Assembly: GCF_001293125.1 (NCBI RefSeq)
Contig: NZ_CP009312.1
Location: 1,773,447 to 1,837,446 of the forward strand
Length of the DNA stretch: 64,000 bases
Reading direction: 5' to 3'
Origin: Lawsonella clevelandensis
GTDB taxonomy: Bacteria > Actinomycetota > Actinomycetes > Mycobacteriales > Mycobacteriaceae
The notes under the pieces were generated by a model, which saw only the letters and a list, made by a program, of their open reading frames with translations, ran no database searches and had not been told where the DNA came from. The position numbers and the translations under genes were made by a program. Every line of letters starts with the position of its first letter. Position 1 is the first letter of the stretch. Below, in pieces: positions 1 through 64,000 of the stretch.

Positions 1-1
1 C

Positions 2-925
2 GCCGTCCTCCTTGCCCATAACTACGAGCTCCCGGAAATTCAAGACATCGCGGATTACACAGGTGACTCACTAGCTTTGTCGCGAGTCGCTGCCAACGAT
101 CCACACTCCACCATCGTCTTCTGCGGGGTACACTTCATGGCGGAAACCGCGAAGATTCTCTCCCCAGAAAAGCGCGTCCTTATTCCCGATGCGCGTGCCG
201 GATGTTCTCTTGCAAGCTCCATTACCGCCGCAGAACTCGCCGCCTGGAAAGCTGAATACCCCGACGCGACGGTAGTGAGCTATGTCAATACCACCGCTGA
301 GGTAAAAGCCATGACAGATATCTGCTGTACCTCTAGCAACGCTGTGGATGTCGTGCAATCCATCCCCGCGGACCAAGAAGTACTGTTCTGCCCCGACCAG
401 TTCCTAGGAGCTCACGTCAAGCGGAAAACCGGACGCAACAACATTCACATTTGGATGGGGGAGTGCCACATTCATGCAGACATCAACGGTGACGTCCTCG
501 CCGAAACAGCCTGCCAGCACCCCGACTCAGACCTCTACATCCACCCCGAGTGTGGATGCACGACCTCAGCTCTCTACCTAGCACAAGAAGGAGTAGTGCC
601 GCAGGAACAGGTGAAGATCCTATCTACGGGCGGCATGCTGGAAGAAGCAGAAGAAGCAGGTGCATGCGGTGACCATGGAGAGGTGCTTGTCGCTACCGAA
701 GTGGGAATGCTGCACCAGCTGAAAGCTGTCGCCCCCAATGTCACCTTTACCCCCATTAACCCCCATGCAGCCTGTCCATTCATGAAGATGATCACCCCTG
801 CCGCACTACTCCGGTGCTTGGCCCTCGGAAAAGACGAGATCGATCTCGACCCAGATACCATTGCCGCAGCCTACCGTCCCGTCGACCGGATGATCTCTAT
901 CGGAAACAGCCCGGCCGCCCGTTAG
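2..925 (+). CDS. nadA: Quinolinate synthase A (5' end outside window)
   Basis: NadA condenses iminoaspartate with dihydroxyacetone phosphate to quinolinate in de novo NAD synthesis, using an oxygen-sensitive 4Fe-4S cluster. The reading frame is open from base 2, and the residues before the first internal TTG (base 77) already read as NadA ([18 protein letters not shown]), so the true start lies left of the window; about 307 residues are visible and roughly 40 are missing. The three cluster cysteines expected for the family are visible in the segments [15 protein letters not shown] and HAACPFMK. nadB follows after 24 bp and nadC after that, the usual nadABC order. The family assignment is secure; only the N-terminus is unseen. 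Confidence 0.96.
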
Positions 926-949
926 CACTCACGGAAAGACATTCCTCCT

Positions 950-2605
950 ATGGATACACCATGGACTATGCAGTGTGACCTCGTCATCGTTGGTGCGGGG
1001 GTAGCGGGTCTCTCCGCTGCTGTTGCCGCCCACGAGCAGGGGTTACATGCTGTTATCGTCGACAAAGGCCAATGGCATGAGGGTGCCCGAACGATCCCAC
1101 GCTACCCCAACGCAGCCACCAAGATTGCACAAGGCGGCGTGGCCGTCACCGGTCTCCACGATACCGAGCTGGATACCAATCTTGACGATGCGCTCGCACT
1201 CCACGTGGCAGACACACTCGATGCGGGTGCCGGGCTCTGCGATGAGGAAGCCGTGACCTCCATCATCGAAGGCGGGGCCGCGGCAGTACAGAAACTCATC
1301 GATCTGGGGGGACACTTTGATGCCACCGCAGAGGGGCCACTGAAGCGGACTCGGGAAGGCGGCCACTCTGTCCGTCGCATCATTCACGCAGGCGGAGATG
1401 CAACTGGGGCGGAAGTGCAGCGGTCCCTTGAAGTTGCCTCCGCCGGTACACCGTGCCTCCAGAACGCCCGTGTTACCAGTATTTTTACCGACGCTGACGG
1501 AGTTGTGGGTGTCGGTGTACGCGACCCGCGTGGAGCAGGCTATATTGCTGCCCCATGTGTGCTGCTCGCAACCGGTGGCAATGGACAACTGTTTAACGTC
1601 ACGACTAGCCCAGAAGGCGTCCGTGGGGAAGGATTGTCCCTCGCTCTACGAGCCGGCGCACGCGTGGCAGATATGGAATTCACCCAATTCCATCCCACTG
1701 TGCTCTTCGATTCGCAACGGACCGGTCGGCGCCCACTCATCTCCGAAGCTGTTCGTGGGGAAGGCGCATTGCTCTATGACGCGGCTGGAACTCGCTTCAT
1801 GGTAGGCATTGACCCACGCCTGGAGCTGGCACCCCGCGATATTGTTGCGCGTTCTATCGCCTTGCATATGCGAGAAACGGGGGAGGAGTGCGCGTGGTTG
1901 GATGCCACCCATATTGACCACTTCCATGAACGCTTCCCCACAGTCACCGCGGGCTGCCAAAAAGCCAACATTGACCCGCAGATTCAGCGCATTCCTATCG
2001 CTCCTGCGGCTCACTATCAAAGCGGCGGCATTGTCACCGACGCTGCAGGACGTACCGATGTACCTGGGCTCTATGCTGCCGGGGAGTGTGCCCGTACCGG
2101 CCTGCACGGTGCCAACCGGCTTGCCTCCAACAGTTTGTTGGAAGGCCTTGTGGTAGGTGGACGTGTCCCCGTTTTAGCGGCAGCACGCTGTGCCGAGCGA
2201 GGCGCCATCAGCTCCCACACTATTGAAAAAGCCTGGCGTGCCGATACCGAGGTACATCAGCATGACTTCCCACTGGGAGACACGCCTGTTCAACGCCGGC
2301 GAGAGCGCCGCGCTTTGCAGCAGCTCATGAGCGCATATGTGGGTGTAACTCGGGATGCCGTATTGCTCACACAAGCCGCAGACCAGCTTGATTCTATGTA
2401 TGCCACCCTGTCGCGGCGCATGCATGACACCGTTCAGCTCTGCCGCATTATTACTGAGGCGGCACTACTGCGCACCGAAACGCGCGGTGGCCATACTCGT
2501 TTGGACTACCCGACGCAGGATTCAGCACAGTGCGCCAGTCGTGTCTTCCGGCTTAGCCCGGATGGACATATTGAACACGAGACGTGCATCAATCCGCGTC
2601 CATAG
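950..2605 (+). CDS. nadB: L-aspartate oxidase
   Basis: NadB is an FAD enzyme that oxidises L-aspartate to iminoaspartate, which it passes to NadA. The 551-residue protein begins with a Rossmann FAD-binding motif (GAGVAGLSA, about residues 15-23) and carries the succinate dehydrogenase/fumarate reductase-like flavoprotein features, including FTQFHPTVLF, EAVRGEGA and HGANRLASNSLLEGLV; the C-terminal helical domain is present. Length is normal for the family. The ATG at 950 is preceded by GGAAAG at rather long spacing; no better in-frame start is apparent. It lies between nadA (24 bp) and nadC (45 bp) and is almost certainly co-transcribed with them. Confidence 0.97.
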   Translation: MDTPWTMQCDLVIVGAGVAGLSAAVAAHEQGLHAVIVDKGQWHEGARTIPRYPNAATKIAQGGVAVTGLHDTELDTNLDDALALHVADTLDAGAGLCDEEAVTSIIEGGAAAVQKLIDLGGHFDATAEGPLKRTREGGHSVRRIIHAGGDATGAEVQRSLEVASAGTPCLQNARVTSIFTDADGVVGVGVRDPRGAGYIAAPCVLLATGGNGQLFNVTTSPEGVRGEGLSLALRAGARVADMEFTQFHPTVLFDSQRTGRRPLISEAVRGEGALLYDAAGTRFMVGIDPRLELAPRDIVARSIALHMRETGEECAWLDATHIDHFHERFPTVTAGCQKANIDPQIQRIPIAPAAHYQSGGIVTDAAGRTDVPGLYAAGECARTGLHGANRLASNSLLEGLVVGGRVPVLAAARCAERGAISSHTIEKAWRADTEVHQHDFPLGDTPVQRRRERRALQQLMSAYVGVTRDAVLLTQAADQLDSMYATLSRRMHDTVQLCRIITEAALLRTETRGGHTRLDYPTQDSAQCASRVFRLSPDGHIEHETCINPRP

Positions 2606-2650
2606 TGCTAACCTCTGCACGCCTTCTCGAACCGAATGTAAGGACTTTTC

Positions 2651-3580
2651 ATGACTATGAGCTTTGATGCTGAATACCCCGTCTTCCCCTTTACTCCGCA
2701 GACAGCTTTTCCCGTGTCGCGTGGCCCGGTAGCTCCCCCCAATCCAGCGGATATGGAGCGGGTTGTGGATATCGCTTTGGAAGAGGATCTGCGGCTTGGA
2801 CCAGATGTCACGACACTGGCCACAGTGCCGGTGGACTCACGGGCAGTGGCCCATGTGCAGACCCGCGAGCAAGGTGTTATCTGCGGTATTCCGGTAGTGA
2901 AGGTCGTTCTCGACAAAGTCGTGGGTGAGGGCAACTACACTATGGAAGCGTTTTTCTGTGATGGTGACATCATCGAGCCCGGAGATACTGTGCTCACCAT
3001 TACTGCACCCACTCGTGAACTATTGACGGCGGAGCGCACTCTACTCAACATCGTCACGCACCTATCTGGAATTTCCACTATTACCCGTCGTTGGGTGGAT
3101 GCAATGATCGGTACCCGTTGTCAGGTGCGTGATACTCGTAAGACACTGCCCGGATTGCGTGACCTGGAAAAGTATGCCGTGCGCGTGGGCGGAGGCGTGA
3201 ACCACCGTATGGCGCTTGGCGATGCGGCGCTGATCAAAGACAACCACGTAGTAGCGGCAGGGGGAGTTGTGGAGGCTCTGCGCGCCATTAAGGAGCAGTA
3301 CCCCACCATCCCCACAGAGGTGGAAGTAGACTCACTCGAACAGTTGGATGCTGTCCTGAAGGAAGGCGTTGACCTGGTCCTACTGGATAATATGGATCTT
3401 CCTACCACTAGTATGGCGGTGCAGCGCCGTAATATGGGTGCCCCCCGCACCAAATTGGAATCGTCGGGTGGCCTTACGTTGTCAGATGCAAATCTCTATG
3501 CGCTGACAGGCGTTGACTACGTGGCGGTGGGAGGGCTAACGCACTCAGTGAAGGTTCTCGATCTCGGTCTCGATATGTAA
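2651..3580 (+). CDS. nadC: Nicotinate-nucleotide pyrophosphorylase (carboxylating)
   Basis: NadC converts quinolinate and PRPP to nicotinate mononucleotide with loss of CO2, the last step specific to de novo NAD synthesis. The 309-residue protein has the type II PRTase signature segments: RKTLPGLR followed by YAVRVGGGVNHR, LIKDNH, EVEVDSLEQ and LLDNMD, ending in the ESSGG and YVAVGGLTHS phosphate-site region. Start ATG is preceded by AAGGA at good spacing. It completes nadABC; no terminator is obvious before the hisD promoter region. Confidence 0.97.
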   Translation: MTMSFDAEYPVFPFTPQTAFPVSRGPVAPPNPADMERVVDIALEEDLRLGPDVTTLATVPVDSRAVAHVQTREQGVICGIPVVKVVLDKVVGEGNYTMEAFFCDGDIIEPGDTVLTITAPTRELLTAERTLLNIVTHLSGISTITRRWVDAMIGTRCQVRDTRKTLPGLRDLEKYAVRVGGGVNHRMALGDAALIKDNHVVAAGGVVEALRAIKEQYPTIPTEVEVDSLEQLDAVLKEGVDLVLLDNMDLPTTSMAVQRRNMGAPRTKLESSGGLTLSDANLYALTGVDYVAVGGLTHSVKVLDLGLDM

Positions 3581-3603
3581 CGCGGAAGCTATGCGCTCAT
3601 CAT

Positions 3604-3658
3604 TCATATTAGGCTACCCTAATATATATTCGTTCTCGTGTCAGGTGCGGTCTATACT
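3604..3658 (+). promoter_or_regulatory. hisD upstream region: IdeR/DtxR-like box and -10 element
   Basis: Bases 3604-3622 match 15 of 19 positions of the DtxR/IdeR consensus TTAGGTTAGGCTAACCTAA; the right 14 bases are TTAGGCTACCCTAA, one mismatch from consensus. A -10-like TATACT lies at 3653-3658, giving a leader of about 40 nt with a GGAAGGA ribosome site before hisD. A second TANNNT (TAATAT, 3620-3625) overlaps the box itself. No convincing -35 is seen. The site is inferred from consensus only. Confidence 0.4.
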
Positions 3659-3704
3659 GGTAGCGACCCAATTATGGTGAATCACCCCCTTTGGAAGGAC
3701 GCTC

Positions 3705-6211
<2,507 letters not shown>

Positions 6212-6213
<2 letters not shown>

Positions 6214-6235
6214 AGGCACTGGGGGAGCTGCCTTT
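6212..6235 (+). terminator. Weak hairpin after hisC
   Basis: AAAGGCA at 6212-6218 pairs with TGCCTTT at 6229-6235 around a 10-nt loop. There are seven base pairs and only a short T run, so it is at best a partial terminator or processing site between hisC and hisB. Confidence 0.3.
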
Positions 6236-6286
6236 GTTCCCCACAAATGAGTTCCACTTCCAGTACAAACATGACAAAGTAGAGAT

Positions 6287-6901
6287 ATGACTGCACGTAT
6301 TGGACGGGTGGAGCGCGTCACCAGCGAATCCACCATCACTGTTGAGATCAACCTGGACGGTACCGGGAAGACCGATATCACCACGGGTGTGCCGTTTTAC
6401 GACCATATGCTGACGGCACTCGGCAAGCACGGTGCTTTTGACCTCACTGTCCATGCACAGGGCGATGTTGACGTGGATGCCCACCATACGGTGGAAGATA
6501 CCGCCATCTGCCTCGGCCAAGCGCTCCGCCAAGCGCTTGGCGATAAAGCCGGTATTCGGCGATTCGGAGAAGCCTGCATTCCACTGGACGAGAGCCTTGC
6601 CCGAGTAGTGGTTGATGTTTCCGGCCGTGCCTACTGTGTGCACCGTGGTGAGCCGGCCATTATGCGCCACACCTTGATCTCCTCCCACGGTGGGGCGAGC
6701 TATGACACGGTGATGAACCGCCACGTGTTCGATAGTTTCGCCATGAACGCAGGAATCTGCCTGCACATTCGCGTCCTGGATGGGCGGGACCCCCACCATA
6801 TTACGGAGGCGGAGTTTAAAGCGTTGGCCCGCGCACTGCGGGAAGCCACCGAACGGGATCCACGGATCACCGGCATTCCCTCTACCAAGGGTGCCCTCTA
6901 G
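6287..6901 (+). CDS. hisB: Imidazoleglycerol-phosphate dehydratase
   Basis: HisB dehydrates imidazole-glycerol phosphate to imidazole acetol-phosphate and is manganese-dependent. The 204-residue monofunctional protein has [17 protein letters not shown], the metal-binding [11 protein letters not shown] motif and the second-repeat [15 protein letters not shown] motif. The start is the ATG at 6287 with only a weak ribosome site (AGAG). It sits between hisC and hisH; hisH has its own promoter-like element downstream. Confidence 0.96.
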
Positions 6902-6949
6902 CAGGGTTTCCCGACAGCTCCCACGATTCGGCTCAGCCGACTGACCAAG

Positions 6950-6955
6950 TACACT
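6950..6955 (+). promoter_or_regulatory. Putative leaderless promoter of hisH (TACACT)
   Basis: TACACT fits the actinobacterial -10 TANNNT and ends seven bases before the hisH ATG, so transcription would begin at or next to the start codon. hisH lacks a good ribosome site, which agrees. No clear -35 is present. Confidence 0.5.
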
Positions 6956-6962
6956 AAAGCCT

Positions 6963-7640
6963 ATGAAACCACGCGTCGCTGTCCTGGACATCGGGTCCGG
7001 AAACCTCCGCTCTGCTGAAAAAGCTCTCGCCTATGTGGGTGCTGATACTTGTGTCACCAGCGACCCCACCATCGCCCTCAACGCTGATGGTCTGGTTGTC
7101 CCGGGCGTCGGTGCCTTCGGTTCCTGCTGGCAAGGTTTGCAGCGCGTCAAAGGTGATCGGGTAGTGGGACAGCGGCTCGCCGGCTCCCGCCCGGTGCTGG
7201 GTATCTGCATTGGTATGCAGCTTATGTTCGAGGCCGGTGAAGAATTCCCCTTCACGTCAGAGGACAATGAGGCCGATGGACTGCACCGCACTGACGGTAT
7301 GGGGGAGTGGCCCGGTGTCGTGAAGAAACTCGATGCGCATGTGCTCCCGCATATGGGGTGGAACACCATTGAGGCGGCACAAGGGTCGCTGTTGTTCCGG
7401 GGTATCGATCCCGACACCCGGTTCTACTTCGTACACTCCTACGCCGCATTGGACTGGGAGATGGAGCAAGATCCAACGGGCCTTCTCACCCCCGCGCGGG
7501 TGAGCTGGTCCCAACATGAGCAGTGCCGTTTCATTGCAGCGGTGGAGAATGGGCCATTATCGGCCACACAGTTCCACCCAGAAAAGTCCGGTGATGCTGG
7601 TTCTGAGCTTCTTAAGAACTGGTTGAGTTGCCTTTCCTAA
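6963..7640 (+). CDS. hisH: Imidazole glycerol phosphate synthase, glutaminase subunit
   Basis: HisH hydrolyses glutamine and channels ammonia to HisF. The 225-residue class I amidotransferase has the nucleophile cysteine (about residue 82) in LGICIGMQLMFEAG, the NLRSAEKAL N-terminal loop, FYFVHSYA and the His-Glu pair in QFHPEKSG. Length is slightly above the usual 200-215 residues. The start is ATG 6963 with no Shine-Dalgarno but a TACACT seven bases upstream. hisA follows 84 bp later, then hisF. Confidence 0.96.
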   Translation: MKPRVAVLDIGSGNLRSAEKALAYVGADTCVTSDPTIALNADGLVVPGVGAFGSCWQGLQRVKGDRVVGQRLAGSRPVLGICIGMQLMFEAGEEFPFTSEDNEADGLHRTDGMGEWPGVVKKLDAHVLPHMGWNTIEAAQGSLLFRGIDPDTRFYFVHSYAALDWEMEQDPTGLLTPARVSWSQHEQCRFIAAVENGPLSATQFHPEKSGDAGSELLKNWLSCLS

Positions 7641-7724
7641 CTTTCCTTCGCCCCCAGGGCGTGTATAAATCACCCTGAGGCAGCCGGAAATCCGTAACTG
7701 TAGAGCCGAATAAGGAAGACAATC

Positions 7725-8465
7725 GTGAGTTTTACTCTCCTCCCCGCCGTTGACGTTGCTGACGGCAAAGCAGTCCGCCTCGTGCAAGGTGAGGCCGGTT
7801 CCGAGACCGTTTATGGCGCACCCCGTGAAGCCGCACTAAAGTGGCAGGAAGATGGGGCCGAGTGGATTCACCTTGTTGACCTCGATGCGGCTTTTGGCCG
7901 TGGTTCTAACTACGACATGCTGCGTGAGGTAGTCGGAGAACTCGACGTCAACGTGGAGCTGTCTGGTGGTATTCGGGATGATGAGTCCCTGCAGCGAGCC
8001 CTCTCAACAGGCTGCCGGCGCGTCAATATTGGCACTGCGGCATTGGAAAATCCTGCCTGGTGTGCCCGCGTGTTGGCGGACAACGGAGACCGTGTCGCTA
8101 TTGGTCTCGATGTTCGCGTTATTGACGGTGAACCGCGGCTCCGGGGTCGTGGCTGGGTGTCCGATGGGGGCAATCTGTGGGAGGTGCTGGAGCGCCTCAA
8201 CAAGGACGGTTGTACGCGCTATGTCGTCACCGACGTCTCCAAGGATGGAATGCTGTCCGGTCCGAACCTCGAGATGCTCGGTGCCGTTGCCGATGCCACT
8301 GACGCAAAGATTGTTGCCTCTGGCGGAGTCTCCAGCGTGGCGGATTTGGTAGCTATTGCCGGATTGGAAGCTCGCGGAGTAGACTCAGCTATCACTGGAA
8401 AAGCCCTTTACGCAGGAAAATTCACACTTCCTGAGGCACTCGCTGCAGTGGGCGCCCTCGCTTAA
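7725..8465 (+). CDS. hisA: Phosphoribosyl isomerase (HisA / PriA type)
   Basis: This TIM-barrel enzyme isomerises ProFAR to PRFAR in histidine synthesis; in many Actinobacteria the PriA form also does the TrpF reaction of tryptophan synthesis. The 246 residues match the PriA form: [40 protein letters not shown], the LRGRGW loop and [12 protein letters not shown] start at 7725 follows AAGGAAG. Because trpE, trpB and trpA are absent nearby and trpC looks altered, the TrpF activity may be unnecessary here, as in the known subHisA derivatives; that is inference. Confidence 0.94.
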
Positions 8466-8526
8466 CATTCATATAGAGCCCGGTACGGTGACGGCAGTCG
8501 TCGACACCGAAATGGAAGGAAAGACT

Positions 8527-9300
8527 GTGACCCTCGCAACCCGCGTGATCCCGTGCCTCGACGTTGACAACGGACGAGTGGTGAAAGGCGTCAACTTCCT
8601 CAACCTCCGGGATGCGGGAGACCCGGTGGAGCTAGCCCGTGCCTACAATGCCTCCGGCGCCGACGAGCTTACTTTCCTCGATGTCACAGCATCCTCTGCA
8701 GGACGTGCCACCATGGTTGATGTAGTGCGCGCGACCGCTGAGGAAGTGTTTATTCCACTTACTGTGGGTGGGGGAATCCGAGCTGTGGAGGATATTGACC
8801 GGATGCTCCGTGCCGGTGCCGACAAAGTCTCCATCAACACAGCAGCTATCGCTAATCCGCAGCTGCTCACTGATGGGGCTCGCACTTTTGGGGCCCAGTG
8901 CATCGTGCTGTCGGTAGATGCTCGCACTGTCCCGGCAGGGGAGACACCCACTTCGTCAGGTTGGGAGGTCACCACCCATGGAGGCTCCCGTGGTACCGGT
9001 ATCGATGCCGTTGAGTGGGCACGTCGTGGCGAGGAACTCGGGGCAGGGGAGATTCTCCTGAACTCCATGGATGCGGACGGCACTAAAGATGGTTTCGATC
9101 TGGAGATGATTAAGGCCGTGCGGGCAGCGGTCTCCATCCCCGTCATTGCCTCGGGGGGAGCGGGTAAAGCCAGCGACTTTGCCCCTGCTGTACAGGCCGG
9201 TGCAGATGCGGTACTGGCTGCCAGTATCTTCCACTTCGGTGAAGTGACTATTGCTGAGGTGAAGGACGCTATGCGGGCTGAAGGAATTACCGTCCGATGA
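8527..9300 (+). CDS. hisF: Imidazole glycerol phosphate synthase, cyclase subunit
   Basis: HisF uses ammonia from HisH to form imidazole-glycerol phosphate and AICAR. A longer frame from 8488 exists, but GTG 8527 is preferred: it follows GGAAGGAAAG, and the protein then starts with the family N-terminus ([20 protein letters not shown]), giving 257 residues. Other motifs are [43 protein letters not shown] and IASGGAG; the catalytic aspartates in CLDVD and MDADGT are present. The TGA stop overlaps the hisI ATG by four bases. Confidence 0.96.
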
Positions 9301-9701
9301 GCAGTGGTCCCGACCCTATCGTCACGAGTTTGGCTGATCTCCGATGGAATGATCAGGGGCTTCTTCCTGTCGTGGTGCAGGATAATGAGACGGGTGAAGT
9401 GCTGATGATGGCGTGGGCCAACGAAGCCGCGCTGCAGTACACTCTGGATACCCGTCAGGCGACCTACTGGTCTCGTTCCCGCTCTGAAGTGTGGACCAAG
9501 GGACTCACGTCAGGGCATGTTCAGCATGTTGTTGCGGTATTCCACGATTGTGACGCTGACACAGTGCTCTATGTGGTGGAACAGACTGGTGCGGCCTGCC
9601 ATACCAATACCAAGACGTGCTTTACTGCTCGTCCTTTACTCGCAGCTGAAGAGAACTACCCATTACGGCAGGATCTGCTGTACGGCACAAAGGAACGCTA
9701 G
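9297..9701 (+). CDS. hisI: Phosphoribosyl-AMP cyclohydrolase
   Basis: HisI opens the adenine ring of PR-AMP, the third step of histidine synthesis. The 134-residue stand-alone protein has the motifs [37 protein letters not shown] (metal-binding Asp/Cys set) and [12 protein letters not shown]. It overlaps hisF by ATGA, indicating translational coupling. The HisE partner activity is not in the window. It is followed by about 150 bp without a gene, then the altered trpC. Confidence 0.96.
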
Positions 9702-9851
9702 CGGCGAAACACCGCTTGTGGTGCTATTGTCCCAGGTTGATGGAGTGCTGAGTGATGAGGCGCTGGGGGAACGTGGAAATCCGGTTTTCAGTTTGCAAAG
9801 GTGCATCGCTACGCTGATTCTGTCAGATTCACAGCAGTAAAGGGAGGGACG

Positions 9852-10661
9852 ATGCCGGGTTACCCCTCCGATCTGATAGACCTTGTGAAAGAGGACCTGG
9901 CACAGCGAGAAGAATGCCTCGACTACGCCACCATCAAGAGAATGGCGGCGGAGGCTCCGGCACCCCGCGATGGGTTAGGTGCGCTGCACCAGCCGGGGGT
10001 TTCTGTGATCGCCGAGATCATCCGGGCATGTCCCGCACGTGGCCCCCTGGCAGATATTCCTGATCCGGCAGGGCTAGCCCAGCTCTTCGTGAAAGCAGGG
10101 GCGCGAATTGTCTCGGTTCAGACTGAGCGCCATTACTACCGAGGCTCGCTGCTTGATCTCGACCTTGTTCGGCGGGCAGTCGATGTTCCCATTCTGGTCA
10201 AAGATTTCGTCGTCGCCCCATATCAGATTCACGAGTTGCGGTCGCACGGCGCCGATCTCGTCCAGCTCAACGTTGAGCTCCTTCAACAAGACCAGCTGGA
10301 AGCGCTTCTCGATCGCGTCGAATCCTTGGGGATGCATGCAGTGTTGGAAGTGCATTGCCCCGCAGAGGCAAGTCGCGCGCTGGAAGCCGGTGCTAAAGTC
10401 ATCGCCATCAATGCCCGTCACCTAGGCACGAACTATATTGATCGGACCCTTTTCGGCGAGATTGCAACTGGACTGCCGGCGGAGGTTCTCCGTATTGGTG
10501 AAGCAGGCGTGCGGGGGCCTCGCGATCTTCTCTCTTACGCCGGGGCAGGTATTGATGCAGTGCTGGTTGGGGGCAGTGTCGTAACGGCGGACGACCCAGC
10601 TTCCATCATTAGTGATTTGGTGATTACCGGTGCACATCCGGCTTGTCCTGGCCGCGAATAG
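9852..10661 (+). CDS. trpC: TrpC-like protein (indole-3-glycerol-phosphate synthase fold) with altered active site
   Basis: The 269 residues align end to end with actinobacterial TrpC, which makes indole-3-glycerol phosphate. Conserved: Glu55, Lys117 (ILVKDFVV), Glu166 (LEVH), Asn187 (INAR), Glu217. Changed against the family: the catalytic lysine of the usual VKRASPS segment is Ile57 (EIIRACPARG), the SPS serines become Cys60 and Ala62, the ESG serine is Ala218 (GEAG), and the GEG phosphate loop reads GGS. ATG 9852 follows GGGAGGG. In relatives this locus carries trpE, trpC, trpB and trpA between hisI and lgt; only this gene remains. It is either decaying or doing something else; activity as TrpC is doubtful. 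The frame is intact. Confidence 0.85.
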   Translation: MPGYPSDLIDLVKEDLAQREECLDYATIKRMAAEAPAPRDGLGALHQPGVSVIAEIIRACPARGPLADIPDPAGLAQLFVKAGARIVSVQTERHYYRGSLLDLDLVRRAVDVPILVKDFVVAPYQIHELRSHGADLVQLNVELLQQDQLEALLDRVESLGMHAVLEVHCPAEASRALEAGAKVIAINARHLGTNYIDRTLFGEIATGLPAEVLRIGEAGVRGPRDLLSYAGAGIDAVLVGGSVVTADDPASIISDLVITGAHPACPGRE

Positions 10662-10697
10662 GTACGCTGGGGTAGAGCCCGACGTCCAAGGAGAGCC

Positions 10698-11600
10698 ATG
10701 CCTCAACATTCCAGCCAGCTGCTGGCGTTCATTCCTAGCCCGCCGCGTGGTTATTTCTCACTTGGACCCCTTGATATTCACTTCTATGCCCTCTGCATTA
10801 TCGTCGGAGCAGTAACTGGTTCGATCCTTGCGGCACGTCGCTGGGAGGCCCGCGGGGGTGACCGTAACGACGTCTACGATGCCCTCCTATGGGCTATTCC
10901 GTTGGGGATTATTGGGGCACGTCTTTACCACGTCATCACGGACTGGCATCTCTACTTTGGGGCCACAGCCCTACATGAACCCATCGACTCCCTGAAGATT
11001 TGGGAAGGAGGCCTGGGTATTTGGGGCGGTGTACTATTCGGAGCGCTGGGGGCGGGCATCTACTGTCATAGACACCATCTGCCGCTGACTGCTTTGGCGG
11101 ATGCTGCGGCCCCCGGGCTTATCCTCGCGCAAGGCATTGGTCGCCTCGGAAACTGGTTCAACCAAGAGCTTTATGGACGCCCCACGACTGTGCCATGGGC
11201 ACTGGAGATCTACGAGCGTTCACACGGGGTCTCCACCGGACAGCTCATCGGTACCTACCATCCCACCTTCCTCTACGAAATGCTGTGGGACTTCCTTGTC
11301 GTGATCCTCCTGCTGGTGGTGGATAAGAAGTTTGTCATAGGTTATGGGAGGCTCTTCGCCAGCTATGTGACGCTCTACTGCCTGGGACGTTTCTGGGTAG
11401 AGCTCATGCGTAACGATCCTGCTTCCCATATTCTCGGCCTGCGGGTAAATACCTGGGTGTCGGGGGTTCTCTTCTGTGCCGGGCTGGTTTATGTGCTCAT
11501 AGCGAAACGGGGTCGGCGTAGCGTTGCCGAGATAGCCGCATTGTCGGCACGTCAGATGGGTGATGAGCAGGGCAGAGACTCGTCGTCATCCACCCATTGA
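10698..11600 (+). CDS. lgt: Prolipoprotein diacylglyceryl transferase
   Basis: Lgt transfers diacylglycerol from phosphatidylglycerol to the lipobox cysteine of prelipoproteins at the cytoplasmic membrane. The 300-residue protein has several hydrophobic membrane segments, the signature GRLGNWFNQELYG and the late RFWVELMRND segment holding essential Arg and Glu residues. The conserved FLYEMLWD motif is also present. ATG 10698 follows AAGGAG. It sits between trpC and pyk as in mycobacteria. The C-terminal 40 residues are hydrophilic. Confidence 0.96.
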   Translation: MPQHSSQLLAFIPSPPRGYFSLGPLDIHFYALCIIVGAVTGSILAARRWEARGGDRNDVYDALLWAIPLGIIGARLYHVITDWHLYFGATALHEPIDSLKIWEGGLGIWGGVLFGALGAGIYCHRHHLPLTALADAAAPGLILAQGIGRLGNWFNQELYGRPTTVPWALEIYERSHGVSTGQLIGTYHPTFLYEMLWDFLVVILLLVVDKKFVIGYGRLFASYVTLYCLGRFWVELMRNDPASHILGLRVNTWVSGVLFCAGLVYVLIAKRGRRSVAEIAALSARQMGDEQGRDSSSSTH

Positions 11601-11690
11601 ACAGATGAACAGGGCGAATAGGAATCGCAATTAAGCCTGTGAATTCCCGTGTGGAGAGGAGAGTAATAGAGTTTCTGCCACGGAACCAGC

Positions 11691-11696
11691 TAGGAT
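11691..11696 (+). promoter_or_regulatory. Putative leaderless promoter of pyk (TAGGAT)
   Basis: TAGGAT ends seven bases before the GTG of pyk, the spacing expected when the transcript starts at the start codon. No clear Shine-Dalgarno is present at proper spacing. Confidence 0.45.
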
Positions 11697-11703
11697 TGAA
11701 ACT

Positions 11704-13122
11704 GTGAAGCGTCGAACTAAAATCGTTTGTACTCTAGGTCCTGCTGTCGCCTCTGCCGAAGCTATCCGCAAACTTGTAGATGCCGGTATGAATGTCGCCC
11801 GCATGAACATGTCCCACGGCGATCATGCCGGCCACGCCCAGAACTACCAGTGGGTGCGGGAAGCCTCCGAGGCTAGCGGCAAAGCCGTAGGCGTGCTTGC
11901 GGACCTGCAAGGCCCCAAAATTCGTCTGGGCCGGTTCAAGGACAACCGCACCGTCTGGGCCACCGGCGAAACCGTCACCATCACAGTGGAAGACTGCGAA
12001 GGCACCCACGACCGTGTCTCCACCACCTACAAGGAGCTCTCCTCCGATGCCAAGCCTGGCGACCGTCTCCTTGTGGATGACGGCAAAGTTGGCCTGGTCG
12101 TTGACCATGTGGATGGGCCTGATGTGGTCTGCCTGGTGACGGAAGGTGGCCCGGTCTCCAATAACAAGGGCGTCTCTTTGCCCGGTATGGATGTGTCTGT
12201 CCCGGCATTGTCGGAAAAGGACATCAGCGACCTTCGGTTTGCCCTGGAACTCGGTGTCGACTTCATTGCCCTGTCCTTCGTCCGTTCCCCCTCTGATGTC
12301 GAGCTTGTTCACGAGGTGATGGATGAGGTGGGCAGGCGTGTCCCCGTCATCGCCAAGCTGGAGAAGCCGGAAGCCATTGACAATCTTGAAGCCGTCGTTC
12401 TTGCCTTCGACGCCATCATGGTTGCCCGTGGCGACCTGGGTGTGGAGCTTCCGTTGGAAGATGTACCGATGATGCAGAAGCGCGCCATCCAGATTGCCCG
12501 CGAGAACGCCCGCCCGGTGATCGTCGCAACCCAGATGCTCGATTCGATGATCGAGAACTCTCGCCCCACCCGAGCAGAAGCCTCCGACGTGGCGAACGCC
12601 GTGCTCGATGGCACCGATGCCGTCATGCTGTCCGGGGAAACCTCAGTGGGTGCCTACCCCTTCGAGACGGTGAAGACGATGAGCCGCATTGTGCGCGCTG
12701 TAGAACGGGACCCGGAAGCGGTTCCGCTGTTGAAGCATCGTCCTCGTACTCGCCGTGGCGTCATCTGCCAAGCAGCCGTCGATATTGCCGAGCGTCTTAA
12801 CGTTAAGGCCATCGTCTCCTTCACTTCGTCCGGTGACACGGTACGTCGTGTGGCACGCCTCCACCCGACTATTCCACTGATTGCCTTCACCAACTCCGAG
12901 GCGGTGAAGAATCAACTGGCGCTCGCCTGGGGCGCGGATTCCTTCCGCGTGGAGACCCTCTCCGATACCGATAGCATGGTGCGTGTTGCTGACCGTAAGC
13001 TGCTGGACATGCCAGGCTACGAGTACGGCGATCAGGTAGTTATTGTGGCCGGTGCTCCTCCGGGACGCTCTGGCTCCACCAACATGGTGCATGTGCACCG
13101 TTTAGGCGAAGAAGACCGCTAA
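11704..13122 (+). CDS. pyk: Pyruvate kinase
   Basis: Pyruvate kinase makes pyruvate and ATP from phosphoenolpyruvate and ADP, the last step of glycolysis. The 472-residue protein has the family landmarks: RRTKIVCTLGPA at the N-terminus, ARMNMSHG, DLQGPKIRLG, AKLEKPEAIDN with the catalytic lysine, MVARGDLGVELP, ATQMLDSMIENSRPTRAE, and MLSGETSVGAYP. Start is GTG 11704 with a leaderless -10. A strong terminator follows directly. Confidence 0.97.
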   Translation: MKRRTKIVCTLGPAVASAEAIRKLVDAGMNVARMNMSHGDHAGHAQNYQWVREASEASGKAVGVLADLQGPKIRLGRFKDNRTVWATGETVTITVEDCEGTHDRVSTTYKELSSDAKPGDRLLVDDGKVGLVVDHVDGPDVVCLVTEGGPVSNNKGVSLPGMDVSVPALSEKDISDLRFALELGVDFIALSFVRSPSDVELVHEVMDEVGRRVPVIAKLEKPEAIDNLEAVVLAFDAIMVARGDLGVELPLEDVPMMQKRAIQIARENARPVIVATQMLDSMIENSRPTRAEASDVANAVLDGTDAVMLSGETSVGAYPFETVKTMSRIVRAVERDPEAVPLLKHRPRTRRGVICQAAVDIAERLNVKAIVSFTSSGDTVRRVARLHPTIPLIAFTNSEAVKNQLALAWGADSFRVETLSDTDSMVRVADRKLLDMPGYEYGDQVVIVAGAPPGRSGSTNMVHVHRLGEEDR

Positions 13123-13146
13123 CACTAGCGCTCCTTCACGTGTCGT

Positions 13147-13170
13147 AAAGGGCCCCTGCAGGGGCCCTTT
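13147..13170 (+). terminator. Rho-independent terminator after pyk
   Basis: AAAGGGCCCC (13147-13156) and GGGGCCCTTT (13161-13170) form a perfect 10-bp stem with a TGCA loop; the 3' arm ends in TTT with ATTG after it. The element is a perfect palindrome, so it could act on both strands. Confidence 0.9.
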
Positions 13171-13260
13171 ATTGTGCGCCTCAACTGTTTGGACAAGATT
13201 CACTTTTTTATCGACCGTGCTGAATGGACAATTGGGGCTTATACCCATACCCTTTACCTG

Positions 13261-15858
13261 GTGAGAGCATCTGGAATTGTCAAAGTAACCCCAGTCCTGC
13301 CCGACGAACTGCAATGTCTTTATGACCTTGCTTATAACCTTCGTTGGGTATGGCGCAGTGAAACCCGCCAACTCTTCCGTATCATCGACCCCGCTAAGTG
13401 GGATGCCTGTGGCGATCCTCTGCAGGTGATTCGCGAAACCTCCTCCACCCGTTGGGAAGAGCTCCTCGCTAATGATCGTTTCCTCGATGACTATGAGCGC
13501 GAATGCCGCAACTTGGAAGCCTACATGGCTGCCGATTCATGGTTCCAAGAGACTCATGACCCGGACGCGACTGGGCGCGCCAGCCGCGATCCCCTCACTG
13601 CCTACTTCTCCATGGAATTCGGTATCACTCCCTGCCTGCCCATCTACTCTGGTGGCCTGGGGGTACTCGCCGGTGACCATCTAAAGTCTGCCTCTGACCT
13701 TGGCGTTCCGCTGATTGGTGTAGGCCTGCTCTACCACAATGGCTACTTCACCCAGACTCTCTCCCGCGAGGGGCTGCAGGTCGAAAACTACTCGGATCAC
13801 GACGCCGCCAACCTTCCCATCAAGCCGGTGCTCGACGCAGCGGGCAAGCAACTTGAAGTGTCTGTACGTTTCCCGGGCAAACGCTTCCTCAGCATCGCCA
13901 TGTGGACCGCACAGGTGGGACGAGTCACCCTCCTGCTGCTGGATACAAACCTTCCCGAAAACGCTAAGGACCTCCGCGAGCTCACGGACCGTCTGTACGG
14001 TGGCGACGAAGAACACCGCATCCGCCAGGAGATTGTCCTGGGTATTGGCGGTGTCCGCGCCGTGTGCGCCTACTGCGATAACGCCGGTCTGCCGCGCCCG
14101 CAGGTTGCCCACTTGAACGAGGGCCATGCGGGATTCCTAGGGATCGAACGTATCCGCGGGCGCATGGACAATGGTCTCAACTTCGATGAGGCGCTCGCAG
14201 AGGTACGCTCGAGCAGTATCTTCACTACCCATACCCCCGTCCCCGCCGGCATCGACCGTTTCGACATGTCCATGGTGCGGCGCTACTTGAACCCCGACGA
14301 CGATGGTGCCTCAAAGCTGGTGCCAGGTGTGCCGGTGGAACGAGTTCTAGCACTCGGTGCGGAAGGTGATCCCGGTCGCTTCAACATGGCACATATGGGG
14401 TTGCGCCTAGCGCAGCGGTCCAATGGCGTGGCCAAACTTCACGGCGTGGTCTCCCGCTCGATGTTCTCGTCTCTCTACCCGGGTTTTCCGGATGAGGAGT
14501 CTCCCATTGGCTCCGTCACCAACGGTGTGCATATGCCCACCTGGATCTCCCAAACGATGCGTCCTATTGTGAAGCGCATTGTGGGTGAAGGAAACCTCGC
14601 CACTGCGGATTCCTGGGATCATATTGACCGGATTTCGGATGAGGAACTGTGGAAGAGCCGGAATGTCCAGCGTGCCTGCCTGGTGCAGGCGGCGCGTAAG
14701 GCCGTCCGCCAGTCGTGGCTCGACCGCGGTGCTTCTGAGGCTGAACTGGGGTGGACCGATGACATCCTTAACCCCAACGTCCTCACTGTTGGTTTTGCCC
14801 GCCGCGTCTCCACTTATAAGCGTCTCACGCTGATGCTGCAGGATGCCGACCGCCTGCGCGAGATTCTCACCAACGAGGAACGCCCGGTTCAGTTCATTAT
14901 CGCTGGTAAGGCTCACCCTGCGGATGGCGGCGGCAAGTACCTACTCCAGCAACTGGTGCAGTTTGCTGACCAGGCAGGTGTGCGCGATCGAATTGTCTTC
15001 CTGCCCGACTATGACATCGGTCTGGCCCAGATGATGGTGGCAGGCTGCGACATCTGGCTCAATAACCCGATCCGGCCGCAGGAAGCCTCTGGCACCTCCG
15101 GCATGAAGGCTGTTATGAACGGTTGCCTCACCCTCTCCGTTTCCGACGGTTGGTGGGACGAGATGGCTGACGATGAGCTGGGATGGACTATCCCCTCCGT
15201 CGAGAACGCTGACGCTTCCACCCGGGACCGTCTTGAGTCTCTCGCTCTCTACGACCTGCTAGAACGCCAGGCGGCCCCGTTGTTCTATGAGCGCAATGAC
15301 GATGGTGTGCCTGGCGGCTGGGTGGAGCGGATGCGTAAATCCCTCTCCGTGTTGGCACCGAAGGTGTCCGCAACCCGCATGGTGCGAGACTACGTGACGG
15401 AATACTACCGTCCGGCCCAGGGTACGTATCTGCAGATGGTGGACGACCCGCAGGCCTCTGCGCACTTCGTACAGTGGCAGCAGAAGCTGCGTGCTGAATG
15501 GGATAAGGTAGCAGTGACTGCGCTGTCCTGCAATGATCAGGATGCGCTAGCAGCAGAGAAGGACATTGCGCAGTGCCAGTCTGTGGCAGCTGGAAACACC
15601 CTCTCGATGACGTGTTCAGTGAAACTGGGCAAACTTTCCCCCGACCATGTGTGTGTGCAGGCTGTCTGCGGTGCTGTTGATACAAACGACGAACTACATG
15701 ATGTCCGGATGGTGACCATGAAGCCGGCCGCCAATGGGGATTTCCACGCGGAAATCCCGATGGTGAATCCTGGCAACGTGGGTGTGACGGTGCGAGTTGT
15801 ACCCAAGCATCCGCTGCTTGTGAGCCCGGCAGAGATGGGCTTGTGCACTTGGGCCTAG
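13261..15858 (+). CDS. glgP: Alpha-glucan (glycogen) phosphorylase
   Basis: This GT35 enzyme releases glucose-1-phosphate from alpha-1,4-glucans with PLP. It is of the actinobacterial type with an N-terminal domain (about residues 1-110) ahead of the catalytic part. Visible are YFSMEFGI, YSGGLGVLAGDHLKS, HLNEGHAGFL, NGVHMPTW, FARRVSTYKR and the PLP-lysine segment EASGTSGMKAVMNG. The frame is open from 13174, just after the pyk terminator, but GTG 13261 (865 residues) fits better because a promoter must lie in between; TATACC/CATACC around 13240-13251 would give a nearly leaderless mRNA. The start remains uncertain. malQ lies 12 kb away on the other strand. Confidence 0.93.
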   Translation: MRASGIVKVTPVLPDELQCLYDLAYNLRWVWRSETRQLFRIIDPAKWDACGDPLQVIRETSSTRWEELLANDRFLDDYERECRNLEAYMAADSWFQETHDPDATGRASRDPLTAYFSMEFGITPCLPIYSGGLGVLAGDHLKSASDLGVPLIGVGLLYHNGYFTQTLSREGLQVENYSDHDAANLPIKPVLDAAGKQLEVSVRFPGKRFLSIAMWTAQVGRVTLLLLDTNLPENAKDLRELTDRLYGGDEEHRIRQEIVLGIGGVRAVCAYCDNAGLPRPQVAHLNEGHAGFLGIERIRGRMDNGLNFDEALAEVRSSSIFTTHTPVPAGIDRFDMSMVRRYLNPDDDGASKLVPGVPVERVLALGAEGDPGRFNMAHMGLRLAQRSNGVAKLHGVVSRSMFSSLYPGFPDEESPIGSVTNGVHMPTWISQTMRPIVKRIVGEGNLATADSWDHIDRISDEELWKSRNVQRACLVQAARKAVRQSWLDRGASEAELGWTDDILNPNVLTVGFARRVSTYKRLTLMLQDADRLREILTNEERPVQFIIAGKAHPADGGGKYLLQQLVQFADQAGVRDRIVFLPDYDIGLAQMMVAGCDIWLNNPIRPQEASGTSGMKAVMNGCLTLSVSDGWWDEMADDELGWTIPSVENADASTRDRLESLALYDLLERQAAPLFYERNDDGVPGGWVERMRKSLSVLAPKVSATRMVRDYVTEYYRPAQGTYLQMVDDPQASAHFVQWQQKLRAEWDKVAVTALSCNDQDALAAEKDIAQCQSVAAGNTLSMTCSVKLGKLSPDHVCVQAVCGAVDTNDELHDVRMVTMKPAANGDFHAEIPMVNPGNVGVTVRVVPKHPLLVSPAEMGLCTWA

Positions 15859-16135
15859 CAATTACTTAAGCGCGGAACGCCTGCAAAGCTGTGTGGTGCT
15901 GTCGTCTCGTTATTACCGGCGAGGCGGCAGCACTTCATTTGTCATGGGGGGGGGGAGAAGCGGCGTGTCTCACCGCATCAGCGCTTTATTGGCAGTGGGG
16001 AAGAGTTGAGCACGGGGTGAGAGTGTTTCTCGCTGTCAGAGAACGCACAGGTGAGAGTTTTCTTTGCGGTGCTTAGAAGGCAGTTTTTCCCCACGCATGT
16101 AGATAGGGTGCGTGGCACACACCACATGCATTTGT
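15859..16135. other. Intergenic region with a run of ten G
   Basis: No convincing gene lies between glgP and the leader ORF. A 61-codon frame from GTG 15891 has no ribosome site or recognisable product. An uninterrupted run of ten G at 15946-15955 stands out. No terminator hairpin is seen after glgP. Confidence 0.5.
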
Positions 16136-16141
16136 TAGGCT
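16136..16141 (+). promoter_or_regulatory. Leaderless promoter of the Cys/Met-rich leader ORF (TAGGCT)
   Basis: TAGGCT matches the TANNNT -10 and ends exactly six bases before ATG 16148, so the mRNA is predicted to begin at the ATG of the small ORF. No ribosome site precedes that ATG, in keeping with leaderless translation. Confidence 0.6.
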
Positions 16142-16147
16142 GAACGC

Positions 16148-16255
16148 ATGATCACCGCAGATGCCACCCCCGCACGCACCGCCGTCAAGGCGCTCCGTGG
16201 CATCTGCATGTGTATGTGTATGGCTGGCTGCCAGTCTCGAATGTGTTGCCGCTAA
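16148..16255 (+). CDS. Cys/Met-rich leader peptide, probable attenuation or sensing ORF
   Basis: This 35-codon ORF encodes six cysteines and four internal methionines, all in its second half: ICMCMCMAGC, then MCCR at the end before TAA. Random ORFs rarely have such a composition. It has a leaderless promoter and lies 125 bp upstream of a ROK regulator resembling the sulfur regulator CysR. Leaderless polycysteine small ORFs that sense cysteine by ribosome behaviour are known in mycobacteria. TGTGTA within the Cys/Met codons (16215-16220) could pair with TACACA just before the regulator's ATG (16375-16380), a weak six-base match. The peptide itself probably has no function; translation through it would be the signal. 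Not yet supported by any comparison. Confidence 0.6.
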   Translation: MITADATPARTAVKALRGICMCMCMAGCQSRMCCR

Positions 16256-16380
16256 GTTTCTGAGCCCTGCTCCTTAGCATCCGCACACACCGGTAGCCAT
16301 TTTCCTCCGCGTTTCCTTCACAAACGCTTGCCCCCTATAGAACTGCTCCGCTGCAGACTCACACACGAAAGCCTTACACA

Positions 16381-17703
16381 ATGTCTTACGCCACTATCAC
16401 CACTCCCAACACCAATTCCTCCGCTATCCATGCTTCCACAGCTTCCGCTCCGGCATCTCCCACTCCGGTTAGCCGTGCAGTGCGACGACGCAGCGCCTCC
16501 ATCATTCCGCAGCCGTGGGTGAGCACAGGTGCCGGCTATGTGGTGGCCCCACAGCTTCACCTTGGAGAGGGTGCCGCCGCCCGCATTTTCCACCTCGCCC
16601 ATACTGAGGAACCGCTGCAGCGAGATCGTGCAGCAGAACTCACGGGAGTAAGCCGCGCAACCGTCAACCGCAACGTCATCTCGCTGCTGGAAGCCGAGCT
16701 GTTGGAAGAACGCGAAGATTTGACTGAACTGGGTGCCATCGGCCGCCCTGCATTGCCTGTTACTGTTCGCACTGACAAGTACGCTGTCCTCGGTATCTAC
16801 ATTGGCCGCTGGACCGCCTCCGTCACACTTCATGACCTGCGCGGCAGAATCCTCGGCGGTAAGCATTTGCGGCAGGGTTTGGTGACGGGTACCGCCCCCG
16901 GGGCGCTCCTTACCGCACTGGAAGAGGCTGCACTTTACGTCCTGGGCTACCGTAACCAGCGCACAGTGCTGTGGACTGGCGTAGCCGTTGAGGCATCCGT
17001 CACCGCAGAGGGCATCGTCACCGATAGCGCAGCGGGCTGGAACGATGTGGCCGTTGGGCAGTACTTTGCCACTGGTCTTGGTCTCCCCGTCTCACTTGCT
17101 CCCCACGTCGAAGCAATGAGCGCAGCCGAACTGTGGAACACGTCCTCCCATGATGTGGCTGCATCTACCCTCTACGTGTATGCCCGCGAAACCCTCGGTA
17201 TCGGCCAGGTCTATAACGGCCAGGTACACCATAGTGTGGCCAGCTCGGGTACCTTCGGCCACCTGGTTGCCGGCCCCACCACCTTGCTCGACCCGCAGGG
17301 TGAAGGCACGGTTGGCAGTGCAGTGAAAGACTCCGCAGTCGTAGCGGCAGCCCAAGCCGCTGGCCTACCTGTCGAGACTGTTGCTGAGTTGGTCGCGCTA
17401 GCAGAAGACGGCAATAGCGATGCGAAGACAATCCTACGAGAGCGTGCCGTTGTCCTCGGCGAAGCTATCTCGTCCTTGGTGAGCCTTCTCAACCCCACCC
17501 GTGTGGTGCTTGGTGGACAAGCGTTCACAGACTCCCCCGAAACTCTAAGCCTCGTTGCTTCCATCGCGCGGCAGAACGCCAAAGGGCTTGACATTCGTGT
17601 CACGGCAGCTCGCGGCAGGGTCCAACAGCAGGCGGCGGCGGCAGTCGCCATTACGGCAGTGGCCAATGATCCTTTGCAGGTCATAAACAAGAAGCAGAAG
17701 TAG
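16381..17703 (+). CDS. cysR: ROK-family transcriptional regulator, CysR-like
   Basis: The 440-residue protein has a disordered Ser/Thr/Ala-rich start (residues 1-45), a winged helix-turn-helix (about 75-115; RDRAAELTGVSRATVNRNVISLLEAELL) and a ROK sugar-kinase-like domain (about 135-440; LGIYIGRW, SGTFGHLVAGP). The usual ROK zinc motif CxCGxxGCxE is missing: the equivalent stretch reads DPQGEGTVGSAV. So it is a regulator, not a kinase. As I recall, the sulfur regulator CysR of Corynebacterium glutamicum is ROK-type; the Cys/Met-rich leader just upstream supports that identity, but the symbol is tentative. ATG 16381 lacks a good ribosome site. A sugar-responsive NagC/Mlc-type role is the alternative. 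Confidence 0.65.
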   Translation: MSYATITTPNTNSSAIHASTASAPASPTPVSRAVRRRSASIIPQPWVSTGAGYVVAPQLHLGEGAAARIFHLAHTEEPLQRDRAAELTGVSRATVNRNVISLLEAELLEEREDLTELGAIGRPALPVTVRTDKYAVLGIYIGRWTASVTLHDLRGRILGGKHLRQGLVTGTAPGALLTALEEAALYVLGYRNQRTVLWTGVAVEASVTAEGIVTDSAAGWNDVAVGQYFATGLGLPVSLAPHVEAMSAAELWNTSSHDVAASTLYVYARETLGIGQVYNGQVHHSVASSGTFGHLVAGPTTLLDPQGEGTVGSAVKDSAVVAAAQAAGLPVETVAELVALAEDGNSDAKTILRERAVVLGEAISSLVSLLNPTRVVLGGQAFTDSPETLSLVASIARQNAKGLDIRVTAARGRVQQQAAAAVAITAVANDPLQVINKKQK

Positions 17704-17974
17704 CAGGAACAACATCTACGTTCGTTGCGTCAGGCCTCATGATCACCCCCAAGGATGGGGAAATCACCAAGAAGGATAACGAAACGGGGGAGGGTGAACC
17801 TCAAGCCTTTGCCACAGACCTTCTAGCCCCCTTACTCTCTTCGCCTCAGATCTTGCAGGAGACCGTCTATCTCGTTCCCTGAATGAGCATTTTGGGTAGC
17901 GAATCCAGTTAGCTCGGTTGCGCCTCTTTAGACGTCACCCTTTCCCTGTATAGCAGTAAGAGGAGGTGGAAAGA
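17704..17974 (+). other. Gene-poor stretch with a possible 47-codon phage relic
   Basis: A frame from ATG 17739 to TGA 17882 encodes an acidic 47-residue peptide; the frame is open further upstream to within cysR and has no ribosome site. It might be the C-terminal stub of a phage structural gene, judged only by its position before the phage-like cluster. The rest, up to the AGGAGG at 17961, holds no recognisable gene. Confidence 0.25.
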
Positions 17975-18359
17975 ATGGGCTACAACAAGAGTAGTTTCAA
18001 TTGCTTCGTCAATGGGGCGAGCTTTGAAAGAAGTTCGGGATGCACTGGCACAATTCACTGCCGAGGTGGATATTAAGCCAGGACATGAGGACGAACGGGA
18101 GCTGACCCTCCCCGGCGATGACGACAACTACATGGAGGCAGCTATCGCTTATAAGGCAACGAGTGGAACTCCTGGGGCAGACGTCAGATCATTGTTTATC
18201 ATCGATGATTTCCGCTGGTGGGCTGATCAACTCTTTGAGTGCCTCTCAGGTGCCATCCCCATGAATCTCTACATGGAGCAGGACTCGATGGACCCTATGT
18301 TCCTGCGTAAGCGTATTAATGGCATCTACTCCTATGAAGAGCTAACAAAGACCTCCTAA
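17975..18359 (+). pseudogene. Frameshifted copy of the putative immunity gene
   Basis: ATG 17975 follows AGGAGG and starts MGYNKSSFNCFVNGASF, parallel to MNYNSSSFDCFVYGATM of the intact copy at 19586. After GASFE one extra A in GAAAGAA (around 18027-18033) shifts the frame; the homologous sequence then continues in the next frame (EVRDAL to YSYEELTKTS) to TAA 18359. Removing one base restores about 127 residues that follow the second copy throughout (WWADQLFECL versus WWANQIFECL; DPMFLRKRINGIYSYEEL versus DPMFLRERVNGVYSYEEL). It is followed by a terminator nearly the same as the one after the second copy. If the extra base is an assembly error, this is an intact orphan immunity gene. Confidence 0.75.
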
Positions 18360-18379
18360 CGCTTTCATTACCCGAATAG

Positions 18380-18412
18380 AACCCCGTCACCCCCTATTGG
18401 GTGCGGGGTTTT
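18380..18412 (+). terminator. Terminator after immunity copy 1
   Basis: AACCCCG and CACCC pair with GGGTG and CGGGGTT around a short loop, with one bulged T, followed by TTTTCCTTT. The same element, with small changes, follows immunity copy 2 at 19990-20020, so the duplicated unit includes the terminator. Confidence 0.8.
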
Positions 18413-18447
18413 CCTTTACCCGCCGCCTGTGTCTGCATATTTGCGCT

Positions 18448-19572
18448 GTGCGAGCCTTCGAGCTTTCCCGTATCTCCGCAGGGGTTATGGAGACACTCCC
18501 ACGACCAGAGAGCGCCTGGCAGGAGACACCGCTAGAGCAGCTGGAGCGCACTGTCACCTGGGGAGTGCGGAAGATTAACGGGTGGGATGCGCTGGCTCTT
18601 GCCCAGTTCCTGGGAGCGTCGGGGAGTTTCGAGCGAAACATTCTCCAGCAGGCCAGGAAAACTGTCTTCCACAACACCCAACGCTCCGGTACCCGCTATG
18701 CCCGTATCCCTGGGCCTTATGCCTGCCCGTTTTGTCTGATGCTGGCCTCCCGGGGCGCCGTCTACCTCACAGAGAAATCCGCTACTTCGAAAACCAACGG
18801 TGGCAGGTTCCACGACAGCTGCCACTGTGTGGCCATAGAATGCCTCACCCAAGACGACGTCCCCTCCTCCATCCACGAACTAGAACAAGAGTGGAACAAC
18901 ACCGCCGGACACGTCACCACCGGCGAAAAAGACCAACAACGCGCCTGGACACACTACCTGCACTCCTCCCGCCCCTACCAAGTCCGCGCCGGACACACCA
19001 TGAAAAACGTTATGACTGTGCGCCCTACCCCCAGTGTGTTGCAGGCGCCCGGGCAGATGCATCTTTATAAGAGGGGTAAGAAGTCCACTACTGTGCTTCA
19101 TCGGAAAGCGATTAGTGCGGAGACTCTTCGCAAAGCAGGGGTCGTCAACGATGGAGGAAGTTGGCTCAAAGAAGAACGCGCACTCGTAGGAAGGCTACAA
19201 ACGCGAAATACGGCCAAGGTGCAGGCAGTAGAGATCATCGGGCAAATGCGAGACGATGACCGCAAGAAACACGTGCTAGAGATCACCGGCGGGAAACAGC
19301 GCACACCGGACTACATCATCGGAGACGCCACCGCAGACCTTAAAACACTAAAAAGGCTACGAGGGAAAACTATAGACGAAAAAATACTTAAAGATCTAGA
19401 ACAGTCTAGGTACCAAGCGTCTGTAGCTATTATTGATGCTAGGGAATACCCTGTAGAAAAAGAAGAGTTAGCGCGGCTCCTAGAAGATAGAATGCAAGAA
19501 GACAAGGTGCCGTCGGAATTTGTCATACTGGGGCAATATGATGGCAGAGAGTACGAGTTAGTATGGCCGTAG
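18448..19572 (+). CDS. Phage minor capsid (MuF/VG15-like) fragment fused to a toxin-like C-terminal domain, 5'-truncated
   Basis: Residues counted from GTG 18448 (374 in all). The first 150 resemble the second half of actinophage minor capsid proteins: LPRPESAWQ, a CPFC pair (Cys93, Cys96) and FHDSCHC (His122, Cys125, Cys127), a likely metal site. Phage homologues have about 100 more N-terminal residues, absent here; the frame runs back to a TTG inside the preceding terminator and no start has a good ribosome site, so the gene looks 5'-truncated. From about residue 170 it changes to a domain ending in VLEITGGKQRTPDYIIGDAT and ADLKT, then helices and a final FVILGQ strand; the PDYxxGxxxxDLKT pattern recalls nuclease toxins of CdiA/BECR type. 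DNA there is visibly A-richer. A putative immunity gene starts 13 bp downstream. Confidence 0.6.
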   Translation: MRAFELSRISAGVMETLPRPESAWQETPLEQLERTVTWGVRKINGWDALALAQFLGASGSFERNILQQARKTVFHNTQRSGTRYARIPGPYACPFCLMLASRGAVYLTEKSATSKTNGGRFHDSCHCVAIECLTQDDVPSSIHELEQEWNNTAGHVTTGEKDQQRAWTHYLHSSRPYQVRAGHTMKNVMTVRPTPSVLQAPGQMHLYKRGKKSTTVLHRKAISAETLRKAGVVNDGGSWLKEERALVGRLQTRNTAKVQAVEIIGQMRDDDRKKHVLEITGGKQRTPDYIIGDATADLKTLKRLRGKTIDEKILKDLEQSRYQASVAIIDAREYPVEKEELARLLEDRMQEDKVPSEFVILGQYDGREYELVWP

Positions 19573-19585
19573 GGAGGTGGAGAGT

Positions 19586-19969
19586 ATGAATTACAACAGT
19601 AGCAGCTTCGATTGCTTCGTTTATGGGGCAACGATGGAGGAAGTTTGCGATGCCCTCGTGAAGCGGTTTAATGCCGAGGTGGAGATTGAGCCGGGCTATG
19701 AAGATAGTGAGTGGGAGCTGACTCTCCACGGTGATGACGGCAACTATATGGAGTCTTTTATTACCTACGGGACAGCATATGGAGAGCGCGGAGTGGACGT
19801 CTGCACGGTGTTTTCCCTTGGGGATTTCCATTGGTGGGCTAACCAGATCTTCGAGTGCCTCACCGATGCTCTCCCCAACGATGTTTACATGGTGCAGAAC
19901 TCATTAGACCCTATGTTTCTCCGTGAGCGTGTTAATGGTGTCTACTCCTATGAAGAGCTAAAAGCGTAG
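19586..19969 (+). CDS. Putative immunity protein to the upstream toxin-like domain
   Basis: This 127-residue acidic protein (MNYNSSSFDCF at the start, GVYSYEELKA at the end) is not one I can assign to a named family. ATG 19586 is preferred over GTG 19577 because AGGGAGG lies at 19571-19577. It starts 13 bp after the toxin-like gene, has its own terminator, and has a frameshifted paralogue on the other side of that gene. A small acidic protein directly after a C-terminally variable toxin, with orphan duplicates nearby, is the usual arrangement of polymorphic toxin immunity genes. The role is inferred from context only. Confidence 0.55.
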   Translation: MNYNSSSFDCFVYGATMEEVCDALVKRFNAEVEIEPGYEDSEWELTLHGDDGNYMESFITYGTAYGERGVDVCTVFSLGDFHWWANQIFECLTDALPNDVYMVQNSLDPMFLRERVNGVYSYEELKA

Positions 19970-19989
19970 CGTTTTCGTTATTTGAATAG

Positions 19990-20020
19990 AACCCCGCACC
20001 TGCAAAGGGTGGCGGGGTTT
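19990..20020 (+). terminator. Terminator after immunity copy 2
   Basis: AACCCCG pairs with CGGGGTT, with an inner CACC/GGTG stem, followed by TTTTCCTTT. It is nearly the same as the terminator at 18380-18412. Confidence 0.8.
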
Positions 20021-20162
20021 TCCTTTACCCACCGCCCGTAGACGCGTGACCGCGCCGGGCGGTGTGGTGTATTGAGCACCCTTTTCAGCCGGGGGTTGTT
20101 GTGGTTGGGCAGTTGACCCACGGTGCGTGTGATGTGGGGTTCATGTTTGAGGAGAAGAAATC

Positions 20163-20402
20163 ATGCCGGATTATGTGACACCGAATGATGTGGCTCAGAT
20201 GGCTGCTGGTGAGCAGACCCCAGACAATATGCAAGAGGAGTGGTCGGAGGGGGAGAATTTACCCCGTCTGCCTCGCAGGGAGAGTGAGGTGGTTTTATGT
20301 TGTTGCTGGGCTTCCTCGCTTTTTTCGTGCGTTTTTGTGGCTACATTTTGGCTACATCTGGTGCATTTTAGAGCCTTTTTGTGCCCTTTCGTGCCCCCTT
20401 AA
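20163..20402 (+). CDS. Small hypothetical protein, probable phage remnant
   Basis: ATG 20163 has a good ribosome site (GAGGAG). The first 45 residues (starting MPDYVTPNDVAQMAAG) look like an ordinary soluble protein N-terminus; after VVL the remainder is Cys/Phe-rich and low in quality, as if the frame runs into non-coding DNA. It overlaps the GGCTACAT repeats near the tRNA. I read it as the 5' end of a phage gene cut off by deletion. No function can be assigned. Confidence 0.35.
   Translation: MPDYVTPNDVAQMAAGEQTPDNMQEEWSEGENLPRLPRRESEVVLCCCWASSLFSCVFVATFWLHLVHFRAFLCPFVPP
20338..20357. repeat. Tandem GGCTACAT repeats, possible integrase arm sites
   Basis: GGCTACAT occurs at 20339-20346 and 20350-20357, eleven bases apart, about 120 bp from the 3' end of the tRNA gene. 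Direct repeats at one-helical-turn spacing next to a tRNA 3' end are typical of phage attachment regions. No integrase gene and no second copy of the tRNA end are seen in the window. Confidence 0.35.
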
Positions 20403-20426
20403 GCGCCTACCGTAAATATAGTGAAA

Positions 20427-20464
20427 CCCCTGGTGAACCAGCATTTCTACCGATCTACCAGGGG
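20427..20464 (-). terminator. Hairpin downstream of the tRNA gene
   Basis: CCCCTGGT (20427-20434) pairs with ACCAGGGG (20457-20464) across a 22-nt loop. On the minus strand it follows the tRNA 3' end and leads into GTTTCAC, so it may end tRNA transcription. Confidence 0.5.
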
Positions 20465-20474
20465 CTTTGAAAAG

Positions 20475-20548
20475 TGCCCTCGGTGGGACTCGAACCCACA
20501 CTGGACGGGTTTTGAATCCGTTGCCTCTGCCAATTGGGCTACGAGGGC
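20475..20548 (-). tRNA. tRNA with anticodon CAA (Leu by anticodon; short variable loop)
   Basis: The minus strand folds as a 74-nt cloverleaf: acceptor GCCCTCG/CGAGGGC, D-arm GCC/GGC, anticodon arm ACGGA-TTCAAAA-CCCGT, five-base variable loop CCAGT, T-arm GTGGG-TTCGAGT-CCCAC, discriminator A, no encoded CCA. The loop places CAA at 34-36, which is leucine. Leucine tRNAs usually have a long variable arm, so a short loop is unexpected. The base pair 31-39 is A-C rather than Watson-Crick. The tRNA call is firm, the amino acid less so. TAGACT on the minus strand at 20579-20584 could be its -10. Confidence 0.9.
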
Positions 20549-20727
20549 AAAGCGCGAGGCGCTCAGTGCCTGCGGCTAAGTCTAATAGAGAACCCCGACG
20601 AGAGAAAAACTCTCCGCCGAACTCGATGCAGACCCTGTTGGTTCTTTGCGCTGAAATGTAATCCATGCGGCCTCATAGGACCTCCGTGCAGTGGGGAGAG
20701 TGTCTCCCGGAGAGTGGGGAGATTGTC

Positions 20728-20733
20728 TAAGCT
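20728..20733 (+). promoter_or_regulatory. Leaderless promoter of polA (TAAGCT)
   Basis: TAAGCT ends six bases before GTG 20740. The only purine-rich stretch (AAGGGG) abuts the start codon and is too close to serve as a ribosome site, which favours leaderless translation. Confidence 0.5.
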
Positions 20734-20739
20734 GAAGGG

Positions 20740-23445
20740 GTGACTGCAGAAACAACCCCCACGCGTCCTGTCGTTTTGCTCCTCGATGGGCATTCCATTG
20801 CTTTCCGTGCGTTTTTCGCGTTACCTCCGGAAGGCTTCAGTACGAGCGCAGGACAGCATACCAATGCAGTTTATGGGTTCCTGTCTATGCTCACTAATCT
20901 CGTCTCTGAGGAGCAGCCAGACTACATTGTGGCTGCGTTCGATGAGGGGCGTGCTACCTTCCGCAACCGTGCCTATCCCGAGTACAAGGCGCAACGATCT
21001 GAGACCCCTGCCGAGTTCATTGGGCAGGTAGAGCTTATCCGGGAAGTACTGCAGGCACTCGGCATCCCCACTGTTTCTAGTGCCGAATATGAGGCGGATG
21101 ACCTTATCGCCACGTTATCGCGCGTCGCCGAGGAATCCGGGAAACAATCCCTGATCTGCACCGGTGACCGAGACTCGTTCCAGCTCATTGACGACTATAC
21201 AACGGTCCTCTACCCCACGAAGGGGGTGTCGACGCTGGTGCGCTATACGCCAGCACAGGTGAAAGAGCGTTATGACGTCACCCCGCAGCAATACCCTGAT
21301 ATGGCGGCCTTGCGGGGGGATCCCTCAGATAACCTCCCGGGTGTTCCCAAGGTTGGGGAGAAGACCGCAGCGAAGTGGCTCAATCTCTACGGATCTCTGG
21401 AGGAGATCATTGCTCACGCCGATGAGATCAAAGGCAAGGTAGGGGAGAATCTTCGCGCTCACCTTGAGGATGTGAAGCGGAACTCCTACCTCACCGCAAT
21501 GGTGAGGGATGTTGATATGGAGCTCGATCTTGCAGATGCAGCCCGCACCCCAGTCGACGAGGTGCCCATCAACGAGGTTTTCGACAAACTAGAGTTCGGC
21601 TCCCGCCTCCGCGAACGCGTATTCGCAGCGTTCAGTCTTTCTCCTGACGCCGACGAAGTACCGAGCACTGAGGTTTCTCTCGCAGTCACCTTTGCTGAGC
21701 TCGACGGGGTGGCAGACTGGCTGGCTGAACATGGACAAGGCGAGGGAGTCTATGGGGTGGTGGTGACGGGTCCCGCCAGCATTGTGGCGGGGGATGTTGA
21801 TGCCCTCGCTATCGCTAGCCCCACCGGTCAGCAGTTGGTATGCACGGCAGCATCCCTGAGTCCAGCCGATGAGGCCGCACTAGGGGAGTGGATGGCCGAT
21901 CCTGCTGTGAAGAAGGCTTTCCACGACGCGAAGCGGTGTATACATTGCCTTGCCGGTCGCGGGTGGCGCCTCAACGGTGTGTACTTCGACACGTTGGTGG
22001 CATCCTACTTGGTCCGGCCCGGCCAACGCGCTACTAGTTTTGACGATGTTGTACGACGCCATACTGGAGCAGAATTGGTACCCCCGGAGGATGGGCAACT
22101 TAGTCTCCTCGAGATGGCTGACGACAACGACCAGTTCCGTGAGAATCTTGCAGTGCGGGCAGCCCACCTGCTGGCTCTCGTCGCACAACTGACTGAGGAA
22201 TTGGATGGATATGGGGAAACCCGCCTCTTCCACGAGATGGAGATGCCCCTCGTGATGGTGCTCCAGCGGATGGAGCATGATGGTATCGCTGTCTCTAGCC
22301 GAGCCCTCCACGAGCTCGAAGATGACTTCTCTGCCCAGGCCGCACTGCTCGAGCGAGAGGCCTATGTAGCTATTGGTGATGACACTGTCAACCTTGGATC
22401 GCCGAAGCAGCTGCAAGCGGTACTGTTTGATCAATTGGGAATGCCAAAGACCAAGAAAACAAAAACCGGCTATTCGACTAACGCAGAATCCCTCGAAATG
22501 CTGTATGCGAAGACGGGCCACCCCTTCCTCGCTGCGCTGCTGGGGCACCGTGCAGCCACCAAGCTTAAAACCACAGTGACCGGCCTCATCAACTCGGTGA
22601 GTGACGACGAGCGCATCCACACCACGTTTAATCAGACAATCACCACCACCGGCCGTCTCTCTTCAACAGACCCGAATCTCCAAAACATTCCGGTCCGGAC
22701 GGATGAAGGTAAACGCATACGCGAGATCTTCGTCGCTGGAGAAGGCTACGAAGGACTTCTCACCGCCGACTACTCGCAAATCGAGATGCGCGTCATGGCC
22801 CACCTGTCGAAGGACGAAGGGCTCATTGAGGCGTTCCAGCGGGGTGAGGATTTACACTCCTACGTCGGCTCTGTGGCGTTTGATGTACCGCTAGATGGAG
22901 TTACTCCAGAACTGCGCCGGCGGACCAAAGCGATGAGCTATGGCCTCGCCTACGGACTATCGCCCTACGGGCTGGCACGACAGCTTGATATTCCCGTCGC
23001 CGAAGCTAAGAGCTTCATGGAGAACTACTTCGAACGCTTCGGAGGGGTACGCGACTATCTGCACAATGTGGTGGAAGAAGCTCGGAAGACTGGATACACG
23101 GAAACTATGTTCGGCCGGCGCCGGTATCTTCCCGAACTGACCTCCAGCAATCGGGTTGTGCGGGAAAACGCCGAGCGAGCTGCTCTTAACGCGCCTATTC
23201 AAGGCACCGCCGCAGACATCATCAAATTGGCGATGCTGCGGGTGGATTCCGCCCTACACGACTCTGACCTGCGCTCTCGTGTTCTTCTGCAGGTACATGA
23301 CGAGCTGGTGTGTGAGGTTGCGCCAGGCGAGCGGGAGGCGTTGCAAGCTTTGGTGTCGGAGTGTATGGACTCTGCTGTCGAGTTGGCAGTCCCGCTGGAA
23401 GTTTCGGTTGGTTTTGGGGCTACATGGAATGCTGCCGCGCATTAA
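20740..23445 (+). CDS. polA: DNA polymerase I
   Basis: PolA fills repair gaps and removes RNA primers. The 901-residue protein has a 5'-3' flap exonuclease domain (about 1-300; LLLDGHSIAFRAFFALP, EADDLIATL, GDRDSFQL, RGDPSDNLPGVP), a degenerate 3'-5' exonuclease-like region (about 310-490) and a family A polymerase domain (about 520-901) with TGRLSSTDPNLQNIPVR, DYSQIEMRVMAH, RRRTKAMSYGLAYG and the catalytic HDELVCE. The 3'-5' region lacks the usual acidic motif set, as in other Actinobacteria, so proofreading is unlikely. rpsA follows after 174 bp, the normal actinobacterial order. Confidence 0.97.
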   Translation: MTAETTPTRPVVLLLDGHSIAFRAFFALPPEGFSTSAGQHTNAVYGFLSMLTNLVSEEQPDYIVAAFDEGRATFRNRAYPEYKAQRSETPAEFIGQVELIREVLQALGIPTVSSAEYEADDLIATLSRVAEESGKQSLICTGDRDSFQLIDDYTTVLYPTKGVSTLVRYTPAQVKERYDVTPQQYPDMAALRGDPSDNLPGVPKVGEKTAAKWLNLYGSLEEIIAHADEIKGKVGENLRAHLEDVKRNSYLTAMVRDVDMELDLADAARTPVDEVPINEVFDKLEFGSRLRERVFAAFSLSPDADEVPSTEVSLAVTFAELDGVADWLAEHGQGEGVYGVVVTGPASIVAGDVDALAIASPTGQQLVCTAASLSPADEAALGEWMADPAVKKAFHDAKRCIHCLAGRGWRLNGVYFDTLVASYLVRPGQRATSFDDVVRRHTGAELVPPEDGQLSLLEMADDNDQFRENLAVRAAHLLALVAQLTEELDGYGETRLFHEMEMPLVMVLQRMEHDGIAVSSRALHELEDDFSAQAALLEREAYVAIGDDTVNLGSPKQLQAVLFDQLGMPKTKKTKTGYSTNAESLEMLYAKTGHPFLAALLGHRAATKLKTTVTGLINSVSDDERIHTTFNQTITTTGRLSSTDPNLQNIPVRTDEGKRIREIFVAGEGYEGLLTADYSQIEMRVMAHLSKDEGLIEAFQRGEDLHSYVGSVAFDVPLDGVTPELRRRTKAMSYGLAYGLSPYGLARQLDIPVAEAKSFMENYFERFGGVRDYLHNVVEEARKTGYTETMFGRRRYLPELTSSNRVVRENAERAALNAPIQGTAADIIKLAMLRVDSALHDSDLRSRVLLQVHDELVCEVAPGEREALQALVSECMDSAVELAVPLEVSVGFGATWNAAAH

Positions 23446-23476
23446 GTGAACAGTGGATTACCAGCGTTAATGTAGC

Positions 23477-23505
23477 TTGTCTCACGCTGTAGTGAGCGGT
23501 AGTAT
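23477..23505 (+). promoter_or_regulatory. rpsA promoter (TTGTCT-N17-TAGTAT)
   Basis: TTGTCT at 23477-23482 and TAGTAT at 23500-23505 are 17 bp apart. An inverted repeat CTCAC/GTGAG lies in the spacer. Transcription would start about 108 nt before the rpsA ATG, leaving a long leader. Confidence 0.55.
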
Positions 23506-23619
23506 TGGTAACTGCGTGTGTTCCGTCCGGGCTGCTGTGTTCCTTTCCGGGGTGCGGACGCAGGCAATGACCGTTCCATGAACACCTGATACATTCCGTA
23601 GTCCGGAGTTACCAACCCT

Positions 23620-25062
23620 ATGACCACTACTAACAATACTCAGCAGGTAGCCGTCAACGATATCGGCACTGCTGAGGACTTCCTCGCCGCTGTCGACGCC
23701 ACCATCAAGTACTTCAACGACGGTGACATTGTCGAAGGCACTGTCGTCAAGATCGACCACGACGAGGTTCTCCTCGATATCGGCTACAAGACCGAAGGCG
23801 TCATCCTTTCTCGTGAGCTTTCCATCAAGCACGATGTCGACCCCAGCGAAATCGTCGAAGTTGGCGACACCATTGAAGCCCTTGTTCTCACTAAAGAGGA
23901 CAAAGAAGGCCGTCTGATGCTGTCCAAGAAGCGTGCTCAGTACGAGCGTGCTTGGGGTGCCATCGAAGAACTCAAAGAAAAGGACGAGCCAGTCAAGGGC
24001 ACCGTTATCGAGGTCGTCAAGGGCGGCCTCATCATGGATATCGGACTGCGCGGCTTCCTGCCTGCCTCCCTCGTGGAAATGCGTCGCGTCCGCGATTTGC
24101 AGCCTTATGTTGGCAAGGAACTTGAAGCCAAGATCATCGAGCTCGACAAGAACCGCAACAACGTTGTGCTGTCCCGTCGCGCATTCCTCGAGCAGACCCA
24201 GTCTGAGGTTCGCTCTGAGTTCCTCAACCAGCTGCAGAAGGGCCAGATCCGCAAGGGTGTCGTGTCCTCTATCGTCAACTTTGGTGCCTTCGTGGATCTG
24301 GGCGGCGTAGACGGACTCGTCCACGTCTCCGAGCTGTCCTGGAAGCACATCGATCACCCGTCCGAGGTTGTCGAGGTCGGTCAGGAAGTCACTGTCGAGG
24401 TTCTCGATGTCGACATGGACCGCGAGCGTGTTTCCCTGTCCCTCAAGGCTACCCAGGAAGATCCCTGGCGCCAGTTCGCCCGCACCCACGCTATCGGCCA
24501 GATTGTGCCCGGCAAGGTCACCAAGCTCGTTCCGTTCGGTGCCTTTGTGCGTGTCGAAGAGGGTATCGAGGGTCTCGTCCACATCTCCGAACTGGCCGAG
24601 CGCCACGTGGATGTTCCGGATCAGGTCGTCACCGTCGGCCAGGAGGTCATGGTTAAGGTTATCGACATCGACCTCGAGCGTCGTCGTATCTCCCTGTCCC
24701 TCAAACAAGCTGACATCGACTACACCGAAGAGTTCGATCCCGCCAAGTATGGTATGTCCGACTCCTACGACGAGCAGGGCAACTACATCTTCCCCGAAGG
24801 CTTCGACCCTGAAACTAACGAATGGATCGAAGGCTACGAGAAGCAGCGTGAAGAGTGGGAGGACCGCTACGCAGAAGCCGAGCGTCGCCACCAGCTCCAC
24901 ACCAAGCAGGTGGAAGCTAACCGTATCGCTGCCGCTGAAGCTGGCGAAGCTGCCCCCGAGGGCGACTACACCGCACAGGCTCCGGCTGCTGACGAAGCCC
25001 ACGGCTCCCTTGCCTCTGACGAGCAGCTCAACGCCCTGCGTGAGAAGCTTGCCGGCAACTAG
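23620..25062 (+). CDS. rpsA: 30S ribosomal protein S1
   Basis: S1 helps mRNA bind the 30S subunit. The 480-residue acidic protein has four S1 (OB-fold) repeats at about residues 33-102, 120-185, 205-275 and 290-360; the last two read GAFVDLGGVDGLVHVSEL and GAFVRVEEGIEGLVHISEL, and the first two are more divergent, as usual. The C-terminal 110 residues are charged and end in LNALREKLAGN. A 506-codon antisense frame is a shadow of its codon bias. A strong terminator follows. Confidence 0.97.
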   Translation: MTTTNNTQQVAVNDIGTAEDFLAAVDATIKYFNDGDIVEGTVVKIDHDEVLLDIGYKTEGVILSRELSIKHDVDPSEIVEVGDTIEALVLTKEDKEGRLMLSKKRAQYERAWGAIEELKEKDEPVKGTVIEVVKGGLIMDIGLRGFLPASLVEMRRVRDLQPYVGKELEAKIIELDKNRNNVVLSRRAFLEQTQSEVRSEFLNQLQKGQIRKGVVSSIVNFGAFVDLGGVDGLVHVSELSWKHIDHPSEVVEVGQEVTVEVLDVDMDRERVSLSLKATQEDPWRQFARTHAIGQIVPGKVTKLVPFGAFVRVEEGIEGLVHISELAERHVDVPDQVVTVGQEVMVKVIDIDLERRRISLSLKQADIDYTEEFDPAKYGMSDSYDEQGNYIFPEGFDPETNEWIEGYEKQREEWEDRYAEAERRHQLHTKQVEANRIAAAEAGEAAPEGDYTAQAPAADEAHGSLASDEQLNALREKLAGN

Positions 25063-25109
25063 TCGTTACTAGCGCGGACACGTACCCCGGTACTGTCTCA
25101 CTACACGTT

Positions 25110-25148
25110 AAAACTGCGGAGGAAGCATCTTGCTTCCTCCGCAGTTTT
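25110..25148 (+). terminator. Rho-independent terminator after rpsA
   Basis: An 18-bp perfect stem (25110-25127 with 25131-25148; arms begin AAAACTGCGGAGG) closes a three-base loop, and the 3' arm ends in a T run. It can work in both directions. Confidence 0.93.
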
Positions 25149-25212
25149 TATCTTCATTTACTAGACTGGGTTCGGCAAAGTCAGACGGCTCACTACAAGG
25201 AGAGGAACGCAT

Positions 25213-25806
25213 GTGATTGGCCTGTCTGGAGGAATTGGATCGGGAAAATCTACGGTGGCCGCAGTATGGCGAGAACTGGGCGCCACTGTAGTCGATGCCG
25301 ATCACGTGGCGCGGGAAGTCGTTGCGCCAGGAACACCAGGGCTAGCAGCCTTAGCCGCAGAGTTTGGAGACGACCTAATTCAGCCAGACGGAACACTAAA
25401 CCGGGCGCTCTTGGCGCAGCGTGCATTTGTGGATTCCGTGCACACCGAGCGGCTCAACAGCATTCTTCAGCCTGCTATCGCTGCACGCTCAGCAGAACTT
25501 CTTGCTGTGGCTCCTTGTCCACAGCTGGCTGTTTATGATGTCCCGCTTCTCGTCGAACATGACATGGCTGGCATGTTCGAGCATATTGTCATGGTGTTAT
25601 CGCCAGCGGAGCAGCGTCTAGAGAGACTCGTCCACCAGCGTGGTTTGGCTACTGACGATGCTCGAGCACGCATGGCACAACAGGCCACTGATGCCCAACG
25701 ACGGGAAATCGCCGACATCATTATCGACAATGATGGCACAGTGGACGAATTGAGAGAACGAGCCAGCAGTGTGTGGCGTTACCTAGAAAGCTGCTGTTCC
25801 ACGTAG
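25213..25806 (+). CDS. coaE: Dephospho-CoA kinase
   Basis: CoaE phosphorylates dephospho-CoA to CoA, the last step of CoA synthesis. The 197-residue protein starts with the P-loop GLSGGIGSGKST and has DADHVAREVV and YDVPLLVE. GTG 25213 follows AGGAGAGG; the overlapping ATG at 25211 is out of frame and stops at once. Only the kinase domain is present, whereas mycobacterial CoaE carries an extra C-terminal domain. A -10-like TAGACT lies at 25162-25167. Its 3' end overlaps the convergent phosphatase gene by 28 bp. Confidence 0.96.
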   Translation: MIGLSGGIGSGKSTVAAVWRELGATVVDADHVAREVVAPGTPGLAALAAEFGDDLIQPDGTLNRALLAQRAFVDSVHTERLNSILQPAIAARSAELLAVAPCPQLAVYDVPLLVEHDMAGMFEHIVMVLSPAEQRLERLVHQRGLATDDARARMAQQATDAQRREIADIIIDNDGTVDELRERASSVWRYLESCCST

Positions 25807-26309
25807 TCGACAATTGCGGGAGCACACCGCTCTAGTGTTTCCCGTGTTGTCACAAAATCTTGTGGACCTCCATACCAAGGGTCTTCTACATCGAGAATCT
25901 GGTCCGCAACCTCTGTAGTGATGATGCGCTGGGGGTTACAGACGTCGTCAAAGGTGCGGAAGAGCAAGACTGGGAGATTATGGAGCCCGAAACGCTGACA
26001 GAGTCGCTCCAGACCCCATACATGGCCGGTCGTCATTGCCAGGATGAGGTCAGCCTGCGAGAGCTCTGCACGAGTGGCCTGGTGCGCCCGGTGTACTGGG
26101 GTCGGATAGCCCGCACGTGCCAACTCTCCTTGTGCACGATAGTCGATACCGTTGCCGGTTTCTTCTTTGCTTACTCCCGCTGAGCGGATCTCAATAGTGG
26201 AGGGGTCGAGACCACGTGCTGCAGCTTCTTCTCGAACGATAATCTCAGCCATGATCGACCGGCAGATATTACCGGTGCAGATCATGAGAATTCGGTAGGG
26301 AGTGGGCAT
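25779..26309 (-). CDS. Low-molecular-weight protein-tyrosine phosphatase
   Basis: The 176-residue protein has the P-loop CTGNICRS (Cys and Arg of CX5R, near residue 11) and the late general-acid loop EDPWYGG (DPYY in many relatives). The proline that usually follows the motif (CRSPMAE) is isoleucine here (CRSIMAE). The family dephosphorylates tyrosine in proteins and in Mycobacteriales includes PtpA-like enzymes. ATG at 26309 on the minus strand. It faces coaE and the two coding sequences overlap at their 3' ends. Confidence 0.93.
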   Translation of the reverse strand: MPTPYRILMICTGNICRSIMAEIIVREEAAARGLDPSTIEIRSAGVSKEETGNGIDYRAQGELARAGYPTPVHRAHQATRAELSQADLILAMTTGHVWGLERLCQRFGLHNLPVLLFRTFDDVCNPQRIITTEVADQILDVEDPWYGGPQDFVTTRETLERCAPAIVDYVEQQLSR

Positions 26310-26397
26310 GGTGCAGTCTCCTTTGGGCGATAAACGAACGCCGCATCTCTTTCTCTCGGGAGGAGGAAGAAAATGCGGCGGCTCGTGGGGAGTGTCG

Positions 26398-27426
26398 TTA
26401 ACGACGCAGGCTATGAACGCGGTCGGTAGATTCGCGCTCGACCAGCTTCATTTGTACGGTAGTGGTGAGGTGGCCGATATCGCGATGCTGGTGCCGGAGC
26501 TGTTCTAGCAGCTGGCTGAAGGCCAGTGAGCCTTGAGTACGCCGAGATGCGGTAACGGTGGTGAGAGCGGGGGTTACCAGTGCGCTCATGAAGATATTAT
26601 CGGTGCCCACCACGGATACATCGCGGGGGACGTCAATGCCCACAGACTTTACGGCAATCATGAAGCCCATGGCCATGAGGTCGTTGTGGGCAATGACAGC
26701 GGAGGTACGGCGTTGCATCCATTCGCGGGCGGCAGCGGCGCCACCGGCGACGGTGGGGCGGCGCGGGGGTGTACGACGGATGGCCATCTTGCGGCGGGAG
26801 CACTGTTCGAGGAGTGCCTGCCACCGCTGGGCGTCATCGTAGGAATGGACGGGGCCCGGGAGGAAGGTGAGGGAGCGGTGGCCGAGATCGTACAGATGGG
26901 CGACCATTTCTTGGACGCCTTGGCGGGCATCGCTAATGACGGCGGGGACGCCGGGAACCTCACGGTTCAGAGTGACGACTGGGCGCTGCTTGGCCATTGC
27001 CTGGATGGCGGCATCGGGGAGACGCGGGGAGACCAGGATGAGACCTTCGGCGAGTCCCATGGAACGTTCGAGGGTTTCGCTGTTCTGGTCGTCGATCTCG
27101 GTAGCATCAAGCAGAATGGTCGAGTATCCAGCAGCAAGTGCCTCACGGCGGATGCCTTTAATAGTTTCTGCGTATGTCGGGTTGGCAATATCGGGAACCG
27201 CAACGGCAATGAGTTGAGTGGACTGTGCAGAAGTGAAGCTGACAGTTGCCGCCCGGTAGCCTATTTTCTCCGCAACTTTGCGAACTCGGGCTGCGGTTTC
27301 GGCATTGACACGTCCGGGGCGGGAGAAGGTGCGGGACACTGTGGAGGGTGCCACTCCGGCTTCACGGGCTACGTCATAGATGGTGACGCGCTTGGCATCA
27401 CTGGAAGACTTACTCTTACTGCTCAC
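26398..27426 (-). CDS. LacI-family transcriptional regulator
   Basis: The 342-residue protein has an N-terminal LacI helix-turn-helix (TIYDVAREAGVAPSTVSRTF, about residues 15-35, and the hinge-side NAETAARVRKVAEKIGY) and a periplasmic-binding-like sugar domain (VAVPDIANPTYAETIKGI, VISDARQG, VVGTDNIFM). GTG start at 27426, with a consensus-like leaderless promoter. It lies downstream of malQ on the same strand, so a maltodextrin or related sugar role is plausible but unproven. The long plus-strand frame over it is a shadow. Confidence 0.92.
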   Translation of the reverse strand: MSSKSKSSSDAKRVTIYDVAREAGVAPSTVSRTFSRPGRVNAETAARVRKVAEKIGYRAATVSFTSAQSTQLIAVAVPDIANPTYAETIKGIRREALAAGYSTILLDATEIDDQNSETLERSMGLAEGLILVSPRLPDAAIQAMAKQRPVVTLNREVPGVPAVISDARQGVQEMVAHLYDLGHRSLTFLPGPVHSYDDAQRWQALLEQCSRRKMAIRRTPPRRPTVAGGAAAAREWMQRRTSAVIAHNDLMAMGFMIAVKSVGIDVPRDVSVVGTDNIFMSALVTPALTTVTASRRTQGSLAFSQLLEQLRHQHRDIGHLTTTVQMKLVERESTDRVHSLRR

Positions 27427-27433
27427 GCGGATA

Positions 27434-27462
27434 AGTGTAGTTTAGTTGCCGTAGCTTGCCAA
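27434..27462 (-). promoter_or_regulatory. Promoter of the LacI-type regulator (TTGGCA-N17-TACACT)
   Basis: On the minus strand TTGGCA (27457-27462) is 17 bp from TACACT (27434-27439), which ends seven bases before GTG 27426. This is a well-spaced promoter giving a leaderless transcript. Confidence 0.65.
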
Positions 27463-27551
27463 ACTGGTCTTAGCCTTTCACCTGCGGTTCTTCAAAAGAT
27501 GAAAAGTATTTTTCGAGATTTTGGCCTCACTTTCGCGCCAAAAGAGTAATC

Positions 27552-27569
27552 ATTTTTGACTGCAAAAAT
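27552..27569. repeat. Inverted repeat ATTTTTG-N4-CAAAAAT
   Basis: Seven-base arms at 27552-27558 and 27563-27569 are perfect. It lies between the malQ stop and the regulator gene; it may be an operator or a weak end signal for malQ. Confidence 0.35.
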
Positions 27570-27591
27570 CGGCACAAAAGTCAAGGAGTAT

Positions 27592-29667
27592 TTAGATATT
27601 GTCCATAACATCACGCTTCAAAGCGGTCCACAATGGCGACTCCTGTACCTGCTGCAGACTAACGGCATGGCCGTCGCGATCACAGAGGGGAACCAACCAG
27701 TTGGGGTATTCCGTATCGGTACCCGGCACGTTTTCAGAACGCTGATCCGCCACGATGTCGACGAGGGCAATAGCTTTAGCAGTGGCAGGGGCGAGCCACA
27801 TCAGCTGATGAATCGCCAGAACTTCTGCGTCGCTGCCAGGGAATGTGTCGCTGGGCCATACTCCCATGCGAGTCCCCATTTCTACAATGTCAGCACGGTT
27901 ACGGAGATAATCCTGCCACTCAGCCTCTCGGGATTGTCCCAAGATACCCAAGCTGTCCCGCAGGTCTACCTGCTTTCCCGCAAGGTAAGCGGAGACAGGC
28001 GGCATGTCATGCGTACTCACCGTCATCATGCAGTCGCGACGGATGGTATCGGGAACACGTAGTTGGCCGTTGTCGTCGTACTCGTACCAGAGTACAGATG
28101 TTCCCCAAATGCCGTAGTGGGATAGTGCTTCTCGCACATAATCTTCAACAGTTCCGAGATCCTCGCCGATAATGACACAGCCGTGCCGATTCGCTTCGAG
28201 GATGACGATGCGCAGCAGGTCATCATAAGGGAAGGGAACATAAACACCAGCAGTGGGAGGCATTCCGCGGGGAATCCACCACAAACGGAAAAGACCCAAA
28301 ATGTGGTCAATTCGTACCCCACCACCCGTTTCGCAGAGTTTGCGAATCATCTGAACAAAGGGAGCATATCCCGCTTCCTGCAGCGACTGCGGATGCCATG
28401 GTGGCTGATTCCAGTTCTGCCCCAACTGATTGTAGGCGTCTGGTGGAGCACCAACGGTTACCTCCGGCACCATCAGGGAGGAGAGGGACCAGACGTCGGC
28501 AGAGTGGAGCCCCACTCCGACGGCCAGATCGTGTACGATGCCGATACTCATCCCCGCAGCCTTAGCTGCCCGTTGCACATCCCGTAGCTGTTCCGTAAGA
28601 AGGAACTGTACCCACTGGTGGAATTTCAGCCGTTTGGCATGCTCCACAGATTTCTCTACTGCCCATGCAGAAGAGGGCCCATGGTCGCCCTCCCAGAGAA
28701 TCGGATGGTCCTCCCCATACTCTTCGACCAGCGCACACCACAACGCGTAGTCCCGCAGCTGGCTTCCCTCCCGCTGGCAGAACTCCTCGAAAAGATCGAG
28801 GCGGAGAGTGTACATGCTGTCACCGAACAAGAGTTCTAGTGCGGCTATCTTCGCAGTGTGGACGGCACTGCGATCAAGTAGTTCCGGGGAGTGGTTGCGA
28901 GCTTTCAGGGGCGCTGCGAGCGTATCAATGGCAGCACGACACTCTGCCGATGCCGAGTGGTATTCCGGCAGATCCTCGATCGACAGCATAAGAACAGACA
29001 GGTAGCGGCGGGATCGGGGTAAATAGGGAGAGTTTTCTACGGGGGTGACTGGGGAACCCGCGTGGATGGGGTTGATGCTGACAAAGTCGGCACCTTGCTG
29101 GGCGGCCCATTGGCACAGCTCTTTGAGGTCGTGGCTATCTCCCATGGACCAGGACTGGTCACCGCGAAGCGCGTAAATTTGGGCTGTCAACCCCCATACG
29201 TTCTGCTGATCCGGAAGAACGTGGAGATGAGCAGGGGTCACGATAATGTGGGTGGCCCGATAGGTGACATCAGCTGAAGTTACCACCAGCCGGTGGTAAC
29301 CCTGGGGGAGAGCAGCTGGCAGTTCGACAGCCAACACCGGATCGATCTTCTCTGGAAGTTCAATAGTGACGAGGCGCAGCGGGATCCGCGAACTGTCCTC
29401 CAAATGTACTTCCCAGTCGGCCAATTGCAGCAGATCCCACTCCGTCTGTGCTGCCGCGAGGGTCAGGTAGTGCAGTTTCTCCTCTTCCACCACAGCGGTG
29501 GCGGGGAGGCCCGCAAATCGTTGTTGAGATGACGCAGGAAGATGGGTCCCGAGCGCAGTCTCCACTGCCTTGAGCGAAACCGCAGAGTAGGGGTGCCATG
29601 TGTGGTCAGCCCCGCGGTAGCCGGCGGTGAGGCCCCACTTCTGGGAGGCGGCGTGCTGGTGCGTCAT
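27592..29667 (-). CDS. malQ: 4-alpha-glucanotransferase (amylomaltase)
   Basis: MalQ (GH77) transfers alpha-1,4-glucan segments between maltodextrins in the cytoplasm. The frame is open to 29964, but ATG 29667 is chosen: it gives 691 residues beginning MTHQHAASQKWGLTAGYRG, close to actinobacterial MalQ, and TAGCAT ends seven bases upstream. Catalytic regions are GVRIDHILGLFRLWWIP (nucleophile Asp), IIGEDLGTV (acid/base Glu) and STHDMPP (third Asp). The first 130 residues form the N-terminal extension typical of bacterial MalQ. With glgP and the LacI-type regulator it suggests glycogen/maltodextrin turnover. Confidence 0.95.
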   Translation of the reverse strand: MTHQHAASQKWGLTAGYRGADHTWHPYSAVSLKAVETALGTHLPASSQQRFAGLPATAVVEEEKLHYLTLAAAQTEWDLLQLADWEVHLEDSSRIPLRLVTIELPEKIDPVLAVELPAALPQGYHRLVVTSADVTYRATHIIVTPAHLHVLPDQQNVWGLTAQIYALRGDQSWSMGDSHDLKELCQWAAQQGADFVSINPIHAGSPVTPVENSPYLPRSRRYLSVLMLSIEDLPEYHSASAECRAAIDTLAAPLKARNHSPELLDRSAVHTAKIAALELLFGDSMYTLRLDLFEEFCQREGSQLRDYALWCALVEEYGEDHPILWEGDHGPSSAWAVEKSVEHAKRLKFHQWVQFLLTEQLRDVQRAAKAAGMSIGIVHDLAVGVGLHSADVWSLSSLMVPEVTVGAPPDAYNQLGQNWNQPPWHPQSLQEAGYAPFVQMIRKLCETGGGVRIDHILGLFRLWWIPRGMPPTAGVYVPFPYDDLLRIVILEANRHGCVIIGEDLGTVEDYVREALSHYGIWGTSVLWYEYDDNGQLRVPDTIRRDCMMTVSTHDMPPVSAYLAGKQVDLRDSLGILGQSREAEWQDYLRNRADIVEMGTRMGVWPSDTFPGSDAEVLAIHQLMWLAPATAKAIALVDIVADQRSENVPGTDTEYPNWLVPLCDRDGHAVSLQQVQESPLWTALKRDVMDNI

Positions 29668-29674
29668 GTCTTTG

Positions 29675-29680
29675 ATGCTA
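29675..29680 (-). promoter_or_regulatory. Leaderless promoter of malQ (TAGCAT)
   Basis: On the minus strand TAGCAT ends seven bases before ATG 29667, and no ribosome site precedes that codon. No clear -35 is seen. Confidence 0.45.
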
Positions 29681-29715
29681 CCGACCGGAGGAGAAAATGA
29701 CTCCTGCGATGGGAA

Positions 29716-29744
29716 CTGACAAGCCTGGTTATCCGTTTTAGAGT
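29716..29744 (+). promoter_or_regulatory. Promoter of the 29810 operon (CTGACA-N17-TAGAGT)
   Basis: CTGACA (29716-29721) and TAGAGT (29739-29744) are 17 bp apart; both are close to consensus. It would start a transcript about 60 nt before the GTG at 29810. Confidence 0.6.
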
Positions 29745-29809
29745 GGAGTAAAGGATTCCGTCCAGAGAGATGAATTCCCTCGTTACGTAGGAAAGGAAGT
29801 GGTGGAAGG

Positions 29810-30118
29810 GTGGCTAACCCATTGCCCGGGTGGGGAAAATACACATTTTTAGGGCCGGAAACTCTGTCCGTCGCCATCGATCCACGTACCGAGCGCTGTG
29901 AAGTATTGGAAGGGGAGCTCGCCGGAAAGCGCTTCAATTCCGCTGTGCGCGCAGCACGCGCCATTTTGGCGACCTATCCTGGGATTCTCACTGCTTTGCC
30001 AAGTGCAGAACAGATGGCATTCCCTGGGGAACTTTGGCAGAAACAGAAAGTTTCGGTGGACTCCCGCACAGCAGACTCTTCAACCAGTACAGTCAAAGTG
30101 ACTGCCCCGATGAGGTGA
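29810..30118 (+). CDS. Hypothetical protein, 102 residues
   Basis: I do not recognise this protein. GTG 29810 follows AAGGAAG and a good promoter lies upstream. It is soluble, with no signal peptide or membrane segment; the middle (RFNSAVRAARAILATYPG) could form an amphipathic helix and the last 20 residues are Ser/Thr-rich. The next gene begins nine bases later, so the two are likely made together. Codon use looks like that of the neighbours. Confidence 0.7.
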   Translation: MANPLPGWGKYTFLGPETLSVAIDPRTERCEVLEGELAGKRFNSAVRAARAILATYPGILTALPSAEQMAFPGELWQKQKVSVDSRTADSSTSTVKVTAPMR

Positions 30119-30127
30119 ATACTGATA

Positions 30128-31585
30128 ATGCCCAACCAAGGAAAACAGGTCAAAGTAGCTGTTGAAGAATGGCTGCGCGACGCTGCCATTCCCGTCACGA
30201 GCGCTGCCTATCGTCTCTCAGATAAAGCTGCTCTGGCATTGAGTGCCGGCTATTTGGACCAGAATATGCGGGGGATTCTGCACGCGCGCTTACAGAAAGG
30301 GTCCACGACTCCGAGGACCGGAGGCGTGGAAGAGCTAAGCCGCATCGCCGCTACTGCCCACGAATGGCACGATGTCGCCAACGGTGACCCCACCACTGCA
30401 CTCCGCAATGACAAGTTCATCACGGACGACGGCAAACTCATGGCGAATGATGTGCGGTCGGCACTGGCACATCGACGGTACCGTAAATACATGGGGTCGC
30501 TGGGTGGCTATCGTCGCGCCTTTGTCTCTGATCCAGCATTCGCCAAGTCGTGGATGGGACTGCGGGAAGAAAAACGCAACGGCATTTTCCTCAGTACGAA
30601 CCAACGCAACACCATCTTTGATGCGCTCTGCCGCTGCGCCGTTCCGAGCAAGGTGGACTACGCCGAGAAAGTGGGCCCCTCCACGGACCGCTACCGACTC
30701 CGGACCTTTAACCGCACGGACCTTCCCCTCTGGGCATTTAACGCTGAGCAACAAGCGTTAGTGGAGAACCCAGAGGACCCGACGCAAAGTAGCTCCCCGT
30801 CCGCATCCCGCAGAGCCGTCACTAGTGCTGATGGGCATGGCATGCAGAGTTCTGGAGCTGCACCGACTCGCTCAGCGAGCGCATTGGACACAGTTCTTGA
30901 TCGTGTGCCTGATGCCCTGCGGGGTGATATCAGTTCAATGCGCAAGATTGTCAACGATGCAGTCTCCGGCATTTCCCGTGTCATCGCCGGGCGTCCCGTG
31001 GAAGACGAGTCCTGGACCTCCAGCCGCGAACAGCTCCTCCGAGTACAGGCTGCCACCTTCTCCTTCGCCGACTCCTACGATGCTGCCCTCTACATTCTGG
31101 GTATCGTGATGGACCGCCTCGATCGATCACCTGCGTGGCACGGTGACGCACTCGCTACCCAAGCCTCGAGCATTGACATCACCGCCGAAGTGATGGAAGT
31201 AGCCAGTGATATTGTGGAGCTGCGAGACGTTTCTGCGGCACTGCGGAAGCGTGGTCTCCAGCACGGCGTTACCCACCGCAATCGCCTCCGGGAACTCGGA
31301 GAAGTCTGGACCGAACTTGTTGACCGTGTGGTTGCACTTGTCGCCTTGGCTGATGCGGTCGACATTGTCGATACCGAGTTGGTGCGCTGGAGTGACTACC
31401 GCTCCGTGGATGACTTGGATGACCGTATCGATAACCTCGTCGCACGCTCCGGATTCCGCACCACCTCCAACCAGATGGACCACTCTGTGCGCCAGGATAT
31501 TGCCGAGTCGGGCAGGGTTATGGCTGTCGCCCGTTCCGTCATCGAACAGGAAATTGGAGTACTCGGTCGGGGAACACACAGCTAG
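30128..31585 (+). CDS. Hypothetical protein, 485 residues
   Basis: Not recognised. ATG 30128 has GAGG upstream. The N-terminal part (about 1-215) is basic and rich in Arg/Lys; a Ser/Ala/Pro linker (about 220-255) separates it from a helical, acidic C-terminal part (about 255-485) with many Leu/Val/Asp repeats such as VDRVVALVALADAVDIVD. No signal peptide, membrane segment or known catalytic motif is visible. It is preceded by a 102-residue gene nine bases away and followed 81 bp later by an acyl-CoA ligase. Confidence 0.8.
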   Translation: MPNQGKQVKVAVEEWLRDAAIPVTSAAYRLSDKAALALSAGYLDQNMRGILHARLQKGSTTPRTGGVEELSRIAATAHEWHDVANGDPTTALRNDKFITDDGKLMANDVRSALAHRRYRKYMGSLGGYRRAFVSDPAFAKSWMGLREEKRNGIFLSTNQRNTIFDALCRCAVPSKVDYAEKVGPSTDRYRLRTFNRTDLPLWAFNAEQQALVENPEDPTQSSSPSASRRAVTSADGHGMQSSGAAPTRSASALDTVLDRVPDALRGDISSMRKIVNDAVSGISRVIAGRPVEDESWTSSREQLLRVQAATFSFADSYDAALYILGIVMDRLDRSPAWHGDALATQASSIDITAEVMEVASDIVELRDVSAALRKRGLQHGVTHRNRLRELGEVWTELVDRVVALVALADAVDIVDTELVRWSDYRSVDDLDDRIDNLVARSGFRTTSNQMDHSVRQDIAESGRVMAVARSVIEQEIGVLGRGTHS

Positions 31586-31666
31586 CACAGTGGCGTTGGT
31601 TCGCTCCTCTTCTTAAACTGAAGGGAAATCCTCCGATACAGGGGATTGCCGGGAGGAGTATGCGGA

Positions 31667-33481
31667 TTGCGAGAATACACCGCGCCACTGGTCTACCGTG
31701 TGGAGCCCGACGAGTCGATCGTCGATTCGCTCTACCGGCAGTCCGAAGAAGCACCTGATCGTGTGCTCTTCCAGCGGCCTGTCCTCTCCGACTGGGTTGA
31801 CGTTTCCGCTCGCCACTTCGCAGCAGAAGTTCGTGCGCTCTCCCGAGGCTGGATTAGCCTTGGAATCAGGCCGGGTGACCGCATCGCTTTACTGTCACAG
31901 ACCCGCTACGAGTGGATGCTCTTCGCCTACTCTGTATGGAGCTGCGGAGCAGTTCTTGTCCCTATCTACCCCTCATCCTCCGCAGAACAGGTCCATCACA
32001 TTTTAGAGGACTCTGGAGCACAATTCCTTGTCGTAGAAAACCCCCAGCACTTGGGAACTGTCCTGCACAAGGACAAGCCCGCAACGCTGCGGGATATCTA
32101 CGTCATCGATAAGTCCGCCACCGATCTCATCATCGCAGCCGGGCGTGGCGCAGTGGGATGCAATTTCGAACTTGACCGGCGTATCCGCTCCCTCAATGTG
32201 GAAACTCTTGCCTGCATCATCTTCACCTCCGGGACAACTGGTAACCCCAAGGGGGTACAGATCTCCCACGGAAATCTCCTCCACGAGATCCGGGCATTAG
32301 GCGGCCGGCCGGTTGCACAGGATCCTTTGCAACCGGGAAAACGGGTTCTCAATTTTCTCCCGCTCGCCCACGTCTTCCAGTTGGCAATTTCACTCATGTG
32401 CATCGATCGCGGCGTCACCCAAACCTACTGGTCTGACTTCAGCACAGTGCTCGAACAGTTCATGCGGTTCAAACCACACCTGTTCGTGGGTGTACCACGG
32501 GTTTACGAGAAAATCGCGGAGGCGATGCGCCGCAAGTCACGGATCGCCGGCCCGCTGGGTGAATGGCTCTTCAACCACTCCTACCACAGTGCCATCAACT
32601 ACTCGCGGATCGCTAGCAAAACGCGGATTTCGATATCCATGCGAGTACGCCACCAGTTTTATGATCGTCTCATTTACCGCTCACTTCGCGATACTCTGGG
32701 TGGCGAACTGCAGTGGGTTGTATCCGGTGGTGGCTCCCTCAGCAGTGAGCTCGCGCACTTCCTACACGGGGCGGGAGTGAACGTCTATGAAGGTTATGGG
32801 CTTACCGAAACATCGGCCGCAATTACTGTCAATAGTCCAGGGGAGTGGCAGATCGGCTCCATCGGCCGTCCTCTTCCCGGCTGCTCCGTACGTATTGCCG
32901 ACGACGGGGAGGTTCTCCTCAAAGGCGGTATGGTCACGAGTGGCTACTGGCATAATGACGATGCCACCACCGCCGCCTTCGATAACGGCTGGTTGCACAG
33001 TGGAGACCTCGGATCACTCGATCGCGAAGGTTACGTCTATATCACCGGGCGGAAGAAAGAAATTATCGTCACTGCCGGGGGGAAAAATGTGTCCCCAACC
33101 AGGCTGGAGACGGTGATCGACCGCTGCCCCCTCGTTAGCTATGCAGTCGTCATCGGTGATCGACGGAAATACATCAGCTGTCTCATCGCCCTCGATAGAG
33201 AAGCAGTGCGAGAATGGCTGCAGAGTAACGGCCGCGACCCCGACCTTCCCATCGACAAACTACAGCGCGACCCCGACGTGCGTCGCATTCTCCAAGATGC
33301 CATCGATCGAGCTAACCAACAAGTGTCGAGAGCGGAGTCCATCAAGCGGTTCAGGATTCTGCCACGTGACCTCACCGAAGAAGATGGCGAACTGACAGCC
33401 ACCCTGAAGCTCAAGCGCCACGCCATCAACCTGCATTTCCAAGATGAAATTGAGCAGATTTACCGGGGTAAGCGACGCTAG
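31667..33481 (+). CDS. Long-chain fatty acid-CoA ligase (FadD15-like)
   Basis: The enzyme activates fatty acids to acyl-CoA through an acyl-adenylate. TTG 31667 is preferred over TTG 31646 because GGGAGGAG lies at 31651-31658 and the protein then begins MREYTAPLVY, like the MREI start of mycobacterial FadD15; length 604. Motifs are IIFTSGTTGNPKG (AMP/phosphate loop), GYGLTETSA and the hinge TGRKKEIIVTAGGKN with the C-terminal ANQQVSRAESIKRF. It belongs to the FACL/long-chain clade. uvrB starts 54 bp downstream. Confidence 0.93.
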   Translation: MREYTAPLVYRVEPDESIVDSLYRQSEEAPDRVLFQRPVLSDWVDVSARHFAAEVRALSRGWISLGIRPGDRIALLSQTRYEWMLFAYSVWSCGAVLVPIYPSSSAEQVHHILEDSGAQFLVVENPQHLGTVLHKDKPATLRDIYVIDKSATDLIIAAGRGAVGCNFELDRRIRSLNVETLACIIFTSGTTGNPKGVQISHGNLLHEIRALGGRPVAQDPLQPGKRVLNFLPLAHVFQLAISLMCIDRGVTQTYWSDFSTVLEQFMRFKPHLFVGVPRVYEKIAEAMRRKSRIAGPLGEWLFNHSYHSAINYSRIASKTRISISMRVRHQFYDRLIYRSLRDTLGGELQWVVSGGGSLSSELAHFLHGAGVNVYEGYGLTETSAAITVNSPGEWQIGSIGRPLPGCSVRIADDGEVLLKGGMVTSGYWHNDDATTAAFDNGWLHSGDLGSLDREGYVYITGRKKEIIVTAGGKNVSPTRLETVIDRCPLVSYAVVIGDRRKYISCLIALDREAVREWLQSNGRDPDLPIDKLQRDPDVRRILQDAIDRANQQVSRAESIKRFRILPRDLTEEDGELTATLKLKRHAINLHFQDEIEQIYRGKRR

Positions 33482-33535
33482 ATAGCGCGCGGTAGCATGG
33501 AGGAGACCCCATCCCTAGGCATGGAAGGATACGGC

Positions 33536-35734
33536 GTGGCCTTCGCGACCGAACACCCTGACCTCCCCGAATCCGGTTACCGGCCGGTCGGCGAGATCCT
33601 CCGTACCTCCCAGCCCTTCCACGTCAAAAGCCCCTTCCAACCCGCCGGCGACCAACCGACCGCAATCGCAGAGCTCGCCTACCGAATCAACCGTGGAGAC
33701 AGGGACACTGTGCTGATGGGCGCCACGGGTACCGGAAAATCGGCCACCGCGGCCTGGCTCATCGAACAGGTTCAGCGCCCCACCTTGGTCATGGCCCCAA
33801 ATAAGACGCTGGCAGCACAGCTCGCCAACGAACTACGCACCCTCCTGCCGAATAACGCAGTTGAGTACTTCGTCTCCTACTACGACTACTACCAACCCGA
33901 AGCGTATATCGCGCAAACTGACACGTATATCGAAAAAGACTCCTCCATCAACGAAGATGTGGAACGGCTCCGTCACTCGGCCACCATGAGTTTGCTATCT
34001 CGTCGAGACGTCGTCGTTGTCGCATCCGTCTCCTGCATTTACGGCTTAGGCACTCCCCAGTCCTACCTTGACCGGTCTATTCTGCTGCGTGTCGGCGACG
34101 AACTCGACCGTGATGAATTCATCAAACTACTCGTGGAGATCCAGTACGACCGTAACGACATCGCTTTTAGCCGTGGCGTTTTCCGAGTCAAAGGCGACAC
34201 TATCGACATCATCCCTGCCTATGAAGAGCTCGCCGTACGCATTGAGTTTTTCGGAGACGAGATTGACGGCCTCTACTATCTCAACCCACTCACCGGTGAC
34301 ATCGTCCGCCCGGTGGACGACCTCCACATTTTCCCGGCCACCCACTACGTGGCCGGTCCGGAACGGATGAAAGAAGCCATCGAGGGAATTCAGCAAGAAC
34401 TCGATAGTCGCCTGCAACAGTTGGAGTCCACCGGCAAACTGCTGGAAGCACAACGCCTCCGCATGCGCACCACCTACGACATCGAAATGATGGAGCAGAT
34501 GGGCTTCTGCTCTGGTATCGAAAACTACTCTCGGCATATCGACGGACGTGGCCCTGGAACCCCGCCTGCCACATTGCTCGACTATTTCCCGGACGACTTC
34601 CTCACCATCATTGACGAGTCACACGTTACCGTTCCCCAAATCGGTGGCATGTTCGAAGGCGACATGAGCCGCAAACGCAACCTGGTCGAGTACGGGTTCC
34701 GGCTGCCCTCTGCACTCGACAACCGACCGCTCACCTTCGACGAATTCGAAGCACGCGTTGGACAGACCGTCTACATGTCCGCGACCCCCGGCCCCTTCGA
34801 ACTTGAGGCATCCCATGGGGAGGTAGTCGAACAGGTTATTCGCCCCACCGGACTCGTCGACCCCAAAGTAGTCGTGAAACCCACCAAGGGACAGATCGAT
34901 GACCTCCTCGGAGAAATCCGGGAACGAACCGCCCGAGACGAGCGTATTCTCGTCACCACACTGACGAAAAAGATGGCGGAAGACCTCACCGACTATCTCC
35001 TGGAGAGGGGAATACGTGTACGCTATCTCCATTCTGACATCGATACACTGCGGCGCGTCGAACTGCTCCGCCAGTTACGACTTGGTTCCTATGACGTACT
35101 GGTCGGTATTAACTTGCTCAGGGAAGGTCTCGACCTTCCGGAAGTTTCTCTCGTGGCGATTCTCGACGCCGATAAGGAAGGATTCCTCCGATCCCGCACC
35201 TCCCTGATCCAGACAATTGGTCGTGCCGCCCGAAACGTCAGTGGTGAAGTGCACATGTATGCGGACTCCATCACCGACTCGATGCGGGACGCTATTGACG
35301 AGACAGAGCGGCGTCGGGCCAAACAGATTGCGTATAACGAGGAGCACGGGATCGATCCGCAGCCGCTTCGCAAACAGATTACGGATATCCTCGATGAGCT
35401 CTATGACGACCTCGATGACTCCACTGAAACTTCTGCTCATGAGATGAAAAAGGGCTCTCGGTTAGCGGCTCGCACCCAACAACATGCGCAGCGCGGCAAA
35501 CTCGATTCCGCGGGGAAGCGCGGTACTGGTGGGGATAGTGCGGTGCCGGGACTGGAAAACCTGGACACTGCACATATGCCGCGAAAGCGCATGGAAGCTC
35601 TTATCGCTGAACTTACAGACCAGATGGCGACAGCAGCGCGTGATCTCCAGTTTGAGATCGCTGCCCGCCTCCGGGACGAGATTGCGGATCTCAAACGGGA
35701 AGTGCACCACATGGAAGAAGCCGGAATCGAGTAA
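33536..35734 (+). CDS. uvrB: UvrABC system protein B
   Basis: UvrB is the damage-verifying helicase of nucleotide excision repair. GTG 33536 follows GGAAGGA and gives the start [11 protein letters not shown], matching mycobacterial UvrB (MAFATEHP), so it is preferred over ATG 33497; length 732. Features: Walker A GATGTGKS, the beta-hairpin segment [24 protein letters not shown] (Walker B), [40 protein letters not shown], and a C-terminal UVR domain ([13 protein letters not shown]) that binds UvrC. Confidence 0.97.
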
Positions 35735-35788
35735 CCGCCGCTGCTAGTTCAGCATACCGCCGGTCTCTCACTGCACTGCGGCAGTGAA

Positions 35789-38140
35789 CTACTCCACCAG
35801 CGCAGACAGGCAGTAGGGGAGTTCCCCCTCATGGACCACGGCAAGCGCTTGGGTAGCACGCGTCATCGCCACAAAAAGATCGTTGAGACCTTGTGGAGAC
35901 GCCTCCACTATTCCGACTGGATCAGTGACAATAACGTAGTCGTACTCTAGTCCCTTCGCTTCCTGCACTAGGGATACTGGTGCTCCCACAAGTGTTTCAA
36001 GCGCTTGCCCTGAAGATTCCTCCATCAGCGCACTCATCACAGTAGGGGATACCAGTATGCCGCAGCTACGGCGCTCTTCTGCGAAGAGGTGTGCGAGTTC
36101 CTGTACGGTGCGCTGCAGCACCGTACTCCAGCGCTCGTCACCACGATCAACGAGCTCCACCTCATGCTGCGAGCTGCGGATGGAACGAGGTAGGCGTGCC
36201 GTTGGATTGATTTCCGCCAATACGCCCTGACTCGCTTCCATAATCTGCCGGGTCGTTCGGTAATTGACCGACAGTGTGAACGAACACCAGCGGTTTTTCA
36301 CATAGGGGGAGAGCGCGTCTTCCCAGTGTTCCACTCCAGCTGGGTTGGACGTCTGTGCCGTATCGCCAACAATCGTCATCCACCGGTTTGGTGAACGACG
36401 CATCACCATGCGCCATGCGAGCGGAGAGAGTTCCTGTGCCTCATCGATAATGACATGCCCAAAGGCCCATTCGCGGTCCTGGGCGGCACGCTCTGCAGTA
36501 GTGAGAAAGGAGTGATGCGTGTGGCGATCAGCCAGCCGGCGAGCGTCGATAATGTCATAGGCAGCGAGAATTTCGCTATCGGATTCATCCTCGAATTCGA
36601 GAGATGCAGACGCCTTGAGAATGTCGAGGGCATCCTGTGCATCCTCCACCATCTGCCGCCAATTATCACCAGAGGCAGCAGTTGCCCGGGCACGCGGTGG
36701 GCATCCCAACTGTTCTGCCGCCTCATCGAGGAGCGGTACGTCTGCTACAGTGAACGGGTTTCCCGTTGGCCGTAACAGAAAGTCAACATCGCCAGTGGGG
36801 AGAATACCCGTGCAGGCTTCTTCTGCATGTTCTCTTTCCGTGAGCAGCCGCTCCACCACGTGCTTGGCAGTCAAGATGGGCCAGTGTTCAGTGACCAGAG
36901 ATTGTACTTCGGGGGAGTGCAGCAGGTCCTCCGTTAAATCCGCAATATCGGAGCGGGACAGCAGCATACCGGGGTGGTCCGGACGTTCGGGGTCGGTGCC
37001 AATCTCCGCCGCATAAGCCTCCACGATCTCCTCAACCAGCGTGTCATGGAACAACTGCCGTGCTCGATTATGGGGCCGCCGACTGGAGCGTGCCCGCCCG
37101 CGTGCCCGCCGAGTCATGCGGGGGGTAACAGAGAATGGTGTGCCATCAACATGGATGGTGATGGGTTCTTCTAGCACTGTCTGCCACGCTCGAATGGCCT
37201 GCTTGAGGACATCGACCATGAGCAACGACCCCTTGACTTCTTGCGTAGCTAGGCTATCTTCAGCTCGTGCAGTCACGCCAGGGAACATATCTCCCAGGGT
37301 CATAAGCACTACGCCTGTCTCGCCCAGTGAGGGGAGCACATGGTTGATGTAGCGCAGGAAGGTGTCGTTAGGTCCGATGATGAGTACACCAGAGCGCTCT
37401 AGGACAGAGCGGAAGGTGTACAGCAAATATGCGGCACGATGCAGCGCAACAGCAGTTTTACCGGTACCTGGGCCACCCTCCACCACGACAACGCCGCGAT
37501 GCTCGCAGCGAATAATTTCGTCCTGTTCCCGCTGGATCGTCGCCACAATATCTGTCATATGGCCGGTACGGGGCGCGTTAAGCGCCTTTAATAGTGCGGA
37601 CTCAGAAGCGACACCGTCCGCCATGTCCTGTGGATTGGGATAACCAGTGGGGGTATCGCCATGCATCAAAAACTCGTCCGAAAGGGACGTGAGTTTACGA
37701 CCCAACGAATGGATAGTGCGCCGGCGCCACACCCCCTCAGGGCGCGCGGTAGTTGCCAGATAGTAGGGGCGTGCTAAGGGGGCCCGCCAATCTACTAACA
37801 TGGGGCGACAGTCTTGGTCATTGTCCAGCAGACCCATGCGGCCGATATAGCGAGTCGCCTCTGCCTCTATATGAGAGTCGTCAATTGCGTCAGGAACGAT
37901 GTCAACTCGCCCGAAGCAGAGCCCGGCCTGCGACTCGTCAATGGCACGAATCTGGGACGTATAGAGCGCGTTGTACGATTCTCGTTCACTGCGTGCTTGC
38001 GGAGTACCCCCAGATTGGGCTAGCACAGCCTGCAGTTTGGCCACAGTAGCTGCACGTTCTTCCTCTGCTAACTGGTAGATGGCCGCCAAATACTGCTCTT
38101 CGGCATCCCAAGAGTCGGGCAGAGGGAGGGGAGTCGGCAC
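35789..38140 (-). CDS. HelD-like superfamily 1 helicase / RNA polymerase recycling ATPase
   Basis: The minus-strand frame extends to 38209, but GTG 38140 follows AAGGAG at seven-base spacing; the protein (783 residues) starts MPTPLPLPDSWDAEEQYLAAIY, a coiled-coil N-terminus typical of HelD. It has VDWRAPLARPYY, Walker A GGPGTGKT, Walker B IIDEAQELS, and the UvrD-type VAMTRATQALAVVHEGELP. HelD proteins release stalled RNA polymerase; some actinobacterial members (HelR) protect against rifampicin. Which subgroup this is cannot be judged by eye. It is divergent from uvrA. Confidence 0.9.
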   Translation of the reverse strand: MPTPLPLPDSWDAEEQYLAAIYQLAEEERAATVAKLQAVLAQSGGTPQARSERESYNALYTSQIRAIDESQAGLCFGRVDIVPDAIDDSHIEAEATRYIGRMGLLDNDQDCRPMLVDWRAPLARPYYLATTARPEGVWRRRTIHSLGRKLTSLSDEFLMHGDTPTGYPNPQDMADGVASESALLKALNAPRTGHMTDIVATIQREQDEIIRCEHRGVVVVEGGPGTGKTAVALHRAAYLLYTFRSVLERSGVLIIGPNDTFLRYINHVLPSLGETGVVLMTLGDMFPGVTARAEDSLATQEVKGSLLMVDVLKQAIRAWQTVLEEPITIHVDGTPFSVTPRMTRRARGRARSSRRPHNRARQLFHDTLVEEIVEAYAAEIGTDPERPDHPGMLLSRSDIADLTEDLLHSPEVQSLVTEHWPILTAKHVVERLLTEREHAEEACTGILPTGDVDFLLRPTGNPFTVADVPLLDEAAEQLGCPPRARATAASGDNWRQMVEDAQDALDILKASASLEFEDESDSEILAAYDIIDARRLADRHTHHSFLTTAERAAQDREWAFGHVIIDEAQELSPLAWRMVMRRSPNRWMTIVGDTAQTSNPAGVEHWEDALSPYVKNRWCSFTLSVNYRTTRQIMEASQGVLAEINPTARLPRSIRSSQHEVELVDRGDERWSTVLQRTVQELAHLFAEERRSCGILVSPTVMSALMEESSGQALETLVGAPVSLVQEAKGLEYDYVIVTDPVGIVEASPQGLNDLFVAMTRATQALAVVHEGELPYCLSALVE

Positions 38141-38363
38141 GAACACACTCCTTACACAAATAGCTGTAGTCACGTCATCTGCAGAGCAGCGGGTAACGCC
38201 ACACAACAAGACAATCCATTATTCCAGATCCCTACCGGCGGATCACTACTACACCCACAGTGTACGTTTCTGACACCGGACTGCTGGCTACTAGCGAACA
38301 TGCTGAGAGGTTGTTTGACGAGGTCGTTACCATGAAAGGGAGAAGCTCACAGAAGGAGGACAG

Positions 38364-41225
38364 ATGGCGGAACGCCTGGTCGTGAGGGGTGCGCGCGAAC
38401 ATAACTTGAAAGGTGTTGACCTCGACCTGCCCCGCGATGCGTTCATCTGCTTCACCGGTCTTTCGGGTTCCGGCAAGTCCTCCCTCGCTTTCGACACCAT
38501 CTTTGCGGAGGGACAACGCCGTTACGTGGAGTCCCTTTCTGCCTATGCGCGGCAGTTCCTAGGGCAGATGGACAAGCCTGACGTTGAGATCATCGAGGGG
38601 TTGTCCCCGGCAGTATCTATCGATCAAAAGGCGACCAATCGTAATCCCCGCTCGACAGTGGGCACCATCACCGAAATCTACGATTATCTACGACTGCTCT
38701 ATGCGCGTGCCGGTACTGCACACTGCCCAGAGTGTGGTGCAGTTATTTCCCGGCAGACTCCCCAGCAGATTGTCGACCAAGTGCTGGAACTACCAGAACG
38801 GGAGAAATTCCAGATTCTAGCTCCGGTGGCGCGTACCCGAAAAGGTGAGTTTCACGATCTCTTTAGCCGTCTTCAAAGCGAAGGTTTCGCGCGGGTTCGA
38901 GTAGATGGGCGCATCTATTCACTGAGTGAGCCTCCTGTTTTAAAAAAGCAAGAGAAGCACGATATCGACGTCGTTGTTGACCGCATGATGGTGAAGGCAT
39001 CAGCAAAGCAGCGTCTGACTGATTCCATTGAAACAGCGTTAAATCTGGCGAACGGCATTGTCGTCATCGAATGCGTTGACAAAGCTGAGGATGATCCGGA
39101 CCGCATGATGCGTTTCTCGGAGCGAATGGCGTGTCCGAATGGTCACCGTCTCGACCTTGACGAACTGGAGCCCCGCTCGTTTTCCTTTAACTCCCCGTAT
39201 GGCGCCTGTCCAGACTGTGATGGGTTGGGATCGCACATGAAGCTCGATCCTGCACTCATTGTGCAGGATGGGGACAAGAGCCTGTCAGAGGGGGCGGTTT
39301 TGCCGTGGGCGTATGGTGCTAACCAAAGCTACTTCCAAAAGCTGTTGGGTGGCCTTGCGGAGGCCATGGGCTTTTCTATGGACACTCCCTGGGATGAGCT
39401 CACCGCTGCACAACGCAAGGCAGTGTTGTACGGATCGTCTCACGAAGTGCATGTGAGTTATAAGAATCGGTTCGGTCGGCGCCGCAGTTATAACGCCCCC
39501 TTCGAGGGTGTCATTCCTTATATCAACCGTAAGCTCGAGTACACCGATTCGGAAAGTCTGAAAGATCGCTACCAGTCATTTATGCGGCCGGTGCCGTGTG
39601 AGTCTTGCCAGGGGAAGCGCCTGCGTCCCGAGATTTTGGCGGTTATTCTTGCTACGGATGATGGTCGTGAACTCAATATTGCGGATATGACTGATCTTTC
39701 GATTGACGAGTGTCTGGAGGTCATCAATCATCTTCAGCTCGGGAGTCGGGAAGCTGCGATTGCACACAGTATTATCAAGGAAGTTCGTGCTCGCCTCCAG
39801 TTCCTGCTGGATGTGGGGCTTAACTACCTGACACTGTCCCGTGCCGCAGCCAGTCTGTCTGGAGGGGAAGCGCAGCGTATCCGGCTTGCCACCCAGATTG
39901 GATCAGGGCTGGCGGGCGTTCTGTATGTACTCGATGAGCCGTCAATTGGGCTGCATCAACGGGATAATCGCAAGCTTATTGCTACTCTTAAACGCCTCCG
40001 CGATCTCGGAAACACCCTCATTGTCGTGGAGCACGACGAGGAGACTATGCAGGAAGCCGATTGGGTTGTTGACATTGGCCCAGGAGCAGGCGAATTTGGC
40101 GGAGAGATTGTCCATTCAGGGTCCTATGAGGATCTTCTGAAGGCAGAGAATTCGCTGACTGGTGCCTATTTGTCGGGACGGCGCACTATTCCAGTACCTG
40201 CTGTTCGGCGTCCAATAGATACAGATCGGATGCTTACTGTTGTGGATGCGCGTGAGAATAACTTGCAGCATATTGATGTGCAGTTCCCGCTGGGCGTGCT
40301 GACCTGCGTCACCGGTGTCTCTGGCTCTGGTAAGTCGACCTTGGTGAACGACATTCTTGCCACCGCCTTAGCGAATGAGCTTAACCATGCCCGGCAGGTG
40401 CCGGGCTCTCATAAGCGGATTGAAGGTCTGGAGCACCTGGACAAATTGGTACAGGTCGATCAGTCGCCTATTGGGCGTACTCCACGGTCCAACCCGGCAA
40501 CCTATACCGGAGTCTTTGACAAGATACGTGGGCTTTTTGCCGCTACTCCTGATGCCAAAATGCGGGGCTACAAACCCGGTCGCTTCTCCTTCAATGTGAA
40601 GGGAGGACGGTGTGAAGCCTGTCATGGTGATGGCACGATCAAAATCGAGATGAACTTCCTCCCGGATGTCTACGTTCCGTGTGAAGTCTGCCATGGTCAT
40701 CGCTATAACCGGGAGACGCTGGAGGTGTGCTACAAGGGCAAGAACATCTCTGAGGTGTTGGATATGCCCATTGTTGAGGCTGCTGAGTTCTTTAAGCCCA
40801 TCACGAGTATCCACCGTTATCTCAGCACACTGGTGGATGTGGGCTTGGGATATGTGCGGTTAGGGCAGCCTGCCACCTCACTGTCTGGGGGTGAAGCGCA
40901 ACGTGTGAAGTTGGCTGCTGAACTGCAAAAGCGCTCAACTGGGAGCACGGTATATATTCTTGACGAACCGACTACCGGTCTGCACTTTGAAGACATCCGT
41001 AAGTTGCTCGACGTCATCAACGGTCTGGTTGATAAGGGCAATACGGTTATTGTCATTGAGCATAATCTTGACGTCATTAAGTCTGCAGATTGGGTCATTG
41101 ATCTCGGGCCCGAAGGCGGATCCGGCGGCGGTCGCATTGTGGCAGCGGGAACGCCCGAAGAAATCGCGCAGGTTCCGGAGTCCTTCACTGGGCAGTTTTT
41201 GGCAGAGATGTTTACCTCGTCGTAG
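38364..41225 (+). CDS. uvrA: UvrABC system protein A
   Basis: UvrA is the damage-sensing ABC-type ATPase of excision repair. The 953-residue protein has two nucleotide-binding modules (first Walker [10 protein letters not shown]; second GVSGSGKST), two signature motifs ([12 protein letters not shown] and [12 protein letters not shown]), and the zinc-finger cysteines [16 protein letters not shown] and CEVCHG. ATG 38364 follows GGAGGA. No clear actinobacterial LexA box is visible upstream; CGAACATGC at about 38295 matches only a left half-site. Confidence 0.97.
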
Positions 41226-41264
41226 AAGAGAGACTATTCGCGTGCTACGGCGAGTAGCGCCGAA

Positions 41265-41293
41265 TTGGTATTCCCGGGCTTTTTCGGTAAACT
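41265..41293 (+). promoter_or_regulatory. infC operon promoter (TTGGTA-N17-TAAACT)
   Basis: TTGGTA (41265-41270) and TAAACT (41288-41293) are exactly 17 bp apart. The start site would be near 41300, leaving a leader of about 235 nt. Confidence 0.65.
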
Positions 41294-41299
41294 AGTCAC

Positions 41300-41534
41300 T
41301 AAGACCGTCTGAAGTATGCTTCAGAAGCAAGTGGAGTCCCATCCCACCAGTCGACGTCAGGAGCGTAGCTCCGATTGTTTCCTGGTCCGTTAGGTCCCTT
41401 CCCCGTATGCGTCGGGTGGTGAGGATAGTAACGGTCGATGGGCCCTGCCGGTAGCAAGACTGCCGCAGGGCTTTTTTCGTGGATGCTATGGGATACACTT
41501 CGGTCACCAGAATCCGAACTATTGAGGAGTCCCC
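41300..41534 (+). promoter_or_regulatory. Structured leader of infC-rpmI-rplT with internal terminator
   Basis: The 235-nt leader contains hairpin TCTGAAG-TATG-CTTCAGA (41308-41325), hairpin GGAGC-GTA-GCTCC (41360-41372) and a terminator ending in six T (41442-41477), all ahead of infC. Such a layout indicates control by attenuation. Leaders binding L20 control this operon in other bacteria; whether L20 or IF3 acts here is unknown. Confidence 0.6.
41442..41477 (+). terminator. Attenuator terminator in the infC leader
   Basis: GCCCTGC (41442-41448) pairs with GCAGGGC (41465-41471) and is followed by TTTTTT. It ends 58 bp before infC, so read-through is needed for expression of the operon from the upstream promoter. 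Confidence 0.75.
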
Positions 41535-42080
41535 ATCAGCAATCAAGACGCCCGCATTAATGAGCGAATCCGTGTTCCCGAAGTCCGCCTGGTAGGTCCC
41601 AACGGGGAACAGGTGGGCATTGTAGGTGTGGAGCAGGCTCTCAAGCTGGCGTACGAGGCTGACCTCGACCTGGTCGAGGTTGCTCCCAATGCTCACCCGC
41701 CCGTGTGCAAGATTATGGACTACGGCAAGTTCAAGTACGAGGCTGCGCAGAAAGCTCGCGAAGCCCGCAAGAACCAGCAGCAGACCGTGATCAAGGAGCA
41801 GAAGCTTCGTCCCAAGATCGACGACCACGACTACGAGACCAAGAAGGGAAACGTTGTTCGTTTCCTCAATAAAGGCTCCAAGGTCAAGGTGACCATCATG
41901 TTCCGCGGACGTGAGCAATCTCGTCCTGAACTGGGCTACCGCCTTCTCGAACGTCTTGCCAATGACGTCGAAGAGTACGGCTTTGTCGAGGCTCGCCCGA
42001 AACAAGATGGCCGCAATATGACGATGGTTATTGCTCCCCACCGCGGGAAGAAGACTCGTCAGCAGGCTGGAGAAGACTAA
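41535..42080 (+). CDS. infC: Translation initiation factor IF-3 (ATC start codon)
   Basis: IF3 proofreads start-codon choice on the 30S subunit. The conserved N-terminus ([19 protein letters not shown]) lies upstream of the first GTG (41613) and its frame is closed by TGA at 41523, with no ATG, GTG or TTG in between. The only well-placed initiation codon is ATC 41535, six bases downstream of GAGGAG. Use of AUU/AUC-type starts by infC is known and lets IF3 repress itself. The product is 181 residues with both IF3 domains ([44 protein letters not shown]). Confidence 0.95.
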
Positions 42081-42147
42081 CTTCGGTTGGCTCTCCGCCC
42101 CATGGATCCCCCGATCAGCCCCTGATCACGAGAAGAACTGAGGAATA

Positions 42148-42339
42148 ATGCCTAAGCAGAAGACCCACAAGGGAACCGCTAAGCGCTTCAAGAAGACCGG
42201 TAGCGGCAAACTCTCCCGCGAGATGGCCAACAAGCGCCACCTCCTGGAGCACAAGTCCTCCCGTCGCACCCGTCGCATTTCCGGCACCACTGACGTTGCC
42301 ACCGCTGACGTGAAGCGCATTAAGCGCCTCCTCGGCTAA
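42148..42339 (+). CDS. rpmI: 50S ribosomal protein L35
   Basis: A 63-residue, very basic protein beginning [15 protein letters not shown] and containing [15 protein letters not shown], the hallmark of L35. TGAGGA precedes ATG 42148. It sits between infC and rplT in the standard operon. Confidence 0.97.
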
Positions 42340-42395
42340 CACTTAGCCAGCACACCAAGACTTTTTTATCCCCTAACAATCGACAGGATGACATC

Positions 42396-42779
42396 GTGGC
42401 ACGAGTAAAGCGGGCAGTGAATGCCCAGAAGAAGCGTCGCACCATACTGGAAGGTGCCTCCGGCTACCGCGGTCAGCGTTCCCGCCTCTACCGCAAGGCT
42501 AAGGAGCAGACCCTCCACTCAATGACTTACTCCTACCGGGACCGCCGTGCCCGTAAGGGAGACTTCCGCAAACTGTGGATCGCACGGATTAACGCTGCCG
42601 CTCGCCAGAACGACATGACCTACAACCGCTTCATGCAGGGTCTGCGTCTTGCCGGCATCGATCTGGATCGTAAGGTTCTCGCGGAAATCGCTGTCTCTGA
42701 CGCCGCTGCCTTCACTGCGCTGGTGGATGCCGCTCGCAAGGCACTGCCGGAGGACGTCAACGCCCCCGCTGCTGAGTAG
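42396..42779 (+). CDS. rplT: 50S ribosomal protein L20
   Basis: A 127-residue basic protein with [29 protein letters not shown] and [14 protein letters not shown], typical of L20, an early 23S rRNA assembly protein. GTG 42396 is preceded by AGGA. In many bacteria L20 also controls this operon by binding its leader; the leader at 41300-41534 is a possible target. The methyltransferase gene follows 17 bp later. Confidence 0.97.
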
Positions 42780-42796
42780 CAGTAAAGCGCACGCCT

Positions 42797-43624
42797 GTGG
42801 TACACCATACTTCTGAACGACCCGTGGAGATCTTCACCGAACGAACTCCGCGGGTCGTTTCCGCGGCTAAACTTCACCGCCCAGCGCAGCGACGTAAAAC
42901 TGGGCAGTTTCTCGCAGAAGGGTGGAATGCCGTCTCCGAGGCCATTCGTTACGGTGATGTCATTGATGTCTACGTCACTGAGGACGCCGCTGCACGCTTT
43001 GCCAGTACGGTGGTGAGCGCCCGCGATCGTCGCTTGCATGTTCACTACATCAGCCCGAAAGCAGACAAGCTCCTCACCGACACTGTCACGCCGCCTGGCA
43101 TTTACGCTGTCTGCCAGTCGACAGTGACTGATCTGGCGACAGCTCTCGACCAACAGCCTCACCCACAGCTGGTGCTGGTAGGCGTTGACACTAATGATCC
43201 TGGCAATGCGGGGACAATGGTCCGACTCGCCGACGCCTTTGGTGCGGATCTCGTGGTTTTTGCTGGTCATTCAGTCGATCCCGAGAACACAAAGTGTGTG
43301 CGCTCATCCGCGGGCAGCATCTACCACCTGCCAGTATGCCGGGAGAGCGATACAGAAGCCGCCCTCACCGCGTTGCAGAGCTGCGGCATCCAACTGCTGG
43401 CGACAACAATGGACGGAGAAGTGCGTCTGGACCAGGCAGAGCAGCTGCTGAGCCGTCCCACCGCGTGGCTGATGGGCAGTGAAGCACACGGTCTCGACCC
43501 GGCTGTTGCCGCTCAAGCTGACCACACTGTCACTATCCCTATCCGAGGTCGGGCGGAGAGTCTGAACCTCGCCACCGCCGCCTCGATCTGCCTCTACACT
43601 TCCGCAACAGCACAGCAGGCGTGA
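42797..43624 (+). CDS. SpoU/TrmH-family RNA 2'-O-methyltransferase
   Basis: The 275-residue protein has an N-terminal substrate-binding domain (residues 1-105; KTGQFLAEGWNAVSEAI) and a SPOUT domain with motif 1 (DPGNAGTMVRLADAFGAD), motif 2 (MGSEAHGLDP) and motif 3 (IPIRGRAESLNLATAASICLY). It methylates ribose in rRNA, most likely 23S; the target cannot be read from sequence. GTG 42797 has no strong ribosome site. The position between rplT and pheS is usual in Actinobacteria. Confidence 0.93.
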   Translation: MVHHTSERPVEIFTERTPRVVSAAKLHRPAQRRKTGQFLAEGWNAVSEAIRYGDVIDVYVTEDAAARFASTVVSARDRRLHVHYISPKADKLLTDTVTPPGIYAVCQSTVTDLATALDQQPHPQLVLVGVDTNDPGNAGTMVRLADAFGADLVVFAGHSVDPENTKCVRSSAGSIYHLPVCRESDTEAALTALQSCGIQLLATTMDGEVRLDQAEQLLSRPTAWLMGSEAHGLDPAVAAQADHTVTIPIRGRAESLNLATAASICLYTSATAQQA

Positions 43625-43660
43625 AGCCCGGCCGGGTCATGCACTAGGCTAGAGGCTTGA

Positions 43661-44734
<1,074 letters not shown>

Positions 44735-44794
44735 ACCCAGCACATATCCCTCAGACATCTATTCCACTCGCTTTCCCGCTTACAAGGATGTACC

Positions 44795-47287
44795 GTGTTC
44801 GTTCCCCAAAGTTGGCTCACTGAGACCCTCGACAAGTGCAACCCGGGCTGGTCTGTCAGTACCGCAGACCTCGACGCTGGCTTCGTGAAGGTTGGTTTCG
44901 AAATCGAGGGTGTTCCGCAGCCTCTCCCTACTATTACCGGACCACTGGTGGTGGGCCAGGTGATGGAGATTGAAGAACTAGAAGGCTTCAAGAAGCCTAT
45001 CCGTTTCTGCCATGTGGAGGTCGGAAACGATAATGGGGAGCTACAGGAGATTATCTGCGGTGCGCGCAACTTCAAGCTCCACGACCTGGTCATCGTTGCA
45101 CTTCCCGGGACTGTCCTCCCTGGCGGTTTTGAGATCAGCGAACGCAAAACGTATGGCCACATGTCCCGCGGCATGATGTGCTCAGCTACCGAGCTGGGTA
45201 TTGGGCAGGACCACTCCGGCATTATTACCCTCCGGCCGGGAACTGCCGACCCGGGTAGCGACGCCTACGAACTGCTCCAGCTTGATGATGCTGTCTTTGA
45301 AGTGAACATCACCCCGGACCGCGGTTATGCACTGTCGGTACGTGGGTTGGCCCGCGAGATTGCGACTTCCTTTGGCCTCACCTACGACGATATTGCGGTT
45401 GCACAAGAGCTTGGAAATGAAGGAGAGGCGTGGCCCGTTACTATTGATCCGGAGACTGGTGCAGATCGTTTTATTGCGCGTCGCGTCACAGGTATTGATC
45501 CGCAGGCCGTCACTCCCTGGTGGATGCAGCGGCGTTTGCTGCTCTCCGGAGTACGTCCCATCAGCCCGGCGGTGGACGTGACGAACTATGTCATGCTGGA
45601 GCTCGGGCAGCCGATGCACGCTTACGATGTGTCGAAATTGCAGGGCGGTATAACCGTGCGGTGCGCTCAGGCTGGCGAGAAGCTCGTCACTCTCGATGAT
45701 GTGGAACGAGAGCTGTCTGTGGAAGATGTCATTATCGCCGATGATTCTGGTGCCATCGGTTTGGCTGGTGTGATGGGCGGTGCTTCCACCGAGGTAGGTG
45801 AGGACACCACGGACATTCTCTTCGAAGCCGCACACTTCGATTCTCTTCATGTTTTCCGCACTGGACGCCGCCATAAGCTCAGCTCGGAATCCTCTCGTCG
45901 TTTCGAGCGCAAGGTCGACCCAGTCGTGTGTCGTGCTGCTGCTGACCGTGCTGCTACCCTCTTGATGGAGATCGCCGGCGGCACCGTAGAGCCGCTGCTG
46001 ACCGATGTCGGCGATATTTCCCTGGCGGCGCCGATTGTCTTCCCCGACAATCGGCCTAGCGTTGTGGCTGGTGTGGATTATCCTGCTGGTACCACTCGGC
46101 GTCGTCTGGAAGAGGTGGGTTGCACGGTCGAGGACACTCCCGGGGAGCCCGGCATGCTGACTGTCACTCCGCCGACGTGGCGCCCTGATCTGCAGATGCG
46201 CGCCGATCTGGTGGAAGAAGTGCTGCGTTTGGAAGGGCTGGAACAGATTCCAGTAAGGCTCCCGCACGCACCGTCTGGTCGTGGTCTGACCCCGGAGCAG
46301 CGCCGTCGCCGGATTGTGAACAAGGCATTGGCATATGCCGGTTACGTGGAGATTCTCCCCACCCCCTTCATGTCGAACAAGGTGTTTGACGAGTGGGGAT
46401 TGGCAGAGGATGATCCGCGGCGGACTGTCACCACTGTGCTCAATCCTCTCGATTCGGACTACGCATGCTTGGCGACGACCTTGCTCCCCTCGATGTTTGA
46501 TGTGGTGAAGCGGAACGTCTCCCGAGGCCAGCGCGATCTTGGTCTCTATGGTGTGGAAGAAGTATGTCTTCCGGATGAGTCCACTCGCCCCATGCCCATG
46601 CTGCCTACCAATAAGCGCCCCTCTGATGATGAGATTACCGCTTTGATGGCCGCTCTCCCGCAGCAGCCTCTGCATGTGGCTGCGGTGCTTACCGGTCTGC
46701 GTGATCAAGCCGGTCCGTGGGGTGAGGGACGTGCTGCCGATGTGTGGGACATTATTGAAGCCGCACGTCAGGTCGGTCGGGCTGTAGGTGCCGAATTCCA
46801 CTTCGAGAAGGCCGATCTGCTGCCGTGGCATCCCGGCCGCTGTGCTGCTGTTTATCTCGGCGATGAGCTAGTGGGCTACGCCGGTGAAGTCCACCCGCAG
46901 GTGCTTGAAAAGTGTGGATTGCCCGCTCGTATGTGCGCTATGGAGCTCAATGTGTCGGCTCTTCCTGAGGCATATCATGGACAGTCTCCAGTCGTCTCCC
47001 CCTACCCGCCGGTCTACCAGGACGTTGCATTGGTGGTGGAGAAGGATGTACCGCAGGCGGATATCGCGGCCGCCCTCTACGAGGGTGGGGGAGAACTTCT
47101 GGAAAGCGTCAAGCTATTCGATATTTATGAGTCGGAGCAGCTGGGAGCGGACAAGCGGTCCTTGGCCTTTGCGTTGAGCTTCCGGTCTACAGAGCGGACG
47201 TTGACGGAAGAAGATGCTTCCGCGGCCCGTGATGCGGCCGTGACGGTTGCTGCCGAACGTTTCGGCGCGGAGCTGCGGGCTATATAA
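44795..47287 (+). CDS. pheT: Phenylalanyl-tRNA synthetase beta subunit
   Basis: PheT binds tRNA and edits mischarged tyrosine. The 830-residue protein begins MFVPQSWLTETLDKC and contains the tRNA-binding OB fold (about 45-150), B3/B4 editing domain (TPDRGYALSVRGLAREIA, YVMLELGQPMHAYD), B5 domain, the synthetase-like core and a C-terminal FDX-ACB domain (SPYPPVYQDVALVVEKDV, FRSTERTLTEEDA). GTG 44795 follows AAGGA. It lies 60 bp after pheS. Confidence 0.97.
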   Translation: MFVPQSWLTETLDKCNPGWSVSTADLDAGFVKVGFEIEGVPQPLPTITGPLVVGQVMEIEELEGFKKPIRFCHVEVGNDNGELQEIICGARNFKLHDLVIVALPGTVLPGGFEISERKTYGHMSRGMMCSATELGIGQDHSGIITLRPGTADPGSDAYELLQLDDAVFEVNITPDRGYALSVRGLAREIATSFGLTYDDIAVAQELGNEGEAWPVTIDPETGADRFIARRVTGIDPQAVTPWWMQRRLLLSGVRPISPAVDVTNYVMLELGQPMHAYDVSKLQGGITVRCAQAGEKLVTLDDVERELSVEDVIIADDSGAIGLAGVMGGASTEVGEDTTDILFEAAHFDSLHVFRTGRRHKLSSESSRRFERKVDPVVCRAAADRAATLLMEIAGGTVEPLLTDVGDISLAAPIVFPDNRPSVVAGVDYPAGTTRRRLEEVGCTVEDTPGEPGMLTVTPPTWRPDLQMRADLVEEVLRLEGLEQIPVRLPHAPSGRGLTPEQRRRRIVNKALAYAGYVEILPTPFMSNKVFDEWGLAEDDPRRTVTTVLNPLDSDYACLATTLLPSMFDVVKRNVSRGQRDLGLYGVEEVCLPDESTRPMPMLPTNKRPSDDEITALMAALPQQPLHVAAVLTGLRDQAGPWGEGRAADVWDIIEAARQVGRAVGAEFHFEKADLLPWHPGRCAAVYLGDELVGYAGEVHPQVLEKCGLPARMCAMELNVSALPEAYHGQSPVVSPYPPVYQDVALVVEKDVPQADIAAALYEGGGELLESVKLFDIYESEQLGADKRSLAFALSFRSTERTLTEEDASAARDAAVTVAAERFGAELRAI

Positions 47288-47349
47288 AGACTTTCGGCAC
47301 GGCTGGGGAACAAGGCGACGACAACGAATTTTAGTGGAATGATGTGTGC

Positions 47350-48195
47350 ATGACCTTTATTTCACGAGAAGTTCCACGCGTCTTGTCTATTGCTGGCACT
47401 GACCCCACTGGCGGTGCGGGTCTACAGGCAGACCTGAAGTCTATTGCGGCAGCAGGCGGCTACGGTATGGCTGTGGTGACGGCGTTGGTGGCTCAGAATA
47501 CTTGCGGCGTTCGTTCCGTCCACACTCCTCCTTTGAGCTTTTTGCAGGAGCAGCTTGATGCCGTCACTGATGATGTTGTTATCGATGCGGTGAAGATTGG
47601 CATGCTGGGAGATACGGCCATTACCCAGTTAATTGGCGAATGGTTGCAGCAAGTTAAGCCGCCGGTGGTTGTTCTCGACCCGGTTATGGTGGCCACTAGT
47701 GGGGATCGGCTTTTGACTGCCGAGGCTGAGGAGGCAATGCGTGGCTTGGTCGCGACTGTTGGTGACGTTGCTGACCTTGCTGTTGTGACACCTAATGTTC
47801 CAGAACTTGCGGTGTTGGTGGGGCAGGATCGTGCCGAGAGTTTGGGGGAGGCGTTAGTGCAAGGTGAACGTGTGCTGGCGACGACGCAGGCCGCTGTCCT
47901 TGTTAAGGGTGGTCATCTGGAGTCGGAAACAATGACTGATACGTTGCTCCAGCGGGACGCTGATGCTGCCACGTTTACACATCCCCATGTGGCAACATCC
48001 AATACGCATGGGACGGGTTGTTCGTTGTCGTCTGGTTTGGCGACTCGCATTGCACAATCGGGCGACGTGGTGCGGGCGACTCAGTTGACGACTGATTGGT
48101 TGTATGGTGCCATTTTCCATTCCGATCTTTTAGAGGTTGGTAAAGGGCATGGGCCGGTATTCCATGGCTGGGAGACGGATCCCAGCTGTCAGTAG
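47350..48195 (+). CDS. thiD: Hydroxymethylpyrimidine/phosphomethylpyrimidine kinase
   Basis: ThiD phosphorylates HMP and HMP-P for thiamine synthesis. The 281 residues show SIAGTDPTGGAGLQADLK at the N-terminus, VVTALVAQNT, KIGMLGD, LDPVMVATSGDRLL and the anion-hole/catalytic segment NTHGTGCSLSSGLA. ATG 47350 is preferred over GTG 47344; neither has a strong ribosome site. No other thiamine gene is near. A pyridoxal-kinase role is possible but the motifs favour ThiD. Confidence 0.92.
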   Translation: MTFISREVPRVLSIAGTDPTGGAGLQADLKSIAAAGGYGMAVVTALVAQNTCGVRSVHTPPLSFLQEQLDAVTDDVVIDAVKIGMLGDTAITQLIGEWLQQVKPPVVVLDPVMVATSGDRLLTAEAEEAMRGLVATVGDVADLAVVTPNVPELAVLVGQDRAESLGEALVQGERVLATTQAAVLVKGGHLESETMTDTLLQRDADAATFTHPHVATSNTHGTGCSLSSGLATRIAQSGDVVRATQLTTDWLYGAIFHSDLLEVGKGHGPVFHGWETDPSCQ

Positions 48196-48277
48196 TTATC
48201 CTGTGTTGGCTGGTAATGCCTCTTTTTCAAGCCATATGTCGGGTGGAGAACGGGTGGTAGAGACACCCCAAAGGTTT

Positions 48278-48302
48278 TGAATAATATTGCAAAATGGTGA
48301 AT
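48278..48302 (+). promoter_or_regulatory. argC promoter and probable ArgR operator
   Basis: TAATAT (48282-48287) ends six bases before ATG 48294, a leaderless -10. TGAATAAT occurs twice, at 48278-48285 and 48298-48305, twenty bases apart, and TGAAT is the core half-site of bacterial ARG boxes. The two copies flank the -10 and the start codon, a position where ArgR, encoded six genes later, would block transcription. Confidence 0.5.
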
Positions 48303-49373
48303 AATCAAAGAATGAGTATATCAGTCGCAGTTGCTGGAGCCACCGGATACGCAGGATCCGAGATTCTTCGTCTCCTGCTTACCCATCCCGCCTATCAGAA
48401 TGGCGAGCTCACTCTTGGCGCCCTGTGCGCCAATAGCAACGCCGGCCAAAAGGTAGGCGAGTTTCATCCTCATTTGGCTCCGCTCGCCGATCGAACCTTT
48501 GTCGAAACCTCTCTCGAGACGCTGCAGGGACACGACGTCGTCTTTATGGCGCTGCCGCATGGCCACTCTGGCGCACTCGCCCACTCCCTGACTACTGTGG
48601 CCGCCGCTTCCGGACACGACGCCCCGCTCGTTATCGACTGTGCAGCAGACTTTCGTCTTCGTGATGCACAGGCCTGGGAGAAGTGGTACCAGTGCGAGTA
48701 CCAAGGATCCTGGGCCTACGGCCTACCGGAACTCCCCGGGCATCGTGACGCAGTGCGTGCTGCGCGCACCGTTGCAGTACCCGGCTGTTTCCCCACCGGT
48801 GCTTCCCTCGCTCTGTACCCCGCGGTCCAGGCAGGCATTACCGATGGGAATCTTTCCGTGGTCTCTTTTTCCGGTACCTCTGGCGCTGGAAAGGGAGCCA
48901 AGGTCGCCAACCTCCATGCCGAGGTGAGTGGTTCGGCGAAAGCCTATAACGTCGCCGGTCGGCACCGTCATACTCCGGAGATCTTGCAGAACATGCAAGA
49001 GCTCACCGAACAAGAACTTACGGTGAGTTTTACCCCAGTACTTGCCCCCATGACACGCGGTATCCTTACCACCGCTTTTGCGACAACCCACGCCACCCTA
49101 GAAGAGGTGCAGCGTCTCTACGAAGAGGCCTATCGTGATGAGCCTTTCATCCAGTTGCTTCCCTATGGGCAGCAACCACAGTCGAAGTCTGTCGTGGGAT
49201 CCAACAACGTACAAATTGCTGTCGACGTCGATACTGCTGCACACCGACTCGTCATTACCGCAGTCATCGATAATCTTGTGAAGGGTACCGCCGGCGCTGC
49301 AGTGCAGTGCATGAACCTTATGCTGGGATGGCCGGAAACCACCGGTCTCTACACCGTAGGTTTGGCTCCCTAA
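48294..49373 (+). CDS. argC: N-acetyl-gamma-glutamyl-phosphate reductase
   Basis: ArgC reduces N-acetylglutamyl phosphate to the semialdehyde with NADPH. The 359-residue protein has the Rossmann motif VAGATGYAGSEILRLL and the active-site cysteine in VPGCFPTGA. ATG 48294 is chosen because a TAATAT -10 sits six bases upstream; ATG 48312 (MSISVAVAG) is a possible alternative without a ribosome site. It heads the run argCJBDFRGH. Confidence 0.96.
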   Translation: MVNNQRMSISVAVAGATGYAGSEILRLLLTHPAYQNGELTLGALCANSNAGQKVGEFHPHLAPLADRTFVETSLETLQGHDVVFMALPHGHSGALAHSLTTVAAASGHDAPLVIDCAADFRLRDAQAWEKWYQCEYQGSWAYGLPELPGHRDAVRAARTVAVPGCFPTGASLALYPAVQAGITDGNLSVVSFSGTSGAGKGAKVANLHAEVSGSAKAYNVAGRHRHTPEILQNMQELTEQELTVSFTPVLAPMTRGILTTAFATTHATLEEVQRLYEEAYRDEPFIQLLPYGQQPQSKSVVGSNNVQIAVDVDTAAHRLVITAVIDNLVKGTAGAAVQCMNLMLGWPETTGLYTVGLAP

Positions 49374-49400
49374 CGTCTTCCAAAGAAGAGGAAAACCATC

Positions 49401-50594
49401 ATGACTATCACCCGCACCGCTGGTGTGACCGCTGCACAAGGTTTTCGTGCAGCGGGGGTCGCTGCCGGCGTGAAAAAACACGGTGGCCTAGATATGGCCC
49501 TCGTTGTTAACGAGGGGCCGCAGCTCACTGCAGCCGGCGTGTTCACCTCCAATCGTTTCCAAGCCGCTCCTGTCCTCTGGTCGCGAGAAATCCTTACTGA
49601 TGGAGAACTGCGTGCTGTCGTCCTGAACTCGGGCGGAGCCAATGCGTGTACTGGTGCAGTAGGGCTGGAAGACGCTAAAGAAGAAGCAATTCATCTCGCA
49701 CTGCAGCTGACGGATGCAGGCATCCCCACTAACGCTGGACAGGTTGCGATCTGCTCGACCGGTGTCATCGGCGATCGACTCCCCATGCCAGCTATTTTGG
49801 GAGGAATCGAGGCTCTTCCGGGCCTCTTAGGAAATACCCCAGAGAAAGGGCTGGAAGCCGCAACCGCCATTATGACCACTGACACCGTCGCCAAGCAGAG
49901 TGAATACACCTCTGCTGCGGGATGGAAAGTGGGAGGCATGGTCAAGGGAGCTGGCATGATCGCGCCTAGCCTAGCCACCATGCTCTGCGTCATCACCACT
50001 GACGCTATCGCCAACCAGGCGGATCTCGAAGCTGCTCTCCGTTTCTCCGCTACCTATAGCTTTGATCGTCTCGATGTTGATGGCTCTACCTCCACGAATG
50101 ACACTGTGCTGGTGATGGCAAACGGGGCGAGCGGAGTTGTCGCGAACCAGGCAGAACTCACTGAAGCTATTTTTGCAGTCTGCGATGACCTCGCTGACCA
50201 GATGATGAGTGATGCAGAGGGAGTGACGAAGTGCTGCATCATTACCGTCATGGGAGCAGAGACCGAAGCTGATGCGCTCACCGCTGCTCGCGTGGTTGCG
50301 CGCGACAACCTGGTGAAGACTGCACTCTTTGGACAAGACCCGAACTGGGGTCGTGTGCTCGCCACTTTGGGTGTTGCTCCGGTAACGATGGACGTTCTCA
50401 AGGTGACGGTAGCGTTCAATGGCAAGGAAGTGTTCGCCAATGGTGGCGGGCTACCTGATGCTCGCTCCATCGATATGACGGGCGATCGTATCCATGTCGA
50501 GATCAATCTTGGGGTAGGCGAGGAATCCGCCAGTATTCGCACTACTGATCTTTCGCATGCCTATGTTGAGATCAACTCGGCATACACCACCTAA
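49401..50594 (+). CDS. argJ: Glutamate N-acetyltransferase / ornithine acetyltransferase
   Basis: ArgJ transfers acetyl from N-acetylornithine to glutamate, closing the acetyl cycle, and may also make N-acetylglutamate from acetyl-CoA. The 397-residue precursor cleaves itself before the threonine in KGAGMIAPSLATMLC. Other motifs are NSGGANACTG and the C-terminal DPNWGRVLA. AGAGGA precedes ATG 49401, 27 bp after argC. If bifunctional, no separate argA is needed. Confidence 0.96.
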   Translation: MTITRTAGVTAAQGFRAAGVAAGVKKHGGLDMALVVNEGPQLTAAGVFTSNRFQAAPVLWSREILTDGELRAVVLNSGGANACTGAVGLEDAKEEAIHLALQLTDAGIPTNAGQVAICSTGVIGDRLPMPAILGGIEALPGLLGNTPEKGLEAATAIMTTDTVAKQSEYTSAAGWKVGGMVKGAGMIAPSLATMLCVITTDAIANQADLEAALRFSATYSFDRLDVDGSTSTNDTVLVMANGASGVVANQAELTEAIFAVCDDLADQMMSDAEGVTKCCIITVMGAETEADALTAARVVARDNLVKTALFGQDPNWGRVLATLGVAPVTMDVLKVTVAFNGKEVFANGGGLPDARSIDMTGDRIHVEINLGVGEESASIRTTDLSHAYVEINSAYTT

Positions 50595-50656
50595 TGTGGG
50601 TACTACCCCTATTCACCTATCACACCATTACACGATAAAGAGGTTCTGAGGTCATC

Positions 50657-51634
50657 ATGAATAGTGAGACCGACCAGGACGCGATTGAACAATCGCTCCA
50701 TATTCCCGAACTCGCCCCCCAACAGCGTGCCGCTGTCTATACCGAGGCCTTGCCGTGGATTCAACAATTCGCCGGCAAGATCATCGTCGTCAAATATGGC
50801 GGAAACGCCATGGTGGATGACCGGCTTAAAGCAGCTTTCGCCAAGGACATGGTGATGCTACGCGCGTGCGGAGCTCACCCGGTTGTCGTCCATGGTGGGG
50901 GGCCGCAGATTAACTCCATGCTGTCCCGTTTGGGCATTGAAGGTGAGTTCCGGGGTGGATTCCGTGTCACCACAGATGAGGTATTGGACGTTGTCCGCAT
51001 GGTGCTCTTCGGCAAGGTTGGCCGTGAACTCGTGGGCCTCATCAACAACTTCGGAGCCTATGCCGTGGGTATTTCCGGAGAGGATGCGCAACTGCTCACC
51101 GCTCGGAAACGTACCGTTCTCGTGGAGGGTGTACCCACTGATATTGGCTTGGTCGGCGATATCACGGAAGTGAATCCCGATGCGGTGCATGACCTTATCA
51201 ACGCAGGCCGTATCCCCGTCGTAACGACGATTGCCCCTGACCCGGATGGGCAAGTCTTCAACGTCAACGCGGACACCGCTTCAGCTGCTTTGGCAGTTGC
51301 TTTGGGAGCAGAGAAGCTCGTTATGCTGACAGATGTGGACGGCTTCTACACAGACTGGCCGAATAGAGAAAGCCTTGTTACCCGTATCGATACCGATACT
51401 TTGCGAGGTCTGCTACCTTCCCTGGAAGCTGGCATGGTTCCCAAGATGGAAGCATGTCTGCGCGCCGTTGAGGGGGGAGTACCTGCAGCCCATGTGATTG
51501 ACGGTCGCGTCGGGCATTCAGTCTTACTTGAACTTTTCACGGAAGGCGGTATCGGTACCATGGTGGTGCCCCCAACTTCTAGCCCTACCACCCATAATCA
51601 CTCCACTCATCCTCGTGAGGACAATCTCTCATGA
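50657..51634 (+). CDS. argB: Acetylglutamate kinase
   Basis: ArgB phosphorylates N-acetylglutamate and is usually the arginine-inhibited step in this cyclic pathway. The 325-residue protein has [43 protein letters not shown] and [10 protein letters not shown]. An N-terminal helix (residues 1-30) ahead of the kinase fold is like that of arginine-sensitive hexameric enzymes. It overlaps argD by ATGA. Confidence 0.97.
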
Positions 51635-52842
51635 CATCTGCCTCTCCCCTCCAGCAGAGCTGGACGAACACCATGATGAATGCCTACGGTACGCCTGCCC
51701 TCGGGCTGGTGCGCGGCAAAGGCTGCATTGTTGAGGACGAAAGCGGTAAAGAATACCTAGACCTCCTCTCGGGGATTGCCGTCAACTGTCTCGGCCATCA
51801 GCATCCTGCCATTATTGAGGCGGTCACCGATCAGCTGCATACTCTTGGGCACACCTCAAACTTTTTTGTGCATCCGCCAGAGGCGCATCTGGCAGAGCGT
51901 CTAGTCACGGCATTCGGAAGCGACCAACCCACCCGCGTCTTCTTCTGTAATTCCGGGGCGGAAGCTAATGAAATCGCTTTTAAGCTTTCTCGGCTGACAG
52001 GCCGCCGCCGTATCTTCACGCACCTTGATGGGTTCCATGGGCGCACTATGGGGTCGCTTGCCCTCACTGGCCAAGAGAAGAAACGTGCCCCCTTCGAGCC
52101 CATGCCAGCTGGAGTTGAATACTTCCCCTTCAACGATTTTGCTGCTTTGCAGGCGCTGGTGGAAAAGGACCCGGAGAATACTGCTGCCGTCATCATTGAG
52201 CCCATTATGGGTGAAGCGGGCGTCATGGTTCCCGATGACGACTATCTCCAGAAGATTCGTGATCTCACCAGCCATTACGGCATCCTCATGATTTGCGACG
52301 AAGTGCAGACGGGTGTCTACCGTACCGGAGACATGTTCTGTTCACGGGCACAGGGTGTTGTCCCCGATGTCGTGACGCTTGCAAAAGGCCTGGCGGGTGG
52401 TTTCCCCATCGGAGCAGTCCTTGCTACCGGTCCCGCAGCAGGCTTCTTCCAGCCGGGTTCTCACGGCACGACCTTCGGCGGTAATCCCTATTCGTGTGCT
52501 GCCGGTAATGCGGTGCTGGACACGATTGAAGCGGAGAAGCTGAGTGACCATGTGCGTGAGATGGGGGAGCGGTTTATGTCATCCCTTGCGGCTCTGCACC
52601 TTCCCCTGGTGGCGGAGATTCGTGGACGTGGCCTATTAATCGGCGTTGAATTAGCGGAAGCTATCGGCCCCTTCGTCGAACAAGCAGCCCGCGATGCAGG
52701 GTTCATTATCAATGCCGCCCGGCCTAACGTGCTCCGTATTGCACCACCGCTCATCATCAGCGGTGAACAGATTGATCAAGCAGTCGCTGCCTTCCCCGGC
52801 ATTCTCGATGCCGCATTCCATGCCGCGGCTGCACAGTCCTAA
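51631..52842 (+). CDS. argD: Acetylornithine aminotransferase
   Basis: ArgD is a PLP class III transaminase making N-acetylornithine. The 403-residue protein has [42 protein letters not shown] and the PLP lysine in [14 protein letters not shown], with the late [17 protein letters not shown] 51631 overlaps the argB stop (ATGA), so the two are translationally coupled. Confidence 0.96.
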
Positions 52843-52859
52843 ACGACCAGTTGTTCTAA

Positions 52860-54345
<1,486 letters not shown>

Positions 54346-54375
54346 GGTGTCTCCCTCCCGTCACAACTACAGATC

Positions 54376-54393
54376 ATCGACGTTTTAGTCGAT
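54376..54393. repeat. Inverted repeat before argG
   Basis: ATCGAC (54376-54381) and GTCGAT (54388-54393) are perfect arms around GTTTTA. GATAAT (54391-54396), a possible -10, overlaps the right arm. This may mark an internal promoter with an operator between argR and argG; the bases do not resemble a standard ARG box. Confidence 0.35.
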
Positions 54394-54440
54394 AATGGAA
54401 AGCGAGCGCGTCCGACGCTCTCCAAGGAAAGGAAACATTC

Positions 54441-55646
54441 ATGCCAAAGCGTGTTGTACTGGCCTACTCCGGTGGCCTGGACACCTCCGTTGCTATCAGC
54501 TGGATCGGCCACGAAACTGGTGCCGACGTGGTCGCGGTCTCTATTGACCTCGGTCAGGGGGGCGAGGACATGGAGTCCATCCGCCAGCGTGCCCTCGGCT
54601 GTGGCGCGGTGGAAGCGGTGGTCGTCGACGCTCGCGATGAATTCGCTGATGACTTCTGCCTGCCGGCTATCAAGGCCAACGCCATGTACCAGAACCAGTA
54701 CCCGCTGGTATCTGCGCTGTCCCGTCCTCTCATCGTGAAACACCTCGCGGCTGCGGCCAAGGAATTCGGTGCAGACGCTATTGCTCACGGCTGTACTGGT
54801 AAGGGTAACGACCAGGTGCGTTTCGAGGTGGGCTTCAACGCCCTCGTTCCCAACGCTGAAGTTATTGCCCCGGTGCGTGACTACGCCTGGACCCGTGAGA
54901 AAGCTATTGCTTTTGCAGAGGAGCACGACCTCCCCATTAATGTCACCAAGAAGTCCCCGTTCTCCATCGACCAGAACGTTTTCGGTCGTGCCGTGGAGAC
55001 CGGCTACTTGGAAGACCTGTGGAACGCCCCGACCAAGGACGTCTACTGCTACACCGAGGATCCCAGCGTGAACTGGGCTGCTCCCGATGAGGTCATCATC
55101 TCCTTCAAGGAAGGCAAGCCGGTCGCTCTCGATGGCCGCCAGATGAGCCTTCTCGAAATCATTCAAGAACTCAACCGTCGCGCTGGCGCCCAGGGTATTG
55201 GTCGCATCGACATGGTGGAGGACCGTCTCGTTGGTATTAAGTCCCGCGAGATCTACGAAGCTCCCGGCGCCGTTACCCTCATCCGGGCTCACCGCGAGAT
55301 GGAAAACGTTTGCATGGAGCGCGAACTTACCCGTTTCAAGAACCGCATCGAAGACCGCTGGACTGAGCTGGTCTACGACGGCCTCTGGTACAGCCCTCTG
55401 AAGGATTCCCTCGATGCTTTCATCGGCGAGTCTCAGAAGCACGTCACCGGCGATATCCGCCTGGTGATGCACGGAGGCAACATCAATGTGAACGGTCGTC
55501 GTTCGGACGAGTCTCTCTACGACTTCAACCTGGCTACCTACGACGAGGGTGACTCCTTCGATCAGACCCTCGCCAAGGGCTTCGTACAGCTGCACGGCCT
55601 GTCCAGCAAGATCAACGCGCAGCGTGATCAGCGTCTGGCTAACTAA
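54441..55646 (+). CDS. argG: Argininosuccinate synthase
   Basis: ArgG joins citrulline and aspartate with ATP. The 401-residue protein has the N-type ATP pyrophosphatase motif [36 protein letters not shown] and the late KARELTRFK-like [19 protein letters not shown] precedes ATG 54441. The spacing of 95 bp after argR is the widest in the cluster and contains an inverted repeat and a possible -10. Confidence 0.97.
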
Positions 55647-57134
<1,488 letters not shown>

Positions 57135-57172
57135 CGTTCTCTAGAAAGCTCTGCAGAAGAGAAGGAAGTGTC

Positions 57173-57394
57173 ATGTCTACTGAGATTGATCCTGCATTAC
57201 TCAAGATTTTGGCGTGCCCAGAGGACAAGGGGAGCGTGCTGTATGTTGCGGGCGAGTGTATCTACAACCCGCGTCTCCACAAGGCTTATCCCATCCGTGA
57301 TGGTATTCCCGTCATGCTGATGAACGAGGCCCGCCAGGTTTCTGATGCCGAGCATGAGCGGCTTATGGGTGTCGCCATTGATCCAAGGGCCTAA
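57173..57394 (+). CDS. Trm112-family small protein
   Basis: The 73-residue protein begins MSTEIDPALLKILACPEDKG and has a YPIRDGIPVML segment, the pattern of bacterial Trm112-like (YcaR/UPF0434) proteins. Only one cysteine of the N-terminal CP motif is present, so it is unlikely to bind zinc as the archaeal/eukaryotic Trm112 does. Trm112 proteins act as activators of methyltransferases; no partner is apparent nearby. GAAGGAAG precedes the ATG. It lies between argH and tyrS. Confidence 0.88.
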   Translation: MSTEIDPALLKILACPEDKGSVLYVAGECIYNPRLHKAYPIRDGIPVMLMNEARQVSDAEHERLMGVAIDPRA

Positions 57395-57452
57395 ATGACC
57401 CATCAGCACAAGAAGTTTTACGTACGTCCACCACTACTAGGAGTTACTGGTC

Positions 57453-58721
57453 ATGGATAATATCATTGATGAACTGACGTGGCGCGGGCTGATTCAACAG
57501 TCCACCGATATCGACGAGTTGCGCGATGCTATCAACGATGGACCGATTACCCTATATTGTGGTTTCGACCCCACGGGTCCTAGCTTGCATGCTGGTCACC
57601 TGATCCCGCTGCTTCTTCTGCGCCGCTTCCAGAAGGCAGGACATCGGCCGATTGTGATGGCGGGTGGGGCTACTGGTCTTATTGGTGATCCGCGTGACGT
57701 GGGCGAGCGCGTTATGAATTCAGAGGATACGGTTGCCGACTGGGCAGAGCGTATCAAGAACCAGCTTGAGCGTTTTGTCACGTTCGATGATTCCGAAACC
57801 GGTGCGATTGTTGAAAATAATATGCATTGGGTGGGGGAGATGTCGGCTATTGACTTCCTGCGTGGTTTGGGAAAGAGCTTTTCGCTGAACACGATGCTGT
57901 CGCGCGAAACCGTCAAGCGGCGTCTCGAGACTGATGGCATTTCCTACACCGAATTCTCTTACATGATCTTGCAGGCGAATGACTTTGTTGAGCTTAACCG
58001 TCGCTACGGGTGTGTGCTGCAGGTGGGTGGCTCGGATCAGTGGGGCAATATTGTCGCCGGTATTGACCTTAACCGTCGTGTCAATAATGCCAAAGTGCAC
58101 GGTATTACGGTGCCATTGGTGACGAGCTCGGACGGTAAGAAGTTTGGTAAGTCCACTGGTGGCGGCTCACTCTGGCTTGATCCAGAGATGACGAGTCCCT
58201 ACAAGTGGTACCAGTACTTCCTCAACACCAATGATGCGGACGTCATCAAGTACTTGCGCTGGTTTACCTTCCTGACGAAGGAGGAGCTAGACGAGTTAGC
58301 TACCGAAGTTGAGGCGAATCCCGGTGCGCGCAAGGCACAGCGGTGTCTGGCTGACGAGATGACGACGTTGGTCCATGGGAAAGTTGCGACTGAGGCCGTG
58401 AAAGCAGCGAGTGCGGCGCTCTTCGGAAAGGGAGACCTGCGTGCACTGGATGGTGCAACGCTGGGAGCTGCCCTGCAAGAAGCGGGAGCAATCGACATCG
58501 ATAAGGATATGGGTGTCACAATTGTTGATCTACTGATCGAGACAGGCTTGTGCTCCTCAAAGGGAGAGGCTCGCCGCACCCTTAAAGAGGGTGGGTGCTC
58601 TGTGAACAATGAACGGATCAATGACGAGTCATGGATTCCTGCAGGGGCAGACTTACTGCCGGGGAATTGGCTCTTGGTACGGCGCGGCAAGAAGAATGTG
58701 CGCGGTGTTCACATCAGGTAG
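57453..58721 (+). CDS. tyrS: Tyrosyl-tRNA synthetase
   Basis: TyrRS is a class I synthetase. The 422-residue protein has the HIGH-like [15 protein letters not shown], the tyrosine-binding [23 protein letters not shown], the KMSKS-like KKFGKSTGG and a C-terminal S4 RNA-binding domain ([18 protein letters not shown]). AGGAG precedes ATG 57453. No T-box leader is present. A terminator follows. Confidence 0.97.
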
Positions 58722-58766
58722 CTGCAGCGATATGAAGTGCTGCTGAGCTAGTGTCTATGAATGGAC

Positions 58767-58801
58767 AAAGGCCCCATCCGACTACATCGGGTGGGGCCTT
58801 T
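58767..58801 (+). terminator. Rho-independent terminator after tyrS
   Basis: A 15-bp stem with one G-U pair (58767-58781 with 58787-58801; arms start AAAGGCCCC) closes the loop CTACA. It separates the tyrS transcript from the rRNA operon. Confidence 0.9.
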
Positions 58802-59042
58802 GTATCTGAATAACTATTAACCAGGTTTGGCTAGTGAAAATGTCAGTTAATAACAATCTTCATCTATTAATTTTGGAGGAACTCTCTAAATTATGATGGT
58901 AGATTATTTAAAATAGGAATTATTAACATATTCGGTAGTTATAGAAAACGTATATCGGGAATATGTATTACGAAGCAGTGAATCTGTTGAGAATCCGTAT
59001 AAAACCATCACATTGTTCGGAAACCAGGTTTGAACAGCCGAT
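58802..59042. other. A+T-rich region upstream of the rRNA promoters
   Basis: No gene is seen. Bases of about 58850-58980 are much richer in A and T than the rest of the window (runs such as TTATTAACATATT). This is the position of UP-like elements or activator sites for rRNA promoters. Confidence 0.5.
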
Positions 59043-59071
59043 TTGCTAAACCCTGGAACGGTGCGTAATCT
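59043..59071 (+). promoter_or_regulatory. rRNA operon promoter P1 (TTGCTA-N17-TAATCT)
   Basis: TTGCTA (59043-59048) and TAATCT (59066-59071) are separated by exactly 17 bp. Transcription would start near 59078, before the nested inverted repeat. Confidence 0.55.
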
Positions 59072-59083
59072 TTAACAGGTCAG

Positions 59084-59173
59084 CGAGACGCGGACACCGA
59101 CCCGCCGAGGTAATCGGAATGGTGAACGAGGCTGGACGCGAAGCTGATTCTTACGGATTACCTTTCCGTCTCG
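59084..59173. repeat. Nested inverted repeat between the two rRNA promoters
   Basis: CGAGACG (59084-59090) pairs with CGTCTCG (59167-59173), and inside it AGGTAATC (59108-59115) pairs with GATTACCT (59156-59163). The 90-nt structure would be present only in transcripts from P1. Confidence 0.5.
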
Positions 59174-59218
59174 TACGAATCACCTCCACGGTGAGATACG
59201 AAAATTGCGGATCAGGAT

Positions 59219-59247
59219 TTGACACTGATTCCGCTGAGGGGTAACTT
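59219..59247 (+). promoter_or_regulatory. rRNA operon promoter P2 (TTGACA-N17-TAACTT)
   Basis: A consensus TTGACA (59219-59224) lies 17 bp from TAACTT (59242-59247). Transcription would start near 59254, about 200 nt before the 16S gene. This is the strongest promoter by sequence in the window. Confidence 0.8.
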
Positions 59248-59298
59248 AGAGAAGCGCTTTCCGCAAGGGGGCTAACGCCTGTATGCGGTGAGTGGATA

Positions 59299-59321
59299 TG
59301 TTGTTTGAGAACTCAACAGTG
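59299..59321 (+). promoter_or_regulatory. rRNA leader antitermination/processing element (boxA-like)
   Basis: TGTTGTTTGAGAACTCAACA, with a following GTG, matches a motif seen in actinobacterial rRNA leaders; a near copy (TGTTGTTTGAGAACTATACA) occurs in the 16S-23S spacer at 61183. Repetition ahead of both rRNAs fits a Nus-factor antitermination signal or a shared processing site. Confidence 0.6.
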
Positions 59322-59452
59322 TACTGATTTTATTGAATGCCAATTTTTTGTCTGCGCTCAACCCCCGTTGGGTGTGGATGTTTGTTTTCGAGTTTTTTGC
59401 TTGGATCTTTCTTTTTTGTTCTGATTGCGGCCTTTGTGGTTGTGATTGTGAT

Positions 59453-64000
<4,548 letters not shown>

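Follow-up and report, generated by a model that had tools for sequence, protein, structure and literature searches.

Does the short cysteine-rich ORF that precedes a ROK-family regulator gene in Lawsonella clevelandensis control this gene, and at which step of expression would it act? The locus was analysed in a stretch of 64,000 nucleotides (the window) from the host genome, which is a single contig of 1.86 Mb assigned to the GTDB family Mycobacteriaceae. The ROK regulator unit is set between an alpha-glucan phosphorylase gene (13174-15858) and polA, and a terminator-like hairpin would separate it from the upstream phosphorylase gene. The features of the locus, with the basis of each in brackets, are as follows.

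15895..15934, + strand: terminator-like hairpin 3′ of the alpha-glucan phosphorylase gene (consensus scan: 17-pair stem, T-rich tail)
16112..16125, no strand assigned: inverted repeat GTGG-CACACA-CCAC over the expected −35 region (read from sequence)
16133..16141, + strand: extended −10 element TGTTAGGCT, 6 nt ahead of the uORF ATG (sequence; geometry kept in relatives)
16148..16255, + strand: putative leader uORF of 35 codons, MITADATPARTAVKALRGICMCMCMAGCQSRMCCR (sequence; Cys-richness beyond random ORFs; counterparts in relatives)
16157..16167, + strand: left arm of a predicted hairpin, GCAGATGCCAC (shuffles; MFE and centroid folds)
16197..16207, + strand: right arm of this hairpin, GTGGCATCTGC, whose end lies at the first Cys codon (shuffles; MFE and centroid folds)
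16205..16252, + strand: Cys/Met codon run (codons 20-35), the proposed sensor (sequence)
16215..16225, + strand: candidate anti-start segment TGTGTATGGCT, uORF codons 23-26 (10/11 bp complementary to the ROK start region)
16256..16380, + strand: pyrimidine-rich leader spacer of 125 nt (sequence; terminator scan)
16370..16380, + strand: ROK translation-initiation region AGCCTTACACA, just before the ATG and sequestered in the predicted fold (P(unpaired))
16381..17703, + strand: ROK-family regulator of 440 aa (PF00480, 1.9e-15; identity to relatives; tree)

Every number that the first-pass annotation had given for the 35-codon ORF agrees with its computed anatomy. The ORF spans 16148-16255 (+), the TAGGCT hexamer (16136-16141) stands exactly six bases ahead of its ATG with GAACGC in between, its final 16 codons comprise 6 Cys and 4 Met, and 125 nt separate its stop codon from the ROK ATG (16381). 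The downstream gene had been taken for a CysR-related ROK regulator, an assignment borne out by the PF00480 match and by the position of the protein in the tree. Relatives with 34-45% identity occur in most genomes of the family (they were found with an alignment query; a single-protein scan of named genomes gave none). The window regulator branches inside the Mycobacterium/Rhodococcus/Gordonia clade (100/100), on a long branch, and the corynebacterial homologs are sister to this clade. The predicted protein is a member of the Mycobacteriales ROK ortholog group of Rv0485/Msmeg_0932, which is CysR-related. mshA follows the ROK regulator in Mycobacterium asiaticum, an adjacency that is expected for the Rv0485 locus. 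The window ROK gene lacks a good Shine-Dalgarno (SD) sequence.

TAGGCT is preceded by TG and so forms an extended −10 element (TGTTAGGCT). Its spacing falls within the 6-7 nt between −10 element and start codon that are expected of a polycysteine leaderless attenuator, a correspondence of sequence geometry alone, and the uORF transcript is expected to be leaderless and to start at the ATG at 16148. The GTGG-CACACA-CCAC repeat further upstream is, speculatively, a possible operator, and no McbR-type operator (TAGAC-N6-GTCTA) was found in positions 15801-16500.

The window holds 37 short ORFs with a TANNNT motif 5-7 nt upstream, and this uORF alone among them exceeds 3 Cys over its final 16 codons. 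Random ORFs of the leaderless type were collected from 60 Markov-random 64-kb sequences with the dinucleotide make-up of the window; none of 1,863 carries more than 4 Cys, compared to 6 in the leader uORF, whose Cys cluster is not a product of chance. Nine extended −10 sites lie exactly six bases from an ATG genome-wide, and the sole clear Cys-cluster ORF among them is the leader uORF. Another short ORF of the leaderless type, with four Cys, was observed as MTNACGPCRESLCGFALSSWRWRGTFCSA (L225, G000:C1:1191646-1191663 onward). The first-pass annotation had missed a perfect 11-bp inverted repeat within the uORF (16157-16167/16197-16207), which is matched in 0/400 Markov shuffles and 0/400 codon shuffles and folds into a hairpin in both the MFE and the centroid structures. 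An Rfam search gave no match at the locus, and no Pfam or NCBIfam model was found to match leader peptides.

A leaderless-type ORF with at least 2 Cys near its end was detected computationally ahead of the ROK gene in 181 of 193 loci, nearly all of which come from the family, in partly overlapping collections. Several of the other 12 are contig edges or have ORFs barely outside the filter, while the ORF is absent from genus g4 and from two other genomes. The predicted uORF ahead of the ROK regulator is common to almost the whole bacterial family. After dereplication to 107 leaders, TGn precedes TANNNT in 100, the start codon is found 6-7 nt downstream, the median length is 35 codons and the median distance to the regulator 109 nt. 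The Cys-cluster uORF is kept over genera. None of the relatives examined has the Met codons of the CMCMCM stretch of the window. A peptide core, VTYVTxALGxRLPxxRxLCC, is shared by Gordonia, Williamsia, Rhodococcus and others; Mycobacterium leaders are GTG-started and poly-Cys, Cys-Met mixtures occur in a few relatives, and the window has its own version. The codons for VTYVT, GTCACCTAYGTGAC(C), are nearly fixed and form a palindrome or hairpin in the uORF (L111, L181, L023 and others), which could act either as an RNA hairpin or as an operator. A different inverted repeat occupies the VTYVT position in Tsukamurella leaders. Williamsia- and Tsukamurella-type leaders with their ROK genes were also seen on contigs labelled Kitasatospora arboriphila and Acidobacteriaceae (L067, L099), which are probably mislabelled or contaminant records.

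The first-pass annotation had proposed that TGTGTA in the Cys/Met run can pair with TACACA next to the ROK start codon (16375-16380). Both motifs are present and the pairing was understated, as it involves 10 of 11 bp between 16215-16225 and 16370-16380. Taken in the window alone, complementarity exceeds that of shuffled sequences weakly (p 0.042 and 0.016 with the start region as target; 0.37-0.41 with the whole leader), which is modest evidence. Across relatives, pairing between a uORF tail and the start region of its own ROK gene is better than when shuffled sequences, start regions of other species or other uORFs take their place (mean percentile 0.31-0.34, n=107). Strict dereplication to 61 leaders preserves the signal, with mean percentiles for own pairing of 0.33 and 0.29 (p about 1e-6, a group value that, like those of the ribosome occupancy model below, carries residual phylogenetic dependence) and of 0.51 for a mid-leader control. 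Examples are the pairing of GGGTCCTCTGTTGCC with GGCAACAGGACCC (L093) and of GTGTTGTCC with GGACGACAC (L158). The group signal emerges solely when the start region is the target: RNAduplex of the uORF against the whole leader shows no excess group-wide (mean z −0.10), and the longest uninterrupted helix, sought along the entire leader, is not significant in the group (mean p 0.47).

The effect of a ribosome on this structure was then modelled. The whole leader of the window folds better than its shuffles (z −3.4). The probability that its SD region is unpaired rises from 0.36 in the free leader to 0.60-0.72 when a ribosome occupies codons 20-30 and drops back at codon 32. In 54 leaders (window included) the modelled footprint leaves the SD region most open when placed from 2 codons before to 6 after the start of the Cys cluster (p 2e-4 at the best position to 4e-3), an opening absent elsewhere along these leaders. 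A simpler group test, which compared the naked leader to one with a ribosome halted at the first Cys among its final 16 codons, gave no effect (p 0.53). The evidence for a relief of start-region sequestration by stalling is strong across relatives, while the window alone yields p values of 0.016-0.41 depending on the region tested. The suggestion that ribosome position on the leader exposes or hides the ROK start is supported by a modelled release confined to ribosomes on the Cys codons and by the co-varying pairing. An intrinsic terminator was sought in 16256-16380 and none was found between leader ORF and gene; classical transcription attenuation by such a terminator was rejected for this reason, and translation attenuation is favoured. 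It is also the mode best supported by pairing with the own start region together with an SD release specific to the Cys cluster.

We consider it probable (about 0.72) that the 35-codon ORF, as a leaderless leader peptide that senses cysteine, controls translation of the ROK regulator. The weak pairing signal in the window alone, the negative group tests, the lack of a good SD sequence and the absence of the unit from the other genome of the genus speak against this. Transcription would begin at the uORF ATG. With ample Cys-tRNA the ribosome would clear the Cys codons and depart, leaving 16215-16225 to pair with 16370-16380 and to close the ROK start region. With scarce Cys-tRNA it would wait on codons 20-30 and mask 16215-16225, so that the start region would remain open and the regulator would be produced under cysteine shortage. 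Transcription, translation, stalling and the cysteine response of the leader are expected from how it is built and from the precedent in M. smegmatis discussed below.

Cysteine-responsive transcription attenuation of the Rho type could use the same leader, either because stalling bars Rho from the C/U-rich spacer or because completed translation exposes the spacer. Such a role of Rho was proposed for mycobacterial cys leaders by Seliverstov et al. (PMC1262725) and the spacer (16256-16380) is rich in pyrimidines, but this mode explains neither the position-specific release nor why complementarity to the ROK start region co-varies, and we regard it as unlikely.

The leader had also been thought to read both sulfur amino acids, and four Met codons do stand among the six Cys codons of the window, as Met does in the tails of some relatives (MCRMCCMHCC types). 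Most relatives' tails lack Met or have it fixed in a pairing motif. It occupies 2 of 672 tail positions (0.3%) in the Rhodococcus/Nocardia type and 1 of 224 (0.4%) in the remaining short/mycobacterial group. The higher counts of Gordonia/Williamsia (32/462) and Tsukamurella (18/126) lie mostly in the context CGAATG, which takes part in the pairing to the ROK start region. The window uORF keeps one CGAATG; its other three Met codons (CMCMCM) belong to a TGTATG repeat unique to the window. Because Met is scarce in relatives' tails or bound to the CGAATG pairing context, dual sensing is unsupported, and we hold it improbable that methionine is sensed besides cysteine. Just as improbable is a retuning of the leader, in a genome that is reduced and has no sulfate assimilation, into a Cys+Met gauge that would drive a scavenging regulator, the repeat creating a new anti-start sequence.

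The peptide itself deserves consideration. In 85 leaders (L011, L024, L054, L111 and others) the G, R, L, P, R and C of the core ALGxRLPxxRxLC are invariant and synonymous codons are free, pointing to selection that would act on the peptide and perhaps to nascent-chain-assisted stalling. The first Cys of the cluster is encoded by TGT in 84 of these 85 leaders. The near invariance of this core would suit a functional Cys-rich small protein (acting in metal binding, redox or nascent-chain arrest) in place of a Cys-codon sensor. The window peptide, however, lacks the core and has only the tail Cys cluster in common with relatives, and position and promoter are conserved when the sequence is not; this reading is very improbable.

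That the uORF is a chance ORF and the regulator is under promoter control only is hardly credible, as the Cys cluster is far above random sequence, the uORF-ROK unit is conserved and the pairing co-varies, even if the corynebacterial and g4 homologs have no uORF and most of them show, at the start codon of the gene itself, inverted repeats of the TAGAC-like/GTCTA (McbR-type) kind (L018, L175, L184, L196, L198, L200). These homologs are in keeping with the leaderless, McbR-controlled cysR, and promoter control through McbR-type sites may have replaced leader control in Corynebacterium and genus g4.

The placement of such a leader before a regulator had seemed new. It is not, because the same ROK gene, Rv0485/Msmeg_0932, was already pictured by Shell et al. 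2015 (PMC4633059, Fig. 7B) with a conserved leaderless uORF, rich in Cys, in front of it. That uORF resembles the present one in being leaderless, in its terminal Cys cluster and in the ROK group to which the downstream regulator belongs. The window differs by a peptide with six Cys interleaved with Met, by the 11-bp hairpin, by the 125-nt spacer and by a ROK gene that lies between the phosphorylase gene and polA and not by mshA. In M. smegmatis, polycysteine leaderless ORFs have been shown experimentally to act as attenuators, according to papers that cite Canestrari et al. 2020 (doi 10.1111/mmi.14498); the likeness lies in a leaderless Cys-run ORF, a cysteine-dependent ribosome speed and control of the downstream gene, whereas the window leader belongs to another genus and is a prediction. 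Like those attenuators, the uORF has Cys codons clustered near its stop and keeps its position ahead of a sulfur/cysteine-related gene. The Cys leader peptides described by Seliverstov et al. 2005 (PMC1262725) for mycobacterial cys operons, Propionibacterium and the B. longum cbs gene share Cys-codon runs close to the stop and the lack of an intrinsic terminator; they precede enzyme operons, while the window leader precedes a regulator gene and pairing with its start region was detected. C. glutamicum CysR (PMC2580772) is a ROK-type regulator of a related sequence group whose gene is itself leaderless and a member of the McbR regulon. In contrast, the predicted TSS of the window gene is 233 nt upstream of its start codon, and no McbR-type site lies nearby. 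What is new here is the family-wide evidence for a predicted sequestration of the start site by the Cys-codon stretch. Cysteine sensing by the ribosome would thereby bear directly on a regulator, beyond enzymes, and a translational signal could pass into the transcriptional network, and the family-wide data predict the pairing bases and the codons where stalling would open the gene.

The sulfur metabolism of the host bears on the duty of the regulator. CysR of C. glutamicum binds O-acetylserine/O-acetylhomoserine and controls sulfate reduction genes. Genes for PAPS reductase (PF01507) and sulfite reductase (PF01077) were not found in the host genome, with positive controls, and this target set is consequently absent. 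The ROK regulator can hardly govern sulfate assimilation there, and retention of the unit in such a genome suggests that its real duty is likely uptake or scavenging. Rhodaneses and PALP-family enzymes are present, and no such Cys leader was found at the rhodanese locus or at two PALP loci of the genome. In the other genome of the genus that was compared (L194, G001), polA comes shortly after the phosphorylase gene, and the ROK unit and a toxin island, which in the window lie within the interval 15858-20740, are missing; the uORF-ROK unit was accordingly gained here or lost there. The probable polymorphic toxin island (18012-19969) comprises a protein with VG15 (phage capsid-like) and CdiA_C-type toxin domains (18397-19572), flanked by small similar proteins (18012-18359 and 19577-19969) that resemble immunity genes.
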